Below are positions 1 through 64,000 of a stretch of 64,000 bases of DNA, piece by piece (the first letter of the stretch is position 1; the number at the start of each line of letters is the position of its first letter). A program made the translations under genes and the position numbers. Below the pieces are notes generated by a model, which saw only the letters and a program-made list of their open reading frames with translations, did no database searches and was not told the DNA's origin. The DNA is from Sphingomonas sp. EC-HK361 (GTDB taxonomy: Bacteria > Pseudomonadota > Alphaproteobacteria > Sphingomonadales > Sphingomonadaceae): positions 543,459-607,458 of the forward strand of contig NZ_LR701493.1 in the NCBI RefSeq assembly GCF_902498785.1, given 5' to 3'.

Positions 1-438
1 GATCCCGACTTCGCGCTGGATCCCGCCAACGCGTCGCGGTTCGACTGGCTGGCCGTGCAGGACAGTGGTTCGGCATCGATCCTGCCGCGCGCCAAAGGTG
101 GCCTCGCGCAGTATTCCATGCCTTCCGGTTCGACCGGCGCCGTGTTGCAGCAGGTCCAGATGCTGCCACCGGGCAATTATCGGATCGACGGGCAGAGCGC
201 GAACGTGACCCAGCCGGCGGGAGCCGGCCCCTATTGGTCGCTCGCCTGTCGCGGCGGACGCGAGCTCGGCCGGGTCGATGTCGGGCCCTCGGCGGCGTCC
301 AACGGCGCGTTTTCCGGTCGGTTCAGCGTCCCTGCAGGATGCCCGGTCCAAACGCTGTCGCTGATCGTCCGCGCAACCGATGCGATCGGCGGCAGCGAGG
401 GCGAGATTCACCGCGCCATCCTGCGCACGGCGGGATGA
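1..438 (+). CDS. C-terminal part of an unrecognised protein (5' end outside window)
   Basis: The reading frame is open from the first base, so the gene begins upstream and only its last 145 residues are visible. The GTG at 55 lies inside an already open frame and is unlikely to be the true start. The visible part is rich in Gly, Ser, Ala and Pro with short hydrophobic strands and two cysteines (CRGG and AGCP) about 30 residues apart. That would suit an extracytoplasmic beta-rich domain, possibly with a disulfide, but this is inference. I recognise no family. The TGA stop overlaps an in-frame ATG of the next gene's frame (ATGA at 435), and the next gene follows in the same direction, so they are probably one operon. 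Confidence 0.6.
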   Translation, partial: DPDFALDPANASRFDWLAVQDSGSASILPRAKGGLAQYSMPSGSTGAVLQQVQMLPPGNYRIDGQSANVTQPAGAGPYWSLACRGGRELGRVDVGPSAASNGAFSGRFSVPAGCPVQTLSLIVRATDAIGGSEGEIHRAILRTAG

Positions 439-470
439 GCGGGCATGATGGCGAACGAGGAGATCGTTGC

Positions 471-800
471 GTGACGGCTTCGGGACGAAGGCTACCGATC
501 GTGACGGCATGGGCAGCGGTGCTGGCGATGGCAGTGCCCGCGCCCGCGACCGCTCAGACGACGCCGAGCGGCCAGGTCGCCAAATCGTCGGTCGGCAAGG
601 TCGGCGAGCGCGCGACCAAGGAACAGGCCGCGAGCGGGATCGAGCCGCTCGACCGGATCGACAGCCGTATTCAGAACCGCGTCCAGTCGCGAATCCGCAA
701 CCGCATCGATCGTTATTACGATCCGACGGCCAACGCGGTGTCGCCGTTCAAGGTCGCCGAGGAAAAGACGCGCACCGCAGGCACGCCGCAAGTCCGCTGA
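471..800 (+). CDS. Small exported protein of unknown function
   Basis: The product is a 109-residue protein starting at GTG 471, which has a GAGGAGA Shine-Dalgarno about 7 bases upstream. An earlier in-frame ATG at 435 overlaps the preceding stop but would put a charged stretch before the signal sequence. Residues 1-29 form a signal peptide: basic ASGRR, hydrophobic core, then a PAPATAQ cleavage region. The mature part is short, with a basic segment of IDSRIQNR/VQSRIRNRI repeats and an RYYDPTANAV motif. No enzyme motif is visible. It probably shares an operon with the truncated gene before it. Its 3' end meets the CDF exporter tail to tail with 24 bases between. Function unknown. Confidence 0.6.
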   Translation: MTASGRRLPIVTAWAAVLAMAVPAPATAQTTPSGQVAKSSVGKVGERATKEQAASGIEPLDRIDSRIQNRVQSRIRNRIDRYYDPTANAVSPFKVAEEKTRTAGTPQVR

Positions 801-824
801 CCGCGCGGTTCGATGGAGGATCGA

Positions 825-1811
825 TCAGCCGGCGCTGGGCCGTGACGCGCAAGCGGGGGCGAGGCGGCAGGTCAGCCCGGTGTCGGTTTCGATCTGGATC
901 GTCGTATGGTCGATCGCGAACCGCTCGCGAAGATCGTGTGCGGCCCGGTGAGTGAAGGCGTCTCCCGGATATCCTGAAGGCACAACAAGATGCACGGTCA
1001 GCGCGGTTTCGGTCGTGCTCATCGGCCAGACGTGAAGGTCGTGGATCCCGGTGACGCCCGCCCGCGCACGGAGATACGTCTCGATTCCCGGCAGATCCGT
1101 GCCGGGGGGCGCCGCGTGTAGCGTCATGTTCACCGAATCGCGCAGCAGTCCCCAGGTCCCGATCGCGATGACGACCACGATGGCAAGGCTCGTCACCGGA
1201 TCGATCCAGGTCTTGCCGGTGACCGCGATCAGCCAGCCTGCAACGACGACGCCGGCCGACACCACCGCGTCGGCTGCCATATGGAGGAAGGCGCCGCGGA
1301 TGTTGATGTCGTCATGTCGCCCGCGCATGAACAGCAGTGCCGTCGCGGTGTTTACCGCGATCCCGATTGCGGCGACGACCATCACCGTGCCGGTCTGAAC
1401 CGGCGTCGGGTTGGCCAGACGCGTGATCGCCTCGACCGCGATCGCGCCAATCGCGACGAGCAGCAGCAGCGCATTCAGGAAGGCGGCGAGGATCGACGAA
1501 CTCTTGAGTCCGTAGGTATAGCGCCCGCCCGGTCGCCGCGTCGCAAGCGTCGCCGCGCCCCACGCGATCAACAGCCCCGCGACATCGGACAGATTGTGCC
1601 CGGCGTCGGCGAGCAGCGCCATCGAGTCGGCGAGGAAGCCATACACCGCCTCGACGACGACGAAGCCCAGGTTGAGCGTGACGCCGATCGCGAAGGCGCG
1701 TCCGAACGACGCGGGGGCATGTGAGTGGCCGTTTGGCCCGTGCGAATGGTGCCCGCGCGTCGCGCTGACGTCCGCGGCGTGATCGTGATGATGGGCGTGC
1801 GTACCGGACAT
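825..1811 (-). CDS. Cation diffusion facilitator (CzcD/ZitB-type Zn2+ exporter)
   Basis: This 328-residue inner-membrane antiporter would export Zn2+ or similar divalent metals in exchange for protons. Residues 1-31 are His-rich (HAHHHDH, HHSHGPNGHSH), as in cytoplasmic metal-collecting tails. Six membrane segments follow. The metal-site motifs are HNLSD in TM2 (H72, D76) and HMAAD in TM5 (H177, D181). Residues 235-310 form the soluble C-terminal dimer domain (GIHDLHVWPMS). Length is normal for the family. A GGAGG ribosome site sits 6 bases before the ATG. The HxlR gene lies 101 bases upstream in the same direction, so they may be cotranscribed. Exact metal preference cannot be read from sequence. 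Confidence 0.9.
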   Translation of the reverse strand: MSGTHAHHHDHAADVSATRGHHSHGPNGHSHAPASFGRAFAIGVTLNLGFVVVEAVYGFLADSMALLADAGHNLSDVAGLLIAWGAATLATRRPGGRYTYGLKSSSILAAFLNALLLLVAIGAIAVEAITRLANPTPVQTGTVMVVAAIGIAVNTATALLFMRGRHDDINIRGAFLHMAADAVVSAGVVVAGWLIAVTGKTWIDPVTSLAIVVVIAIGTWGLLRDSVNMTLHAAPPGTDLPGIETYLRARAGVTGIHDLHVWPMSTTETALTVHLVVPSGYPGDAFTHRAAHDLRERFAIDHTTIQIETDTGLTCRLAPACASRPSAG

Positions 1812-1912
1812 GCGACCTCCGCTGCCGGGATTTTCGCCCGGTTTCAGCCTGTCGCCGCCATGATCGAAGGGCCAGCGCGAGGCAACCCCTCCGCGCGCCG
1901 CCGTCGCCCCCT

Positions 1913-2392
1913 TTATTCTGCTGCCTGCGCCTCGTCGGGATCGCGCGCCACGTCGCCGGGCAGTGCCCAGATCAGGTCGTGCTTGCCAAGCACCCGTCCG
2001 TCATGCGCCAGCACCGCGACCTCGCGGATCGGTCGCCGGTCGCGCGCATCGACCAAAGTGGGGAAGGCGGGGACACAGGTTTCCCACCGCTCGCCCCATT
2101 GCCTGAGCGCGATCATCGTCGGCAGCAGCGCATAGCCCTTGTCGGTGAGGCTGTAGGCGATCTTGCGCCGGTCCTCGGGCAGGGCCGCGCGCTCCATGAT
2201 GCCGTGATCGACCAGCCGCGCGAGCCGGTTCGCCAGGATGTTCCGCGCGATACCGAGCTCGGTCTGGAATTCCTCGAAATGGTGGAGGCCGTTAAAGGCG
2301 GCGCGCAGGATCATGAACGACCACCGCTCGCCCATCGCCTCCAGCGCCGCGGGGAGGCTGCATTCGATCAACGGTTCGCGCAGCTTGTCCAA
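1913..2392 (-). CDS. HxlR-family winged-helix transcriptional regulator
   Basis: The 159-residue protein has the HxlR winged-helix fold at residues 8-100: CSLPAALEAMGERWSFMILR, then GIARNILANRLARLVDHGI as recognition helix and ALPEDRRKIAYSLTDKG as wing. Cys12 in the N-terminal helix is at the position used by thiol- or aldehyde-sensing HxlR members. Whether it senses here is unknown. The C-terminal 60 residues (VCTP-less, DRRPIREVAVLAHDGRV) are longer than minimal HxlR proteins. The gene diverges from a small exported protein across a 125-bp region holding a nested palindrome (2457-2500), the likely operator for autoregulation and control of the neighbour. The CDF exporter follows on the same strand. 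Confidence 0.88.
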   Translation of the reverse strand: MDKLREPLIECSLPAALEAMGERWSFMILRAAFNGLHHFEEFQTELGIARNILANRLARLVDHGIMERAALPEDRRKIAYSLTDKGYALLPTMIALRQWGERWETCVPAFPTLVDARDRRPIREVAVLAHDGRVLGKHDLIWALPGDVARDPDEAQAAE

Positions 2393-2456
2393 GTCCGTCT
2401 CCTGACGCGCAGCCTATCGCATTTTCGCGGAGGCCAAAGCGATAATATAAGTTTTC

Positions 2457-2500
2457 GGTTGCAACTTGCTACTTAGTGCATTAAGTAGCGATTCGCAACC
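2457..2500. promoter_or_regulatory. Nested palindrome, probable HxlR operator
   Basis: Perfect inner arms GCTACTTA (2468-2475) and TAAGTAGC (2482-2489) flank a 6-base spacer. Perfect outer arms GGTTGC (2457-2462) and GCAACC (2495-2500) lie exactly 5 bases outside on both sides. The element sits in the only AT-rich part of the divergent region, beside GATAATATAA (2441-2450) which could serve as a -10. HxlR-family dimers are known to bind TACT/AGTA-type dyads, so this is the likely binding site. Binding itself is inferred. Confidence 0.6.
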
Positions 2501-2517
2501 CAACAGGAGTTCCTCCC

Positions 2518-2835
2518 ATGATCCGTCTCGTTTCGATCGCCGCCGCGTTCGCGACGTCCGCCGCGCTGCTCGGCGCGACCGCCAGCCACGCCCAGTCGCC
2601 GACCGGCTATTATGTCGCCGTCCCCGCTGCGGCCCCGACCAAGGCCAGCCTCATCACGCGATCGACGCCGTGGTCGCTCCACGACGGCAGCTATGTCGCA
2701 AACAAGGCGCCCGAGCGTGACGGCGTGCTGTGCGAGCTGGTCGTGAAAAGCGTCGGCAAGCTCAACAGCTTCACGGTCGCGGGCAAGGCCTATGACGCGC
2801 CCGCGCTCGACAAGTGCAATTCCAAGGCGAAGTAA
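2518..2835 (+). CDS. Small exported protein, resembles CC_3452-type proteins
   Basis: A 105-residue protein with a clear signal peptide (residues 1-25, ending SHAQ) and a small mature domain of about 80 residues. The mature part has the pattern CELVVKSVGKLNSFTVAGKA and a C-terminal LDKCNSKAK, giving two cysteines that may pair in the periplasm. I recall this pattern from the small CC_3452-like periplasmic proteins of Caulobacter and sphingomonads, of unknown function; that match is from memory. The start has an AGGAG site 8 bases upstream. It diverges from the HxlR gene, and the palindrome between them suggests HxlR control. It is followed by a strong hairpin and rsh. Confidence 0.7.
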   Translation: MIRLVSIAAAFATSAALLGATASHAQSPTGYYVAVPAAAPTKASLITRSTPWSLHDGSYVANKAPERDGVLCELVVKSVGKLNSFTVAGKAYDAPALDKCNSKAK

Positions 2836-2844
2836 GCTCGCGCT

Positions 2845-2881
2845 ATTGATCCTCGCCGCGATTTTCGCCGGGAGGATCAAT
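2845..2881. repeat. Stem-loop between the small exported gene and rsh
   Basis: Perfect 10-bp arms ATTGATCCTC (2845-2854) and GAGGATCAAT (2872-2881) enclose a 17-base loop which itself can fold (GCGA/TCGC). It begins 10 bases after the stop of the small gene and ends 41 bases before the rsh ATG. No T-run follows, so it is not a classical terminator. It could be an RNA-stability hairpin or a leader element for rsh. Confidence 0.5.
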
Positions 2882-2921
2882 TGTGTTGCAAAGCAGCGTG
2901 GCCCCGCACCATCTTGGGGCC

Positions 2922-5024
2922 ATGCTTCGACAATATGAGCTGGTCGATCGGGTCCTCGACTACGATCCCGATGCCGACGAAGGCCTGCTCAACCGTGCCT
3001 ACGTCTTTTCGATGCAGGCGCACGGATCGCAGAAGCGTGCGAGCGGCGACCCCTATTTCAGCCATCCGATCGAGGTGGCGGGCATCCTGACCGACCTCAG
3101 GCTCGACGCGCAGACGATCGCGACCGCGATCCTCCACGACACCATCGAGGATACCGTCGCCACGCCGGAACAGATCACCCAGCTGTTCGGCACCGACGTC
3201 GCGCGGCTGGTCGACGGGGTGACCAAGCTCTCCAAGATCGAGGCGCAGACCGAGAGCGAGCGCGCGGCGGAAAATCTGCGCAAGTTCCTGCTCGCCATGT
3301 CCGACGATATCCGCGTGCTGCTGGTGAAGCTCGCCGACCGGCTGCACAACATGCGCACGCTCCATCACATCGGGAAGCCCGAGAAGCGTCGGCGCATCGC
3401 GAAGGAGACGATGGATATCTACGCGCCGCTCGCCGAGCGGATCGGCATGTACGAGTTCATGAAGGAGATGCAGACGCTCGCCTTCGCGCAGCTCGAGCCG
3501 GAGGCGTACGAATCGATCACCCGGCGGCTCGAGCAGCTCAAGACGGGCGGCGGCGACCGGATTGCCAAGATCGGATCGGGGCTGAAGCTGCTGCTGTCGC
3601 GCCACGGCATCGACGCCGATATTTCGGGGCGCGAGAAGCATCCCTACAGCATCTGGAAGAAGATGCAGGAACGCCATATCAGCTTCGAGCAGCTCTCCGA
3701 CATCATGGCGTTCCGCGCGATCGTGCCGACGGAAGAGGATTGCTACGCCGCGCTCGGCCAGATCCACCGGCGCTGGCCCATGGTGCCGGGGCGGTTCAAG
3801 GATTACATCTCGACCCCGAAACGCAACGGCTATCGCTCGCTCCACACGAGCGTCATCCACGCCGACAATGCCCGCATCGAGATTCAGATTCGTACGCCCG
3901 ACATGCATGCGGAGGCCGAGTTCGGGCTGGCGGCGCACTGGGCCTACAAGCAGGACAAGGTCCGTGCCGAAACGCAGCACAGCTGGATCGCCGACCTTGT
4001 GGAGATTCTCGAGACTGCAGCCAGCCCCGAAGAGCTGCTCGAACACACGCGCATGGCGATGTATCAGGACCGGATTTTCGCCTTCACCCCCAAGGGCGAG
4101 CTGATCCAGCTGCCCAAGGGCGCGACGCCGATCGATTTCGCCTATGCGGTCCACACCGATCTGGGCGATCAGGCGGTGGGCGCGAAGGTCAACGGGCGCG
4201 TCGTGCCGCTGCGCACCGTCATCGAAAATGGCGATCAGGTGCAGATCCTGCGGTCAAAGGCACAGACGCCGCAGCCGAGCTGGCTGACGTTCGCGATCAC
4301 CGGCAAGGCGCTCGCCGCGATCCGCCGCCATCTGCGCCATGTCGAGCGCGACCAGTCGATCGCGCTCGGCCGCAAGATCTATGACGACATCGTCGGCCGG
4401 CTGCCCGCGCAGCTTGGATCGGACGCGCTCGCGATCGCGCTCCGGCGGCTGAAGATGACCGAAGAGACGCAGCTGATGATGGCGATCGCCAGGCGGACGA
4501 TCGGCGATGCCGAAGTGATGGAGGCGCTGATGCCGGGCTCCGCGGGCGCCGACGTCGCGCAGGCCGCACCGCAATCCTCGGCGATCTCGATCAAGGGGCT
4601 GACGCCGGGGGTCGCATACGACCTCGGCGATTGCTGCCACCCCGTTCCCGGCGACCGGATCGTCGGGCTGCGACGGCCCGATGCGGGGATCGAGGTGCAC
4701 CGGATCGACTGCCCGACGCTCGCCGGCCTTGCCGACCGGTCGGAGGCGGAGACCGACTGGATCGACGTGCAATGGGGCAGCAAGACCGAGGGCGCGACCG
4801 CGCGCATCGAGGTGGAGGTACGCAACGAACCCGGCGCGCTCGGCACGCTGGCGACGATCATCGGCCAGCAAAAGGCGAACATCATCAACCTGCGGCTCGA
4901 CAATCGCGATACCGGCATCCACACCAACGTCATCGACGTGGAGGTGCACGACGCGCACCAGCTGATGCGGGTTCTCGCTGCGCTGCGCGCCGCCGACGTT
5001 GTGCATGTGGCGGAACGGATCTGA
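2922..5024 (+). CDS. rsh: Rsh: bifunctional (p)ppGpp synthetase/hydrolase
   Basis: This 700-residue cytoplasmic enzyme makes and degrades the alarmone (p)ppGpp in the stringent response. The HD hydrolase domain (about 25-190) keeps its metal ligands: FSHP (H48), LHDTIEDT (H72, D73, D77). The synthetase domain spans about 235-345 (GREKHPYSIW, RFKDYISTPKRNGYRSLHT, EIQIRTPDMHAEAEFG). TGS is at 384-446, and a C-terminal ACT domain starts near 620 (NEPGALGTLATIIG). I chose ATG 2922 (MLRQYELVDR), since a start 13 codons earlier adds a tail unlike the family. The single Rsh fits alphaproteobacteria. Both active sites look intact. Confidence 0.95.
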   Translation: MLRQYELVDRVLDYDPDADEGLLNRAYVFSMQAHGSQKRASGDPYFSHPIEVAGILTDLRLDAQTIATAILHDTIEDTVATPEQITQLFGTDVARLVDGVTKLSKIEAQTESERAAENLRKFLLAMSDDIRVLLVKLADRLHNMRTLHHIGKPEKRRRIAKETMDIYAPLAERIGMYEFMKEMQTLAFAQLEPEAYESITRRLEQLKTGGGDRIAKIGSGLKLLLSRHGIDADISGREKHPYSIWKKMQERHISFEQLSDIMAFRAIVPTEEDCYAALGQIHRRWPMVPGRFKDYISTPKRNGYRSLHTSVIHADNARIEIQIRTPDMHAEAEFGLAAHWAYKQDKVRAETQHSWIADLVEILETAASPEELLEHTRMAMYQDRIFAFTPKGELIQLPKGATPIDFAYAVHTDLGDQAVGAKVNGRVVPLRTVIENGDQVQILRSKAQTPQPSWLTFAITGKALAAIRRHLRHVERDQSIALGRKIYDDIVGRLPAQLGSDALAIALRRLKMTEETQLMMAIARRTIGDAEVMEALMPGSAGADVAQAAPQSSAISIKGLTPGVAYDLGDCCHPVPGDRIVGLRRPDAGIEVHRIDCPTLAGLADRSEAETDWIDVQWGSKTEGATARIEVEVRNEPGALGTLATIIGQQKANIINLRLDNRDTGIHTNVIDVEVHDAHQLMRVLAALRAADVVHVAERI

Positions 5025-5073
5025 GCTGAATCGCCCTACCGTCCGGTGCGCAACGGGAGTAGGACACGCCGCC

Positions 5074-6180
5074 ATGCATGGTCCCGTTTCCCGTACGATC
5101 GATCCGCCTGCCCCCCGGACCGGCCACCGGCCGGCGCTGTCCGTCGTCATTCCCTGCTACAACGAGGCGGCGTGTCTGGACCTGCTCCACGCGCGCGTCT
5201 CCGCTGCGGCACAGGCGGCAGTTGGCGACGACCACGAGATCGTGCTGATCAACGACGGGTCGAAGGATGATAGCTGGGCGGTGATGCAGCGCCTCGCGGC
5301 GGGCGATCCGCGGCTCGTCGCGATCAATCTCTCGCGTAACCATGGGCATCAGCTGGCGCTGACCGCGGGGCTGGACCTGTGTGCCGGCGCGCAGATTCTC
5401 ATCATCGACGCCGATCTTCAGGACCCGCCAGAGCTGCTGGCCGACATGCGCCGCACGATGGCGGAACGGCAGGCCGACGTGGTCTATGCGGTCCGCCGCA
5501 AGCGCGCGGGCGAGACGATTTTCAAGAAGGCGACGGCGGCCGCATTCTACCGCGTGCTCGACCGGGTGACCGACACGCCGATCCCGCTCGACACCGGCGA
5601 TTTCCGCCTGATGAGCCGCCGAGCGCTCGACGCGCTGCTCGCCATGCCCGAACAGGCGCGATTCATTCGCGGGATGGTGGCGTGGGTCGGCTTCCGGCAG
5701 GTGCCGTTCCCCTATGACCGCGCGGAGCGGCATGCGGGCGAGACGAATTACCCGCTCGGCAAGATGATTCGCCTCGCCTTCGATGCGGTCACCGGCTTCT
5801 CGACCGCCCCCTTGCGCTGGGCGAGCCATGTCGGCCTCGCGCTCACCGGCGTGTCGGCGCTGCTCGTCGTCTACATCATTCTCGGCTGGCTGACGGGGTC
5901 GGCCGTGCAGGGCTGGACGTCGACGATGCTGGTAACGGTCATCCTTGGCGCGGTGCAGATGTTCGTGCTCGGCATGATCGGCGAGTATCTCGGGCGGCTC
6001 TACATCGAATCGAAGCGCCGTCCGCTGTATCTGGTCGCGGATGTGGCGGGGCCGGTGATGGGGCGCCCGCAGCTGGGTTTCGTCAGCGATGTGCCCGACG
6101 ATGAGGACCACGCGGCGCCGCTTGCCCCACCGGTTGATGACGGCCCGCAGATCAGGCGGGACGCGGTTCCGCGAGCGTGA
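5074..6180 (+). CDS. GtrB/DPM1-type polyprenyl-phosphate glycosyltransferase
   Basis: A 368-residue family 2 glycosyltransferase that would move a sugar from its nucleotide form onto undecaprenyl phosphate on the cytoplasmic side. The GT-A domain begins SVVIPCYNEAACLD and has the DxD-type DADLQDPPEL (112-121) and the DTGDFRLMS acceptor-site region. Two C-terminal membrane helices (about 245-305) give the typical GtrB shape. ATG 5074 has a GGGAGTAGG site just upstream; an earlier frame opening overlaps rsh and is unlikely. Its last 29 bases overlap the convergent methyltransferase gene. Together with the GtrA-like and GT-C genes nearby, it suggests a three-part lipid-linked glycosylation system. 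Sugar unknown. Confidence 0.88.
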   Translation: MHGPVSRTIDPPAPRTGHRPALSVVIPCYNEAACLDLLHARVSAAAQAAVGDDHEIVLINDGSKDDSWAVMQRLAAGDPRLVAINLSRNHGHQLALTAGLDLCAGAQILIIDADLQDPPELLADMRRTMAERQADVVYAVRRKRAGETIFKKATAAAFYRVLDRVTDTPIPLDTGDFRLMSRRALDALLAMPEQARFIRGMVAWVGFRQVPFPYDRAERHAGETNYPLGKMIRLAFDAVTGFSTAPLRWASHVGLALTGVSALLVVYIILGWLTGSAVQGWTSTMLVTVILGAVQMFVLGMIGEYLGRLYIESKRRPLYLVADVAGPVMGRPQLGFVSDVPDDEDHAAPLAPPVDDGPQIRRDAVPRA

Positions 6181-6886
6181 CGATCGAGACGCCCGGCGTC
6201 ATCGGCAGCCGCCCGACCAGATGGCGTTCGAGCCGGAAAATGCCTTCGAACAGCGCGTTGACCGGCTTTGGCGGGGGCGAATCGTCGCTGTCGTCACGGC
6301 CGGTCAGGCGCCCCGCCACCCGCGCGGCGGCGGCGAGCGGGAACAGCAGCGAGTTGAAATAGCTGAGCTTGCGCGGGGCGAGTCCTGCGGCTTCGATCGC
6401 GGCGACGAGCGTCGCCTTCGAATAGCGACGGTGGTGGTGGTTCACCACGTCGTGTGCGCTCCACATCCACTGGTGTGCGGGCACCGCGATCAGGATCTTG
6501 CCGCCGGGTTTCAGACACGCGGCCATCGCCTTCAGCGCGGCAACGTCGTCCTCGATATGCTCGACCACGTCGAGCACGGCGATCAGATCATAGGCGCCGC
6601 GCTCGATCCCCGGCAGCGCTGGCAGCGGCGCGTCGCCGACCGGGCGACCGAGACGCTGGCTCGCGATGTCGCGCGCGGCGGGATCGATCTCGATCGCGTC
6701 GACGGTACCGAACGTCGCCAGCATCGGCAGGTTGTGCCCGGTGCCGCAGCCGATCTCGAGGATGCGCGCCTGCTTGGGCAAATCGGCATAGCGCTTCAGG
6801 TAATCGGTGAGGATGTCGCGGCGCGCGCGGTACCACCAGTGAGTGGAATCATGCGCGGCCATGCGGTCGTAGACGATGCGGTCCAT
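6152..6886 (-). CDS. Class I SAM-dependent methyltransferase
   Basis: The 244-residue protein has an N-terminal DSTHWWYRARRD segment seen in methyltransferases of glycan clusters, then the SAM site ILEIGCGTG (42-50), an acidic IEID, and DLIAVLDVVEHIED. It resembles methyltransferases that act on polysaccharide or lipid-linked substrates, but the substrate is unknown. Its ATG overlaps the stop of the GtrA-like gene (TGATG at 6888-6884 on the minus strand), implying translational coupling. The 3' end overlaps the convergent GtrB-type gene by 29 bases. A longer frame reading through the GtrA gene is a shadow. Confidence 0.85.
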   Translation of the reverse strand: MDRIVYDRMAAHDSTHWWYRARRDILTDYLKRYADLPKQARILEIGCGTGHNLPMLATFGTVDAIEIDPAARDIASQRLGRPVGDAPLPALPGIERGAYDLIAVLDVVEHIEDDVAALKAMAACLKPGGKILIAVPAHQWMWSAHDVVNHHHRRYSKATLVAAIEAAGLAPRKLSYFNSLLFPLAAAARVAGRLTGRDDSDDSPPPKPVNALFEGIFRLERHLVGRLPMTPGVSIVTLAEPRPA

Positions 6887-7314
6887 CAGGCGAATACCAG
6901 CCAGCGATTGAGGATGAAGGTGAAGATCGTCGCGAGCAGCACCGCGGGCAGGAGAGGCGCCCAGGCAGGAAGCCCGAACTGCGCGGTGCCGATCCACGTG
7001 ACGAGCGCGTTCAGCGCCATGCCCGATGCCTGCACCGCGACGAACTGTGCCTGCTGCCAGCCCCCGCGATCCCGGCTGCCGTGATCCTTGAAGCTCCACC
7101 GGCTGTGCAGGAAGAATCCGGCCGTCACCGCGACCGCAAAGGCGAACGGGACCGCGTAGACGGCGTGGCGCCGATCGAAGACGAAGGTCGTCAGCGGCAG
7201 GTAGACCGCGGCGTAGATCACCGTTGACAGCCCACCGGCGATGCCGAAGCGAATGAGCTGGCCGAGCATCCCGCTCGCCCGCCAATCGTCCAGTCGTCCA
7301 CGCATCGCCGTCAA
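6886..7314 (-). CDS. GtrA-like membrane protein
   Basis: A 142-residue membrane protein with four predicted helices and the GtrA signature: LIRFGIAGGLSTVIYAAVY near the N-terminus and FILNRWLVFA at the end. GtrA proteins are thought to flip undecaprenyl-phosphate-linked sugars to the periplasmic side. It is the first gene of a two-gene unit, with its stop overlapping the methyltransferase start. The GtrB-type partner is encoded convergently and the GT-C protein divergently. The divergent start region with the GT-C gene is only 95 bases. Its family is clear; the transported sugar is not. Confidence 0.88.
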   Translation of the reverse strand: MTAMRGRLDDWRASGMLGQLIRFGIAGGLSTVIYAAVYLPLTTFVFDRRHAVYAVPFAFAVAVTAGFFLHSRWSFKDHGSRDRGGWQQAQFVAVQASGMALNALVTWIGTAQFGLPAWAPLLPAVLLATIFTFILNRWLVFA

Positions 7315-7409
7315 AACTTGCCCTTTACGCTTGCCCGGCTAAGGACGCTGCCAGCGTCCATCCGGGGTTGGGCGGCGTCTAGGACCTGCCGGGCGGGGAT
7401 GGAAGTATT

Positions 7410-9203
7410 TTGACGAACGAACCGACCCCGACTGCCGGCACGCTCGGCCAGTTTCTCGATCGCCGGTGGCTGCAGCTCACGCTCATCGCGTGGGCGGTGA
7501 TCGCCATCTGGTTCGTGTTCGATCGCTGGGGTGCGATCCGCTGGTTCGCGCTTGGCGATACCGACGACAATATGCGGATGATGCAGGTCCGCGCGTGGTT
7601 GAACGGCCAGGGTTGGTACGATTTGCGCAATTACCGGCTGAACCCGCCCGCCGGCTTCGACATCCACTGGACCCGCCTGGTCGATCTGCCGATCGCCGGA
7701 TTGATCCTGATCCTCAGGCCGTTTGCGGGGCCGGTGTGGGCGGAGCGCCTTGCCGCGGGTATCGCGCCGCTCCTTCCCATGTCCGTCGCGCTCATCGGCA
7801 TATCGCTGACGCTGCGCCGCCTCATCAGCCCGTTCGCGTGGCCGCTCGGCATCGTCTTGCTGCTCGGTTCCAGCGTCACGCTGCTGATGTATATGCCCGA
7901 GCGGATCGACCATCACGGCTGGCAGCTCGCCTTTCTGAGCCTGACCGTCGCGGGGCTCGCCGATCCCAGGGGCGCGCGGGGCGGCGCGGTCGTCGGGCTG
8001 TCGAGCGCGGCGTCGCTGACGATCGGGCTCGAGATGCTGCCTTACGCCGCGATGGCCGGCGCGATCCTCGCGCTGCGCTGGGTGCAGACCCGCGACGAGG
8101 CGCAGCGGCTCGCGGTCTATGGCCTGACGCTGGCCGGCGGCTCCGCGCTCGGCTTCGCGGCGTTCGGCTCGTATGGCAACCGCGTGCTGCGCTGCGACGC
8201 GCTGACGCCTGTTTGGCTGACCGTGATGATCGTCGCGGGGACTTTTCTGTTCCTGCTCGCGCGGTTGAACCCGGAAAAGCGCGGTGTCCGCTTCGGGTTT
8301 GCGGTCGTTGCCGGCGCGCTGATCGGCGCTGGCTTCGCGATCGTCTTCCCCCAGTGTCTGGGGCGGCCGGAACAGGTCTCCCCCGAACTTGCGCAGAACT
8401 GGCTGAACAACGTCCGCGAGGCGAAGCCGATCTTCAAGCATCCGCTGCGCACCGGGCTCTCGATCGCGACGTTGCCGGTGGTGGGGATGCTCGGCGCGAT
8501 CTTCGCGACGTGGCGCGCACGTGGGACGCCGCGTTTCAACGGCTGGTTGCCGGTTGCGCTGTTTCTCTCGTTCGGGACGTTGATGCTGTTGTGGCAGGTG
8601 CGCGCGGGGCCGGCAGCGCAGTTGCTCGCCATCCCCGGCGCCGCGGCGCTGCTCTGGCTGCTCGTGCCGATGACGCTCGGTCACAAATCCGTGCTGGTGC
8701 GCGTCTTCGGCACAGTCGCCGCCTTCCTGATCGCATCAGGCATGGTGACCGGGCTGCTGCTCCAGGCGTTCCCGGGCGTCGCGAAACCGAAGCCCTGGGT
8801 CGCGCGGGTCAACAAGGCGACGGGACGGTGCGTGACGATGCCCGCGATGGCGCCGCTCGACCGCTATCCCGCGCAGACGATCTTCACCTTCATCGATCTC
8901 GGCCCGCGGCTCGTCACGCTGACCCATCATGATGCGGTCGCGGGGCCCTATCACCGCAACGGCGACGCGATTCTCGACGTGCAGCACGCATTCGGGCGCT
9001 CACCGGCGGAAGCGCGTGCGATCATGAAGCGGCACGGCGCGACGCTGCTGCTGCTGTGCCCGAACATGGCGGAATCGACGAATTACCGCGCGCGCAATCC
9101 GGGCGGATTCTACGACCAGATGGCGAAGGGTGCGGCGTTCGACTGGCTGACCCCGCTGCCGATGCCCAAGGGATCGCCGCTGCGGCTGTACCGGATCAGC
9201 TGA
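7410..9203 (+). CDS. STT3-like polytopic GT-C glycosyltransferase
   Basis: A 597-residue integral membrane protein with about 11 hydrophobic helices and a soluble C-terminal part (about 480-597). The first periplasmic loop holds GDTDDNMRM (49-57), a DxD-like motif, and a later loop has PERIDHHGWQ (163-172), resembling the DHH motif of STT3/AglB oligosaccharyltransferases. Such proteins are sometimes misnamed AcrB-family; no RND features are present. It would use a lipid-linked sugar in the periplasm, the expected third part of the GtrA/GtrB neighbours. The chosen TTG at 7410 gives MTNEPTPT before the first helix. A class A palindromic repeat follows the stop. Confidence 0.75.
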   Translation: MTNEPTPTAGTLGQFLDRRWLQLTLIAWAVIAIWFVFDRWGAIRWFALGDTDDNMRMMQVRAWLNGQGWYDLRNYRLNPPAGFDIHWTRLVDLPIAGLILILRPFAGPVWAERLAAGIAPLLPMSVALIGISLTLRRLISPFAWPLGIVLLLGSSVTLLMYMPERIDHHGWQLAFLSLTVAGLADPRGARGGAVVGLSSAASLTIGLEMLPYAAMAGAILALRWVQTRDEAQRLAVYGLTLAGGSALGFAAFGSYGNRVLRCDALTPVWLTVMIVAGTFLFLLARLNPEKRGVRFGFAVVAGALIGAGFAIVFPQCLGRPEQVSPELAQNWLNNVREAKPIFKHPLRTGLSIATLPVVGMLGAIFATWRARGTPRFNGWLPVALFLSFGTLMLLWQVRAGPAAQLLAIPGAAALLWLLVPMTLGHKSVLVRVFGTVAAFLIASGMVTGLLLQAFPGVAKPKPWVARVNKATGRCVTMPAMAPLDRYPAQTIFTFIDLGPRLVTLTHHDAVAGPYHRNGDAILDVQHAFGRSPAEARAIMKRHGATLLLLCPNMAESTNYRARNPGGFYDQMAKGAAFDWLTPLPMPKGSPLRLYRIS

Positions 9204-9207
9204 TATG

Positions 9208-9294
9208 GCGTCACCCCAGCGCAGGCTGGGGTCCATCTCTTGTCGGTTTGCCACCCGCGAGAGACATAGACCCCAGCCTTCGCTGGGGTGACGC
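9208..9294. repeat. Class A palindromic repeat (long-spacer form)
   Basis: Inverted arms of about 25 bases start GCGTCACCCCAGCG and end CGCTGGGGTGACGC, separated by about 35 bases. It lies exactly between the convergent GT-C and TlpA-like genes and touches the latter's stop codon. The same layout recurs at 20302-20389. Confidence 0.85.
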
Positions 9295-9885
9295 TTACTT
9301 CGCCTCCGCGATCAGCGCCTTCGCCTCGTCGCTCGTCCAGTCCTTCGCCCCCGTAAATCGCCAGACTTCCTTGCCCGCCGAATCGAACAGGATCGTCATC
9401 GGCAGGTTCGCCTGATAGGCGAGGCTCAGGCCGAGCTTCGGGTCGCGATAGGGCTTCAGCGCGACGAGTTTCTCCTTGGTGAAGAACGGCGCCACTTTTG
9501 CGGCGCCCTCCATGTCCTGGCTGACTGCGAGCACCGTCATCCGGTCGCCTGCGGTCTTCGCGAGCGATTCCAGCGTAGGCATTTCCTTGACGCAAGGCGC
9601 GCACCACGTCGCCCACAGGTTGAGCAGCAGTGGCTTGCCCTTGAACGCGGCGAGCGTCACCGGCTTGCCGTCGGGCGTCTCGAAGGTCACGCTGGCCGCC
9701 GCTGAGCCCTTGTGGCTGCGATCGAGCCCGCCCGTCTGCGGTGCGGCGGTCGGTGGCACCTCGTCGGGCGCGACTTCGTCCGCGGCCACCGTGTTCGCTT
9801 GTGCGGGAGCCGGCGATTTTCTATCGCACCCCGCTATGGCCAACGCCGAGGCCAGGAGACAGACGATCGCTGAGCGGGATGACAT
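9295..9885 (-). CDS. TlpA-like thioredoxin-fold lipoprotein
   Basis: The 196-residue product has a lipoprotein signal peptide with lipobox LAIAGC (lipidated C20), an Ala/Pro-rich linker (21-60) and a TlpA/ResA-type thioredoxin domain with WATWCAPC (C95, C98). It is anchored outside the inner membrane and probably reduces periplasmic disulfides, for instance during cytochrome c maturation. The only in-frame start in front of the signal peptide is the ATG ending at 9885. Its CAT on the plus strand shares bases with the argH ATG (CATG, 9883-9886), so the two genes diverge with overlapping start codons. Redox partner not visible nearby. Confidence 0.88.
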
Positions 9886-11269
9886 GAGCGGTTCCAATGC
9901 GATGTGGGGCGGCCGTTTTGCGGAAGGCCCGGCCGCGGTTATGCGCGAGATAAATGCCTCCATCCCCTTCGACAAGCGGATGTGGCGGCAGGATATCGCC
10001 GGCTCCAGGGCGCATGTCGCGATGCTCGGCGCGCAGGGCATCGTCGCGGCGGCGGATGCGGCGGCGATCGATGCGGGGCTCGGCCGCGTGGCCGCGCATT
10101 ACGCAGCGCACGGCGTGGCGGAGGACTTAGCGCTCGAGGATATCCACATGCAGACCGAGGCGCGCCTTGCCGACGCGATCGGCGCGGTCGCGGGACGGCT
10201 CCATACCGCACGCAGCCGCAACGATCAGGTCGCGACCGATTTCCGCCTGTGGGTGCGCGACGCGATCGACCAGGTGCTCGCGGCGCTGGCGGCATTCGAC
10301 GCGGCGCTGCTGGCACGCGCGGAACAGCACGCCGGTGACGTCATGCCCGGTTTCACCCATCTGCAAAGCGCGCAGCCGGTGACGCTCGGCCATCACCTGA
10401 TGGCGTATCACGAGATGGTGGCGCGCGACCTTTCCCGATTCCGCGATGCGCGCGCGCGAATGAACGCGTGTCCGCTCGGATCGGCGGCACTGGCGGGGAC
10501 GGGGTTCCCGGTCGACCGCCACGTGACCGCCGCCGCGCTCGGCTTCGACGCGCCGACGCGCAATTCGCTCGATGCGGTCAGCGACCGAGACTTCGCGCTC
10601 GATTACCTCGCCGCCGCCGCCCAGTGTTCGCTGCACCTCAGCCGGCTCGCCGAGGAGTTCGTGCTGTGGGCATCGCAGCCCTTCGGCTTCGTGCAGCTTT
10701 CGGATCAATGGTCCACTGGTAGCTCGATCATGCCGCAGAAGCGCAATCCCGATGCGGCCGAACTGGTGCGCGGGCATAGCGGGCGGATCACCGGCTGCCT
10801 CGTGTCGCTGATGATGACGATGAAGGGCCTGCCGCTCGCCTATTCCAAGGACATGCAGGACGACAAGCCGCCGGTGTTCGAGGCGCACGACCTGCTGGCG
10901 CTGTCGATCGCGGCGATGACCGGCATGGTCGAAAGCGCGACCTTCCGGACCGATCGAATGCGCGCCCTTGCCGAAAGCGGCTATGCAACCGCGACCGACC
11001 TCGCCGACTGGCTGGTGCGCGAGGCGGGCGTGCCGTTTCGCGAGGCGCATCATATCACAGGGCGCGCCGTCGCCGCTGCCGAGACGGCAGGCGTCCGGCT
11101 CGATCAGCTCGCGATCGACGACCTGACCGCGATCGACGCGCGGATTGACGCGCGGGTCTATGACGTGCTGTCGGTCGATGCGTCGGTCGCCAGCCGCACC
11201 AGCTTCGGGGGAACGGCCCCCGACAATGTTCGCGCCGCCATCCGCGCCGCGCGGGGAGACAAGCAATGA
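9884..11269 (+). CDS. argH: Argininosuccinate lyase
   Basis: A 461-residue cytoplasmic enzyme that splits argininosuccinate into arginine and fumarate, the last step of arginine synthesis. It begins [16 protein letters not shown] and has the superfamily signature [12 protein letters not shown] near residue 281, plus [19 protein letters not shown] and [16 protein letters not shown]. Length is normal. ATG 9884 overlaps the divergent TlpA-like start; a second ATG at 9899 (MWGGRF) is possible and would remove the overlap. It heads a chain of overlapping genes and its stop overlaps the next start (ATGA). argB lies 6 kb downstream on the same strand. Confidence 0.95.
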
Positions 11270-11514
11270 CGCGCGTGACACGCGGTGGCGTGATCCTGCT
11301 CGGGCTCGCGCTGGCGAGCTGTGGGTCGGCTGGCAAGCTGAAGCCCGCGCCGGGCGAGCACCTGCCAGTGGCGCCTTACGGCGCGACCGCGACGCCGACG
11401 CCGGGCGATCTGCTAACCCCCACCCAGCAGCAACGCCCGCAGCGCAGCGATGAGCTGTTGAAGAGCTCCGAGGAGCGCCGCTCCGACGAATTCGATCTGC
11501 CGCCCACGCGCTGA
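11266..11514 (+). CDS. Small lipoprotein between argH and lysA (LptM-like position)
   Basis: An 82-residue lipoprotein: signal peptide with lipobox LALASC (C20), then a short hydrophilic tail rich in Pro, Thr, Glu and Arg ending DEFDLPPTR. Its ATG overlaps the argH stop (ATGA) and its TGA overlaps the lysA ATG (TGATG), so it is translationally coupled to both. Short lipoproteins just upstream of lysA or dapF are common in proteobacteria, and the E. coli one (YifL/LptM) helps assemble the LptD translocon. Position and size suggest the same role, but the mature part shows no diagnostic motif, so the equivalence is inference. Confidence 0.75.
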
Positions 11515-12776
11515 TGGACCGGTTCACGCTGAAGGGCGGTGCGCTGCACTGCGAGGATGTCGCGCTCCAGGCGATCGCGCGTGAGGTCGGCACGCCGGTC
11601 TATGTCTATTCCGCGAAGATGTTTCGCGAAGCTGCGCAGGCGTTTCGCGGCGGGCTGGTCGATGCGGGCGTCCACGACGCGCACCTTGCCTACGCGATCA
11701 AGGCGAACCCCAATATCGCGGTGCTGAAGGTGCTGGCCGCGGAGGGCTTCGGCGCCGATGTGGTATCGGCCGGCGAGATGAACCGAGCGCTCGCGGCGGG
11801 GATGCCCGCGGCGGACATTGTGTTTTCGGGGGTCGGCAAGACGCGCGGCGAGCTCATCGCGGCGCTCGATGCCGGGATCGGCCAGTTCAACCTGGAGCTC
11901 GAGGAAGAAGGTGAGGTCCTTGCCGATCTCGCCGCCGCACGCGGGATCACGGCGCCGGCGGTATTGCGCGTGAACCCCGACGTCGATGCCGGCACCCACG
12001 CGAAAATCTCTACGGGGCGCAAGGAGAACAAGTTCGGCATCCCGATCAGCGAGGCGGTCGCGATGTATGCGCGCCTCGCCGGGCGCCCCGGGCTCGATCT
12101 GAAGGGCGTCGCGATTCACATCGGCAGCCAGTTGAGCGATCTCGCGCCGCTGGAAGCCGCCTATGTGCGGGTCGGCGAACTCGTCGCCGAGCTGCGCGCG
12201 GCTGGCCACACGATTGCCCGTGTCGATCTCGGCGGCGGTCTGGGCGTGCCCTACAAGGTCGGCGAAGTCATGCCGAGCGCAGCGGCTTTCGGCCAGATGG
12301 TCGCGCGCGTGACGAAGGAGTGGGGCGTCACCTTGATGTTCGAGCCCGGCCGGCGGATCGCGGGCAGCGCGGGCGTGCTGGTGACCGAAGTCGTGTGGGT
12401 AAAGCCGGGGGCGGTGAATCCCTATATCATCGTCGATGCGGCGATGAACGACCTCGCCCGCCCGGCGCTCTATGACGCGTGGCACGATTTTCAGGCAGTC
12501 GTGCCGACCGGCAACCGCATGATCGCCAACATCGCGGGACCGGTGTGCGAGACGGGCGATACGTTCGCGATGGGGCGCGAGATCGATGAGGTGGCGAGCG
12601 GCGACCTCGCGGTGTTCCGTACCGCGGGGGCTTACGGCGCGACGATGGCGTCGACCTACAACAGCCGATCGCTGGTGCCCGAGGTGCTGGTCGAGGACGG
12701 TCGCTACGCCGTCGTCGCGGACCGGATCACGCCCGAGACGATCCTCGCCGCCGAACGCGTGCCCGACTGGCTGTGA
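11514..12776 (+). CDS. lysA: Diaminopimelate decarboxylase
   Basis: The 420-residue PLP enzyme decarboxylates meso-diaminopimelate to L-lysine. Fold type III motifs are present: YAIKANPN with the PLP lysine K63, HIGSQLSD, the Gly-rich DLGGGLGVPY phosphate site, EPGRRIAGSAG, and GPVCETGD with the active-site Cys near residue 345. Length is typical. The start ATG overlaps the stop of the small lipoprotein gene, and its own stop overlaps the GTG of the next gene (GTGA). This is the middle of a five-gene overlapping chain starting at argH. Confidence 0.96.
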   Translation: MDRFTLKGGALHCEDVALQAIAREVGTPVYVYSAKMFREAAQAFRGGLVDAGVHDAHLAYAIKANPNIAVLKVLAAEGFGADVVSAGEMNRALAAGMPAADIVFSGVGKTRGELIAALDAGIGQFNLELEEEGEVLADLAAARGITAPAVLRVNPDVDAGTHAKISTGRKENKFGIPISEAVAMYARLAGRPGLDLKGVAIHIGSQLSDLAPLEAAYVRVGELVAELRAAGHTIARVDLGGGLGVPYKVGEVMPSAAAFGQMVARVTKEWGVTLMFEPGRRIAGSAGVLVTEVVWVKPGAVNPYIIVDAAMNDLARPALYDAWHDFQAVVPTGNRMIANIAGPVCETGDTFAMGREIDEVASGDLAVFRTAGAYGATMASTYNSRSLVPEVLVEDGRYAVVADRITPETILAAERVPDWL

Positions 12777-13543
12777 CCCTCGCCAGCCTGCCGCTGTTCG
12801 TCAGGCTCGGCGGGCGGGCGGTGATTCTGCTGGGCGAGGGCGAGGCGGCGGATGCGAAACGGCGGTTGCTGGACCGCGCAGGCGCGGTGATCGTCGGGGA
12901 GGCGGACGAGGCGGCGCTCGCGGTCGTCGCGATCGAGGACGACCTGGAAGCCGAGGCGGCCGTCGTGCGGTTGAAGGCGCGGGGTGTGCTGGTCAACGCG
13001 GTCGATCGCCCGGCCTTCTGCGACTTCACCATCCCCGCGATCGTCGAGCGTGAACCGGTCGTGGTCGCGGTCGGGACGAGCGGCGTGTCGGCAGGGCTTG
13101 CCGCGGCGCTGCGACAGCGGCTTGAGGCTTTGCTGCCGGCGCACCTCGGCGAGCTTGCGCAGGGCCTCCACGCGGCGCGGGCGGCATTGCGCGAAGCCTA
13201 TCCCGACAGCGGCGACCGCAGGCGCGCCATCGCGGGTGCGCTTGCGCCGGGCGGTGCGCTCGATCCGCTCGGCGCCGATCCGGATGTCCGGTCGTGGCTG
13301 GACGAGCCGCACGCGCGGGGTTTCGCCCCGGGGTCCATTTCGTTCGTGCTCGGCTCTCCCGATCCGGACGACCTCACGCTGCGCCAGGCCCGCGCACTCG
13401 CAAGTGCTGACCGCGTCGTCCATGCCCCCGACGTGCCGCCGGCGATCCTCGATCGTGCACGCGCCGATGCGCTGCGGATCGAAAGTGCTGCGCCGCCGGT
13501 TGAGGATGGCCCGGGACTGACGGTGTATGTGAGGATGGCATGA
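12773..13543 (+). CDS. Precorrin-2 dehydrogenase (siroheme synthase N-domain) with methyltransferase stub
   Basis: The 256-residue protein would oxidise precorrin-2 to sirohydrochlorin, and possibly add iron, for siroheme. It has the dinucleotide site VILLGEGEAADAKRRLL (17-33), VNAVDRPAFCDFTIPAI with the catalytic-type Asp/Cys region, and VAVGTSGVSAGLAAALR. After the dimerisation segment (about 115-160), residues 187-240 read SISFVLGSPDPDDLTLRQAR and onward, which matches only the first 55-60 residues of the SUMT methyltransferase domain of CysG (normally GxGPGDPDLLTLRAAR). The gene stops there, so the methyltransferase cannot work. The start is GTG, overlapping the lysA stop. Its stop overlaps the CorA-type gene (ATGA). 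Confidence 0.8.
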   Translation: MTLASLPLFVRLGGRAVILLGEGEAADAKRRLLDRAGAVIVGEADEAALAVVAIEDDLEAEAAVVRLKARGVLVNAVDRPAFCDFTIPAIVEREPVVVAVGTSGVSAGLAAALRQRLEALLPAHLGELAQGLHAARAALREAYPDSGDRRRAIAGALAPGGALDPLGADPDVRSWLDEPHARGFAPGSISFVLGSPDPDDLTLRQARALASADRVVHAPDVPPAILDRARADALRIESAAPPVEDGPGLTVYVRMA

Positions 13544-14493
13544 GCGGTTTCGGGTATCGAATCAGCGAGGGCAAGGCGGAGCGGGTCCCGGTCAAGGAGG
13601 CGCTGGTCTGCGACGGATCGCTCGTATGGGTGCACCTGTCGACGACCGAGGCGCGCGCACAGGACTGGCTGCGGGAGGAAGCGCAACTTCCCGAATATCT
13701 GGTCGAGGCGCTGACCGCGAGCGAGACCCGGCCGCGCTGCGAGGCGTTCGACAACGGCGCGTTCCTCAACCTGCGCGGGCGCACGACCGAGCAGATCGAA
13801 TCGTCCGACATGCTCGCCTCCATCCGGATCTGGGCGGTGAAGGGCCGGGTGATCTCGATCACGCGCAAGCACCTCGTCGCGCTCGATACCGTCGAGGCGG
13901 AGGTGAAGCGCGGTGACGTTCGCGATCCGGGCGATCTCATCACCGCCTTTGCCAGCGCGATCACCAACGATCTCGATCCCGACGTTGCGGACCTTGGCGA
14001 CACGCTCGACGATTGCGAGGAGAAATTGGACGCCGCGCGGGTGTTCGAACAGCGCCGCAGCGTCACCCATGTGCGCGTGCAGGCGATCAGCTATCGCCGC
14101 TTCCTCGCGCCGCAGCGATCGGCGCTGGAAAAGCTGGCGGCGCTGCCGGGCGACTGGCTTGGCGACGACGACCGGGTGCATCTGAACGCCGCCGCAGACC
14201 GCGCCGCGCGCATGGCGGAAGAGCTGGAGGCGATCCGCGAGCGCGCGTCGCTGATGCACGAGACGCTGACCGATCTGCGCGCCGAACAGATCGACAGCCG
14301 CAGCCTCGTCATCGCGATCGCGGCGATGGTCTTCCTGCCGCTGACCTTCATCACCGGACTCTACGGCATGAACGTCGACGGGCTGCCCTATGCACACGAG
14401 CCGTGGTCGTTCGATGCGATTGCGGTCATCTGCGCGGTCATCGCGGTCGGCACGGTCGGCTATTTCGTCCGCCGCCACTGGGTATCGGGCTAA
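13540..14493 (+). CDS. CorA/ZntB-family divalent metal transporter
   Basis: A 317-residue member of the CorA superfamily, closer to ZntB than to classical CorA. A large cytoplasmic funnel domain (1-250, with a long stalk helix around 200-250) precedes two C-terminal helices. The first helix ends in the selectivity motif YGMN (about 275-278, in GLYGMNVDGLPY). ZntB proteins move Zn2+, CorA proteins move Mg2+; the GMNVDG context leans to ZntB but does not decide. It is the last gene of the argH chain. Its TAA overlaps the convergent AraC gene's TAG, so the two genes share stop bases. Confidence 0.88.
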   Translation: MSGFGYRISEGKAERVPVKEALVCDGSLVWVHLSTTEARAQDWLREEAQLPEYLVEALTASETRPRCEAFDNGAFLNLRGRTTEQIESSDMLASIRIWAVKGRVISITRKHLVALDTVEAEVKRGDVRDPGDLITAFASAITNDLDPDVADLGDTLDDCEEKLDAARVFEQRRSVTHVRVQAISYRRFLAPQRSALEKLAALPGDWLGDDDRVHLNAAADRAARMAEELEAIRERASLMHETLTDLRAEQIDSRSLVIAIAAMVFLPLTFITGLYGMNVDGLPYAHEPWSFDAIAVICAVIAVGTVGYFVRRHWVSG

Positions 14494-15401
14494 GCGCGCG
14501 TCCCGTTCGCGCGCACGACGCCGGCGAAGTGACGCAGCGCGCGGATATTGGCGTGGAGATAGGGCAAGTCGCGCGCCAGGAAGCGGCGCGGCGTCGTGCC
14601 GATGAAGCGCCGGGCGTCGCGCAGGAAGTGCGGCATGTCGTGATACCAGGTATCGGCCGGCAAGGCGTTGGTCATGCCGCTTTCGAACATCGGCATGAAC
14701 GTGCGCAGGAAGCGGGTGCGCAGCAGCAGCGTCTTTGGCGGGAAGCCGAAATAGCGGGTCGACAGCCGCCGCAGCTGGCTGGCGCTGATCCCGACTGCGG
14801 CGGCGGCGGTATCGATATCGCGTGTCGCCGGGTCCATGAGCAGGCGGATGACCGCCGCGATCAGCGGCTCGTCGGGAGAGGGGGACAACAGGGTCGATCG
14901 GAAGAAATCGTCGAGGATCGGCTTGACCTCGGTGCTCTGGTTCGACGCGCGCAGCCGCGCGACCAGCCCCGCGACGTCGGCGCCGGGCAGCGCGGTTTCC
15001 AGCGGCACCACCCGGTCGCGGAACCGGTCGGCCGGGGTGCGGAACAGCCGCGCCCAGCCAAGCGGGCCGATATCCGCGCCGATCGTCACCCCGCCATTCG
15101 TTACCATCCGCATCGCGCGACTGGTCGTGCCGTAGAGCGACGCGACGGGCAGCGGATTATAGTCCCACGCGCCGATCTGGAGGCGGATCGGGCGATCGGC
15201 CAACACGATGCGGATCGCCGGCCAGGCGGGCAGCAGCCAGTTCTCGATATCGTGCTGCCATTCTTCGGAATCGAAGACGTGATAGTCGCGGATATAGCGG
15301 GTGAGGAGCGGGGCGGGCTGTTCCAGGCGCAGCGCCGTGCCCTCGGGCAAGCCGAAGGCGGCGACATCGATACCCGGGGTGAGGCTACCGCTCTCGATCA
15401 T
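14490..15401 (-). CDS. AraC-family transcriptional regulator
   Basis: This 303-residue protein carries an AraC/XylS DNA-binding domain in its last 100 residues: IDTAAAAVGISASQLRRLSTRYFGFPPKTLLLRTRFLR spans both parts of the first HTH, and the signature Phe-Gly-Phe-Pro-Pro-Lys is clear. The N-terminal 200 residues (RYIRDYHVFDSEEWQHDIENWLLPAWPAIRIV) look like the AraC-type ligand region that recalls T-rich effector domains in sphingomonad regulators, with no known ligand. It overlaps the stop of the CorA-type gene. The nucleoside transporter ends only 5 bases upstream on the same strand, so the two may be cotranscribed. Confidence 0.82.
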   Translation of the reverse strand: MIESGSLTPGIDVAAFGLPEGTALRLEQPAPLLTRYIRDYHVFDSEEWQHDIENWLLPAWPAIRIVLADRPIRLQIGAWDYNPLPVASLYGTTSRAMRMVTNGGVTIGADIGPLGWARLFRTPADRFRDRVVPLETALPGADVAGLVARLRASNQSTEVKPILDDFFRSTLLSPSPDEPLIAAVIRLLMDPATRDIDTAAAAVGISASQLRRLSTRYFGFPPKTLLLRTRFLRTFMPMFESGMTNALPADTWYHDMPHFLRDARRFIGTTPRRFLARDLPYLHANIRALRHFAGVVRANGTRA

Positions 15402-15406
15402 CCGCC

Positions 15407-16669
15407 TCAGCCGATGAGCAGCCCGGCGAGCGCGGCGCTCATCAGGTTGGCGAGGCTGCCTGCGAGCAATGCGCGGATGCCGAGCTTGGCGATCATCGGG
15501 CGCTGGTTGGGGGCGAGGCTGCCCGTCACCGCCATCTGGATCGCGATCGACGAGAAATTGGCGAAACCGCAGAGCGCGAAGGTGATGACCGCGACCGTCG
15601 TCGGCAACAGCACCGCCATCTGCTTGCCGAGATCGATATAGGCGACGAATTCGTTGAGCACGATCTTCTCGCCGAACAGGCCACCCGCGATTCCCGCTTC
15701 GTGCCAGGGCACGTTCAGCAGGAACATGACCGGCTGGAAGACATAGCCGAGCAGTCGCTGGAAGCTGAGGTCGTGCAGGCCGACCATGTTGCCGAGCCCG
15801 CCGAGCAGCCCGTTGGCCAGTGCGACCAGCGCGACGAAGGCGAGCACCATCGCGCCGACCGCTACGGCCAGCTTCACGCCGGTCTGCGCGCCCTGTGCCG
15901 CCGCCATGATGATGTTGGCGGGGCGTTCCTCGTCATGCGTCGCGTCGGCGAGCGCGATCGTCTCGTCCTCCGGCCGGTCGCCGAGCGGCAGTTCGCCCGC
16001 CGGCGGTTCGATCGAATCCGGCATGACGATCTTCGCCATCAGGATGCCGCCCGGCGCCGCCATGAAGCTTGCCGCAAGCAGATAATCGATGCGGATGCCC
16101 ATCGAGGCGTAGGCCGCGAGGATCGTGCCCGCGACGCCTGCCATCCCGCTGGTCATCACGGTGAAGAGCTGCGCGGGGGTCAGCGCGGCGAGATAGGGGC
16201 GGATAACCAGCGGCGATTCGCTCTGCCCGACGAAGATGTTCGCCGCCGCGCACAGCGATTCGACCTTCGATACGCCGATCACCTTCTCGATGCCGCCGCC
16301 GATCCAGCGCACGACGAGCTGCATGATGCCGAGATAATAAAGGATCGAGACGAGGCTGGCGAAGAAGATGATGACGGGCAGCGCCGCGATCGCGAAGCTG
16401 TTGCCGCCGATCGCCGGGCTGGCGAGCGGCCCGAACAGGAAGTCCACCCCCGCCTTTGCATAACCGAGCAGGTTCGCCACCCCGCCCGAAAGAAAGCCGA
16501 GGACATGCTTGCCCGCGGGCACATACAGCACGAGTACCGCGATGCCGACCTGCAGCGCGAAGGCGGCGCCCACCACGCGCAGCCGGATGCCGCGGCGGTT
16601 GGTGGAAAGCAGGAACGCCAGCAGGAGAATGACGACGATGCCGGCGAGGCCGATGAGAATTCGTTGCAT
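15407..16669 (-). CDS. Concentrative nucleoside transporter (NupC/CNT family)
   Basis: A 420-residue inner-membrane symporter for nucleosides. It has the CNT motifs: IGGNSFAIAALPVIIFFASL, the ligand-site GQSESPLVIRPYL (about 149-161), and the C-terminal LCGFANFSSIAIQ. About ten membrane helices are visible. Length is normal. Na+ or H+ coupling cannot be told with certainty. The AraC gene follows 5 bases downstream on the same strand and could regulate it or be cotranscribed with it. The 128-bp gap to the divergent queuosine-type transporter gene holds the promoters; I saw no riboswitch-like fold there. Confidence 0.92.
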   Translation of the reverse strand: MQRILIGLAGIVVILLLAFLLSTNRRGIRLRVVGAAFALQVGIAVLVLYVPAGKHVLGFLSGGVANLLGYAKAGVDFLFGPLASPAIGGNSFAIAALPVIIFFASLVSILYYLGIMQLVVRWIGGGIEKVIGVSKVESLCAAANIFVGQSESPLVIRPYLAALTPAQLFTVMTSGMAGVAGTILAAYASMGIRIDYLLAASFMAAPGGILMAKIVMPDSIEPPAGELPLGDRPEDETIALADATHDEERPANIIMAAAQGAQTGVKLAVAVGAMVLAFVALVALANGLLGGLGNMVGLHDLSFQRLLGYVFQPVMFLLNVPWHEAGIAGGLFGEKIVLNEFVAYIDLGKQMAVLLPTTVAVITFALCGFANFSSIAIQMAVTGSLAPNQRPMIAKLGIRALLAGSLANLMSAALAGLLIG

Positions 16670-16797
16670 TGAATACCCGCGCTAAACTCACGCGGCCCCC
16701 CGGCAGCGCGGCGCTGGACCATACACGTCCCGCAGGCGCACACCATAGCGTTTACGGCAGCCCTTGCGCGGCGCGCGCGATCGTTTAGCACCCCCGC

Positions 16798-17472
16798 ATG
16801 GATGCTTTCCCCCGCGCGATCCCGCGCTCGTTGTTCGCCTTCTCGATCTTCTATGGCGGCATGGTCTGCATCGCGGGCGTGCTCGGCAACAAGCAGGTGG
16901 CGCTCGGGCCGCTTTCGGGAATCGGGCCTGTCTTCGGGCTGGGGCCGCTTGCGGTCGAAGCTGGGATCTTCGCCTTCCTGCTGCTCGTCGTCGTGTCCAG
17001 CGCGGTGGCGGAGCTGCACGGACGCGCGACCGCGAACCGGCTGGTGCAGATTGGTTTCGTCCCGCTCATCGTCTCGATCCTTTTGTCCATCGTCGTCCTG
17101 TCGGTGCCTGCCGCACGCGACATGGACCCCGCGCGCCGCGATGCGTTCCAGCTCATCATGGGCGGCACGCCGCGCATCTGGTTCGGGGGAATCGTCGCTT
17201 ACGGCATCTCGCAGACGCTCAACGTCACGATCTTCGCGGCGTTGAAGGGCCGCGAGGGCAGCCGGATGCTGTGGCTGCGTGCCGCGGTCGCCAGCATCCT
17301 GAGCCAGATCGTCGACACGTTGCTGTTCGTCACGATCGCCTTTGCGGGCGTCTTTCCGATCACCGAGCTGCTGTTCGGGCAGATGCTCGCCAAGGTCACG
17401 CTGTCGGCGATTCTCGTGCCGCCGCTGATCTATGCGTTCGTCGCGCTGGGCCGCAGGCTGGATCGCGCCTGA
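16798..17472 (+). CDS. VUT/YhhQ-family queuosine precursor transporter
   Basis: The 224-residue protein has six hydrophobic helices and the family pattern of YhhQ/VUT vitamin-uptake-like transporters: [18 protein letters not shown] after the third helix, [14 protein letters not shown], and [18 protein letters not shown] with the conserved SQ-x2-DT. Members take up the queuosine precursors queuine or preQ0/preQ1. I looked upstream for a preQ1 riboswitch and saw none. argB starts 22 bases downstream in the same direction, so the two are likely cotranscribed. Function is family-based. Confidence 0.85.
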
Positions 17473-17494
17473 CCTTCAATATAAGGGGGCGCCC

Positions 17495-18394
17495 ATGACC
17501 AGCTACGCTCCCGACCCAACGCTGCTCGCCAAGGCCGAAACGCTGACCGAGGCGCTGCCCTATCTGCAGCGCTACGCCGGCAAGACCTTCGTCGTGAAAT
17601 ATGGCGGCCACGCGATGGGCGATGCGGGGCTGGCGCGCGATTTCGCCGAGGATGTGGTGCTGCTGAAGGCGGTCGGCATCAACCCGGTCGTCGTCCATGG
17701 CGGCGGTCCGCAGATCGGATCGATGCTGAAGCGGCTGGGGGTCGAGAGCGAGTTCGTCGGCGGGCTTCGCGTCACCGACAAGCCGACCGCGGAGATCGCC
17801 GAGATGGTCCTGTCGGGCGCGATCAACAAGGAGATCGTCGCGTGGATCGGCCAGGCGGGTGGCCGAGCGGTCGGGATTTCGGGGAAGGATGCCGGGTTCG
17901 TCCAGGCGGAAAAGGTCGCGCACCGCGCCGCCGATCCGCTGCAGGGAATCGAGCGGCATGTCGACTTGGGCTTCGTCGGCGAGCCGGTTGCGGTCGATCG
18001 GCGTATCCTCGACACGCTGTCCGCCGCCGGGATCATCCCCGTCGTCGCGCCGATTGCGATCGGCGCGGACGGGCACACCTACAACATCAACGCCGACACG
18101 ATGGCCGGCGCGATCGCCGCCGCGATGGGCGCGGCGCGCTTCTTCCTGCTGACCGACGTGGCGGGGGTGCTCGACAAGTCCGGCACGCTGCTGTCGGACC
18201 TCGACCCGGCGAAGATCGACGCCTTGAAGGCGGACGGCACGATCTCGGGCGGGATGATCCCAAAGGTCGAAACCTGCGTCGCGGCGGCGAAGAGCGGGGT
18301 CGACGCCGCGGTGATCCTCGACGGCCGCGTGCCCCACGCGATGCTGCTCGAAATCTTCACCCGCGAAGGCGTCGGCACCCTCGTCCACGCCTGA
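17495..18394 (+). CDS. argB: Acetylglutamate kinase
   Basis: A 299-residue amino-acid kinase that phosphorylates N-acetylglutamate in arginine synthesis. Motifs: [13 protein letters not shown] (catalytic Lys), [16 protein letters not shown] (substrate and phosphate loop), [19 protein letters not shown], and [14 protein letters not shown] near the nucleotide site. ATG 17495 has AAGGGGGC just upstream. The N-terminal helix ([19 protein letters not shown]) is the extension found in arginine-sensitive hexameric enzymes, so feedback inhibition by arginine is likely. It follows the VUT transporter by 22 bases and sits in the same direction as yggT and folD. Confidence 0.95.
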
Positions 18395-18463
18395 GCCTGC
18401 GCGCTCTAGCGGTAGGCGTGTCGCATCCCTATAACAGTGGCCTAACCCGAGACGGAGACGAAG

Positions 18464-18766
18464 TTGATCGCCATACTGCAAATCCTCCAGGTGCTGCTGA
18501 ACCTCGTCTGGTGGATCATCGTGGTCCAGGCCGTGCTGTCCTGGCTGATCGCGTTCAACGTCATCAACACCCACAACGATCTGGTGCGCACCATCTGGGG
18601 CGCACTGACCCGGATGACCGAGCCGCTCTATCGCCCGATCCGGCGCATCCTGCCCGATTTCGGCGCACTCGATCTGTCGCCGATGGTCGTGCTGCTGATC
18701 GTCTATATCCTCAGCAACATCGTCATCCCCAATATCGCCGCCAATTATCTGATGGCGACCGGCTGA
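18464..18766 (+). CDS. YggT-family membrane protein
   Basis: The 100-residue protein has two YggT-type membrane helices (ILQVLLNLVWWIIVVQAVLS and MVVLLIVYILSNIVIPNI) separated by TEPLYRPIRRILP, the family's conserved loop. YggT proteins have been linked to osmotic stress and envelope functions; the exact role is not known. It starts with TTG at 18464, supported by GGAGACGAAG directly upstream. A TATAAC at 18430-18435 could be the -10 of its own promoter after argB. folD begins 48 bases downstream. Confidence 0.88.
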   Translation: MIAILQILQVLLNLVWWIIVVQAVLSWLIAFNVINTHNDLVRTIWGALTRMTEPLYRPIRRILPDFGALDLSPMVVLLIVYILSNIVIPNIAANYLMATG

Positions 18767-18814
18767 CGGTGCCCGCGCTGGCGCAATCGGCCCGGCGCCT
18801 CTAAGGGGCGGGGC

Positions 18815-19684
18815 ATGACGGCACGGATCATCGACGGGAAGGCTTTCGCGGCGGGTCTGCGCGCGCGGGTGGCCGAGGGCGCCGCGGCGTTCGCAGCGGC
18901 GGCTGGGCGAAAGGCGGGGCTGGCGGTGGTGCTCGTCGGCGACGATGCCGCTTCGGCGGTCTATGTCCGATCTAAGCACAAGGCGACGCTTGCTGCGGGC
19001 ATGAAAAGCTTCGAGCATCGCCTTCCCGCCGCTACCGTGCAGGATGCGTTGATCGCCCTCGTCCGCCAGCTGAACGCCGATGACGCAGTCGACGGCATCC
19101 TCGTCCAATTGCCGCTTCCGAAGCATATCGACGAGCAGGCGGTGGTCGAGGCGATCGATCCGGCGAAGGACGTCGACGGGCTGACCCCGATCAGCACCGG
19201 GCGGCTCGCGCTCGGGCTCGACGGGCTGGTGCCCTGCACGCCGCTCGGGTCGATGATGCTCGTCGAGGACGTGCTGGGTGATATTTCGGGCAAGGACGCG
19301 GTGGTGATCGGTCGCTCGATCCTGGTCGGCAAGCCGATGGCGCAATTGCTGCTGGCGAAGAACGCCACCGTCACGATCGCGCACTCGCGGACGAAGGACC
19401 TGCCCGCGCTGGTCGCCCGTGCCGATATCGTCGTCGCGGCAGTGGGGCGCGCGGGTATGGTCAAGCCGGACTGGGTCAAGCCCGGCGCGGTCGTGATTGA
19501 TGTCGGCATCAACCGCACCGATGCGGGGCTGGTCGGCGATGTCGACCCCGCCGTGTTCGCGGTCGCGGGCGCGATGACACCGGTGCCCGGCGGCGTCGGC
19601 CCGATGACGATCGCGTGCCTGCTGCGCAACACGCTGGTCGCTGCCCACCGCCGCGTCGGCGTGCCGATGACGACGCCGCTGTGA
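18815..19684 (+). CDS. folD: Methylenetetrahydrofolate dehydrogenase/cyclohydrolase
   Basis: This 289-residue bifunctional enzyme interconverts 5,10-methylene-, methenyl- and 10-formyl-tetrahydrofolate, supplying one-carbon units. It shows [14 protein letters not shown] with the catalytic Lys, [14 protein letters not shown], the NADP site [18 protein letters not shown], and the C-terminal [19 protein letters not shown] signature. Length is typical. Its stop overlaps the GTG start of the marC-type gene (GTGA at 19681). Confidence 0.96.
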
Positions 19685-20301
19685 TCGAGCTCTTTATCTC
19701 CTCGTTCATCACTTTCTTCGTGGTGATCGATCCGCCGGGCTGCGCGCCGATCTATGCGGGGCTGTCGGCAGGTGCCGCGCCGATGCAGCGCCGGGCGATG
19801 GCTGTGCGGGCGGTGGCGGTCGCGTCGCTGATCCTGTTCGTCTTTGCGCTCTTTGGCGAAAAATTGCTGCGCGGGCTGGGGATCGAACTCGCGAGCTTTC
19901 GCATCGCCGGCGGCGTGATGCTGTTCCTCATCGCGCTGGAAATGGTGTTCGAAAAGCGCACCCAGCGGCGTGAGGACCGCGCGGCGAAGGTCTCGGCCGA
20001 TCCCGAGGCCGACGACGTGTCGATCTTCCCGATGGCGATGCCGATGATAGCGGGGCCGGGATCGATTGCGACGGTCATGCTGTTGATGGCGAAGAATGAC
20101 GGGATCGAGCGGTCGGCTGTGGTGCTCGGCGCGATGGGTGCGAACCTGCTGCTGACGCTCGTCGCGCTGCTGGCGGCGGGGCCGATCATGCGCGTGCTCG
20201 GCACGCGGATCGAGGCGGTCATCACGCGCCTGCTTGGGGTGCTGCTCGCGGCGCTAGCGGTGCAGTTCGTGATCGACGGGATTGTGGAGCAGCTGAGATA
20301 A
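19681..20301 (+). CDS. MarC/UPF0056-family membrane protein
   Basis: A 206-residue protein with six hydrophobic helices and MarC-family motifs: [17 protein letters not shown] near the start, [18 protein letters not shown], and [19 protein letters not shown] in the middle. The role of MarC proteins is unknown; the old link to multidrug resistance has not held. The start is GTG 19681, overlapping the folD stop, so it is translationally coupled to folD. A class A palindromic repeat begins directly after its stop, followed by six T bases, and probably ends the transcript. Confidence 0.88.
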
Positions 20302-20389
20302 CGTCGCCCCTGCGAAGGCAGGGGCCCATGTCTCTAGCGCGTGGCACACCGGCCAGAGATGGATCCCTGCCTTCGCAGGGATGACGACG
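20302..20389. repeat. Class A palindromic repeat, probable terminator
   Basis: Arms start CGTCGCCCCTGCGAAGGCAG and end with CTGCCTTCGCAGGGATGACG, with about 38 bases between, including TCTCTAGCGCGTGGCAC. A T6 run follows at once on the plus strand. It sits between convergent marC-type and udgX-type genes. Confidence 0.85.
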
Positions 20390-20394
20390 TTTTT

Positions 20395-21783
20395 TCAGTT
20401 CGCCACGGCCGCTGCCGCCAGCTTTAAATCTTCTACGAAGCGCGCAAACTCTTCGACCTTCTGCGCTTCGTCCGGAAGCCGCAGCAGATAGCTCGGGTGC
20501 ACCGTGATCCACGCCTCGCCACCCTCAGGCAGTTGCATCGCCCGCCCGCGCTCGCGGCCGATCGTCATCGTCTTGCCGAACAGTGAGCGCGCCGCGGTGG
20601 CGCCGAGCGCGACCGTCACCTTGGGCCGGACGATCATCCGCTCCTGTTCGATCCACCAGCGGCAGGCCTGAATCTCGCCGGTGTCGGGCTTCGAATGGAT
20701 CCGCCGCTTGCCGCGCTGCTCGAACTTGAAGTGCTTCACCGCGTTGGTGACGTAGGTGCGCGCGCGGTCGATGCCGGCCTGCGCGAGCGCGCGGTCGAAG
20801 ACCTGCCCCGCCGGGCCCACGAACGGCCGCCCGGCCAGATCCTCCTGATCGCCCGGCTGCTCGCCGACGAACATCAGCGCGGCATCGACCGGGCCTTCGC
20901 CGAACACCGTCTGCGTCGCGGGGCGGTAGAGCAGGCAGCGGGTGCACGCCATCGCCTCGTCGCGCAGCGCCGCCCATGCCGCGTCGCTGTTGCCGCCGAC
21001 CTCGGTGCGTGCCTTCTCGATCATTCCGACCTCCCGTGCCTGTGCGCCGGCGATCAGCGCGGGGACGAGCGCGGTCTCGGGCATGTTCTTCCAGTATTTG
21101 CGCGGCATTTCCTTCAGCATCGCGCCGATCTTCACGCGGGCGGGATTGAAGATGCTCGCGTAATAGGTCTTCCAGACTTCCTCGACCGGATCGCCATCGG
21201 GGGCGTCGCCCTTCTCCGCGCCCGGCCCCTCGGTGAGCGTCGCGCAGTCCCAGTGGAGCGAGACCTCGGGGGTCAGGATTGACCATTGCATCGACGCGAA
21301 GCGATCGATGAAGAACTTCGCATTGGCCCGCACGATATGATGATCAGGCTCGAACCACGCGACGAAGCGACTGCCGCCCTCCTCGGCGACCTCGCGGAAG
21401 CGCAGGAAGGCGCGCATCTTGTGGATGTCGCGCCGTACGTCCTTGGCCAGCCGATCGACGCGCCGGACGAGCGGGTCGGCCTGATCCTCGATGAGTTTGG
21501 GCTGCTGGCGAAGCCGGGTCAGCAGCGTGTAGAGCAGGGCGAAGCGTTCGGGATCGCTCGACAGCGCGGCGCTGCGAGTGAGGTCGATGAAGGCGCGGGG
21601 CACGGAAAAGCCGGACGGCTCCGAGGCTGGCGCGGGCGCCGCTGCTTCCCCAAACAGGTCGTCTGCCGCGTCGCCTACCTGCCACACCACGTCTTCCGGG
21701 GGCACGCCTTGGTCGGCCAGCGCGCGGGCGGCGTCGCGCCAGCCGTCGAAATCGTCGGGCGTGGCGAGGGCGACGCGGTGCAT
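20395..21783 (-). CDS. UdgX-type uracil-DNA glycosylase fused to a DUF4130 domain
   Basis: A 462-residue fusion. The C-terminal half (about 270-462) is UdgX: MACTRCLLY (C280, C283), FVGEQPGDQED (306-315), and the KRRIH loop (359-363) whose His363 is the residue that, in the studied UdgX, bonds covalently to the abasic site after uracil removal. C374 can be a third Fe-S ligand and His351 lies where family 4 enzymes have a Cys. The N-terminal half (about 1-250) matches the DUF4130 region usually joined to UdgX or paired with a radical SAM protein. No radical SAM gene is adjacent. A role in uracil-DNA repair or protection is inferred. Confidence 0.88.
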   Translation of the reverse strand: MHRVALATPDDFDGWRDAARALADQGVPPEDVVWQVGDAADDLFGEAAAPAPASEPSGFSVPRAFIDLTRSAALSSDPERFALLYTLLTRLRQQPKLIEDQADPLVRRVDRLAKDVRRDIHKMRAFLRFREVAEEGGSRFVAWFEPDHHIVRANAKFFIDRFASMQWSILTPEVSLHWDCATLTEGPGAEKGDAPDGDPVEEVWKTYYASIFNPARVKIGAMLKEMPRKYWKNMPETALVPALIAGAQAREVGMIEKARTEVGGNSDAAWAALRDEAMACTRCLLYRPATQTVFGEGPVDAALMFVGEQPGDQEDLAGRPFVGPAGQVFDRALAQAGIDRARTYVTNAVKHFKFEQRGKRRIHSKPDTGEIQACRWWIEQERMIVRPKVTVALGATAARSLFGKTMTIGRERGRAMQLPEGGEAWITVHPSYLLRLPDEAQKVEEFARFVEDLKLAAAAVAN

Positions 21784-21792
21784 GGGCGTCCG

Positions 21793-22278
21793 TCAGTCGC
21801 GCTCGTCGCCACCCGGCGGGTTGGCCTTCGCGAGCTTCAACTCCTCGGGCTTCCGCTCCTCATAGGTTTCCGCCATCTCGATCTCCGTCTCGGCATCGAG
21901 TTCCTTCGCGGCGGCGGGAAACATCTCTTCCTCCTCCTCGTCGATGTGATGCTCGTAGCGGTGGCGCATGTGGAAGAACTTCGCGTTCCACTCGTCCGAT
22001 CCGAAGTCGAGATCCATCATCTCGCCCATCAGGTCGTCGATCTCCTTGTGCTCGGAGACCGAATGGCGCGCTTCGTCGCGAAGATCGGGCTCGCCGAGCA
22101 TCGTCGCGTAGAGCGATTCCTCTTCCGCTGCGGCGTGGCTCTGCACTTCGAGCCGGAATTTCTCGAAAAGGTCGCGGCGCTTCTTCGTATCGCCCTGCAG
22201 CCCCGCGAGTTCCTCCAGCATCGCGCGCTGCTTGTCGTGATCCGCCTTCAGGTCCTTGTAGATCTGTGCCTCGGCCAT
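21793..22278 (-). CDS. Hemerythrin-domain protein
   Basis: The 161-residue all-helical protein has a hemerythrin/HHE pattern: LKADHDKQRAM (H14), VQSHAAAEEESLY, HSVSEHKEID and FHMRHRYEHHIDEEEEEMFP, giving the His and Glu ligands for a di-iron site. It may sense or buffer O2 or NO, or store iron. I chose ATG 22278 because it has a strong AGGAGG site 7 bases upstream; an ATG 14 codons earlier lacks one. The C-terminal 25 residues are charged and disordered. It is 9 bases upstream of the UdgX fusion on the same strand, so they may be cotranscribed, which would tie it to oxidative or DNA stress. Confidence 0.87.
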   Translation of the reverse strand: MAEAQIYKDLKADHDKQRAMLEELAGLQGDTKKRRDLFEKFRLEVQSHAAAEEESLYATMLGEPDLRDEARHSVSEHKEIDDLMGEMMDLDFGSDEWNAKFFHMRHRYEHHIDEEEEEMFPAAAKELDAETEIEMAETYEERKPEELKLAKANPPGGDERD

Positions 22279-22345
22279 CGCCTGTCCTCCTGGTTCACCC
22301 GCGACAACAGGCGAGCTCACGGGCGGTTTCAGTTGCGAGGCGTTT

Positions 22346-22729
22346 TCAGTCGCGCGCGATCAGATAGTTCATCCGCGCGGCCGCGATCGGCCGGTCGCGC
22401 TCGTCCTGCCACGCGACCGCTTCGACATTGGCGATGCGGTTGCCCAGCCGGGTGACGATGCCGCGCGCCCGCGTCGGCTTGTCGCGGCCGCCGCGCATAT
22501 AGTCGACGGTGACGTTGATCGGCTTGATCCGGCCGCCTCCCTCAGCCTCGAGTGCCTGCTGGAGCGCAGCGATCGCGGCGACCTCGAGCAGCCCCGCGAT
22601 CGCGCCGCCCTGAACGAAGCCGGGCCGCCCCATGACCGCGTCGTCGAAGGGCATAACCAGCACGGGAACGCCGTCCTCATTTTCCCCGATCGTCGCGCCG
22701 AGCAGATCGGCATAGGGCGGCAGCGTCAT
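22346..22729 (-). CDS. PaaI-type hotdog thioesterase (second of a pair)
   Basis: A 127-residue hotdog-fold protein with MGRPGFVQGGAIAGLLEVAA, which matches the helix-N-cap H/N-G-G-x-I/A segment of PaaI-like acyl-CoA thioesterases, and VTVDYMRGG in the central strand. Here the usual His of HGG is Gln (VQGG), which is also found in active members. Substrate unknown. Its ATG overlaps the stop of the upstream thioesterase gene, so the two are coupled and may form a heterodimer or act on related CoA esters. Confidence 0.8.
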   Translation of the reverse strand: MTLPPYADLLGATIGENEDGVPVLVMPFDDAVMGRPGFVQGGAIAGLLEVAAIAALQQALEAEGGGRIKPINVTVDYMRGGRDKPTRARGIVTRLGNRIANVEAVAWQDERDRPIAAARMNYLIARD

Positions 22730-23148
22730 GGATAGCCCTCCGGCGCCATGAAGGTGCCGGCGACGTGCGCGATCGGGTCGTCGGGGTCGCCGTCATGCGC
22801 CTGGCCGCGAATGAAGGCGACCGACCGGGTGATCCGGTAGCATTCGCCGCGCCCGATGACGGTGTGGCCCGGTTTCGCGCCGCGCAGATAATCGACCCTG
22901 AGATCGAGCGTCGCGTGCGCCACGAATCGCCCGGCGCGCATCCACACTGCCATGCTCGTCGCGATATCCATGAGCGCGACGATCGGCCCGGAGGCGATGA
23001 CGCCGCTCGCCGGATCGCCGATCATGTCGGTGCGGTAGGGCAGCGCCATCTCGACCCAGTCGTCGCTCGCGTCGTGAAAGGCGATCCCAAGCCGGTTGCC
23101 ATGTCCGCCGAAGCGCATGGCGGCAAAGGCGCGGATGTCGAAAGCCAT
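22726..23148 (-). CDS. PaaI-type hotdog thioesterase (first of a pair)
   Basis: The 140-residue protein has the hotdog pattern: MALPYRTDMIGDPASGVIASGPIVALMDIATSM and ATLDLRVDYLRGAKPGHTVIGRGE. The VIASG segment replaces the usual HGG. It is the first gene of a two-gene unit; the stop overlaps the next start by four bases. The two paralogues share the DYxRG strand, which points to duplication. The unit diverges from an enoyl-CoA hydratase gene over 87 bases, suggesting shared acyl-CoA metabolism. Confidence 0.8.
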   Translation of the reverse strand: MAFDIRAFAAMRFGGHGNRLGIAFHDASDDWVEMALPYRTDMIGDPASGVIASGPIVALMDIATSMAVWMRAGRFVAHATLDLRVDYLRGAKPGHTVIGRGECYRITRSVAFIRGQAHDGDPDDPIAHVAGTFMAPEGYP

Positions 23149-23235
23149 GGCGCGGGCTGTAGCGCGCCGGCGGGGCGGCGCAACAATTGTCGCGCCTGCG
23201 CCGATCGCCTAGCGTGGCGCGCAGGAGACACGCCG

Positions 23236-24021
23236 ATGACCGATACCGCCCGTGTGACGACGACCGTGACCGATGCCATCGCCGATGTGCGGCTGACGCG
23301 GGCCGACAAGATGAACGCGCTCGACCCCGCGATGTTCGAGGCCATCGGGGCGGCGATCGATGCCTTGCATGGCCGCGCCGATGTGCGCTGCGTCGTGCTG
23401 TCGGGCGAGGGGCGCGCGTTCTGCGCGGGACTCGATATGGCGAGCATGGCGGCGGGCGGATCGGGCACGGGACGCGCGCGCAATGCGCAAGGGTCGATCC
23501 TGCCGCAGCACGTGACCTGGGGGTGGCGACAATTGCCGATGCCGGTGATCGCGGCGGTGCACGGCGTCGCGTTCGGCGGCGGCTTCCAGATCATGGCGGG
23601 GGCCGACATCCGCATCGTCGCGCCCGGCACGCGCTTCGCCATCCGCGAAGTGCATTGGGGGCTGGTTCCCGACATGGCGGGTTTTCCGTTGTGGCGCACG
23701 CTGGTGCGCGACGACGTGCTGCGCGAGCTCATCTACACCGCCCGTGAGTTCGATGCCGACGAGGCGCTCGGCCACGGTTTTGTCACGCGCGTCGCCGATG
23801 ATCCGCATGCGGCGGCGATGGCGCTGGCACGCGAGATCGCGGCGCGCAGCCCGCATGCGATCCGCGGCGCGAAGCGGCTGTGCAACATGGCGCACGACGC
23901 CGACCCGCGGTCGATGCTGGTGGCGGAAACCGACGAGCAGATGACGGTCATCGGCAAGACCAACATGATGGAAGCCGTCGCCGCCAACATGGCGAAGCGG
24001 GCGGCTATGTTCGAAGACTAG
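23236..24021 (+). CDS. Enoyl-CoA hydratase/isomerase family (crotonase)
   Basis: A 261-residue crotonase-fold enzyme. The oxyanion-hole segments are GRAFCAGLDM and HGVAFGGGFQIMAGADIRI, and VHWGLVPDMAGFPLWRTLV is the catalytic region. Only one of the two usual catalytic acids is clear, so hydratase, isomerase or hydrolase activity cannot be told apart. ATG 23236 has CAGGAGACA upstream; a longer frame through the opposite-strand gene is a shadow. It diverges from the thioesterase pair. A hairpin (arms ACCGAAA and TTTCGGT) after its stop could mark the transcript end. Confidence 0.87.
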   Translation: MTDTARVTTTVTDAIADVRLTRADKMNALDPAMFEAIGAAIDALHGRADVRCVVLSGEGRAFCAGLDMASMAAGGSGTGRARNAQGSILPQHVTWGWRQLPMPVIAAVHGVAFGGGFQIMAGADIRIVAPGTRFAIREVHWGLVPDMAGFPLWRTLVRDDVLRELIYTAREFDADEALGHGFVTRVADDPHAAAMALAREIAARSPHAIRGAKRLCNMAHDADPRSMLVAETDEQMTVIGKTNMMEAVAANMAKRAAMFED

Positions 24022-24151
24022 AAACGTCTGACCGAAATTACGGGTTTCGGTGGCGCGCCTTCTTTAACTTGTTATCGCGCCAGCATTTATCTGCCAAAGC
24101 ATCGGCGGCTTACCTACGAAGGTCAGCTTGATCGGGGACTGTAACGCGCGC

Positions 24152-24176
24152 TCATTGCCGTCTTCTCAGGCAATGA
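24152..24176 (+). promoter_or_regulatory. Inverted repeat touching the ribosome site of the next gene
   Basis: Perfect 8-bp arms TCATTGCC and GGCAATGA with a 9-base loop. The 3' arm ends inside GAGGAAA, the Shine-Dalgarno of the gene at 24187. It could be an operator or an RNA hairpin that affects initiation. Confidence 0.4.
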
Positions 24177-24186
24177 GGAAATCATC

Positions 24187-24639
24187 ATGGTCCGGAAAGT
24201 TACAATCGGCATCTGTGCGACGATAGGTCTGGCGGGTTCCATCGCCTTTGCGAAGGAATATCAGGACTATACCCCGCAAAAGGGGCTGTGGCGAATCAAC
24301 GCGGTCGAAGTCGACCCCAATCACGTCGACGATTATCTGACAGGCTTGAGGAAATCGCAGATCCCCAATTTCGAGGTGCTGAAGGCGCACGGAGTCATCG
24401 ATTCCTACAAGTTCCTCGTCCGAACCGGCTACAACAAGGGCTCTCCCAACGTTCTAATCCAGACCCACCTGACCAGCGCGGCGATGCTCAATCCCGACAA
24501 GGCGCGCGACGAAATGATGCAGCAGGAAGCATTCGCGAAGTTCAGCGAGGCCGACGGCAAGGCGGCGGTGGCGGAATATGACAAGTACCGCACCTTCATC
24601 GACAACGGGCTGTGGAGCGAGATCGTGATGACGCGTTAG
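24187..24639 (+). CDS. Exported protein of unknown function
   Basis: The 150-residue protein starts with a signal peptide (residues 1-22, ending SIAFA). The mature domain has LWRINAVEVDPNHVDDYLTGLRK, then SYKFLVRTGYNKGSPNVLIQTH and YDKYRTFIDNGLWSEIVMTR. The alternating strand-helix pattern and spacing recall a dimeric alpha-beta barrel, but I do not recognise a specific family. GAGGAAAT precedes the ATG. The gene has visibly more A and T than its neighbours, as does its 165-bp leader, which may mean later acquisition. It stands alone between the crotonase and a convergent SDR gene. Confidence 0.7.
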   Translation: MVRKVTIGICATIGLAGSIAFAKEYQDYTPQKGLWRINAVEVDPNHVDDYLTGLRKSQIPNFEVLKAHGVIDSYKFLVRTGYNKGSPNVLIQTHLTSAAMLNPDKARDEMMQQEAFAKFSEADGKAAVAEYDKYRTFIDNGLWSEIVMTR

Positions 24640-24693
24640 GTTGCTGTGGGGGGGCGTCGGACGAGGCCTTCGGCTCCGCCGGCCACGCTTGCG

Positions 24694-24723
24694 GGAGTCC
24701 GCGCGCAGCGTGCGCGCGGCTCC
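24694..24723. terminator. GC-rich hairpin between convergent genes
   Basis: Arms GGAG-t-CCGCGCGC and GCGCGCGG-CTCC pair with one bulged base around a 5-base loop. No T-run follows on either side. It fills the gap between the exported-protein gene and the SDR gene and may stop or stabilise both transcripts. Confidence 0.4.
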
Positions 24724-24731
24724 GTTGCGCG

Positions 24732-25514
24732 TCACCGCGGCGCCATCCTGATCGCCCCGTCCAATCGCACATCCTCGCCGTTGAAATAGCCGTTCTCGAT
24801 CATCGTCAGCGCGAGGCCGGCATATTCCGCCGGATTGCCGAGCCGTTTGGGGAACGGCACCGATGCCGCCAGATTGTCCTTCACCTGCTGCGGCGCGCCC
24901 TGCATCAGCGGCGTGTTGAAGATGCCGGGCAGGATGGTGTTCACGCGGATGCCTTCGCTCATCAGGTCGCGCGCGATCGGCAGGGTCATGCCGACGACGC
25001 CGCCCTTGGACGCTGAATAGGCCGCCTGGCCCATCTGCCCGTCCTCCGCGGCGACGCTGGCGGTCATCACGATCGCGCCGCGCTCGCCGTCCTCGCCCGC
25101 GTCGAGCGTCAGCATGCCAGCAGCGGACTTCGCGACGCAGCGGAAGGTGCCGACGAGGTTGATCTGGATGAGCCAATTGAACGCGTCGAGGCTGAAATGC
25201 TTGATGCTGCCGTCTTCCTTCGAACGGCTCGCGGTCTTCATCGCGTTGCCGGTCCCCGCGCAGCAGACGAGGATCGATTCCTGCCCGTGCGCGGCGCGCG
25301 CCTTGGCGAAGCCCGCGTCGACGCTCTCGTCCGTGGTCACGTTCACTTCGCAGAAGACGCCGCCGATCTCGCTCGCGACCTTTTCACCCTTCTCGGTTTG
25401 CAGGTCGAAGATCGCGACTTTCACGCCCTTGGCCGCAAGCGCGCGTGCGGTGGCTTCGCCGAGGCCGGAAGCGCCCCCGGTGACGACGGCGGCGGTGGTT
25501 TGGTCTAGCTTCAT
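24732..25514 (-). CDS. Short-chain dehydrogenase, 3-hydroxyacyl-CoA dehydrogenase type II-like
   Basis: A 260-residue SDR with TGGASGLGEATARAL as NAD site, DLQTEKGE after strand two (Asp favours NAD), NLVGTFRCVAK, IVMTASVAAEDGQMGQ with the active Ser, and AAYSASKGGV with Tyr and Lys. The pattern is that of the HSD17B10/2-methyl-3-hydroxybutyryl-CoA dehydrogenase group, which oxidises 3-hydroxyacyl-CoA in isoleucine and branched fatty acid breakdown. ATG 25514 has an AAGGAGAGGA site upstream. A class A repeat separates it from the thiolase upstream on the same strand. Confidence 0.85.
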   Translation of the reverse strand: MKLDQTTAAVVTGGASGLGEATARALAAKGVKVAIFDLQTEKGEKVASEIGGVFCEVNVTTDESVDAGFAKARAAHGQESILVCCAGTGNAMKTASRSKEDGSIKHFSLDAFNWLIQINLVGTFRCVAKSAAGMLTLDAGEDGERGAIVMTASVAAEDGQMGQAAYSASKGGVVGMTLPIARDLMSEGIRVNTILPGIFNTPLMQGAPQQVKDNLAASVPFPKRLGNPAEYAGLALTMIENGYFNGEDVRLDGAIRMAPR

Positions 25515-25530
25515 CCTCAATCCTCTCCTT

Positions 25531-25585
25531 GTGTCCCCGCGAAGGCGGGGACCCAGACTGTGCTCCCGCCTTCGCGGGAGCACAC
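25531..25585. repeat. Class A palindromic repeat (short-spacer form)
   Basis: Arms start GTGTCCCCGCGAAGGCGGGG and end with CCCGCCTTCGCGGGAGCAC. It lies between the thiolase and SDR genes of one strand. Confidence 0.85.
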
Positions 25586-25589
25586 ATAG

Positions 25590-26765
<1,176 letters not shown>

Positions 26766-26844
26766 TTCCGACTCTCCATAACTGATGTTATTGCCGCATC
26801 TGTGGCGTGAATTGACGCGAACGGCAAGCGGGAAGGTGGCGCGG

Positions 26845-27510
26845 ATGGAGGTGAGTGCGGCGATCGCGGCGCGGCGATCGGTCAGGGGGTATCTCGACAC
26901 GCCGGTGGCCGAGGACGTGCTCGTCACGATCGCGCGCAAGGCCGCGCGCGCCGCGACCGGGGGTAATATCCAGCCCTGGCATATCGATATCGTCCACGGG
27001 TCCGCGATGGCGGACCTGAAGCAGCAGATGGCGGGCAAGCTGGCGCGGGGCGAGACGGAAGCGCCGGGCTACGACATCTATCCGCGCGCAATGGAGCGCA
27101 TCCACAAGGATCGCATCTTCGGCGTGGGGGAGGAGCTGTACGGCCATCTCGGCATCCCGCGCGAGGACAAGGCGGCGCGGCGCGCGTGGTTCGCGCGCAA
27201 CTTCCAGTTCTTTGGTGCCCCCGCGGCCTATTTCTGCACCGTCGACCGGCGGATGGGGCCGCCGCAATGGGCTGACCTCGGCATGTATCTGCAGAACCTC
27301 ATGCTGCTTGCAGTCGAGGCGGGGCTGGCGACCTGCCCGCAGGAATGCTGGGCGATGTATCCGGCGACGGTCGAGGGGTTTCTCGGCACGCCGGCGGAGC
27401 GGATGCTCTTTTGCGGGGTCGCGATCGGGTTTGAGGACGAAAGCGAGCCCGCCAACCGGACGCGCAGCGCCCGCGCGCCGGAAAGCGAGTGGTTGAAGGT
27501 TAGGGGGTAA
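26845..27510 (+). CDS. Nitroreductase-family flavoprotein
   Basis: A 221-residue FMN-dependent nitroreductase-family protein: AAIAARRSVRGYLDTPV at the start (Arg/Ser FMN phosphate contacts), ARAATGGNIQPWHIDIV, and GLATCPQECWAMYP near the FMN ring, with LFCGVAIGFEDE at the end. The natural substrate is unknown; these enzymes reduce nitro groups, quinones or enones using NAD(P)H. ATG 26845 has GGAAGG 8 bases upstream. The gene diverges from the thiolase by 79 bases, and a class A repeat with a T-run directly follows its stop. Confidence 0.87.
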   Translation: MEVSAAIAARRSVRGYLDTPVAEDVLVTIARKAARAATGGNIQPWHIDIVHGSAMADLKQQMAGKLARGETEAPGYDIYPRAMERIHKDRIFGVGEELYGHLGIPREDKAARRAWFARNFQFFGAPAAYFCTVDRRMGPPQWADLGMYLQNLMLLAVEAGLATCPQECWAMYPATVEGFLGTPAERMLFCGVAIGFEDESEPANRTRSARAPESEWLKVRG

Positions 27511-27567
27511 TGTGTTCCCGCGAAGGCGGGAACCCAGACTGGACCCCCGCCTTCGCGGGGGTACATT
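27511..27567. repeat. Class A palindromic repeat, probable terminator
   Basis: Starts TGTTCCCGCGAAGGCGGGAA region and ends CCCGCCTTCGCGGGGGTACA, directly followed by six T bases on the plus strand. It sits between convergent nitroreductase and helicase genes. Confidence 0.85.
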
Positions 27568-27576
27568 TTTTGCGGA

Positions 27577-28962
27577 TTACCGTCCCGCCGACGCGCCGCC
27601 GCTGCGCTGGCCGCCGCGACCACGGCCGCGGTTGCCGCCGCGCTGACCGCCGCCAGCGCCACCCCGACCGCCGGGGCTGGCGTTGGCATAGTTGCGGCCG
27701 TTGGTCGCGGTCGGCGCATGCGTCGCGCGCGGACGTGCTGGGCCGCGCTGCTGGCGCGGGCGATCCTCGCGCGGGGCGGGGTCGGCACCGATCGCCTTCA
27801 CACGGGCGTGCTTGATCGCTTCCGCCTGACGCATGAAGTCCTCGGGTAGCGGGGTAACCGGCACCTTCTGGCGCGTCGTGCGCTCGATATCGCGCAGATA
27901 CGGCTTCTCGTCATCCGCGCAGAAACTGATCGCCTGCCCGCTGGCGCCCGCACGCGCGGTGCGGCCGATGCGGTGGACATATTGCTCCGGCACGTTGGGC
28001 AGCTCGAAGTTGAACACATGGCTGACCCCCGACACGTCGATCCCGCGCGCGGCGATATCGGTCGCGACGAGGATCGGCACCTGACCCGATTTGAACAGGC
28101 CAAGCGCGCGCTCGCGCTGCGGCTGACTCTTGTTGCCGTGGATCGCGTTCGCGGCGATGCCGTTGCCCGCCAGCAGTTTCACGACGCGGTCGGCGCCGTG
28201 CTTGGTGCGGGTGAAGACGAGCGCACGGTCGATGCTCGCGTCGCCCAGCAGAATGGTGAGCAACGCCTGCTTCTCGCTCTGGTTGACGAAGGTCACCTGC
28301 TGGTCGACGCGCTCCGCGGTCGTCGCGGCCGGCTTGATCGAGACGGTCGCGGGATCGGTCAGGAACTGACCCGCCAGCTCGCGGATCGCGGCGGGCATGG
28401 TTGCCGAGAAGAACAGCGTCTGGCGCTTGCGCGGCACCATCCGCACGATCTTCCTGAGCGCGTGGATGAAGCCGAGGTCCATCATCTGGTCGGCTTCGTC
28501 GAGGACGAGAATCTCGACCATCGACAGGTTGCACAGCCCCTGCTCGACGAGATCGATGAGGCGGCCCGGGGTCGCGACGAGGATGTCGACGCCGCGCGAG
28601 AGGTCCTGCCGGTTCTTGTTGATGCTGACCCCGCCGAAAACGGTCGCGACCGACATCCGGCTGAACTGGCCGTAGCCGCGCGCGCTGTCGGCGATCTGGC
28701 TCGCGAGCTCGCGCGTGGGGGCGAGGACGAGCATGCGGCAATGCGTCGGCAGCACGCGCTTCTGCGCGGCGACGAGACGCTGGATCGACGGCAGCACGAA
28801 CGCCGCGGTCTTGCCGGTGCCGGTCTGCGCGATGCCGAGCAGGTCGCGGCCTTCGAGCAGCTGGGGAATGGAATCGCGCTGGATCGGCGTGGGCTGGGTA
28901 TAGCCCTTGGCCTCGATGGCGCGGACGAGAGGCTCGGCAAGGCCGAGATGAGCGAACGACAT
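27577..28962 (-). CDS. DEAD-box RNA helicase, RhlE type
   Basis: A 461-residue helicase that unwinds structured RNA, in ribosome assembly or cold adaptation. Motifs: Q motif PTPIQRDSIP, Walker A AQTGTGKT (45-52), PTRELASQ, LDEADQM, SATMP, ARGIDVSG and HRIGRTAR. The C-terminal 60 residues are an Arg/Gly-rich RGG-type tail (GGQRGGNRGRGRGG), probably for RNA binding. I took ATG 28962 (MSFAHLGLAE) as in RhlE relatives. ATG 28977 and GTG 29031 are possible too; none has a good ribosome site. It converges on the nitroreductase gene. Confidence 0.9.
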   Translation of the reverse strand: MSFAHLGLAEPLVRAIEAKGYTQPTPIQRDSIPQLLEGRDLLGIAQTGTGKTAAFVLPSIQRLVAAQKRVLPTHCRMLVLAPTRELASQIADSARGYGQFSRMSVATVFGGVSINKNRQDLSRGVDILVATPGRLIDLVEQGLCNLSMVEILVLDEADQMMDLGFIHALRKIVRMVPRKRQTLFFSATMPAAIRELAGQFLTDPATVSIKPAATTAERVDQQVTFVNQSEKQALLTILLGDASIDRALVFTRTKHGADRVVKLLAGNGIAANAIHGNKSQPQRERALGLFKSGQVPILVATDIAARGIDVSGVSHVFNFELPNVPEQYVHRIGRTARAGASGQAISFCADDEKPYLRDIERTTRQKVPVTPLPEDFMRQAEAIKHARVKAIGADPAPREDRPRQQRGPARPRATHAPTATNGRNYANASPGGRGGAGGGQRGGNRGRGRGGQRSGGASAGR

Positions 28963-29257
28963 GAAGAGAAAGTCCATATGCAGGCCGCCAGCCGCGTCAT
29001 CGGACGCAACCGGGGCGGGGGAAACTGACACCCCGCGTGACTTGGGAAGCCTGGCTTAACGACCGAGACGGAGCCGACCCTGGTAAAAGCCAGGGCGATC
29101 ACGCTGCATGACGCCTCGATTGTTGCGTGATGTGCGTTGTGCACCGCAAAAAGTCAAGGCGAGGTGATTCGGGGCGCGCTTTTGATCGGCGATCATGCAA
29201 CATTCGGGATCATCAGCCATTTGCACCTTGGCAGGGGCTCGGGGTATAACTGACGGT
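28963..29257. other. 295-bp divergent intergenic region of helicase and kinase genes
   Basis: It contains the start region of both genes. A perfect 6-bp hairpin (CCCTGG and CCAGGG around TAAAAG, 29077-29094) lies in what would be the helicase leader RNA. Such long structured leaders are usual for cold-shock helicases, but this is inference. I see no tRNA or known riboswitch here. Confidence 0.4.
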
Positions 29258-31369
29258 ATGGACGACGAAACTTCGCGCGGCGACGCGGTCACCACCGTGG
29301 CGCATCTGGCGAGCGTCGGGACCTGGGACTGGGATGTCGCCGCGGACATCGTGACCGCGGATGCCAATTTCGCGCGGCTCTACGGCGTCGATGCGGAGGT
29401 CGCGCGGGCGGGCGCGTCGATCGCGACCTTCTTCGCCGGCATTCATCCGGACGATGTTGCGCGTGTTCAGCGCGAGGTCGACGCCGCGATTCGGACCGGT
29501 GCGGCGTTCGAGACCGAATATCGCCTGATCGGCCATGAGGGGCGATCGCACTGGGTGATGGCGCAGGGCCGGTGCCACTATGCCGCGGACGGCACGCCGA
29601 CGCGGTTCCCCGGCATCAGCTTCGATATCGATGCGCGCAAATGGACCGAGCGGCGGCTTGCCGCGATCGTCGCGCTCAACGATGCGCTGCGCCAGCCCGG
29701 CGATGCCGCCGACCTCGCCTATGCCGCGTCGGAAATTCTCGGCCGCACGCTGGAGGTCAGCCGTGCCGGCTACGGGCTGATCGACCGGGCGACCGAAACG
29801 ATCCTCATCGATCGCGACTGGCGCGCGCCCGGCGTCATCAGCATCGCCGGCACGCTGCACTTTCGCGATTACGGCACGTATATCGACGATCTGAAACGCG
29901 GCGAAACCGTCGCCGTGACGAATGCGGATTCCGACCCCCGAACCCGCGACACCGCCGACGCGCTGAAGGCGATCACCGCGCATTCGTTCATCAACATGCC
30001 CGTCACCGAACAGGGCGGTTTCGTCGCGCTCATCTTCGTCAACCACGCCGTGCCGCGCACCTGGACCGACGACGAGGTCGCCTTCATGCGCGAACTCGCC
30101 GAGCGCACCCGCGACGCGACCGAGCGGCGCCGCGTCGAGCAGGAGCTTGCGACGCTCAACGCCTCGCTCGAACAACAGGTCGAGGAGCGCACCCGCGACC
30201 TGCTGATCGCCGAGGAGCATCTGCGCCAGGCGCAGAAGATGGAAGCCGTGGGCCAGCTAACCGGCGGACTGGCGCACGACTTCAACAACCTGCTGACCGG
30301 CATCTCGGGCGCGATCGAGATGATGCAGGTGCGGATCGGGCAGGGGCGCATCGCCGAGCTCGACAAATATGTCACGGCCGCGCAAGGGGCGACGCGGCGC
30401 GCGGCGGCGCTCACCCACCGGCTCCTTGCCTTCTCGCGCCGCCAGACGCTCGATCCGCGGCCGACCGACGTCAACCGCCTGATCGCGGGGATGGAGGACA
30501 TGATCCGCCGCACCGTCGGCCCCGGGATCGAGGTCGAGGTGGTCGGCGCGGCGGGGGCGTGGGGCGCGATGGTCGATCCCAACCAGCTCGAGAATGCGCT
30601 CCTCAACCTGTGCATCAACGCGCGCGACGCGATGCCCGATGGCGGTCGGATCACGATCGAGACCGCCAACAAATGGCTCGACGAACGCACCGGGCGCGAG
30701 CGCGACCTGGAGCCGGGGCAGTATCTGTCGCTGTGCGTCACCGATACCGGCACCGGCATGACGCCCGAGGTGCAGGCGCGCGCCTTCGATCCCTTCTACA
30801 CCACCAAGCCGCTCGGCGAGGGCACCGGGCTCGGCCTGTCGATGATCTATGGTTTCGCGCGCCAGTCCGGCGGGCAGGTGCGCATCTACACCGAGATAGG
30901 CGAGGGCACGACGCTGTGCATCTACCTCCCGCGCCATTACGGCGAGCTTGACGAGGAGGCGCCGGCTACCCGTTCGCTAGATGATGCACCCCAAGCCGAC
31001 GGATCGCGTACGGTGCTGGTGGTCGATGACGAGCCGACGATCCGGATGCTGGTGATCGAGGTGCTTGACGAACTGGGCTATACCGCGTTCGAGGCGGCCG
31101 ACGGCGCGGCGGCGATGCGCATCCTGCAGACCGGGGCGAAGATCGATCTGCTCATCACAGATGTCGGGCTGCCCGGGCAGATGAACGGCCGTCAGGTCGC
31201 CGACGCGGCGCTGACGCGCACCCCCGATCTGAAGGTGCTGTTCATCACCGGCTATGCCGAGAATGCGGTGATCGGCAACGGCCAGCTCGCGCCCAACATG
31301 TCGCTGGTGACGAAGCCGTTCGCAATGGAAGCGCTGGCGGCGAAGGTGAGGGCGCTGCTGGCGGGGTGA
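29258..31369 (+). CDS. Hybrid sensor histidine kinase (PAS-GAF-HisKA-HATPase-REC)
   Basis: The 703-residue protein has no membrane segment, so it senses in the cytoplasm. Domains: PAS (about 15-130), GAF-like (about 145-290), a coiled coil near 300-325, HisKA with GGLAHDFNNLLTG (phospho-His 340), HATPase with NARDAMPDGG and GTGLGLSMIYGFA, and a C-terminal receiver (about 580-700) with phospho-Asp 635 in ITDVGLPG. The PAS lacks a clear LOV Cys. The HisKA motif HDFNN is that of the HWE-unlike, NtrB-like group with attached receivers. The start ATG 29258 follows a weak GACGG site. No separate response regulator is adjacent. Confidence 0.9.
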   Translation: MDDETSRGDAVTTVAHLASVGTWDWDVAADIVTADANFARLYGVDAEVARAGASIATFFAGIHPDDVARVQREVDAAIRTGAAFETEYRLIGHEGRSHWVMAQGRCHYAADGTPTRFPGISFDIDARKWTERRLAAIVALNDALRQPGDAADLAYAASEILGRTLEVSRAGYGLIDRATETILIDRDWRAPGVISIAGTLHFRDYGTYIDDLKRGETVAVTNADSDPRTRDTADALKAITAHSFINMPVTEQGGFVALIFVNHAVPRTWTDDEVAFMRELAERTRDATERRRVEQELATLNASLEQQVEERTRDLLIAEEHLRQAQKMEAVGQLTGGLAHDFNNLLTGISGAIEMMQVRIGQGRIAELDKYVTAAQGATRRAAALTHRLLAFSRRQTLDPRPTDVNRLIAGMEDMIRRTVGPGIEVEVVGAAGAWGAMVDPNQLENALLNLCINARDAMPDGGRITIETANKWLDERTGRERDLEPGQYLSLCVTDTGTGMTPEVQARAFDPFYTTKPLGEGTGLGLSMIYGFARQSGGQVRIYTEIGEGTTLCIYLPRHYGELDEEAPATRSLDDAPQADGSRTVLVVDDEPTIRMLVIEVLDELGYTAFEAADGAAAMRILQTGAKIDLLITDVGLPGQMNGRQVADAALTRTPDLKVLFITGYAENAVIGNGQLAPNMSLVTKPFAMEALAAKVRALLAG

Positions 31370-31402
31370 GGCCATCGAAATGTGCCTGACGTCTGGTTTC
31401 TC

Positions 31403-31523
31403 TTCCGTTCGCCTCGAGTAGCCGTCGAGCCTGTCGAGACGGCGTATCGAGAGGTCTGCCCCGCGTCCGAGTCTCTCGATACGGGCTCTCGACAAGCTCG
31501 ATCCCTACTCGAGACAAACGGAA
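31403..31523. repeat. Class C palindromic repeat (TCGAG-rich)
   Basis: Outer arms TTCCGTT and AACGGAA enclose inner pairs, including CGTATCGAGAG with CTCTCGATACG. It lies between convergent kinase and chemoreceptor-like genes. A related copy is at 44781-44849. Confidence 0.7.
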
Positions 31524-31545
31524 GGGGCTTAGGTCGATCAGGTCC

Positions 31546-32865
31546 TCACGCCGCGGCCAGCGCTCCCAGAAACGCGCCAAGGTGCCGGTCGAGCGTATCG
31601 GCCTTGTCAGCGAGCGCGCGGGCCAGGCCGCCCATCTCGCCCGCATCGGCCCCCGCACTGCGCGCGCTCGCCAGGATATCGGTGACGTTCTCCCCGACAT
31701 GATCGGCGGCGCGTCCGGCATCGGCAACGTTGCGACTGATCGTCCGCCCCGCGGCACCCTGTTCGCGGATCGCGCCCATCACGCTGTCCGACAAGGTCTC
31801 GACCGCGCGCACCGCGTCCGACACGCCGGCGTGGCCGGTCGAAACCTGTTCGGTCGCCGCGCGGATGCGGTCGATATGCCCGCCGATACCGGCGGCCGCG
31901 CGCCGGGTCTGCCCGGCCAAAGCCTTCACAGCATCCGCGACCACCGCGAAGCCGCGCCCGGCATCACCGGCGCGCGCAGCCTCGATCGAGGCGTTGAGCG
32001 CGAGCATCGTCGTGCGCTGCGCGATGTCGTCGATCAAGGCGGTCACGTCGCCGATCGTGTCGGCGGCGTCGCTGAGTTGCGTGACCTGATAGGCGCCGTC
32101 ATGCGCCTGCTGAACCGCTGTCCGCGTCGCGCCCTGCGCCTCGACCATGCGCTGCTCGACGTCGCCGAGCGAACCGGCAAGGCGCTGGCCCTGATCCGCA
32201 ATCTCCCCCATATTCGCGGAGGCCTGCGTCGTCGCGGCGGCGACTGCGGCGATTCGTTCGCTGATCTGGCCTGCGCGAAGCCCCATTCGCGACGATGTCG
32301 CCTCGACTCGCCGCGATGCGTCGGCCAGCCCGGCGGTGAGATCGCGGACGCTTTCCTCGAAGGCGCGGCTGGCTGCATCGATACGGTCGGCGCGTGCGGC
32401 ATTCTCCCGGCTGATCGCGGCGTCGCGCTCGGCGGCGAGCTTCAGCAGCGTGACCTGATCGATGACCCCCTCGAACTGTCCGCCGCGCGTGACGACCAGC
32501 CCCTCGGTCCCGCCGGCCGCCCAAGCATCGAGCGCATCGCCGACGCGCGTGCCGAGTTCGACCGCGGTGCACGCCAGAACATGCCGGTCGAGCCCGATCG
32601 CGAGGCTCCGGTTATACAGCAGCGCATAGCCATAAGGGCTGAACAGGATGTCGCGGATGTCGCGCTCGTAGATCGCCCCTACCGGCCGGCTGCCCGCATC
32701 GAGCACCGCGAGCATGCGCAGGTGCGGCTGGGCGCGGAAGATCTTGGCGGCGTCGAGCAACGGTACGCCGTTTGCGATGGCGGTGCGATCGATGATCGCA
32801 TCGCTCGCGATCACGCGTTCGCCCTCCGCCCTGTCGGTCCACCCGATATTGCCGCGACCCATCAT
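31546..32865 (-). CDS. Cytoplasmic chemoreceptor-like protein with CBS-like N-terminus
   Basis: A 439-residue protein without membrane segments. Residues 1-150 resemble a tandem CBS module, with [41 protein letters not shown] and a second [20 protein letters not shown]. From about 165 it is helical coiled coil with an MCP signalling tip near 280-315 ([20 protein letters not shown], then [12 protein letters not shown]), as in methyl-accepting proteins. The tip is close to the E-x-R-x-A-G-E pattern but has AGDAGRG instead of AGEAGKG. No che genes are in the window, so whether it links to chemotaxis is open. Confidence 0.8.
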
Positions 32866-32964
32866 TGCGCTCCCGTTGCGGGGGTGGCGTGGCGCATGGC
32901 TGGTAAATGCGGGGTTAGGGGTTCGTGACGGTTCGATGACTTGCGACGAACCGAGTGGGATCGA

Positions 32965-33405
32965 TCAGGATTGTCCCGCGACCCGTGCGACGATCGCGGC
33001 GATCCGGCGCTCGCGGGTTTCGTCGCGCCTGGCGCCGGTGACGCTTTCCGCATCTTCGCGTCGCTGGGTGACGCTGAGCGCATCCCACCGCGCGCGCAGT
33101 GCCGCCGCGGCGAGGGCCTCGGCCAGCGGCGCCGGCGCCTCGACCGCGCGCGGGGCGGTGTCGAGGGTGAGCGTGACTTCGATTGTGTCGCTGGCGGCCA
33201 CGCTCGCGGCCTCGCGGTTCGATCGGCGCAGCGGCACGAAGGTCGCACCGTTCATGATCGCGATCGTGCTGCGATAGCTGTGGCCGTTGATCGTCACGAC
33301 CACCGGCGGACGCGCTTTGCCGAACAGCGCGCGCTGGTCGAACGGGACGGGGATGGCGCCTTCGTCCGCGAGGGTGGTGGTGTAGGTGATCGAGGGCGCG
33401 GGCAT
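32965..33405 (-). CDS. DUF1905-like protein
   Basis: The 146-residue protein matches the DUF1905/YdeI-related layout: ITYTTTLADEGAIPVPFD, then PPVVVTINGHSYRSTIA (NGH-Y-R strand), VPLRRSNREAASVAASDTIEV and a C-terminal helical segment with ALSVTQRREDAESVTGARR and ETRERRIAAIVARV. The function of this family is not established. The start at 33405 has no clear Shine-Dalgarno site. An antisense-looking extension of the frame into the acyl-CoA dehydrogenase gene is a shadow. A class B repeat lies upstream between the two genes. Confidence 0.78.
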   Translation of the reverse strand: MPAPSITYTTTLADEGAIPVPFDQRALFGKARPPVVVTINGHSYRSTIAIMNGATFVPLRRSNREAASVAASDTIEVTLTLDTAPRAVEAPAPLAEALAAAALRARWDALSVTQRREDAESVTGARRDETRERRIAAIVARVAGQS

Positions 33406-33439
33406 TCCGGGAGGATAGCGTGAGGCGCGCCGCCCGCAA

Positions 33440-33558
33440 AATCCTCCCCTGCAAGGGGAGGGGGACCAGCCGCAGGCTGGTGGAGGGGTATCCGCTATCG
33501 AGAGGGTGACACCCCTCCGCCGCGCTGCGCGCGCCGCCTCCCCTTGGAGGGGAGGATT
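33440..33558. repeat. Class B palindromic repeat (CTCCCC-rich)
   Basis: Outer arms AATCCTCCCCT and GGGGAGGATT enclose inner hairpins (CCAGCC with GGCTGG, and GGAGGGGT with ACCCCTCC). The 146 bases beyond it, up to the acyl-CoA dehydrogenase stop, hold more GC-rich hairpins, including GCCTGC/GCAGGC at 33595-33609. Confidence 0.85.
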
Positions 33559-33704
33559 GTCGAGGTTTGCCAGCCGGCAAAGCATGTCCTGAGCGCCTGC
33601 CTTGCAGGCAGCCGAAGGGGCCGTCGGCCGGATCGGGCGAGGCCCGTCCGCCGGCCGCGCAAGCTGTTCGCGCTCCCGCGCGATCGGCGCGAACGTCGTC
33701 GCGC

Positions 33705-34859
33705 CTACAGCTTGCGGCCAATAACCTCCTTCATGATCTCGTTCGTCCCGCCATAGATCCGGCTCACCCGCGCCGCGCGCCAGCTCCGTGCGATCGGATA
33801 CTCGTTCATATACCCCGCTCCTCCGTGGAGCTGGAGGCACTTGTCCATCACCTCCCATTGCAGCTCGGTATGCCACAGCTTCGCGGCCGCACCCTCCTCG
33901 TTGGTCAGTTCCCTCTTCAGATGCCGCTGGATGGCCCAGTCGAGATGCGCCCAGCCGACCTGCAGTTTCGATTTGAGATCGGCGAGGACGAAACGCGTGT
34001 TCTGGAAGTCGAAGACCATTCCGGCGAACGCCTTCCTTTCCTTGGTGAAGGCGACCGTCTCGTCGAACGCCTTCTGCGCCGACGCCTGCGTGCCGACCGC
34101 GATCGACAGCCGTTCCTGCGGCAACTGGCTCATCAGGTAGATGAAGCCCTTGCCCTCCTCGCCCAGGCAATTGGTGATCGGCACGCGCACGTCTTCGAAG
34201 AACAATTCCGACGTATCGGCCGCGTCCTGCCCGATCTTGTCGAGCTTGCGCCCGCGCTTGAACCCCTCGCGGTCGCTTTCGATCAGGATGATCGACATGC
34301 CCTTATACGCCGGCTTGGCCTCGGGATCGGTCTTGGCGACGACCAGCACCAGATCGGCATTCTGCCCGTTGGTGATGTAGGTCTTCGAACCGTTGACGAC
34401 ATAGTGGTTGCCGTCCTTCTTCGCGGACGTGCGGATCGCCTGGAGGTCGCTGCCGGTGCCCGGCTCGGTCATTGCGATCGCGGTGATCGTCTCGCCCGAC
34501 ACGAGCTTCGGCAGCCACTCCTGCTTCTGCTCCTCCGACCCGTAATGGACGATATAGTCGCAGACGATGTCGGACTGGAGCGAGAAGCCGGCGGGGACGC
34601 CGTTATAGCTCATCTCCTCATCGACGATCGCGTTGTAGCCGAAGTCGAGACCCAGCCCGCCATAGGCCTCCGGCACCGTCGGGCACAGCATCCCGACCTC
34701 GCCCGCCTTGCGCCAGAAATCCTTGGGGACGAGACGCTGCTCCTCCCATGCGGTCACGTTGGGCACGCCTTCCTTCTGCAGAAAGCTGCGCACCGTCTGA
34801 CGAAACGCCTCGTGATCCTCGTTATACGCAAAGCGGCCGGGCAGGGTGTCGAGCGACAT
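33705..34859 (-). CDS. Acyl-CoA dehydrogenase
   Basis: A 384-residue FAD enzyme that forms the 2,3-double bond of acyl-CoA. It has AIAMTEPGTGSDLQAIRTSA (FAD/substrate loop), YVVNGSKTYITNGQNAD, and the C-terminal QLHGGAGYMNEYPIARSWRAARVSRIYGGTNEI region; the residue in the catalytic Glu place is the Glu-Tyr or IYGGTNE segment typical of the short-chain group. ATG 34859 (MSLDTLPGRF) follows GAGAGGA by 5 bases. The same-strand gene upstream is 67 bases away. It fits the acyl-CoA breakdown genes elsewhere in this window. Chain length preference unknown. Confidence 0.92.
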   Translation of the reverse strand: MSLDTLPGRFAYNEDHEAFRQTVRSFLQKEGVPNVTAWEEQRLVPKDFWRKAGEVGMLCPTVPEAYGGLGLDFGYNAIVDEEMSYNGVPAGFSLQSDIVCDYIVHYGSEEQKQEWLPKLVSGETITAIAMTEPGTGSDLQAIRTSAKKDGNHYVVNGSKTYITNGQNADLVLVVAKTDPEAKPAYKGMSIILIESDREGFKRGRKLDKIGQDAADTSELFFEDVRVPITNCLGEEGKGFIYLMSQLPQERLSIAVGTQASAQKAFDETVAFTKERKAFAGMVFDFQNTRFVLADLKSKLQVGWAHLDWAIQRHLKRELTNEEGAAAKLWHTELQWEVMDKCLQLHGGAGYMNEYPIARSWRAARVSRIYGGTNEIMKEVIGRKL

Positions 34860-34926
34860 GGGCATCCTCTCATTTGACGTTGCAGCAAGCGTGAGAGCGA
34901 TCGTTGGAAGCGTCAAGTAACAAAAG

Positions 34927-35391
34927 TTATGGCGGGCTTGTCCGCCCGTTGCGGCAGGCCGCGACCATCGCGCGCGCCTTTGCGGCGTCGAGTCCGTCGC
35001 GCCGGTCCGCGCAGACGCGCCCGCTTTCGTCGATGGCGATGCTGTAGGGGAGTCCGGCGCTGTCGCGGAACAGTCGTGCCTCGATCTGGCGGCGTTTTTC
35101 TGGCGGGAACATGAGCAGCTGGTCGCGCGGCACGGCCCGCATCATCGCGCGTCCGGCGGCGGACTCGTCGAGCACGGTCACGCCGACCGCGAACGGCCGC
35201 GCCGCAGCGGTAATGTCGTCCAGCCGCGCAATCTCGCCATGGCACGGCGCGCACCAGCCGGCGACGAACATCACGATCGTCGCGGGGGGATAGCGAAGCG
35301 GCGCGTCGGCAGCGGCCGGGGCGAGAACGGCGACGGCGCCGAACCCTGCGCCAAGTCGCGCAATCTTCGCCAAAAAACCTCTCGACACCAT
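34927..35391 (-). CDS. Thioredoxin-like exported protein
   Basis: The 154-residue protein has an N-terminal signal (residues 1-29, VLAPAAADA) and a TlpA-like fold with the redox motif WCAPC in MFVAGWCAPCHGEI. The rest lacks the normal cis-Pro context, though LPYSIAIDESG may be it (SAGLPYS). It probably acts in the periplasm on thiols, distinct from the lipoprotein at 9295. It diverges from the TPR/TonB-domain gene over only 53 bases, so promoters must be compact or shared. Confidence 0.8.
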   Translation of the reverse strand: MVSRGFLAKIARLGAGFGAVAVLAPAAADAPLRYPPATIVMFVAGWCAPCHGEIARLDDITAAARPFAVGVTVLDESAAGRAMMRAVPRDQLLMFPPEKRRQIEARLFRDSAGLPYSIAIDESGRVCADRRDGLDAAKARAMVAACRNGRTSPP

Positions 35392-35444
35392 GCGCGTCCC
35401 GTGATCTTTCGCTGCTGAAAACCGGGTAGAAACTGGGGGATGAT

Positions 35445-37403
35445 ATGGTCGCGATCTTGCTCGTCATGCTGGCCGCCGGTCAAGCGGCTCCCGCGCCGGC
35501 AACAGGCGCGCCGATGACGCTCCAGCAGCGCTTCGACGCGGCGAGCGCTGCGGCGGAGGCCGGCAATTGCAGTGATGCGGTCAAGCAGTTCGAAGCGATC
35601 GAGACGACGGGCGCGGCAAGGCGCAGTCCGCTGGTCGGCGCGGCGATCGCGGTGCGCAAGGGCAATTGCCTGATCGGCACCGACCGTTCCAACGAGGGCG
35701 AGGCGGCGATCCGCCGCGGCTTGCCGGCGCTGGAAGCCAGGGGCGCGGACTTCGCCGGCGACGTGCGCGACGCGCGCCTCGGGCTGGCGGCGGCGGCGCA
35801 GCTGCGCTTCGACTATGCCGCGGCGGCGACCGAGTATGAGACCGCGCTGAAGCTGTCGACCGGTGCCGCGCGGATGCGGCCGTTGCTGGCGCTGTCGCGG
35901 CTGCGGATGTTCGATCATGACGGCCGCGCGCTCGCCGAGGCGGAGGAGGCGCGCACGCTCGTCACGACCGTGCCGGGCTATACGAAGAAGGACATCGCGA
36001 CCGTCCAGACGCAATATGCCCGCGTCCTGCTGAACGAAGGGCGCAAGAAGGACGCGTATGACACGCTAAAGGACAGTTTGAAGAAACAGGGCGGGCTTGG
36101 CACGCGAGTCGGGCTTGCCGACATCGCGACCCGGTCCGATCTTGCGATCGCCGCCCTGCAGAACGGAGACAAGGACGCGGCGCGCGAATATCTCGCCTAC
36201 ACCGGCGCGGGGCGGATGAAGGACGGGCCGTTCGGGCAGGCGGTATCGATGGACGCGCCCGTGTGCGGCGCCGATACCGGGCTGAAGCCCGACGATATGG
36301 CAATCGTCGAGTTTTCGCTGGCGGAGGACGGCCACGTTACCGCCGTCACGCCGATCTACACGCCGGGCAACCGGCAGGTCGCGCTCGCCTTCGCGCGCGC
36401 GGTCGCGGGCTGGTCGTGGCGGGCGGAGGATGCCGCGAAGGTGCCGGCGCTGTTCCGCTATGCGACGCGGGTCGAGATGCGGTGCGCGAAGACCGGCGAC
36501 CGCCCGTCGATCGACGCGCCGCTCAAACAGGCCTTCGGCGACTGGTTGCGCGAGGCAGGCGCGGGCGAACCGGCATGGGCGGACCTGTCCGAAGCGAGCG
36601 CGCTGCCGGTCCAGCGCGCCGCGCTCGACCGCGCGACCGCCGCGGGCAATCGCGCGGCGACGCTGCAGGCAATCGCGGCGCTCGTCGACAATGCGGTTCT
36701 GAAGGGGGACCAGCGCGCGCCCCTGGCGGCGCGCGCTGTCGACCTTGCCGCTGCGATGAAGGCGCCGGTGCCGGTGCGGACCTATCTCGCGATGACCAGG
36801 GCGCGGATCGATGCCGATAGCGCCAAGGGGATGCGCGCGGGCATGCGCGCGCTCCTCGCGCAGCCGGATGTCGCCGCCGATCCGTTGAGCGCGGGCACGC
36901 TGCGGCTGCTCATCGCGCGACCGGACTATCGCGAGGCGCCGCCGGCCGACGCGCAGACGCTTCTCGATGCGGTGATCGATTCGCCGGGATTGCCGCAGCG
37001 CCACCCGTTGAAGGTGAACGCGATGCTGCAGGAGGCGAACCTGCTGGCCGCGAAGGGCGACCTGCCGGGGGCGCGCGCCGTCTTCGATCGCACCGGGCTG
37101 AACGCGGAGCAATGCGCGATGATCGGGCTGACCCCGGCGATGCGTCGATCGGGGGCCAGCTCCAGCGACTATCCGATGGAGGCGGTGCGGATGGGGTTCG
37201 AGGGCTGGGTGAAGACCGAATTCGATGTCGCGGCCGACGGCAGCACGATCGCACCGCGCGCGATCGTCGCTTACCCGCCGTTCGTCTTCGACGAGGCGGC
37301 GACCGGGATCATCCGGGATGCGCGGTTCACCAGCAGCTTCCGGCCGACGGGGTCGGTCGCCTGTGCGGGCAGCCGGCGAGCCATCGTCTTCCGCCTGCCC
37401 TGA
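35445..37403 (+). CDS. Exported TPR protein with two TonB-like domains
   Basis: A 652-residue protein with a short signal peptide (1-15) and a TPR-like helical region (about 25-260). Two beta-alpha-beta segments resemble TonB C-terminal domains: residues about 285-345 (VEFSLAEDGHVTAVTPIYTP) and about 575-650 (EGWVKTEFDVAADGSTI, IRDARFTSSF). They are separated by a helical part. TonB-domain proteins touch outer-membrane receptors, but this one has no N-terminal membrane anchor beyond the signal, so it may be a periplasmic adaptor, not an energy transducer. It diverges from the thioredoxin-like gene. Confidence 0.72.
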   Translation: MVAILLVMLAAGQAAPAPATGAPMTLQQRFDAASAAAEAGNCSDAVKQFEAIETTGAARRSPLVGAAIAVRKGNCLIGTDRSNEGEAAIRRGLPALEARGADFAGDVRDARLGLAAAAQLRFDYAAAATEYETALKLSTGAARMRPLLALSRLRMFDHDGRALAEAEEARTLVTTVPGYTKKDIATVQTQYARVLLNEGRKKDAYDTLKDSLKKQGGLGTRVGLADIATRSDLAIAALQNGDKDAAREYLAYTGAGRMKDGPFGQAVSMDAPVCGADTGLKPDDMAIVEFSLAEDGHVTAVTPIYTPGNRQVALAFARAVAGWSWRAEDAAKVPALFRYATRVEMRCAKTGDRPSIDAPLKQAFGDWLREAGAGEPAWADLSEASALPVQRAALDRATAAGNRAATLQAIAALVDNAVLKGDQRAPLAARAVDLAAAMKAPVPVRTYLAMTRARIDADSAKGMRAGMRALLAQPDVAADPLSAGTLRLLIARPDYREAPPADAQTLLDAVIDSPGLPQRHPLKVNAMLQEANLLAAKGDLPGARAVFDRTGLNAEQCAMIGLTPAMRRSGASSSDYPMEAVRMGFEGWVKTEFDVAADGSTIAPRAIVAYPPFVFDEAATGIIRDARFTSSFRPTGSVACAGSRRAIVFRLP

Positions 37404-37467
37404 GACGCGCCGCCTCTCGACTTCGCGGCGTCGCCCCGCCTAAGGGTGACGCAAAGGAGAGACGTGC

Positions 37468-38469
37468 ATGAAACTGGCCAGCCTGAAGCAGGGGCGCGAC
37501 GGGCGTCTCGTCGTCGTGTCGAACGATCTCGCCTGGTATGCCGATGCGGGCCACATCGTCGCGACGCTGCAGGCCGCGCTCGACGACTGGGACCGGTACG
37601 AGGGCGATTTGCGCAACCTCGCGACCGATCTCGATCACGGCATGATCCCCAAGGAGCGCTTTCACGAGCATGACGCCGCCTCGCCGCTGCCGCGCGCCTA
37701 TCAATGGGCGGACGGCTCGGCCTATGTGAACCATGTCGCGCTCGTCCGGCAGGCGCGGGGGGCGGAGATGCCCGACAGCTTCTGGCACGATCCGCTGATG
37801 TATCAGGGCGGATCGGACGGCTTCCTCGGCCCGCGCGACGCGATTCCGCTCGCCGACGAAGCGTGGGGCTGCGATCTGGAAGCCGAGGTGGTCGTGGTGA
37901 CCGGCGACGTGCCGCTCGGCGCGACGCGGGATGAGGCACTCGCCGCGATCCGCCTCGTCGGGCTGACCAACGACGTGTCCTTGCGCAACCTCATCCCGGG
38001 CGAGCTGGGCAAGGGGTTCGGCTTCTTCCAGTCGAAGCCGGCGAGCGCGTTTTCGCCGGTCTTCGTTACCCCCGATACGCTCGGCGAGTGGTGGCAGGAC
38101 GGCAAGCTGCAACGGAAGCTGATGGTCGACCTGAACGGCGAACCCTTCGGCCGCGCCGAGGCGGCTGAGGACATGACGTTCGATTTCGGCACGCTCGTGG
38201 CCCACGCCGCCAAGACCCGCAAGCTGGGCGCCGGGACGATCGTCGGCTCGGGCACCGTCTCCAACCGCGATGCGGATGGCGGCCCCGGCAAGCCGATCGC
38301 GGAGGGGGGCGTGGGCTATTCCTGCCTCGCCGAGGTCCGCACCGTCGAGACGATCGCTGGCGGCAAACCCGTCACGCCGTTCCTGAAGAAGGGGGATACC
38401 GTCCGCATCTGGGCGGAGGACGACAGGCATCACCCGATCTTCGGGGTGATCGAACAGACCGTCGAATGA
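37468..38469 (+). CDS. Fumarylacetoacetate hydrolase (FAH) family protein
   Basis: A 333-residue FAH-family protein. The metal site is around AWGCDLEAEVVVVTGDVPLG, where the Glu residues and the Asp bind the divalent metal, followed by TLVAHAAKTRKLGAGTIVGSGTVSNRD. The N-terminal domain (MKLASLKQGRDGRL) fits the FAA-lyase type. The substrate is not certain: fumarylacetoacetate in tyrosine breakdown or a related acylpyruvate. AAAGGAGAGA lies before the ATG. Its stop overlaps the trehalase ATG (ATGA), so the two are cotranslated, although their roles look unrelated. Confidence 0.85.
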   Translation: MKLASLKQGRDGRLVVVSNDLAWYADAGHIVATLQAALDDWDRYEGDLRNLATDLDHGMIPKERFHEHDAASPLPRAYQWADGSAYVNHVALVRQARGAEMPDSFWHDPLMYQGGSDGFLGPRDAIPLADEAWGCDLEAEVVVVTGDVPLGATRDEALAAIRLVGLTNDVSLRNLIPGELGKGFGFFQSKPASAFSPVFVTPDTLGEWWQDGKLQRKLMVDLNGEPFGRAEAAEDMTFDFGTLVAHAAKTRKLGAGTIVGSGTVSNRDADGGPGKPIAEGGVGYSCLAEVRTVETIAGGKPVTPFLKKGDTVRIWAEDDRHHPIFGVIEQTVE

Positions 38470-40031
38470 GGCGCATCGGCGTCCGGTGGATCGCGGTCGC
38501 GCTCGCCGCCGCGCCGCTCGCGACGCCGGTCGGCGCGCGAGACACCGCACCCGCGGTCGCGACGCCTGCCGATCTCTATGGTCCGTTGTTCGAGGCGGTG
38601 CAGATGCGCCGCATCTTTCCCGACGGGAAGACCTTCGTCGACGCGGTGGCAAAGCGGCCGGCGCAGGCGATCGTCGCGGACTACCGCAAGCACGCGCCGA
38701 TGGACGATGCCGCGCTGAAGGCGTTCGTGCTCGCCAATTTCGCGGTGCCCGGCATCCTGACGGCCCCGCAACCCAGCGCTGCCCGTCCGCCGATCGCCGA
38801 TCATATCCGTGCATTGTGGCCGGTCCTGACCCGCGCAGCGATCCGCGCCGAGCCTGGCTCGTCGGCGCTCGCGCTCCCGCGGCCCTTTGTCGTCCCCGGC
38901 GGGCGCTTTCGCGAAATCTATTACTGGGACAGCTATTTCACGATGCTGGGCCTGCAAGCCGACGGTCGGCAGGATTTGATCGAAGGGATGATCGACGATT
39001 TCGTCAGCCTCGTCGAGCGCTATGGCCACGTCCCCAACGGCGCGCGGACCTATTATGTCAGCCGCTCGCAGCCGCCCTTTCTCTACCTGATGATGGGCCT
39101 GTCGCGCACCAATGATCCGGCGGTGAAGGCGAGGCGCCTTGCGGCGCTGAAGCGCGAGCATGAATTCTGGACGAGCGCCGCGCGCACCACGCGGCTGCCC
39201 GACGGCAGCGCACTTGCGCATTACGGCGATGCGCGCTCGACCCCGCGCGATGAGAGTTGGCGCGAGGATGTGGAGACAGCGCGCGGTTCCAGCCGACCGG
39301 TCGCCGAGGTGCAGAACGCGTTGCGCGCCGGGGCGGAGAGCGGATGGGACTTCTCGTCACGCTGGTTCGCTGACGGCCGGCGCCTCGCCACGATCGACAC
39401 GCCGCACATCGTGCCCGCCGATCTCAACGCGCTGCTCTATGGCCAGGAGCGCGCGATCGCCACGATGAGCCGTAAGGCGGGGGACACCTCCACGGCCGCG
39501 CGGTTTGATACGCTCGCGGTGACGCGCGCGAAGGCGGTGGAGCGCTGGCTGTGGGACGCGAAAGGCGCGCGCTACGGCGATTTCGATACGAAGCGGCGGA
39601 CTCTTCGCCCCGGCCTCACCGCTGCCAGCGCCTATCCGCTCTTCACCGGCCTCGCCTCGACAGCGCACGCCAAGGCTGCCGCCGAGACGATCGGGCGCCG
39701 CCTGATCGCCCCGGGCGGCGTGCGGACCTCGCTGGTCGTGACCGGCCAGCAATGGGATCGCCCCAATGGCTGGGCGCCGCTGCAATGGGTGACGATCGCG
39801 GGCCTGCGCCGCGCCGGCCGCGACGATCTGGCGCGCCGCGCCGCCACGCGCTTCCTCGCCACGGTCGAGCGTGAATATCAGGCGAGCGGCAAGCTGCTCG
39901 AGAAATATGATGTCGAGGAAAGCCGCCCCGGCGGCGGCGGAGAATATCCGACGCAGGACGGCTTCGGCTGGACCAACGGCGTCGTCCGGGCGATCCAGCT
40001 TTACCTGGGCGAATCACCCGCGCGGCACTGA
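38466..40031 (+). CDS. treA: Periplasmic trehalase
   Basis: The 521-residue family GH37 enzyme splits trehalose into two glucose units. A signal peptide (1-24, PVGARD) places it in the periplasm. Both signatures are present: PGGRFREIYYWDSYFTMLGL and QWDRPNGWAPLQWVTIAGL. The general acid Asp in YYWDSY-like motif and the C-terminal Glu in the GGGEYPTQDGFGWTNG region are intact. The ATG overlaps the FAH stop. No other trehalose gene is close, so it probably scavenges external trehalose. Confidence 0.92.
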   Translation: MRRIGVRWIAVALAAAPLATPVGARDTAPAVATPADLYGPLFEAVQMRRIFPDGKTFVDAVAKRPAQAIVADYRKHAPMDDAALKAFVLANFAVPGILTAPQPSAARPPIADHIRALWPVLTRAAIRAEPGSSALALPRPFVVPGGRFREIYYWDSYFTMLGLQADGRQDLIEGMIDDFVSLVERYGHVPNGARTYYVSRSQPPFLYLMMGLSRTNDPAVKARRLAALKREHEFWTSAARTTRLPDGSALAHYGDARSTPRDESWREDVETARGSSRPVAEVQNALRAGAESGWDFSSRWFADGRRLATIDTPHIVPADLNALLYGQERAIATMSRKAGDTSTAARFDTLAVTRAKAVERWLWDAKGARYGDFDTKRRTLRPGLTAASAYPLFTGLASTAHAKAAAETIGRRLIAPGGVRTSLVVTGQQWDRPNGWAPLQWVTIAGLRRAGRDDLARRAATRFLATVEREYQASGKLLEKYDVEESRPGGGGEYPTQDGFGWTNGVVRAIQLYLGESPARH

Positions 40032-40111
40032 TTGGCGGCTGTGCGCACAAGTCGGTCGCGCGGACGGACCGGCGCGCCGCATGTGTTGCGCCGCGCCACC
40101 CCACACACCGC

Positions 40112-40126
40112 TTGAAATTATATAAC
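40112..40126 (+). promoter_or_regulatory. AT-rich patch, candidate promoter of BCKDH operon
   Basis: TTGAAATTATATAAC is the only AT-rich stretch between trehalase and the E1-alpha start. TATAAC (40121-40126) could be the -10. No good -35 is seen 17 bases upstream, so this is weak. Confidence 0.3.
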
Positions 40127-40186
40127 AAGGCTCCGAAAGCGGATGCTACGCGTTCCCGAATGCCGGAACCGAATATTGGAGAGGTC

Positions 40187-41473
40187 ATGGCGAGCGATAC
40201 GCGCCGCACCAACTTGCCGCCGCTGGCGCTGCACGTACCGGAACCCAAGTTCCGGCCCGGCGACGCGGTCGATTTCGTCGGGGTCGACGTGCCCGCGGTC
40301 GATGCCGCCCGCCGCCCCGACACCGCGGCGCAGGCGTCGGAGTTTCCCGATCTCGCCTACGGCCTCGTCCGCGTCCTCGATCTCGACGGCACCGCCGGCG
40401 GCGCGTGGGACCCGAAGCTCTCGCCCGACATGATGCGCCGCATGCTGCGCAGCATGGCGCTCGTCCGCGCGTTCGACGAACGCATGTTCCGCGCGCAGCG
40501 GCAGGGCAAGACCAGTTTCTACATGAAGTGCACCGGCGAGGAGGCGGTCGCGGTCGCGGCGGCCCATGCGCTCGATTACGAGGACATGTGCTTCCCCTCC
40601 TACCGACAGCAGGGGCTGCTGATCGCGCGGGGCTGGAGCCTCGTCGACATGATGAACCAGATCTATTCGAACAGCGCCGATCGGCTCCAAGGCAAGCAGC
40701 TGCCGATCATGTATTCGGTGAAGGAAGCCGGCTTCTTCTCGATCTCCGGCAACCTCGCGACGCAATATCCGCAGGCGGTGGGCTGGGCGATGGCTTCCGC
40801 GGCGAAGGGCGACACGCGGATTTCGGCGGTGTGGTGCGGCGAGGGCTCGACCGCGGAGGGCGATTTCCACTCGGCGTGCACCTTCGCCAGCGTCTACCGC
40901 GCGCCGGTGATCCTGAACGTCGTCAACAACCAGTGGGCGATCTCCAGCTTTTCGGGCTTTGCGGGCGCCGAGGCGACGACCTTCGCGGCGCGCGCGGTCG
41001 GCTACGGCATCGCCGGGCTGCGGGTGGACGGCAACGATGCGCTCGCCGTCTATGCGGCGACCCAGTGGGCGGCCGAGCGCGCGCGCACCAATCAGGGCCC
41101 GACGCTGATCGAGCACTTCACCTACCGCGCCGAAGGCCACTCGACCTCGGACGATCCCGGCCAGTATCGCTCGGCCGGCGAGGCGACCGCCTGGCCGCTC
41201 GGCGACCCGATCGCGCGGCTGAAGGCGCATCTGATCGCGCTCGGCGAGTGGGACGAGGACCGCCACGCCGCGCAGGACAAGGAACTCGCCGAGGAGGTGA
41301 AGGTGGCGCAGAAGGAGGCCGAGAAGAACGGCATCCTCGGCCACGGCCTGCACCAGCCGCTCGACACCCTGTTCGACGGCGTGTTCGAGGAGATGCCGTG
41401 GCATTTGCGCGAGCAGCAGGCGCAGATGATGGCGGAAGAAGCGGCAAGCGGTCGCCCGTGGGATCGGAAGTGA
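40187..41473 (+). CDS. bkdA1: Branched-chain 2-oxoacid dehydrogenase E1 alpha
   Basis: A 428-residue thiamine-diphosphate subunit of the complex that converts branched-chain 2-oxoacids to acyl-CoA. It has FYMKCTGEEAVAVAAAHAL, the TPP motif AVWCGEGSTAEGDFHSA to VNNQWAIS (Gly-x-Gly ... Asn-Asn), and YRAEGHSTSDDPGQYR, the phosphorylation-loop region. The MVRAFDERMF helix is typical of the BCKDH group. ATG 40187 has GGAGAGG 2 bases upstream of the spacer; a longer frame has no site. E1-beta and E2 follow. A class A repeat lies in the 87-bp gap to E1-beta. Confidence 0.93.
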   Translation: MASDTRRTNLPPLALHVPEPKFRPGDAVDFVGVDVPAVDAARRPDTAAQASEFPDLAYGLVRVLDLDGTAGGAWDPKLSPDMMRRMLRSMALVRAFDERMFRAQRQGKTSFYMKCTGEEAVAVAAAHALDYEDMCFPSYRQQGLLIARGWSLVDMMNQIYSNSADRLQGKQLPIMYSVKEAGFFSISGNLATQYPQAVGWAMASAAKGDTRISAVWCGEGSTAEGDFHSACTFASVYRAPVILNVVNNQWAISSFSGFAGAEATTFAARAVGYGIAGLRVDGNDALAVYAATQWAAERARTNQGPTLIEHFTYRAEGHSTSDDPGQYRSAGEATAWPLGDPIARLKAHLIALGEWDEDRHAAQDKELAEEVKVAQKEAEKNGILGHGLHQPLDTLFDGVFEEMPWHLREQQAQMMAEEAASGRPWDRK

Positions 41474-41490
41474 GCGTTCCCGCCCATCAT

Positions 41491-41545
41491 TGTATCCCCG
41501 CGAAGGCGGGGATCCAGCCTGGGCTCCCGCTTTCGCGGGAGCACA
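41491..41545. repeat. Class A palindromic repeat inside the BCKDH operon
   Basis: Starts TGTATCCCCGCGAAGGCGGG and ends with CCCGCTTTCGCGGGAGCAC. It sits in the E1-alpha/E1-beta gap and has no T-run, so it may stabilise or process the message without ending it. Confidence 0.85.
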
Positions 41546-41560
41546 ACTTCGGATTGCGAT

Positions 41561-42616
41561 ATGACTGACCTGATGGATCACACCGCCGAAGCCGCCACCA
41601 CCACCCGCATGAACATGATCCAGGCGATCAATTCCGCGATGGACGTCATGATGGCGCGCGATCCGGATGTCATCGTGATGGGGGAGGATGTCGGCTATTT
41701 CGGCGGCGTCTTCCGCGCGACCGCGGGGTTGCAGGCGAAATACGGCAAGACCCGTGTGTTCGATACGCCGATCACCGAATGCGGCATCGTCGGCGTCGCG
41801 GTCGGTATGGGGGCTTACGGCCTGCGACCGGTCCCCGAGATCCAGTTCGCCGACTACATCTACCCCGCGCTCGACCAGCTTGTCAGCGAGGCCGCGCGGC
41901 TGCGCTATCGCTCGGCGGGCGAGTTTACCTCGCCGATCACGGTGCGCTCGCCGTTCGGCGGCGGCATCTTCGGCGGCCAGACGCACAGCCAGAGCCCCGA
42001 GGGCATCTTCACGCACATCTCGGGGGTGAAGACGGTGATTCCCTCGACCCCCTATGATGCCAAGGGCCTGCTGATCGCCGCGATCGAGGACAATGATCCG
42101 ACGATCTTCTTCGAGCCCAAGCGCATCTACAACGGCCCGTTCAACGGCCATTGGGACCGCCCGGCGGAAAACTGGTCGAAGCATCCCGCGGGCGAGGTGC
42201 CGACCGGCTATTACAAGATCGAGCTCGGCAAGGCGAAGGTCGTGCGCGAAGGCGAGGCGCTGACGATCCTCGCCTATGGCACGATGGTGCATGTCTGCCA
42301 GCAGGTCGTCGCCGACACCGGCGTCGATGCCGAGATCGTCGACCTGCGCACGCTGGTGCCGCTCGACATCGATACGATCGAGGCGTCGGTAAAGAAGACC
42401 GGCCGCTGCATGATCGTCCACGAGGCGACGCGCACCTCTGGCTTCGGCTCCGAACTGTCGGCGCTGGTCCAGGAGCGGTGCTTCTATCACCTCGAGGCGC
42501 CGATCGAGCGCGTCACCGGCTTCGACACGCCCTATCCGCACAGCCTCGAATGGGCGTATTTCCCCGGCCCCGTCCGCATCGGCGAGGCGCTCAAGAAGAT
42601 CATGAAGGACGCATAA
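41561..42616 (+). CDS. bkdA2: Branched-chain 2-oxoacid dehydrogenase E1 beta
   Basis: The 351-residue partner of E1-alpha. It contains VMGEDVGYFGGVFRATAGLQ, TPITECGIVGVAVGMGAYG, FADYIYPALDQLVSEAARL and RSPFGGGIFGGQTHSQSPEG with the His that helps proton transfer, then the C-terminal VHEATRTSGFGSE and ITG motifs. Length is typical. Its stop overlaps the E2 start by one base (TAATG), ensuring coupled translation. The E1 alpha-beta pair forms a heterotetramer. Confidence 0.94.
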   Translation: MTDLMDHTAEAATTTRMNMIQAINSAMDVMMARDPDVIVMGEDVGYFGGVFRATAGLQAKYGKTRVFDTPITECGIVGVAVGMGAYGLRPVPEIQFADYIYPALDQLVSEAARLRYRSAGEFTSPITVRSPFGGGIFGGQTHSQSPEGIFTHISGVKTVIPSTPYDAKGLLIAAIEDNDPTIFFEPKRIYNGPFNGHWDRPAENWSKHPAGEVPTGYYKIELGKAKVVREGEALTILAYGTMVHVCQQVVADTGVDAEIVDLRTLVPLDIDTIEASVKKTGRCMIVHEATRTSGFGSELSALVQERCFYHLEAPIERVTGFDTPYPHSLEWAYFPGPVRIGEALKKIMKDA

Positions 42617-43986
42617 TGGCCCGCTTCACCTTCAAGCTGCCGGACATCGGCGAAGGCATTTCCGAGGCCGAGATCGTCGCATGGCATGTCGCGGTCGGCG
42701 ACCGCGTCGAGGAAGACCAGCAGATCGCCGACATGATGACCGACAAGGCGACCGTCGAGATGGAATCGCCGGTGTCGGGCACGGTGATCGAGCTGGCCGG
42801 CGAAGTCGGCGATCAGGTCGCGATCGGCGCGGCGCTGGTGGTGATCGAGACCGAGGGCGATGTGTCGGCGGAGGAAGCGCCGGCGTTGGGGCCGGTCGAG
42901 ACCGAACTGAGGGCGGTGCCTGCCAGCGAGGCGCAGGAAGAGGTCGCCGAGCAGTATGAAGCGGAGAATCCTGGGGTCGAGGACTTGGCGGAAACGTCCG
43001 CGTCGCAGCCCGCCCGTGCTCCCGCGCAGGCGGGAGCCCAGTGCCCGGAGCGCACCGCTGGCGACCCTGGGCTCCCGCCTGCGCGGGAGCACAATGCGGG
43101 TGAAGCGCGCGACCATTCAACCCACTCAGTGTTGGCCTCCCCCGCCGTCCGCGCCCGCGCGCAAGACCTCGGCGTCGACCTTGCGCAGGTAAAGGTGTCG
43201 GACGGCGACCGCATCCGCCACGCCGATCTCGACGCCTTCCTCCGCTATGGCACCGGCCAAGGCTACCACGCCCCCCACGCATCGCGCGCCCGCGAGGACG
43301 AGGCTGTCAAGGTCATCGGCATGCGCCGTCGCATCGCCGAGAACATGGCGGCATCGAAGCGCAATATCCCGCATTTCACCTATGTCGACGAGATCGACGT
43401 CACCGCGCTGGAGGCGATGCGCGCCGATCTCAACGCCAATCGCGGCGGCCGTCCCAAGCTCACCATGCTGCCGCTGCTGATCGTCGCGATCTGCCGCACG
43501 CTGCCCGAGTTCCCGATGCTCAACGCGCGCTACGACGACGAGGCGGGCGTGGTGACGCGTTCTGGTCGCGTCCATCTCGGGATGGCGACGCAGACCGATG
43601 CAGGGCTGACCGTGCCGGTCATCCGCGACGCGCAGGACAGGAACGTCTGGCAACTCGCGACCGAGATCACCCGGCTTGCGGAGGCCGCGCGCGCGAACAA
43701 GCTCGCCCCCAGCGAGATGGGCGGCGGCACGATCACCGTCACCTCGCTCGGCCCGCTCGGCGGCATCGCGACCACGCCGGTCATCAACCGTCCGGAGGTC
43801 GCGATCATCGGCCCGAACAAGATCGTCGAGCGGCCGGTTTTCGACGGAGACGACATCCGCCGCGCCAAATGCATGAACCTGTCGATCAGCTGCGACCACC
43901 GCGTCGTCGATGGCTGGGACGCGGCAAGCTATGTTCAGGCGCTCAAGCGCTTCCTCGAGACGCCGGTGCTGCTCTTCGCCGACTGA
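42616..43986 (+). CDS. bkdB: Branched-chain 2-oxoacid dehydrogenase E2 (acyltransferase) with inserted repeat
   Basis: A 456-residue E2 core subunit. The N-terminal lipoyl domain (1-77) carries lipoyl-Lys44 in MMTDKATVEM. A long Glu/Ala linker follows, then a peripheral-subunit-binding domain near 171-210 (SPAVRARAQDLGVDLAQV) and the catalytic domain with DHRVVDG (H428 in this region). Residues about 134-159 are encoded by a perfect 26-bp inverted repeat of the class A type (43016-43092), read in frame as APAQAGAQ and LPPAREHN. The linker is flexible, so the insertion is probably tolerated. No E3 gene is nearby. Start overlaps the E1-beta stop. Confidence 0.94.
   Translation: MARFTFKLPDIGEGISEAEIVAWHVAVGDRVEEDQQIADMMTDKATVEMESPVSGTVIELAGEVGDQVAIGAALVVIETEGDVSAEEAPALGPVETELRAVPASEAQEEVAEQYEAENPGVEDLAETSASQPARAPAQAGAQCPERTAGDPGLPPAREHNAGEARDHSTHSVLASPAVRARAQDLGVDLAQVKVSDGDRIRHADLDAFLRYGTGQGYHAPHASRAREDEAVKVIGMRRRIAENMAASKRNIPHFTYVDEIDVTALEAMRADLNANRGGRPKLTMLPLLIVAICRTLPEFPMLNARYDDEAGVVTRSGRVHLGMATQTDAGLTVPVIRDAQDRNVWQLATEITRLAEAARANKLAPSEMGGGTITVTSLGPLGGIATTPVINRPEVAIIGPNKIVERPVFDGDDIRRAKCMNLSISCDHRVVDGWDAASYVQALKRFLETPVLLFAD
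43016..43092. repeat. Class A palindromic repeat inside the E2 coding sequence
   Basis: Perfect 26-bp arms, starting GTGCTCCCGCGCAGGCGGGA and ending with TCCCGCCTGCGCGGGAGCAC, are separated by 25 bases. The 77-bp element lies inside the E2 reading frame without a stop and codes for linker residues about 134-159. Confidence 0.92.
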
Positions 43987-43989
43987 CGC

Positions 43990-44763
43990 TCAGCTGCGCG
44001 CTTTCTGGAGCGATCCGGCGATCCGCCGCGCCAGCGCGCGGGGGGTGAAGCGGATCGAACCCGCCATCGCCGCATTCATCGCGCCAGAGACCTTGACCGC
44101 GCGGTTGGCGGCGAGCGCCTTCAAGCCGTCGCGAACGACGGTGTCCGGGCCGCTCGCGAAGCGCTTGAACAGGTCGCTGTCGCCCATCCCGGCGACGTCG
44201 GCGAATTCGGTGCGGGTTGGTCCCGGGCACAGCGCGGAGACGTGGATGCCGTTGCCCTTCACCTCTTCGTGCAATGCTTCGGAGAAGCTTAGAACAAACG
44301 CCTTGGTCGCGTAATAGACGGCCATCCACGGTCCCGGCTGGAAAGCGGCGGTGGAGGCGACGTTGAGGATGCCGCCGCGTCCCGCCGCGATCATTGCCGG
44401 GAGGACGGCGTGGCTGAGCGCGACGAGCGCGCGGCAGTTGACGTCGATCTGGCCGAGCTGCGTCTCAAGCGGCATCTCGGCGAACGCGCCGCGCCCGCCG
44501 AAGCCGGCATTGTTGATGAGCGTGTCGATCGTCAGCCCCGCAGCCGTGATGTCGGCGATCAATCCGGCCGGCGCATCGGCCGCTGCAAGGTCTGCGGCGA
44601 AGACGTGGACCGTGACGCCGTGCCGATCCCGTAACTCTTGCGCGAGCGCTTCCAGTCGATCGGTGCGCCGCGCGGTCAGGAGCAGGTCGCACTTCTCGGC
44701 CGCGAGCGCCCGCGCGAAGCCCTCGCCAAGTCCTGCCGATGCGCCGGTGATGAGTGTCGCCAT
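43990..44763 (-). CDS. Short-chain dehydrogenase/reductase
   Basis: The 257-residue SDR has ITGASAGLGEGFARAL (NADP-type site followed by RRTD), NNAGFGGRGAF, NVASTAAFQPGPWMAVY with active Ser and YYATKAFVLSFSEAL with Tyr and Lys. It belongs to the classical SDR group (DltE/YqjQ-like). Substrate unknown. An AGGAG site is 9 bases before ATG 44763. It converges on the E2 gene with only 3 bases between stops. A class C repeat separates it from the thiolase upstream. Confidence 0.87.
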   Translation of the reverse strand: MATLITGASAGLGEGFARALAAEKCDLLLTARRTDRLEALAQELRDRHGVTVHVFAADLAAADAPAGLIADITAAGLTIDTLINNAGFGGRGAFAEMPLETQLGQIDVNCRALVALSHAVLPAMIAAGRGGILNVASTAAFQPGPWMAVYYATKAFVLSFSEALHEEVKGNGIHVSALCPGPTRTEFADVAGMGDSDLFKRFASGPDTVVRDGLKALAANRAVKVSGAMNAAMAGSIRFTPRALARRIAGSLQKARS

Positions 44764-44780
44764 GATGTGCCTACTCCTGT

Positions 44781-44849
44781 TTCTCGACTTCGCTCGAAAC
44801 GAACGGGGAATTGCGCACCACATCCGTTCGCTTCGAGCGAAGTCGAGAA
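44781..44849. repeat. Class C palindromic repeat
   Basis: 26-bp arms with one mismatch start TTCTCGACTTCGCTCGAAAC and end CTTCGAGCGAAGTCGAGAA, separated by 17 bases. It lies between the thiolase and SDR genes on one strand. Confidence 0.88.
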
Positions 44850-44863
44850 GCCTTTGGAAACGC

Positions 44864-46060
44864 TCAAGCCAACTCGAACAGCCCCGCTGCGCCCATGCCG
44901 CCGGCGGTGCACATCGATACCACGACATAGCGCACCCCGCGCTTGCGTCCCTCGATCAGCGCATGGCCGACCAGCCGGCTGCCGGTCATCCCGAACGGGT
45001 GCCCGACCGCGATCGCGCCGCCGTTGACGTTATATTTCTCCGGATCGATGCCGAGGTGATCGCGGCAATAGAGGCACTGCGACGCGAATGCCTCGTTCAA
45101 CTCCCACAGCCCGATATCGGCGACCGACAGCCCGGCGCGGTCGAGGAGCTTCGGGATCGCGAAGACCGGGCCGATCCCCATCTCGTCCGGCTCGCACCCT
45201 GCCGCCTGGAAACCGCGATAGATGCCCAGGATATCCTTGCCCTCCGCCACGGCAGTCGCGCGGTCCATGACGATCTGCGCGGCGGCGCCGTCGGAAAGCT
45301 GCGAGGCGTTGCCGGCGGTGATGTTGCTGCCGGCGCCGGTGAAGTCGCCGCCGGGCCACACCGTCTTCAGCCCGGCAAGCGCTTCGGCGGTCGTGCCGGC
45401 GCGGATGCCCTCGTCCTGCGCGATCGTCACGGTTTCGCTGCCGGTGCGGTTGCCGTCCCTGTCGAAGATCGCCTTGTCGACGGTGATCGGCACGATCTCT
45501 TCGGAAAAGGCGCCGTTCGCCACGCCGGCGGCGGCGCGCTGCTGGCTCGCCGCGGCATAGGCGTCCTGCGCCGCGCGGCTGATGCCATAGCGCTCGGCGA
45601 CGATCTCGGCCGTCTCGATCATCGGGATGTAGGCGGCGGGCACATTCGCGGTGACGCTTTGGTTGACGTAGCGCGGCGCGTCCTTCGTGACGGTGAAGCT
45701 GATCGACTCCATCCCGCCGGCGAGCCCCACATCGATATCGCCCGCGATGATCGAGCGTGCGGCGAGCGCGACCGCGGTCAGCCCGGAGCCGCATTTCCGG
45801 TCGAGCGTGAAGGCCGGCACCGAATGCGGCAGCGCGCCCGCGAAGATCGCCATGCGCCCGGCATTGCCGCCTTGCGTCCCCCACTGGTTGCCGACGCCCC
45901 AGAACACGTCGTCGATGCGTGCCGGATCGATCCCCGCGCGTTCCACCGCGGCGTTCATCACATGACCGGCCAGCACCGGCGCCTCGGTCGCGTTGAACGC
46001 GCCGCGATACGCCTTGCCGATCGCGGTGCGGGCGGTGGAAATGATTGCGGCTTCACGCAT
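44864..46060 (-). CDS. Acetyl-CoA acyltransferase (thiolase), second copy
   Basis: A 398-residue thiolase with DRKCGSGLTA (nucleophile C90), VNGGAIAVGHPFGMTGSR with catalytic His, and SMCTAGGMGAAGLF with the second Cys. It differs clearly from the thiolase at 25590 and is probably a 3-ketoacyl-CoA thiolase of different chain preference. The start is ATG 46060. It is 66 bases downstream of the nucleotidyltransferase gene on the same strand, so it may be at the end of the inositol unit's transcript or separate. Confidence 0.92.
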   Translation of the reverse strand: MREAAIISTARTAIGKAYRGAFNATEAPVLAGHVMNAAVERAGIDPARIDDVFWGVGNQWGTQGGNAGRMAIFAGALPHSVPAFTLDRKCGSGLTAVALAARSIIAGDIDVGLAGGMESISFTVTKDAPRYVNQSVTANVPAAYIPMIETAEIVAERYGISRAAQDAYAAASQQRAAAGVANGAFSEEIVPITVDKAIFDRDGNRTGSETVTIAQDEGIRAGTTAEALAGLKTVWPGGDFTGAGSNITAGNASQLSDGAAAQIVMDRATAVAEGKDILGIYRGFQAAGCEPDEMGIGPVFAIPKLLDRAGLSVADIGLWELNEAFASQCLYCRDHLGIDPEKYNVNGGAIAVGHPFGMTGSRLVGHALIEGRKRGVRYVVVSMCTAGGMGAAGLFELA

Positions 46061-46126
46061 CGACGGGCCTTTCGAGGATCGGGTATGGCTCCGTCGATAC
46101 GCGCTGGCCCCGCGGCGTGCAATCGT

Positions 46127-46819
46127 TCAGCCGAGCGCGGCCTCGGCCTGGGCGAGCGCCCTGGGGTCATCGACGTCGAGCCACCAGGCATCGCCGATAT
46201 CGACGGTGCGCGCGCCGCCAAGGCTTGCCAGCGCTTCGACGCCGGCCGAGATCGAGCCGGGGCCCCCAGCGGCGATCGAAGCGCGCAGCGCGTCATGAAA
46301 ACGGCCATCGACCTTGAACACGCCGCAGTCGAACGCGTCGTAATCGGGCAGATGCTTGCCGATCGCGACGATCGCGCCCGCACGCGTCCGGACCCGCGTG
46401 ACGTCGTCCATGTCGACCAGCGGATTGTCGAGGCGGCGGTCGATCGCGAGCGTCAGCGGTGCATCGGGCGCGGCGATGGCGGCCGCGACGATCGCCGGAT
46501 CGAAGAGATGATCCGCCATCATCAAGAGGTGCGGGTCTGAACCGATCGCGTCGGCGCCGGTCAGCACCGAATGGCCGTTGGCGAGGCTCCAGTCGGGTGT
46601 CGCGACGCAGCGGATCGCGGGATCGAACGCGTGGAGGAACGCCTCCAGCCGCGCGCCTTCATGCCCCGTCACCACCACGAAGCCGGTCGCACCCCCGGCG
46701 CGCGCGGCGTTTATCACGCGCGCGATGAGCGGCGTGCCGGCGACATCGGTGAGCGGCTTGGAGGGCGACACCGATCGCAGCCGGCTGCCATAGCCGGCTG
46801 CGACGATCAGGGCCTGCAT
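46127..46819 (-). CDS. Sugar-phosphate-type nucleotidyltransferase, candidate inositol-1-phosphate cytidylyltransferase
   Basis: The 230-residue protein has the GT-A nucleotidyltransferase start IVAAGYGSRLRSVSPSKPL (G-x-G-x-R, then Lys), TGHEGARLEAFL, LMMADHLFD with metal Asp, and ends with DVDDPRALAQAEAALG. It matches the MobA/GlmU-like fold of cytidylyltransferases such as IPCT or phosphocholine cytidylyltransferase. It lies 16 bases after the inositol-3-phosphate synthase gene, so inositol-1-phosphate is the likely substrate and CDP-inositol the likely product. This assignment is by context; the substrate is not shown by the sequence. Confidence 0.8.
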   Translation of the reverse strand: MQALIVAAGYGSRLRSVSPSKPLTDVAGTPLIARVINAARAGGATGFVVVTGHEGARLEAFLHAFDPAIRCVATPDWSLANGHSVLTGADAIGSDPHLLMMADHLFDPAIVAAAIAAPDAPLTLAIDRRLDNPLVDMDDVTRVRTRAGAIVAIGKHLPDYDAFDCGVFKVDGRFHDALRASIAAGGPGSISAGVEALASLGGARTVDIGDAWWLDVDDPRALAQAEAALG

Positions 46820-46835
46820 TTCCGGTTTCTAGGCC

Positions 46836-47939
46836 TTATTCGGCGGCGAGTCGCGCGTCGGCGTGGATGAAGTCGTCGGTCAGCTTCGCGGCGACGTCAT
46901 CGGTGAACTGCTGCGGCGGATGCTTGCAGAAGAAGGCGGACGGCCCCTCGAGGGCGCCCGCGACGCCGCGGTCGAGCGCGACCTTCACGCAGCGGATCGC
47001 ATCGACGACGACGGCTGCCGAGTTCGGCGAGTCCTCGACCGAGAGGCGAAGCTCGAGGTTCATCGGCACGTCGCCGAACAGATTGCCCTCCAGCCGCAGG
47101 AAGCACAGCTTGTTGTCGTGGAGCCACGGGATGTAGTCCGACGGGCCGACATGGATGTTCTCGTCGGCGAGCCGCTCGGCGATCACCGCCTGGACGGCCT
47201 CGGTCTTCGATTCCTTCTTGCTCGCCAGGCGCTGGCGATCGAGCATGTTCATGAAGTCGGTATTGCCGCCGGTGTTCAGCTGATAGGTGTGATCGATCGT
47301 CACGCCGCGCTGGCCGAAGAGGTTCGACAGCACGCGGTGGACGATCGTCGCGCCGACCTGCGCCTTCACGTCGTCGCCGATGATCGGCAGGTTCGCGTCG
47401 GCAAACTTCTTTTCCCATTCCGGGCGGCTGGCGATGAACACCGGCATGCAGTTGACGACGCCGACGCCCGCCTCGAGCGCGCATTCCATGTAGAATTCGG
47501 TCGCGTCCTGGCTGCCGACGGGGAGGAAGTTGACGAGGATCTCCGCGCCCGAATCCTTGATCGCGGCGACGATCTCGGCCCTGGACGCGTCGCGCGTCTC
47601 GTCGATCTCGAAGCCGCGGTCGTTGGCGGCGGTCAGCATGTGCGGGGCCACGCCGTCCAGCTTGGCGCCCATCTTCACGATCGTGCCGGTCTTGGGCACA
47701 TCGGCGTGGAACACCTTTGTGCAGTTGGGCTTCGCGAAGATCGCCTCGCCCAGATCCATTCCGACCTTGCGCGAATCGACGTCGAACGCGGCGACGAATT
47801 CCAGGTCGGCAACCTTGTAACCGCCGATATCCTCATGGATAAGGCCGCTTGCGGTGTTACTGCCGGTATAGTGATACTTGCCCTGAACGAGGCTCGACGC
47901 GCAGTTGCCGACGCCGATGATTGCGACCTTGATCGTCAT
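46836..47939 (-). CDS. Inositol-3-phosphate synthase (MIPS)
   Basis: A 367-residue NAD-dependent isomerase that turns glucose-6-phosphate into inositol-3-phosphate. It has the NAD site VAIIGVGNCASSLVQG, SNTASGLIHEDIGGYKV, NFLPVGSQDATEFYMECAL, DDVKAQVGATIVHRVL and NTGGNTDFMNMLDR, all typical of the short (actinobacterial/archaeal) MIPS. ATG 47939 has a GGGATATTACGGGA region upstream. It leads a two-gene unit with the nucleotidyltransferase. It diverges from the CDP-alcohol phosphotransferase gene over 153 bases that hold a dyad (48010-48041). Confidence 0.95.
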   Translation of the reverse strand: MTIKVAIIGVGNCASSLVQGKYHYTGSNTASGLIHEDIGGYKVADLEFVAAFDVDSRKVGMDLGEAIFAKPNCTKVFHADVPKTGTIVKMGAKLDGVAPHMLTAANDRGFEIDETRDASRAEIVAAIKDSGAEILVNFLPVGSQDATEFYMECALEAGVGVVNCMPVFIASRPEWEKKFADANLPIIGDDVKAQVGATIVHRVLSNLFGQRGVTIDHTYQLNTGGNTDFMNMLDRQRLASKKESKTEAVQAVIAERLADENIHVGPSDYIPWLHDNKLCFLRLEGNLFGDVPMNLELRLSVEDSPNSAAVVVDAIRCVKVALDRGVAGALEGPSAFFCKHPPQQFTDDVAAKLTDDFIHADARLAAE

Positions 47940-48009
47940 TCCCGTAATATCCCTGATGCGGAGCCGATAGCAGCCGCGATGACACCATGATGACGGACAG
48001 GTGACAGAA

Positions 48010-48041
48010 GTGCTACCCGTGTCAAGCGACACGACGGGCAC
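48010..48041. promoter_or_regulatory. Dyad in MIPS/CDP-alcohol transferase divergent region
   Basis: Inner arms CGTGTC and GACACG (48018-48033) and exactly mirrored outer arms GTGC and GCAC (48010-48013, 48038-48041) share a centre. It is placed midway between two divergent starts, suggesting an operator for both. Confidence 0.4.
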
Positions 48042-48092
48042 AGCCGCGAAAAGCTGCTGTTCCGGTATAGGGTTGAGGGGACACGGGGCATA

Positions 48093-48971
48093 ATGGCGAC
48101 AGTTTTTCGCGACGAGACGTTGAAGACGGGCAAGCCCCGCGAATTGCAGGACCCGCTCAACCGCTATCTCTACCACCCGCTCGCGCGGCGGCTGGCGCGC
48201 GCGCTGGTGCCGACCGGGATCAGCCCGAACATGGTGTCGATCGCAGGGGCGATCGTGGTCGTGCTGGCGGCGATCCTCTACACCACCGCGCCGTTCGCTG
48301 GCGCGGTCCTTCTCGCCTACGCGCTGCATCTGTCGTGGCACGTCATCGACGGCGCCGACGGGGACCTCGCGCGGTTGACCGGCAAGGCATCGCCCAATGG
48401 CGAGATGATCGACGGGATGTGCGATTATTTCGGGCATGCCGCGCTCTACATCCTGTTCGGCATGCTGCTGGATGACCAGATCGGCGGTGCGGCCTGGCTG
48501 CTCGTCGTCGGCGCAGGGATCAGCCGCGCGGTGCAATCGGTGTTCGCGGAGAGCCAGCGGCGCACCTATCTTTGGTGGGCATATGGCGTGCCGTGGATCG
48601 CGAAGGCGCCGCCCACCGGCGACGGCATCGGCCAGCGGCTGACGCGCCTCTATGTCGGTGCAGCGCGGGCGATGGGCGGCGCGACGGAAACGGTGAATGC
48701 GGTTGTCGCGGCGGCGGAACCCGATCTGGTCGAGCGCAAGCGAATCGCGCTGCTCGCGCGCGAGACGTGCCGCGCGACGTTGCCGGTGCAGACCGCGCTG
48801 GGGGCGAACCCGCGGACGGTCCTGCTGGGGCTGTGCGTGCTTGGCGGGCACCCCGCGTGGTTCTTCGCGATCGAGTTGCTGCCGCTCAACGCGCTGCTCG
48901 CCTTCGCGGTCGCACAGCAGGCGCGGTGCTGTCGCAGGCTGTTGACCCTCATCGCGGGCGGGCGGGGCTGA
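48093..48971 (+). CDS. CDP-alcohol phosphatidyltransferase-family protein
   Basis: The 292-residue membrane enzyme has a full CDP-alcohol motif: D89-G90-x2-A93-R94-x8-G103-x3-D107-x3-D111. The Asp residues bind two metal ions. About six helices follow. It would transfer a phosphoalcohol from or to a CDP-activated compound. Next to MIPS and the nucleotidyltransferase, the natural guess is transfer of phosphoinositol to a lipid or to a second inositol phosphate. The C-terminal 100 residues differ from the phosphatidylinositol-phosphate synthases I know. It ends just before a strong terminator of rpoZ. Confidence 0.87.
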   Translation: MATVFRDETLKTGKPRELQDPLNRYLYHPLARRLARALVPTGISPNMVSIAGAIVVVLAAILYTTAPFAGAVLLAYALHLSWHVIDGADGDLARLTGKASPNGEMIDGMCDYFGHAALYILFGMLLDDQIGGAAWLLVVGAGISRAVQSVFAESQRRTYLWWAYGVPWIAKAPPTGDGIGQRLTRLYVGAARAMGGATETVNAVVAAAEPDLVERKRIALLARETCRATLPVQTALGANPRTVLLGLCVLGGHPAWFFAIELLPLNALLAFAVAQQARCCRRLLTLIAGGRG

Positions 48972-49005
48972 AACAAAAAGGGCCGCAACGTCGCGGTTGC
49001 AGCCC
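48972..49005 (-). terminator. Rho-independent terminator of rpoZ
   Basis: On the minus strand, arms GGGCTGCAAC and GTTGCGGCCC enclose a 6-base loop and are followed by TTTTTGTTT. It begins 25 bases after the rpoZ stop and touches the CDP-alcohol transferase stop on the other strand; it may stop that transcript too. Confidence 0.85.
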
Positions 49006-49029
49006 CTTCTTCAAGCCGTAGGTCTCGGA

Positions 49030-49374
49030 TCAGCCGTCGTAGTCGGCGCCCAGATTCTGGTTGCGCGGCGGGGCCGCTGCGGTGAGCCGAAGCGCCTCAG
49101 CCGACGCGGCCAGGCTGCCGACCTCATCGACCTCGTCATCATCGTCGATCTGCACCCGCTGCAGGCTGCCGACCGCAGACTCGCGCAGATCCTTCGGACG
49201 CACGGTTTCCTCGGCGATCTCGCGCAGCGCGACGACCGGATTCTTGTCGCGGTCGCGGTCGATGGTGAGATCGGCGCCGCCCGAAATCTGGCGCGCGCGC
49301 TGGGCTGCGAACAGCACCAGATCGAAACGGTTGGAAACCTTGTCGACGCAATCCTCGACAGTGACGCGCGCCAT
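49030..49374 (-). CDS. rpoZ: RNA polymerase omega subunit
   Basis: The 114-residue subunit stabilises and helps assemble RNA polymerase. [20 protein letters not shown] and [38 protein letters not shown] are the full omega signature. The acidic and Ala-rich C-terminal tail (residues 75-114) is longer than in E. coli, as usual in alphaproteobacteria. It stands alone on its strand, with a strong terminator directly downstream. Confidence 0.96.
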
Positions 49375-49497
49375 GGACGCTTTCCTTCGCTAGTCTGACG
49401 ATGGGTGAAAGCGAAGCCTCTAAGGCCGCGAGCGCCGCAGAGTCAAGGAAAACGCCGCGCTTGCGCGCGCGCGCGCAACGCTTCAGTTGGGTCGGCG

Positions 49498-50670
49498 ATG
49501 GACGAGGAGGCGCCCCCCGCGATCGTGGACGGCAACCGGCTGACGCTGCTGGAGGGCGGGACGGAACGGTTCGACACGCTCATCGCGCTCATCGACGCAG
49601 CGGAGCGGTCGCTAAGACTGCTCTACTACATCTACACTGACGACGAATCGGGCAAGCGCGTAAACACGGCTTTGATCGCAGCGGCGAGCCGCGGAGTGCG
49701 CGTCAACCTGATCGTCGACGGCTTCGGCTGCGCGGCGCCCGCCGAATTCTTCGAGCCGCTGAAAGCGGCGGGGATCACGGTCTGCCGGTTTCTTCCCCGC
49801 TACGGGCGCCGCTTCCTGCTGCGCAACCACCAGAAACTGGCGTTGGCCGATGACGCGCGGATCATCATCGGCGGCTTCAACATCGAGGATGACTATTTCG
49901 GTTCGGACGGCGCCGACAGCTGGCGCGACCTCGGGCTGCTTCTAGAAGGGCCGGCGGCGCGGCACATGGCGGGCTATTTCGACGCGCTGGAGAGGTGGGT
50001 GCGCACCCCGGGCGGCAAGATGCGCCACCTCAATCGCGCGCTGGCGCAGTGGAGCCAGCAGGAGGGCAGGCTGCGCTGGCTGATCGGCGGCCCGACGCGG
50101 CGGCTGTCGCCCTGGGCGCGTGCGGTGCGCGACGACATGCAAAGCGGCGAACGGATCGCGATCATCGCGGGCTATTTCACCCCGAGCCCGACGATGCTGC
50201 GCAGGCTGGACCGCGCGGGGCGGAACGGCCGCGACGTGCGGATCGTCACCGCGGCCAAATCCGACAATGATGCGACGATCGCAGCGGCACGCTTCACCTA
50301 TCGCGGCCTGTTGAAGAAGGGGGTGCGGATCTTCGAATACCGGCCGCGCAAGCTCCACACGAAACTCTATCTCGTCGATGATGTCGTCCATATCGGCTCG
50401 GCGAATTTCGACATGCGCAGCCTGTTCATCAATCTGGAGATGATGCTGCGGATCGAGGATGCGGGCTTCGCGGCGAGCGTGCGGCGCTATATCGACGGCG
50501 AGATCGCGCGATCGGTGGAGATCACGCCCGAACGCTACCGGGCGGCGACGGGCATCTTTCAGCGCATCCGCCAGTTCGGCGCCTATCTGATGATCGCGGT
50601 CGTCGATCCGGGGCTCTCGCGCGGACTGAATTTCGGGATCGACGATATCGAGCCTGGCGACGCGGGCTGA
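49498..50670 (+). CDS. Phospholipase D-family protein, cardiolipin synthase-like
   Basis: The 390-residue PLD-superfamily enzyme has two HKD motifs: NHQKLALADD with H111 and K113, and LHTKLYLVDD with H287 and K289, each followed by the Gly-Gly-Phe-Asn or Ser-Ala-Asn-Phe-Asp segment. No N-terminal membrane helices are seen, so it is more like the soluble ClsB/ClsC type. It could make cardiolipin or exchange other headgroups. I took ATG 49498 (MDEEAPPAI) because the earlier part is low-complexity Arg/Ala. A phospholipid-methyltransferase-like gene is 4 bases downstream, convergent. Confidence 0.85.
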   Translation: MDEEAPPAIVDGNRLTLLEGGTERFDTLIALIDAAERSLRLLYYIYTDDESGKRVNTALIAAASRGVRVNLIVDGFGCAAPAEFFEPLKAAGITVCRFLPRYGRRFLLRNHQKLALADDARIIIGGFNIEDDYFGSDGADSWRDLGLLLEGPAARHMAGYFDALERWVRTPGGKMRHLNRALAQWSQQEGRLRWLIGGPTRRLSPWARAVRDDMQSGERIAIIAGYFTPSPTMLRRLDRAGRNGRDVRIVTAAKSDNDATIAAARFTYRGLLKKGVRIFEYRPRKLHTKLYLVDDVVHIGSANFDMRSLFINLEMMLRIEDAGFAASVRRYIDGEIARSVEITPERYRAATGIFQRIRQFGAYLMIAVVDPGLSRGLNFGIDDIEPGDAG

Positions 50671-50674
50671 GCGC

Positions 50675-51295
50675 TCAGTCCTTCCAGGCCCAGTAGAGCT
50701 GCTCGGGCGGTATGTTCCACCACTCCATCGCGTGGTCGATCCGCGCGAAGTGCGGCGCGATGACGTCGCGCACCGCCGTCGTCACCTGATAGATCAGGAA
50801 CGCGCCGCCGGGGCGCAGGACGCGGTGAGTGGCCGATGCGACGCTTTCGCCGACGCCGTCGGGCAGGGTGGAGAAGGGAATGCCCGACAGGACGTAATCC
50901 GCCGCCTCATGGCCGTGATCGGCGATGATCGTCTCGACATCCGCTGCCGATCCGCTGACCGCGGCGAAGCGGGGGTCGACGATCGCGTGGCGCAGATAGC
51001 GGACGAAATCGGGGTTGGTGTCGATCGCGATCAGCCGCGCATCGGGCGCCATCCGATCGAGGATCGGGCGGCAGAAGGTGCCGACGCCGGGGCCAAATTC
51101 GACGAACAGCTTGCAGCTCGCCCAGTCGACCGGGCCGAGCATCCTGGCGATCAGCGCGTCTGACGAGGGGATGATCGATCCCACCATCCGCGGGTGCTTC
51201 ACGAACCCCTTGAAGAAGATGCCCCACGGGCCCGGCACGCCCTTGGGTCGCGTGCGCGCGCGGCGGCCGGCGGCGGCGGGGATCGAACTGGGCAT
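50675..51295 (-). CDS. Phospholipid N-methyltransferase-like protein
   Basis: A 206-residue SAM methyltransferase with GIFFKGFVKHPRMVGSIIPSS, the membrane-associated N-terminal motif of the PmtA/COG3963 group, the SAM site FVEFGPGVGTFCR, and AIDTNPDFVRYLR. PmtA enzymes methylate phosphatidylethanolamine to phosphatidylcholine. Relatives may use other substrates. It converges on the PLD gene with a 4-base gap and diverges from the MFS gene over 180 bases. The neighbourhood supports a lipid role. Confidence 0.83.
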   Translation of the reverse strand: MPSSIPAAAGRRARTRPKGVPGPWGIFFKGFVKHPRMVGSIIPSSDALIARMLGPVDWASCKLFVEFGPGVGTFCRPILDRMAPDARLIAIDTNPDFVRYLRHAIVDPRFAAVSGSAADVETIIADHGHEAADYVLSGIPFSTLPDGVGESVASATHRVLRPGGAFLIYQVTTAVRDVIAPHFARIDHAMEWWNIPPEQLYWAWKD

Positions 51296-51475
51296 CGGCG
51301 AACGTCATCCTGCGTGGGTTGCGACAGCGACGCCTCCGTCGCACGATTGCCAAACGATACACAAGCACCGAAGGTTGCGCCCGGTCCTTGCACCGCGCGG
51401 CAAAGCGCGTAAGCCGGAAGCCATGATGCGGGGGATCGGCACGCGCCCGGGCGGGCGAGCGATGCGGCGAGACGG

Positions 51476-52780
51476 ATGAAGGCCTTGCACATGCGGCCGC
51501 CCGCGCTCGACCGCAATTTCGCGCTGCTGTTCGTCGTGATGCTGACGATCGCGGCGGGCAACACCGCGCTGCAATCGGTGCTGCCCGCGCTCGGCCGATC
51601 GCTCGCGGTGCCAGACAGCGCGGTCGCGGCGGCGTTTTCGGTGTCGGCGCTCTTGTGGGTCATCGCGGCGCCGATCTGGGCCAATCGATCCGATCGCCAC
51701 GGGCGGCGCGCGATGATCCTGCTTGGCGTCGGCGGGTTCAGCACGAGCCTGGCGCTGTGCGGCTGCTTCCTCGCAGCGGGGATCAACGGCTGGATCAGCG
51801 GGACGGCGGCGTTCCTGCTCTTCATCCTCGGCCGGCTTATCTACGGCACGTTCGGGTCCGCAGCCCCACCGGCGGTGCAGGCGCTGGTGGCGGGCGCGAC
51901 GACGCGCGAGGAGCGGACGCGCGCGCTGACCCTGCTGGCCAGCGCGTTCGGCCTGGGGACGATCCTCGGCCCCGCGATCGCGCCGTATCTGATCCTCGGC
52001 GGCATCGGTCCGGTCGAGATCGGGCTTTCAGGTCCGGCCTTTCTCTTCTCGCTCTTCGGCATCGCGGTGTTCGTTGCGGTGCGCCGGATGCTGCCCGATG
52101 ACCGCTTCCCGAACCTTTCGGCACACGGCGCGTCGTCGGCCTATCCCTCGATCGGCGGCGCGCCGACCGGCGCCAGCGTGCGCGCGGCGACGGAGAGCCA
52201 TGTCGAGCATGTCGGCTATCTCGACGCCCGCGTCCGCGCCTGGATGATCGCGGGGCTCGTCGCCGGCCACGCGCAGGCGATGACGAGCCAGGCGATCGGC
52301 TTTCTGGTGATCGATCGGTTGCATGTCGCCCCCGCGGCGGCGCTGGAGCCGACCGGGATCGTGCTGATGATGGGCGCCGGATCCGCGCTGCTCGCGCAGT
52401 GGGGCGTCATCCCGCTGCTCAATCTGTCGCCGCGGTGGCTGATGCTCGTTGGGCTGGTGCTGTCCGCGGCGGGGTGCGCGCTGACCGGGCTGGCGACCTC
52501 GCTCTACGGCATCGCGACCGCGTTCGCGCTGGCTAGCCTTGGATTCGGCTTTACCCGACCGGGTTTCACCGCCGGATCGTCGCTCGCGGTCGGGCCGGAG
52601 GCGCAAGGGTCGGTCGCAGGCAAGGTGACGAGCATCAACGGCGCCTCGTTCGTGCTCGGCCCGTCGATCGGCGTCGGGCTCTACGAGGCGCAGCATTCGC
52701 TGCCGTATCTGATTGCGGGTGCGGCCTGCGTCGTGCTGTTCGGCTATGCTTGGCGTGCGCTGCGAGAACAAGTTGGCTGA
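51476..52780 (+). CDS. MFS transporter
   Basis: The 434-residue protein has twelve membrane helices. The loop between TM2 and TM3 carries RSDRHGRRAMILLG, the MFS signature, and TM4/5 shows AFGLGTILGPAIAPYL, the proton-antiporter motif. The central loop is long (about 205-250, with PSIGGAPTGASV). Substrate is unknown; the antiporter motif suggests efflux. ATG 51476 lacks a good site, while ATG 51491 has GAAGG 7 bases before it, so the start is uncertain. A class B repeat follows the stop. Confidence 0.87.
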   Translation: MKALHMRPPALDRNFALLFVVMLTIAAGNTALQSVLPALGRSLAVPDSAVAAAFSVSALLWVIAAPIWANRSDRHGRRAMILLGVGGFSTSLALCGCFLAAGINGWISGTAAFLLFILGRLIYGTFGSAAPPAVQALVAGATTREERTRALTLLASAFGLGTILGPAIAPYLILGGIGPVEIGLSGPAFLFSLFGIAVFVAVRRMLPDDRFPNLSAHGASSAYPSIGGAPTGASVRAATESHVEHVGYLDARVRAWMIAGLVAGHAQAMTSQAIGFLVIDRLHVAPAAALEPTGIVLMMGAGSALLAQWGVIPLLNLSPRWLMLVGLVLSAAGCALTGLATSLYGIATAFALASLGFGFTRPGFTAGSSLAVGPEAQGSVAGKVTSINGASFVLGPSIGVGLYEAQHSLPYLIAGAACVVLFGYAWRALREQVG

Positions 52781-52786
52781 AAACCC

Positions 52787-52906
52787 AATCCTCCCCTGAA
52801 AGGGGAGGGGAACCAGCGAAGCTGGTGGAGGGGTGTTCCCCTCAACGAGAGCGCGATACCCCTCCGTCATCGCTGCGCGATGCCACCTCCCCTTGCAGGG
52901 GAGGAT
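52787..52906. repeat. Class B palindromic repeat
   Basis: Outer arms AATCCTCCCCTG and AGGGGAGGAT with inner CCAGCG/CGCTGG-like pairing (ACCAGC with GCTGGT). It lies between convergent MFS and CDC48 genes. Confidence 0.85.
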
Positions 52907-52925
52907 CGTTTGGGAACGGCATCTT

Positions 52926-55217
52926 TCAGTCAGTCCCCTTCGGCCCGCGCGGGGTGAGCTGGCCCGGCGCGATGAAGCCGATCGTCGGCATCGCCGCCTC
53001 CTGCTTCAGCCGCGCTGCCATCTGCTCATATTCGCGCTCGGCTTCGGGCGTCACGCTCGCACGCGACTCCTTCAGCGCCGCGTCGAAATGCGCCTGCGTG
53101 ACCTCGCGCGTGTCCAGCGACTGGCGCAGCGCGATCAGCCCGGCGCGGCGCACCACATCCTCCAGATCGGCGCCGGTGAAGCGATCGGTCTGCGCGGCAA
53201 CGCCGTCCAGATCGACGTCGCCTGCCAGCGGCATCTTCGCGGTCTGGATCGCCAGAATGCGCCTGCGCCCCGGCTGATCGGGGACGCCGACATAGACCAG
53301 CTCGTCGAAGCGTCCCGGGCGCAGCAGCGCCGGATCGACCATGTTGGGACGGTTGGTCGCGCCGATGACGACGACCGACTGGAGTTCCTCAAGTCCGTCC
53401 ATCTCGGCGAGGATGGTGTTGACCACGCGCTCGGTCACCTGCGGCTCGCCCAAGCCCCCGCCGCGCGCGGGCACGAGGCTGTCGAGCTCGTCGATGAAGA
53501 TCACCGTCGGCGCGACCTGGCGCGCGCGCGCGAACAATTTGGCGATCTGCTGCTCGCTCTCGCCATACCATTTGCTGAGCAGGTCCGACGATTTGGTGGC
53601 GATGAAGTTCGCTTGCGCCTCGCGCGCGACTGCTTTCGCCAGCAGCGTCTTGCCGGTGCCGGGCGGGCCGTAGAGCAGGAAGCCCTTGGCCGGGCGGATG
53701 CCCAGCCGCCGGAACGCGTCGGGGTCCTTCAGCGGCAGCTCGACGCCTTCCCTCAGCCGCATCTGCGCATCGTCGAGCCCGCCGACATCGCTCCACCGCG
53801 TCGTCGGCGCCTGCACCATCACCTCGCGCATCGCCGATGGCTGGACGCGTTTCAGCGCATCCATGAAGTCCTCGCGCGTGACGGCGAGGGTATCGAGCAC
53901 CTCGGGCGGGATCGTGCGTTCCTCGAGGTTGAGCTTCGGCATGATCCGCCGCACCGCCTCGATCGCGGCCTCACGCGCCAGCGCGGCGATATCGGCACCG
54001 ACGAAGCCGAAGGTCATCCGCGCCAGCTCGTCGAGATCGACCTTGTCGCCCAGCGGCATGCCGCGCGCGTGGATGCCGAGGATTTCGCGCCGCCCGCGTT
54101 CGTCGGGCACACCGACGATGATCTCGCGGTCGAACCGGCCCGGCCTTCTCAGGGCTTCATCAATCGCCTCGGGGCGGTTGGTGGCGGCGATGACGACGAG
54201 GTTCGCGCGCGCCTCGAGTCCGTCCATCAGCGTCAGCAACTGCGCGACGACGCGCTTCTCCGCCTCGCCCGACACCTGCCCGCGCTTGGGCGCGATCGAG
54301 TCGATCTCGTCGATGAAGACGATCGACGGGGCGTTCTTCGCCGCTTCCTCGAAGACGCTGCGTAGCCGCTGCTCCGATTCGCCATAGGCCGATCCCATGA
54401 TCTCGGGGCCGTTGATGAGGAAGAACTGCGCGTCGCTCTCGTTCGCCACCGCGCGCGCCAGCCGCGTCTTGCCGGTGCCGGGCGGGCCGTGGAGCAGCAC
54501 CCCCTTGGGCGGATCGACGCCCAGCCGCTGGAACAGCTCAGGGTAACGCAGCGGCAGCTCGACCATCTCGCGCAGCTGGTCGATCGTCTGCGCCATGCCG
54601 CCGATATCGTCATAGGTCACGTCGGCGCGGCGCGCGGTTTCCGGCTCCTCATATTCGGGGCGGAGCTCGATCTCGGTGTCGGCGTCGATATGGACGATGC
54701 CCTTCGGAGCGGCGGAGACGACGACGAGGCGGATTTCCTGGAGCGCATAGGCCGGCGCGTTGACGAACTGCTGCATCTGCGGCGGCATGTTGGTCACGCG
54801 CTGCTGGCCGGCCGTCGCGACGACATCGCCCTGGCAGAGCGGGCGGCCGTAGAAGGTGCGTTTCAGCGCATTGGTCGATCCCTGCAGGCGCAGATTCTGC
54901 TGCGCGGGCGCGAAGACGACGCGGGTCGCGGGCTTAGATTCGATCGGGCGGACCTCGACGAAATCGCCCGCGCCGACGCCGGCATTGGCGCGCTGAAGCC
55001 CGTCGATGCGGATGATTTCCAGCCCCTCGTCATCGGCATAGGGGCCGACGACGCGCGCGGGGGTGGATTTCTTCCCCGCGATCTCGACGACGTCGCCTTC
55101 GTCCAGGTTGAGCGCGCGCATGACCTCGCGCGGCAGATGCGCGATACCGCGGCCGCTATCTTCCGGCCGCGCATTCGCCACCTGCAGCTTGCGCATTTGC
55201 ACGTCGCTGTCCGCCAT
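52926..55217 (-). CDS. CDC48/VAT-type AAA ATPase
   Basis: A 763-residue ATPase of the CDC48/p97 type that would unfold or segregate proteins with ATP. The N-terminal substrate domain (1-190) includes the double-psi barrel [19 protein letters not shown]. Both AAA domains are complete: D1 Walker [12 protein letters not shown] near residue 243 and VFIDEIDS, D2 Walker [18 protein letters not shown] near 515 and [17 protein letters not shown], with Arg-finger regions in both. Such proteins are the rule in archaea and eukaryotes and found in some bacteria. I chose ATG 55217, with AAGAGG 7 bases upstream. A probable small RNA gene lies upstream. Confidence 0.92.
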
Positions 55218-55327
55218 CGTCATCCTCTTGCCTGCTGATCGAACCCCGGGGTCGCAAGCGCGCAACATGGGGGTGCGGTTCCCGATTGCGAAGGGGTGAA
55301 CGCGCCGATGGGACCGGTTACAGACAG

Positions 55328-55357
55328 AAAAAAGGGCCGGCTCCGAAGAGCCAGCCC
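55328..55357 (-). terminator. Rho-independent terminator with UUCG loop
   Basis: Arms GGGCTGGCTC and GAGCCGGCCC (one G-U pair) enclose TTCG and are followed by TTTTTT on the minus strand. No protein gene ends before it on that strand, so it must end a non-coding transcript. Confidence 0.85.
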
Positions 55358-55395
55358 ATGAAAGTTTTTAGGAGAGGATGCCTGAAAGGCCCGCC
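55328..55395 (-). ncRNA. Probable small RNA with anti-Shine-Dalgarno loop
   Basis: On the minus strand a transcript from about 55395 would hold a short hairpin (GCC/GGC), an unpaired TCCTCTCCT (55378-55370) complementary to AGGAGAGG-type ribosome sites, then AAAAACTTTC and a strong terminator at 55357-55328. There is no reading frame here on this strand worth calling. A loose TTGCAC (55425-55420) sits 17 bases from a poor -10 (CACATA, 55402-55397), so the 5' end is uncertain. The C-rich loop plus terminator layout is that of alphaproteobacterial small RNAs that bind ribosome sites. Confidence 0.55.
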
Positions 55396-55547
55396 CTATG
55401 TGCGGCGCGGCAGCATCTTGTGCAAGTGCGAAAAGATTGACGTGAATTGCAGAAAATGCACGCGGGGGCTGGCCAATGCATGGGTGGCGTGCCTATTTTG
55501 CAATCACATCCTGTGACGCGCTGCACAAGATAGCGAGAGACACGCTC

Positions 55548-56447
55548 ATGCGCCGATTGCCGCCGCTGACCGCCATCGAAGCCTTTCTCGCGGTCGCGCG
55601 CACCGGCTCGGTAAAGGCCGCGGCGCAGGAACTGGCGCTGTCCGCGCCCGCGCTCAGCCGTCGCGTCCAGACACTGGAGCGCTTCCTCGGCAAGCCGCTG
55701 TTCGACCGGCGTCATCAGGCGATGGTGCCCAACGCCGATGGCGAGCGGCTGATGGCGGGCATCGCGCCTGCGCTCGACAGCCTGTCCGATGCGGTCGAGG
55801 CGATGACGAGCGGCACGGAGGTACTCCGGCTGCGCCTCGGCGTGCTGCCCCTCTTCGCGTCGCAGCGACTGTTCCCGCGGCTGGGCCAGTTGCGGGCATC
55901 GCATCCCGAGCTTCACCTCGACATCGATACCGCCGGGCACGGCATCACCCGGCTGGGCGAGGGACTGGACGCGGTGATCGCGCTGTCGCGAGAGATCGAT
56001 CCCGCGCTCCACGCCAGGCGGCTCGATCGCAACTCTGTCTACGTCATCGGCGCGCGTAGCCTGCTGGAGCGCGCCGATCCCGTCACCCGGCCGGAACAGC
56101 TTTCGACGCTGACCGCGCTCATCCATCGCGACATGCCCGACACGTTCAGCGCGTGGCGGCACGCGGCGGGCCTCGACGGCATCGAGCCGCTGGCGATCGA
56201 TCAGTTCGATTCGGGCGCGTTGATGCTGGAAGCGGCGGCGCAGGGGCTCGGCATCGCCTTCATGCACAAGAGCCATTTCGACGACGCGAACGACCCGCGG
56301 CTCGTTCGGCTTTTCGGGATCGAGGTCGAAAGCCCCTACAGCTACTGGTTCGTTTGCCGCCCGCGCGCGCTTCAGCAGAAACCTGTGCGGCTGTTCCGCG
56401 ATTGGCTCGTCGCGACTCTGGCGGGGGACGGGGCGGCGGACAGATAG
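55548..56447 (+). CDS. LysR-family transcriptional regulator
   Basis: The 299-residue protein has the LysR winged HTH at residues 3-62 (PPLTAIEAFLAVARTGSVKAAAQ, then LSAPALSRRVQTLERFLG) and a periplasmic-binding-like effector domain from about 90. The C-terminal half ends SYWFVCRPRALQQKP, typical of the GcvA-like group. ATG 55548 has GCGAGAGA upstream. It diverges from the probable small RNA on the other strand, so its target could be that RNA or itself. Ligand unknown. Confidence 0.88.
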   Translation: MRRLPPLTAIEAFLAVARTGSVKAAAQELALSAPALSRRVQTLERFLGKPLFDRRHQAMVPNADGERLMAGIAPALDSLSDAVEAMTSGTEVLRLRLGVLPLFASQRLFPRLGQLRASHPELHLDIDTAGHGITRLGEGLDAVIALSREIDPALHARRLDRNSVYVIGARSLLERADPVTRPEQLSTLTALIHRDMPDTFSAWRHAAGLDGIEPLAIDQFDSGALMLEAAAQGLGIAFMHKSHFDDANDPRLVRLFGIEVESPYSYWFVCRPRALQQKPVRLFRDWLVATLAGDGAADR

Positions 56448-56453
56448 TTATTC

Positions 56454-56575
56454 AATCCTCCCCTAGAAGGGGAGGTGGCAGCGCGAAGCGCTGACGGAGG
56501 GGTATCGCGCCATCGAGAAGGCGACACCCCTCCACCATGCTTCGCATGGTCCCCCTCCCCTTACAGGGGAGGATT
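56454..56575. repeat. Class B palindromic repeat
   Basis: Outer arms AATCCTCCCCT and AGGGGAGGATT, with inner pairing such as GCGCTTCGCGC-like and CATGCTTCGCATG. It lies between convergent LysR and ppiB genes. Confidence 0.85.
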
Positions 56576-56600
56576 TTGCAGAAGCTCCGGTCTGACGCCC

Positions 56601-57056
56601 TTACGCAGCGCGCGCTTTCACAATCTTCCCCGGCTCGCGCGGCGGCTCGCCCTTGGGGAGCGCGTCGATCAGGTCCATGCCGTCGGTGACTTCGCCCCAG
56701 ACGGTGTATTGCCCGTCGAGGAAGCGCGCGTCGTCGAAGACGATGAAGAACTGCGAATTGGCCGAATTCGGATCGTTGGTGCGCGCCATTGAGCATACGC
56801 CGCGGACGTGCGGTTCCTTCGAAAACTCCTGTTTCAGGTTCGGCTTGTCCGATCCGTGCATGCCGGTGCCGGTCGGGTCGCCGCCCTGCGCCATGAATCC
56901 GGGGATGACGCGGTGGAAGACGACGCCGTCGTAGAAGCCGTCATTCGCCAGCTCCGCGATGCGCTCGACATGCGCGGGCGCCAGATCGGGGCGCAGCTTG
57001 ATGGTGACATCGCCGCCATCGAGAGTCAGCGTCAGGGTCGTCGGGGTATCGGCCAT
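56601..57056 (-). CDS. ppiB: Peptidyl-prolyl cis-trans isomerase (cyclophilin)
   Basis: A 151-residue cyclophilin with FYDGVVFHRVIPGFMAQGGDPTGTG (catalytic Arg and Phe/Gln), RTNDPNSANSQFFIVF and YTVWGEVTDGMDLIDAL. No signal peptide is seen, so it is cytoplasmic. ATG 57056 has AAGGAG 11 bases upstream; a start 11 codons earlier lacks one. It is monocistronic, with a class B repeat after its stop. Confidence 0.93.
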   Translation of the reverse strand: MADTPTTLTLTLDGGDVTIKLRPDLAPAHVERIAELANDGFYDGVVFHRVIPGFMAQGGDPTGTGMHGSDKPNLKQEFSKEPHVRGVCSMARTNDPNSANSQFFIVFDDARFLDGQYTVWGEVTDGMDLIDALPKGEPPREPGKIVKARAA

Positions 57057-57180
57057 TTGAGATAAACTCCTTGAATGATGCCGCGCCACGTAGGGAGTCG
57101 CGTCCCGGCTGGCAAATCCCGACCGCCCGATATAGAGCCGCCGCGAGGCACATCAGACGCAATTTCCGGGAGGCGGCCGC

Positions 57181-58593
57181 GTGAACGAAACCGAGCTTCC
57201 CGAGGCGGAAACCGAGAACACCCGGCTCGAAAGCCAGCTGGACGGGGACGACCGGCTACGCCCGTCCTTTGTCGATGCGGTGCTCGACGCGGTTGAGGCG
57301 GGCGACGACGAGGGCGTCCATGCGCTCGTCGAGCCGCTGCACCCCGCCGATATCGCCGACCTGTTCGAGCTGACGCCGGAGGACCGCCGCGCGGATCTCG
57401 CCAAATCGGTCGCCGACCTGCTCGACGCCGACGTGTTCGCCGAGATGAACGATTATGTCCGCGAGGACCTGATCGATGCGCTCGAGCCGCAGCAGGTCGC
57501 CGACATCGCGTCGGAGCTCGATACCGACGACGCGGTCGCGATCATCGAGGACCTCGACGCCGACGACCAGCGCGAGGTGTTGCGCGCGATGGAGCCCGAC
57601 GATCGCGCCGCGATCGAGGAAGCGCTGTCCTATCCGGAGGAATCCGCCGGTCGCCTGATGCAGCGCGAGCTGATCGCGGTGCCCGAGCACTGGAGCGTCG
57701 GCGACACGCTCGATTACCTGCGCGGCCATGACGAGCTGACCACCGATTTCTGGGAAATCTTCGTCGTCGACGAGCGCCACAAGCCGATCGGGACGGTCGC
57801 GCTGTCGTGGATCCTGCGCACCCCGCGCGGCATCGCGATCGCCGATGTGATGCAGCGCGAGCAGACGCTGATCCCGGTCGATATGGACCAGGAAGAGGTC
57901 GCGCTGCGCTTCCAGAAATACGCGCTGATCTCGGCCGCGGTCGTCGATGGCGGCGGGCGGTTGGTCGGCATGATTACGGTCGATGACATCGTCCACATCA
58001 TCTCCGAAGAAGCGGGCGAGGATATCCTGCGGCTGTCGGGCGCGGGCGAGGGCGACATCAACGAGCCGATCCGGATGACCGTGCGCACCCGGCTCGCCTG
58101 GCTCGTCGTCAATCTGGGCACCGCGATCTTCGCCTCGTCAGTCGTCGGGCTGTTCCAGGGCGAGATCGCGAAGTTCGCGCTGCTCGCGGTGCTGATGCCG
58201 ATCGTGTCGGGGATGGGCGGCAATGCGGGCACGCAGACGCTGGCGGTCGTCGTCCGCGCGCTGGCGACCAATCAGCTGACCGATTCGAACACCGCCCGGA
58301 TGATCGGGCGCGAGCTGCGCATCGCCATCGCCAACGGCGTGTCGCTCGGGCTGCTCATCGCGCTCGGCACCTATATCATCTTCCGCAACAGCGACCTCTC
58401 GCTCGTCATCGGGCTGGCGATGGTGGTGAACAACCTCATCGCGGGGCTGGGCGGGGTATTGGTGCCCGTGACGCTCGACCGGATGCGGATCGACCCCGCG
58501 GTATCGTCGGCGGTGTTCGTCACGACGCTGACCGATACCGGCGGGTTCATGTCGTTTCTTGGGCTCGCGACCTTGTGGGGGCTGGGGGCCTGA
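57181..58593 (+). CDS. mgtE: Magnesium transporter MgtE
   Basis: A 470-residue Mg2+ channel. It has the N domain (about 30-130, repeats like LHPADIADLFEL, LEPQQVADIASEL, MEPDDRAAIEEAL), two CBS domains (135-260), the plug helix and five membrane helices (about 285-470) with the signature VLMPIVSGMGGNAGTQTLAV and NNLIAGLGGVLVP. The start GTG 57181 has GGGAGG upstream. Mg2+ binding to the N and CBS domains is known to close the channel. A DUF1489 gene begins 16 bases after its stop. Confidence 0.96.
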   Translation: MNETELPEAETENTRLESQLDGDDRLRPSFVDAVLDAVEAGDDEGVHALVEPLHPADIADLFELTPEDRRADLAKSVADLLDADVFAEMNDYVREDLIDALEPQQVADIASELDTDDAVAIIEDLDADDQREVLRAMEPDDRAAIEEALSYPEESAGRLMQRELIAVPEHWSVGDTLDYLRGHDELTTDFWEIFVVDERHKPIGTVALSWILRTPRGIAIADVMQREQTLIPVDMDQEEVALRFQKYALISAAVVDGGGRLVGMITVDDIVHIISEEAGEDILRLSGAGEGDINEPIRMTVRTRLAWLVVNLGTAIFASSVVGLFQGEIAKFALLAVLMPIVSGMGGNAGTQTLAVVVRALATNQLTDSNTARMIGRELRIAIANGVSLGLLIALGTYIIFRNSDLSLVIGLAMVVNNLIAGLGGVLVPVTLDRMRIDPAVSSAVFVTTLTDTGGFMSFLGLATLWGLGA

Positions 58594-58609
58594 CCCCACA
58601 TCGTCGTCG

Positions 58610-59026
58610 ATGCCGCTCCATCTGACCAAGGTCGCGTTCGGCGCCGCCAGCGTGGAGGCGCTCGCCGCGCGGCTGGAGCAGCGCGGGCGGGAAGGTCCGG
58701 TCTTCCTGACGACGCGCTACCTGCCCAAGCGGCACGAGGAGATTGCGGGTCCCGTCGGCGTTGAGGGATCGCTGTTCTGGATCATCAAGCACCAGCTCAT
58801 CGCGCGCTCGCCGATCCTGAGCTTCGGGGAAGCCGAGGGTGGCCGTGTTGCGATCCACATCGATCCGCGTGCTATCCTGGTCCAGGCGCGGCCCAAGCGC
58901 GCGCATCAGGGCTGGCGGTATCTCGAAGGCGCCGACGCACCGGTCGATCTCGGCGACGGTGCCGGGGGCGTGGAGGCGTTGCCGCCGGCGCTCGTCGGAC
59001 GGCTGGCGGAACTTGCCCTTATCTAG
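58610..59026 (+). CDS. DUF1489-family protein
   Basis: The 138-residue protein fits DUF1489: MPLHLTKVAFGAASVEALAARL at the start, RYLPKRHEEI and GSLFWIIKHQLIARSPIL in the middle, HIDPRAILVQARPKRAHQGWRYLEGADAPVDL near the end. The family occurs in alphaproteobacteria and has no known function. It starts 16 bases after mgtE, in the same direction, so it is likely cotranscribed. It converges on the TonB receptor. Confidence 0.88.
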   Translation: MPLHLTKVAFGAASVEALAARLEQRGREGPVFLTTRYLPKRHEEIAGPVGVEGSLFWIIKHQLIARSPILSFGEAEGGRVAIHIDPRAILVQARPKRAHQGWRYLEGADAPVDLGDGAGGVEALPPALVGRLAELALI

Positions 59027-59155
59027 GGCGGGTCGATTTATCGCCTGATTCCCGGCAGCGGCAGGTGACAGCCCAACGTCTTCTCAGGCGGTAGCGTGAA
59101 GGTGGCGAATGGCGGCATGGACGTTGTTTTAGGGGTGCCCATGCCCTCGGTTAGG

Positions 59156-61768
59156 TCAGAATTTTACCCCCGCGCGCACGCCGAGGGTGCGCGGGGTGAT
59201 CGGCACGACGTAGGGCCGCTGGTAACAACTGCCGCATTGCAGGAACCGCGTCAGCTGCCCGCGTTCGTCCCAGAGATTCTGGGCGAACACCTCGAACGTG
59301 TAATTGCCGACCTCCGCACCCAGCGCGAGATTGCCGGTCGTATAGGCAGGCAGCCTCCCGATCTCCGCCGCTGGGTTCGCGATCCGCCCCGTGCCCGTCT
59401 CGTAGACCGCGGTGCGGATATCGGACGATGCACTGCTCTGATGCGCGACCAGCAGCTGGGCATAGGCCTTCGCCGCGCCGATCGGAACGGTGTAGCGCGC
59501 GGTGCCGCTGATCTTGAACTGCGGGGTGATCGGCAGCCGCGTTCCGGCCGGCGCGGAAACGATGTTGGGTGCGCCGCCGGCGGTCAGGCCGTCGCACACG
59601 AAGTTCGCACGCGCCTCAAGACACAGGTCCTGCTTCGTACGGGCGTCGGTATAGGAGCCCGCAGCGGTGAGATTGAGCGCGCCCAGCGTCGCGTTCACGT
59701 CCAGCTCGGCGCCGCGGATGCGGGCGTCGGGGCCGTTCTGGATGACGGTGAAGCTGTTCTGCCCGAGGAACGCGAACTGGAAATTCTTCCAGGTCTGCTG
59801 GTAGATCGCGCCGTTCAGTCGCACCCGCCCGTCGGCGAGCGTCGTCTTGAAGCCAAGCTCGTAATTGTCGAGGAAGTCGGCGGCATAGGACGCGACGTCG
59901 CCGCGCCGGTTGATTCCGCCGGGCCGGAAGCCGCGCGACGCGGTGCCGTAGAGCAGGATGCCCTGCACGGGCTTCCATGTCGCGTTGAACCGGTAGGTGG
60001 CGCCCTGTCCTTCGGTTTCCTTGGGCCGGATCGACCCGTTCACATAGGTGCCCAGGTTCGTGCACGGCCCGCCCGCCACGGCAGGCGGCAGCAGCGCCGA
60101 GGTGTCGCCGCCGTTCAGATACGCGTCGCGCAAGGTCTGGCCGTTGGTGAGATAGCAGCCCGCGACGCCGGTCCGCGAACTGCCCGCTGCATTGAACGGG
60201 GTCGCGGTGAACGGCCGTCCGTCCGCCGGATCGACCCCCGGATTTCGGCCGAAGCCGAAGAAGCCGATCAGCGAATTGTCGTAGATATAGGCACGACCGC
60301 CCGCGGTCAGGGTCAGCGTCGGCGTGAGGTCGAAGCTCGCCTCGCCGAAGACCGCATAATCCTTGTCCACGCGGTGCTGCTGGGTCAGCCACAGCGTGCC
60401 CGGCGATCCATTGACCGACACCTGGTTACCCAGTCCCGGAATCTGATAGTCCTGGTGGATGAGGTTCGACTGACGCTGGTAGAAGGCGCCGGCGACGATG
60501 CGGAACGGCTCGTCCGCGGGCGAGGCGACGCGGAATTCCTGGCTCAGCTTCTTGAAATGGTCGGTCGCGAGCACGTTCTGGCGCGGATCGATCGTGTTGC
60601 CGGCATTGTCCTGATAATAGAAATAGCCCGCCAGCCCGCCGACCGACGAATAGAGATTGTCATAGGCTTCCGAATAATCGGTATAGTCGGTCGAGGATGC
60701 GGTGCGCCGGTCGAGATAGGCGCCGGCATAGGTCACATCCCAGTTGCCGACCTTGCCCTCGATCGTCAGCGCGCCCTGGATGAACCGGTCGCGGCGATAT
60801 TCCGGGTAGAAATGCTGGATCTTGAGGTCGCCGACGCGCGGGTCATAGGCGTAGGCGCCGTGCGAGCGCTGTTCCTGATACAGAACCGTCGGGGTGACCG
60901 TCCAGTTGTCGTCGAGATCGATCTTCAGCGCGGCGCGGCCGCCATAGGTTTCGGTGTCGTTGTAATCCTTCTTCACGAACGCGCTGTTGTTGACGGCGAT
61001 GCCGCCATTGGTCGCGGTGCAGGACTGGTTGGTCGGCTCCGGCAGGAAGCTGCGGCAGCCGGCGACGTTGTCGATATAGCCAGCGTCGCGCTGGTAGAAG
61101 CCGACGACGCGCAGCGCCGCCTTGTCGGCGAGCGGGGCGTTGATCATCCCCTCCAGCTTGCCGCCCTGCCCGCCATGCGCGACGGTGTTTCCTTCCGCAT
61201 CGATGCGGCCGTAGAATCCCGAGGTATCAGGCTTGTTGGTGATGATGCGGATCGTGCCCGCCTGGCTCGACGCGCCGTAAAGCGTGCCCTGGGGCCCAGC
61301 GAGGCTTTCGATCCGCGCCACGTCGTAGATGTGGATATCGAGCGTGCCGCCGATCGTCGTCACCGGCTGCTCGTCGAGATAGCTGCCGACGGACGGGAGC
61401 GAGCCGGAGTGGTTGCCGTCCCCGCCGCTCGCGACGCCGCGCATATAGACCGTGGTCACCCCGGGCTGGACGCTCTGGAACGCGACCGAGGGGAGAAGCT
61501 GGGTATATTCGTTGAAGTTCGAGATGTTGAGCTGATCCAGCTTCTTCGTGCCGATCGCCTGGATGCTGATCGGCACCGACTGGATATTCTCGTCACGCTT
61601 CTGCGCGGTGACGATGATGTCGCTGTCGGTGTAAGTCTGGGTTTCGGGCGCCGCGGCCTGCGGATCGGGTGTCTGCGCCGGTGCGGTCTGTGCCAGCGCC
61701 GGGTTGGCGAGACAGGCGGTGGAGGCCAGCAGGCCGGTCAATACCGCGCGACGCATCGAAACGTTCAC
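59156..61768 (-). CDS. TonB-dependent receptor
   Basis: An 870-residue outer-membrane receptor. It has a signal peptide (to about residue 27, NPALAQ), a TonB box region DIIVTAQKRDENIQSVPIS, a plug with SVGSYLDEQP and ESLAGPQGTLYGASSQAGTIR, and a C-terminal beta-barrel ending LGVRAGVKF with terminal Phe. It belongs to the sphingomonad/FecA-unlike group that often handles carbohydrates, siderophores or aromatics; ligand unknown. The start is probably GTG 61768, after a GGGGG ribosome site; a TTG and ATG also exist. The sulfotransferase gene is 117 bases upstream on the same strand. Confidence 0.92.
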   Translation of the reverse strand: MNVSMRRAVLTGLLASTACLANPALAQTAPAQTPDPQAAAPETQTYTDSDIIVTAQKRDENIQSVPISIQAIGTKKLDQLNISNFNEYTQLLPSVAFQSVQPGVTTVYMRGVASGGDGNHSGSLPSVGSYLDEQPVTTIGGTLDIHIYDVARIESLAGPQGTLYGASSQAGTIRIITNKPDTSGFYGRIDAEGNTVAHGGQGGKLEGMINAPLADKAALRVVGFYQRDAGYIDNVAGCRSFLPEPTNQSCTATNGGIAVNNSAFVKKDYNDTETYGGRAALKIDLDDNWTVTPTVLYQEQRSHGAYAYDPRVGDLKIQHFYPEYRRDRFIQGALTIEGKVGNWDVTYAGAYLDRRTASSTDYTDYSEAYDNLYSSVGGLAGYFYYQDNAGNTIDPRQNVLATDHFKKLSQEFRVASPADEPFRIVAGAFYQRQSNLIHQDYQIPGLGNQVSVNGSPGTLWLTQQHRVDKDYAVFGEASFDLTPTLTLTAGGRAYIYDNSLIGFFGFGRNPGVDPADGRPFTATPFNAAGSSRTGVAGCYLTNGQTLRDAYLNGGDTSALLPPAVAGGPCTNLGTYVNGSIRPKETEGQGATYRFNATWKPVQGILLYGTASRGFRPGGINRRGDVASYAADFLDNYELGFKTTLADGRVRLNGAIYQQTWKNFQFAFLGQNSFTVIQNGPDARIRGAELDVNATLGALNLTAAGSYTDARTKQDLCLEARANFVCDGLTAGGAPNIVSAPAGTRLPITPQFKISGTARYTVPIGAAKAYAQLLVAHQSSASSDIRTAVYETGTGRIANPAAEIGRLPAYTTGNLALGAEVGNYTFEVFAQNLWDERGQLTRFLQCGSCYQRPYVVPITPRTLGVRAGVKF

Positions 61769-61885
61769 CACAGCCCCCAATTCCTATGATCTTGTTGCGG
61801 GGAGACTGTGGCGCGGCGTAACGAAGGTCAATCGGTGCCGTAACGGCCCGTCCGATCGCGCGCACCGCGTGACAGTTTTGCAACG

Positions 61886-63496
61886 CTATCGAAACGACGG
61901 CGCATCGGGGTAGTGCGCGATGACATCGCCGAGCGCTGCCTCCAGTGGCGCGAGATGCGCCGCGAACGGTCGCCAGGCGCGATCGCCGCCGGTATAGATC
62001 GGCTGGCGCACCTGTTCGGAGCTTGCGGTGCGCACCGCGCGCGCGGTTTCGTGGAAGGTGAGGCAGGCGGGCTCGAACTCGACGCCGCACGCGCCCAGCA
62101 AACGGCGGACTTCGGCTTCGGTATCGGCGACCAGCGTTTCGTGGATCACGCGGTGGATACGGGCCGGCTGCACCGTGTCGAGATGCGCCATCAGCCGCAC
62201 ATAATCGCGGTAATAGCGGCCCATGTCATCAAGCGCGTAGCTGAACGCCTGACCGCGCGCGAAATGCTGTTTGAAGTTCGAGAAACAGCACGCCCGCGGA
62301 TCGCGCCGCGCGTCGATGATCGTCGCGTTGGGCAGGATCAGCCGGATGAGGACGACATGCGCCCAGTTGTTCGGCAACTTGTCGATGAAGAACGGACGGT
62401 CGGTGCGCCGCTGGACGGCGGTCCGCCGCAGATACTCCTCTCCCATCGCGCGCGCCTGGTCCGCGGTCAGATCGGCGAGGCCGTGCGGATAGCGATCGAT
62501 CCGCCGCGCGAGGGCGGGGAGATCGGGCAACTCGCTCGTCCCCTCGATCCGGCTATGGCTGGCGAGGATCTGCTCGACCAGCGTCGATCCGGCGCGCGGC
62601 ATGCCGAGGATAAAGATCGGGTCGCGTGACGGCGTTCCCCAGCCGGCGCGCGCGGCGAAGAAATCGGGTGTGGCGAGCGCGGTGCAGTCGTCGACGAAGC
62701 GCTCGGTTTCGTCCGCGTCATAGGTCAGCTGGGTGCGGCGCAGCGCATTGCCGGCCGCATAATGGGCAAACGCGCGGTCCGCCTCGCGGCGATCCTCGCA
62801 TGCCTTGCCGAGCGCGAAGTCGAGGTGGAAGCGGTCTTCGTCGGCAATCGCCGCGTCGGCGCGCGCGGCCTCCATCGCGGCGATATCGGCATCCTCGAAG
62901 CGCACCGTCTTCAGGTTCGCGAGACTCCACCACGCCTCGCCGAGGTCGGGTTTGAGCGCAATCGCGTGGCGGTAGGCGGCGATGCCGTCCGCCTGGCGTC
63001 CGACCGTCTTCAGCATATGGCCATAGCTCATCCAGACTTTAGGCTGGTTCGGCGCGTCGTGCAGGACGCGCTCGTAGAGCGGGATTGCCTCCTCGAAACT
63101 GCCGAGCCGCCCCAACGCCGCCGCCTTCAGGTTCGCATGGCCGATATGATCGGGGTCCTCGGCGATCAGCGTGTCGAGCTCGGCGAGCGCATCGACCGGA
63201 CGGTTCAGCCGGTAGAGCACGATCGCGAGGTTCGCGCGCGCGGCCGAGAATGCGGGCGAAAGCTCCAGCGCGCGGCGCAGGAGGTGCTCGGAATCCTTCA
63301 GCCGCCCGATCCGGCCGGCCAGTTCAGCCAGCATGCGGATCGCACGCACATCGAACGGGTCGCGCTTCAGATACGCCTTCAACCCGCGCTCCGCCTCGGG
63401 AATGCGGTTGTCGTGGAGCGCGAGCGCGGCGTCGAGCAGGTCCGGCGGGTAGCGGCCCGCACTTGGCTGATCGGATGAGGGCGCGCGGCTAGCCAT
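61886..63496 (-). CDS. TPR-containing sulfotransferase-family protein
   Basis: The 536-residue protein has TPR helices (about 20-200, repeats LLRRALELSPAFSAARANLA and others) and a sulfotransferase domain with the 5'-PAPS P-loop PIFILGMPRAGSTLVEQI (293-310) and a 3'-phosphate region near IDARRDPRACCFSNFK. Such fused proteins are common beside TonB receptors in sphingomonads, with no known substrate. I took ATG 63496 (MASRAPSSD); an ATG at 63547 is possible. Adjacent genes: receptor downstream, APC permease divergent. Confidence 0.85.
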   Translation of the reverse strand: MASRAPSSDQPSAGRYPPDLLDAALALHDNRIPEAERGLKAYLKRDPFDVRAIRMLAELAGRIGRLKDSEHLLRRALELSPAFSAARANLAIVLYRLNRPVDALAELDTLIAEDPDHIGHANLKAAALGRLGSFEEAIPLYERVLHDAPNQPKVWMSYGHMLKTVGRQADGIAAYRHAIALKPDLGEAWWSLANLKTVRFEDADIAAMEAARADAAIADEDRFHLDFALGKACEDRREADRAFAHYAAGNALRRTQLTYDADETERFVDDCTALATPDFFAARAGWGTPSRDPIFILGMPRAGSTLVEQILASHSRIEGTSELPDLPALARRIDRYPHGLADLTADQARAMGEEYLRRTAVQRRTDRPFFIDKLPNNWAHVVLIRLILPNATIIDARRDPRACCFSNFKQHFARGQAFSYALDDMGRYYRDYVRLMAHLDTVQPARIHRVIHETLVADTEAEVRRLLGACGVEFEPACLTFHETARAVRTASSEQVRQPIYTGGDRAWRPFAAHLAPLEAALGDVIAHYPDAPSFR

Positions 63497-63580
63497 GTGC
63501 CCCGGCATAGCCAAGGGCGATGCCCCTCGCCAAGCGGGGCGTTTCATGGTCTGATGTTGGGGAATGCGAGGCGGGGCGGG

Positions 63581-64000
63581 ATGAACGATCAGGAGACACG
63601 GCCATTCGGCTTCTGGACCGCGGTGGCGCTCGTCGTCGGCGGGGTCATCGGTGCCGGCATCTATGTCGTGCCGACATCGTTCGCGAACTATGGCTGGAGC
63701 GGCGCCGCGGCATGGATCGCGGGCGGCATCGGCGCGCTGATCATAGGCCGCGTGCTGGCCGCGCTCACCGCCGCGCGGCCCGACCAGCCGGGGCTGATCG
63801 CGGCGATCGGCGCCGAATTGGGGCCGGTGATCGGCGTGCTCGTCGGCTGGGAGGCCTGGGTCAGCTACTGGTGTGCCAACGCCTATATCTCGCTGACCGC
63901 GGCGCGTTATGCCGGGCAGATCGTCCCCGGCCTCGCGATGACCCCCGTCCGTCAGGCGGTGACGGCGTGCGCGCTGCTCGTTGCGCTGACCCTCCTCAAC
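63581..64000 (+). CDS. APC-family amino acid permease (3' end outside window)
   Basis: The first 140 residues are visible, and the frame is open to the window end. It begins MNDQETRPFGFWTAVALVV and has GGVIGAGIYVVPTSF, the unwound TM1 substrate-binding segment of APC amino-acid permeases, followed by four more hydrophobic helices. The residues GWEAWVSYWCANAYI lie in the third helix. A GAGGCGGGGCGGG stretch lies before ATG 63581. It diverges from the sulfotransferase over 84 bases. Substrate cannot be judged from the fragment. Confidence 0.85.
   Translation, partial: MNDQETRPFGFWTAVALVVGGVIGAGIYVVPTSFANYGWSGAAAWIAGGIGALIIGRVLAALTAARPDQPGLIAAIGAELGPVIGVLVGWEAWVSYWCANAYISLTAARYAGQIVPGLAMTPVRQAVTACALLVALTLLN

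Follow-up and report, generated by a model that had tools for sequence, protein, structure and literature searches.

The E2 gene and the palindrome read in frame within it

The stretch of Sphingomonas sp. EC-HK361 DNA analysed here (64,000 nt, in the following the window) carries an operon with the gene order E1 alpha, E1 beta, E2 (Table 1). The deduced E2 acyltransferase of 456 residues has a lipoyl, an E3-binding and a 2-oxoacid_dh domain, and no NCBIfam model was matched above its cut-off by E1 alpha, E1 beta or E2. The signature ADMMTDK and the operon suggest that this E2 is probably part of a branched-chain 2-oxoacid dehydrogenase complex. Direct reading of the sequence confirmed what a first-pass annotation had described within this gene, namely a perfect 26-bp inverted repeat with arms 25 nt apart at 43016-43092, which is in frame and accounts for codons 135-159. 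Each arm is a hairpin in its own right, with 8 bp in the stem, 4 nt in the loop and CCAG as its tail. Inverted repeats were scored throughout without gaps (match +1, mismatch -2, span up to 220; threshold 16), and dinucleotide shuffles of the window's linker (n = 300) gave best scores of at most 14 compared with the observed 26. The predicted RNA fold of the element stretch (-73.7 kcal/mol, z -9.5) was as low in none of 200 shuffles. As the element measures 77 bp, which is not divisible by 3, the bare element alone cannot be the net change of the gene. This copy is free of stops in all six frames, so that stops do not dictate the choice of frame here. A frame-shifting sequencing error can be rejected, since the gene is open and its flanks are conserved in the 80 aligned relatives (part of the alignment viewed).

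Table 1. Coordinates of the E2 operon, its palindromic element and related features; positions without a locus prefix refer to the window.
Feature	Position	Strand	Basis or remark
E1 alpha gene, operon of E2	40160-41473	+	gene call; nearest NCBIfam TIGR03181, below cut-off
E1 beta gene, operon of E2	41561-42616	+	nearest NCBIfam NF006667, below cut-off
E2 acyltransferase gene	42616-43986	+	Pfam, translation
Lipoyl domain PF00364, residues 5-77	42628-42846	+	Pfam
Linker between lipoyl and E3-binding domain, recurrent capture site	42859-43131	+	alignment of 81 E2 proteins
5' arm of the element, itself a hairpin GCTCCCGC-GCAG-GCGGGAGC with tail CCAG	43016-43041	+	direct reading
E2 residues APAQAGAQCPERTAGDPGLPPAREH (codons 135-159), read from the element	43018-43092	+	translation
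25-nt spacer separating the arms	43042-43066	+	direct reading
3' arm, complementary to the 5' arm over all 26 bp	43067-43092	+	direct reading
E3-binding domain PF02817, residues 172-205	43129-43230	+	Pfam
Dispersed repeat copy, class of the E2 element	25526-25584	+	repeat family D7
Dispersed repeat copy, class of the E2 element	27507-27565	+	repeat family D7
Repeat copy, class of the E2 element, in the gap between E1 alpha and E1 beta	41487-41545	+	repeat family D7
ImuB-like gene copies	L072:347-2539, L053:290-2632, L023:449-2101 (-)		Pfam
Intergenic copy with E2 flank, L030 genome	L309:1592-1751		160 bp, 90% identity with that genome's E2 linker

The repeats near 25531, 27511 and 41491, which the annotation had placed in one class with the E2 element, are real copies and share the class when judged by eye (stem of 8 bp, loop of 4 nt, CCAG tail, paired units in head-to-head order), but their spacing differs, with units only a few bases apart instead of the 25-nt spacer of the E2 copy. 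The window's copy between E1 alpha and E1 beta scores below 16; among the 81 loci compared below, 27 of 75 readable gaps between these genes hold a palindrome with a score of at least 16, and in 14 of these 27 gaps of relatives the printed arm has a CGTC head. The simple core pattern CCCGC-GCGGG occurs 9 times in the window with 5.1 expected, which is weakly above chance, and as 8 of 100 shuffles reached such a count the pattern by itself is no evidence. No Rfam family threshold was reached by the E2 element in a scan of the window, the single match being RF00519 (mmgR/suhB small RNA) at 55319-55397 on the minus strand with 46.2 bits. Longer repeats of the TCCTCCCC kind, which resemble type C below, lie at 33436-33492, 52787-52906 and 56454-56579 in direct and inverted orientation, and an inverted repeat (I6) with 52-nt arms of 83% complementarity, 19 nt apart, was found at 31402-31524.

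The build of the element recalls the CGTC-type REPs of Alphaproteobacteria, which form families in sphingomonads, have no dedicated transposase and encode 20-30 residues where they are intragenic, as described by Di Nocera and colleagues (2013; PMC3733652). The repeats named A types below share with them the 8-bp stem, the 4-nt loop, the CCA tail and the head-to-head dimers described there (PMC3733652). The window copy falls within the REP range of 8-9 bp for the stem and 4-5 nt for the loop and has the short CCA tail, and the A types show high copy number, a mostly intergenic location and head-to-head dimers. The terminal CGTC tag (or TGTC, CCTC), however, is absent from the window's E2 copy, which is preceded by CCGCCC and starts with GTGCTCC, and it is therefore called CGTC-like here and not filed as a member of the CGTC REPs. 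It also differs by its 25-nt spacer, and types B to E look unrelated to CGTC REPs by eye. PF01797 transposases were found in one of nine relatives' genomes, with no match in the other eight, which accords with the lack of a dedicated transposase stated for CGTC REPs (PMC3733652).

Palindromes in the E2 linkers of relatives

The window and the best 80 of 360 relatives, all near kin, gave 81 E2 loci for comparison. In the alignment of the 81 E2 proteins the domains could be aligned and the linkers could not; the linkers differ between species in both sequence and repeat type, which disposes of the annotation's own counter-explanation of a linker conserved with varying codons. An inverted repeat with a score of at least 16 was present in 50 of the 81 E2 linkers, corresponding to 2.43 per kb (20.6 kb), and the linkers are thereby richer in palindromes than the intergenic or unassigned DNA of the same loci (119 repeats in 171 kb, 0.70 per kb), with 8 such repeats in 882 kb of other coding DNA (0.009 per kb); these coding and intergenic shares are approximate, with genes called by our own codon-usage script and contig ends counted as unassigned. 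None of 810 dinucleotide-shuffled linkers reached a score of 16. Carriers have linkers of 85.9 residues on average compared with 80.3 in non-carriers, and as they are barely longer, capture seems to be coupled to the loss of older linker sequence.

Six type motifs, written after inspection of the linkers, assigned 63 of the 81 linkers to types B (19), D (13), A2 (11), A1 (7), C (7) and E (6); the remaining 18 have no recognised element, and their best linker inverted repeat scores below 13, as do the repeats of the labelled rows L013, L043, L051 and L059. None of the six motifs had a match when the cores of the same 81 E2 genes (89 kb) were scanned. Types A1 and A2 appear akin in form, and B to E seem unrelated to A, judged by eye. 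Instead of the one insertion event in one strain that had been assumed at first, the phenomenon is thus recurrent across relatives and involves several types. In the E2 linker of L008 (gene 4603-6021) the loop of a type B hairpin contains several nested palindromes, a branched-looking arrangement within the coding frame, and in the E2 linkers of L014, L029 and L052 part of the type B element is tandemly duplicated with the frame kept.

Genome-wide counts, which cover the A and B stems, revealed the A stem pattern at 3-124 sites in 8 of 10 relatives' genomes and at none in the other two, with no site for the reversed control in any of them, and, in one genome, 91 sites for the B stem (control 0). 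The element region of the Leaf33 E2 gene has over 20 further matching places within 1.6 Mb of that genome, with 75-86% identity among the matches listed and many places matching on both strands. Together with the Pfam domains on either side of the linker, this bears out the earlier description of a dispersed palindromic family in a flexible linker. With all types pooled, the same 1.6 Mb hold 121 intergenic inverted repeats with scores of at least 16 vs 12 within genes. The 1,493 called genes of Leaf33 contain these 12 internal repeats, 8 of which (E2 included) are repeat-family insertions by eye, and the top score among them is that of the E2 copy. The E2 linker stands out among Leaf33 genes, yet other hosts exist. 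Named from their sequences, these include truB, a fused 2-oxoacid dehydrogenase E1 and a biotin carboxylase subunit with one element each; the palindrome in truB (L244:17140-18132 = G001:C1:337140-338132) is in frame and of type C. Among the 81 loci, 7 of the 8 coding repeats outside the linker fall into one gene at six loci (L072, L053, L023, L018, L022, L044). This gene, an ImuB-like Y-family polymerase by Pfam at three loci and by position and sequence at the remaining ones, is a second recurrent host of in-frame palindromes, with 7 insertions at 6 loci. The annotation called translated palindromes not commonly reported in sphingomonads; intragenic REPs of sphingomonads have been published for other genes, and the same paper describes them in many genes, among them truB (of other species) and repair genes (PMC3733652).

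To what extent the E2 linker is special could be read from its paralogues. In nine genomes with a total of 27 E2-type genes, the E2 of the window's type has a linker repeat with a score of at least 12 in 9 of 9 and of at least 16 in 8 of 9, vs 0 of 17 readable linkers of the two other E2 paralogues in the same genomes, an 18th (L118) being cut by a contig end. The paralogue linkers are likewise Ala/Pro-rich and of similar length, and one paralogue (L114) has a repeat with a score of 12 outside its linker. That any E2 linker can serve as target is ruled out by these 17 paralogue linkers. For a wider view, 119 genomes of Leaf33's family were searched and 89 further E2 loci read from among the stronger matches; 87 of them were recognised by the signature (all except L193 and L220), and none of the 87 is identical to any of the 81 rows over the last 250 residues. 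Of these linkers 14 score at least 16, 15 at least 14 and 19 at least 12, leaving 73 of 87 below 16, and none of the 87 genes reaches 16 outside the linker. In more distant family members most linkers are of a plain, Ala/Pro-rich kind. The phenomenon is most pronounced near Sphingomonas and sporadic farther out.

Turnover, reading frame and conserved stems

On a tree of the E2 cores at least 42 type changes are needed, compared with a mean of 52.1 for shuffled labels, and 0 of 200 shuffles were as low; the labels are therefore clustered, and inheritance accounts for some of the pattern. Support in the tree is low, with 15 starred branches among the 78 inner ones; taken alone, the well-supported branches force at least 6 changes each for B, D and A2, and at least 4, 3 and 2 for A1, C and E, respectively. 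Close relatives may agree in type, as L002 and L006 (both A2; 95.4% E2-core identity), or differ, as L002 and L008 (A2 and B; 93.9%), L003 and L004 (B and none; 94.3%) or L007 and L009 (D and none; 94.0%). L007 is labelled Microvirga sp. SRT01, and as its E2 core is 94% DNA-identical to that of Sphingomonas sp. Leaf343 (L009), this label is probably wrong. In sisters of differing type the entire stretch from ENPGVEE to LASPAVR differs and cannot be aligned, and one clade of 17 has A2 (3), B (9) and C (5) at the same place between near-identical protein flanks. These type differences between close relatives rule out a single old insertion inherited by all as the full account. A target-site duplication was not recognised by eye in the sister alignments, where linkers of different type are unalignable, and no clean empty site was found among them. 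The earlier suggestion that the element is still moving is accordingly supported indirectly, by the turnover between sisters and by a dispersed copy with E2 flank (see below), but not by a target-site duplication.

Where an anchor motif was found, the prevailing frame was used in 7/7 (A1), 10/10 (A2), 15/17 (B), 6/7 (C), 9/12 (D) and 5/6 (E) linkers, with rows that are related and counts that are not independent; one A2, two B and one D row are without the anchor. In each of five cases inspected the peptide of the frame in use has a net charge of 0 or -1, as would fit selection at the peptide level.

The stems of the elements turned out to be almost free of synonymous change. In clade B (9 species) the synonymous difference averages 0.040 for the arms, 0.133 for the spacer, 0.41-0.51 for the adjoining codons and 0.29 for the core; none of 366 gene windows elsewhere (mean 0.294) and none of 2000 amino-acid-matched sets were as low as the arms. 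Similarly, in clade C (5 species) it is 0.068 in the arms, 0.36-0.58 in the adjoining codons and 0.24 in the core, and the arm value was reached by 0 of 355 windows elsewhere (mean 0.237) and by 1 of 2000 matched sets. In the 3' hairpin of clade B the loop codon varies freely among species and the stem codons do not. Such frozen stems fit two causes, selection for the hairpin or exchange with dispersed copies. In the L030 genome the E2 spacer recurs at an intergenic place as part of a 160-bp match to the E2 gene with 90% identity, which takes in 47 bp of E2 coding flank beyond the element (39/47 identical). From this match, sequence appears to have passed, in one direction or the other, between E2 and a dispersed copy in L030, and this observation, on the one copy with E2 flank seen so far, speaks for exchange as the cause of the frozen stems.

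Origin of the pattern and its meaning

The reading that we prefer, with a probability of about 0.6, is that a permissive E2 linker repeatedly captures and swaps dispersed REP-like palindromes in a neutral, disorder-like frame. Copies of several REP-like families would enter the E2 linker again and again, and the survivors would be those with a stop-free, uncharged to slightly acidic frame rich in Pro, Ala, Gly and Glu and with a workable linker length, selection removing frame-breaking copies and those that make the linker charged or hydrophobic. Captured elements may later be replaced by other elements or eroded into plain linker, and the stems may be held near the family consensus by ectopic gene conversion with the many dispersed copies or by selection for the hairpin. 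Recurrence, site, the several types, the frame bias, the turnover among close relatives, the specificity among paralogues, the slow synonymous change of the stems in two clades and one dispersed copy with E2 flank were observed directly; how the events were ordered, whether copies exchanged sequence, why this E2 should be favoured and which enzyme mobilises the repeats are what we infer. Permissiveness alone does not suffice, as the similar-length linkers of two paralogues are free of repeats and the density is above that of intergenic DNA. Also weighing against this reading are the PF01797 result (one of nine genomes), which leaves no transposase candidate, the failure to find a clean empty site or a target duplication, the single dispersed copy with E2 flank and the clustering of the type labels on the tree. 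Candidate reasons for the choice of this E2 would be weaker constraint on a catabolic enzyme, a site preference or a use of the hairpin.

The last of these can be extended to a rather unlikely account of the whole pattern, in which the hairpin is useful because strong mRNA structure between the parts for the lipoyl and E3-binding domains delays translation and lets the lipoyl domain fold first, or adjusts the stability of the operon mRNA, and in which unrelated palindromes are recruited since the fold alone matters. The stems near-frozen at synonymous sites in clades B and C, the free loop codon beside fixed stem codons in clade B, the palindrome density above that of intergenic DNA and the fold predicted for the window's RNA all agree with such a use, but exchange with dispersed copies, one of which was seen with E2 flank, also predicts frozen stems. 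Moreover, 18 of 81 near relatives are without a recognised element (best linker repeat below 13) and 73 of 87 wider-family E2 genes score below 16. By the measures used a hairpin is therefore not required, and a need for it in E2 function everywhere is unsupported. The first-pass proposal that the element was kept for RNA structure retains this low probability, with the same near and wider relatives without a hairpin speaking against it. Unlikely as well is a target preference, by which the stretch would be a favoured insertion site with, for example, an older palindrome as landing site for the next. It would explain why carriers of several types use the same place, why the 17 paralogous linkers are free and why the palindromes of L008 are nested in the loop of another, but no common target motif or duplication was visible by eye at the junctions, and ImuB-like genes and some single genes carry elements too.

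An improbable explanation is that linker alleles with different elements pass from species to species, the conserved flanking domains allowing homologous recombination, so that few true insertions are needed. Near-identical protein flanks with three types in one clade and the weak tree support are in line with it. The codons adjoining the element, however, are more diverged synonymously (0.36-0.58) than the core (0.24-0.29) in both clades, which is the opposite of what recent import predicts, and several types at one site still require several insertions. That there is no repeat at all, and an Ala/Pro-rich linker became palindromic by chance or convergence, can practically be dismissed. Linkers of non-carriers are Ala/Pro-rich too, but chance or composition as origin is ruled out by the shuffles, none of which reached the score, and by the Ala/Pro-rich paralogous linkers without repeats, and identical stems recur at many genomic places where reversed-pattern controls give none.

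The preferred reading, repeated capture by a permissive linker, sets the E2 gene apart from the known cases of translated palindromes. The classic ones are the Rickettsia palindromic elements (RPEs), in-frame translated palindromes reportedly described by Ogata and colleagues in 2000 and 2002 (cited in PMC6649704 and PMC3733652). RPEs are spread over many genes. The Sphingomonas E2 case appears similar in that palindromic repeats lie in an open frame within an ordinary protein gene, and differs in that one protein site holds six repeat types across a genus while paralogues are spared. RPE-6 has been equated with CGTC-1 and RPE-4 with CGTC-4 (PMC3733652). REPs at about the same site are noted in the accessible part of that paper only for recB of two Xanthomonas species, and serial occupation of one linker is not mentioned there (PMC3733652). 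Perfect inverted repeats with little decay were also described for coding sequences of Nematomorpha mitochondrial genes; their arms encode conserved mitochondrial amino acids (PMC6649704), whereas those of E2 belong to dispersed repeats and lie in a linker that varies. Among the papers listed by a literature search, mostly open-access ones, no title or abstract opening dealt with palindromes in E2 linkers. Translated REPs are already known, and what appears new within this search is their recurrence at one protein site.

Translated palindromes are commonly regarded as scattered accidents. Six types at one segment, with two paralogue linkers free in nine genomes, amount to a natural experiment with built-in controls, which bears on how disordered linkers gain sequence, on how selfish repeats persist inside genes and on what preserves nucleotide structure in coding DNA, selection or only exchange. 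For the proteins studied here it means that linker sequences are poor markers of descent. If, as we doubt, the E2 linker were an evolutionary hairpin slot, into which cells recruit any palindromic repeat available since mRNA structure where the lipoyl and E3-binding domains meet aids co-translational folding or sets subunit ratios, unrelated selfish repeats would be functionally interchangeable parts of a gene.
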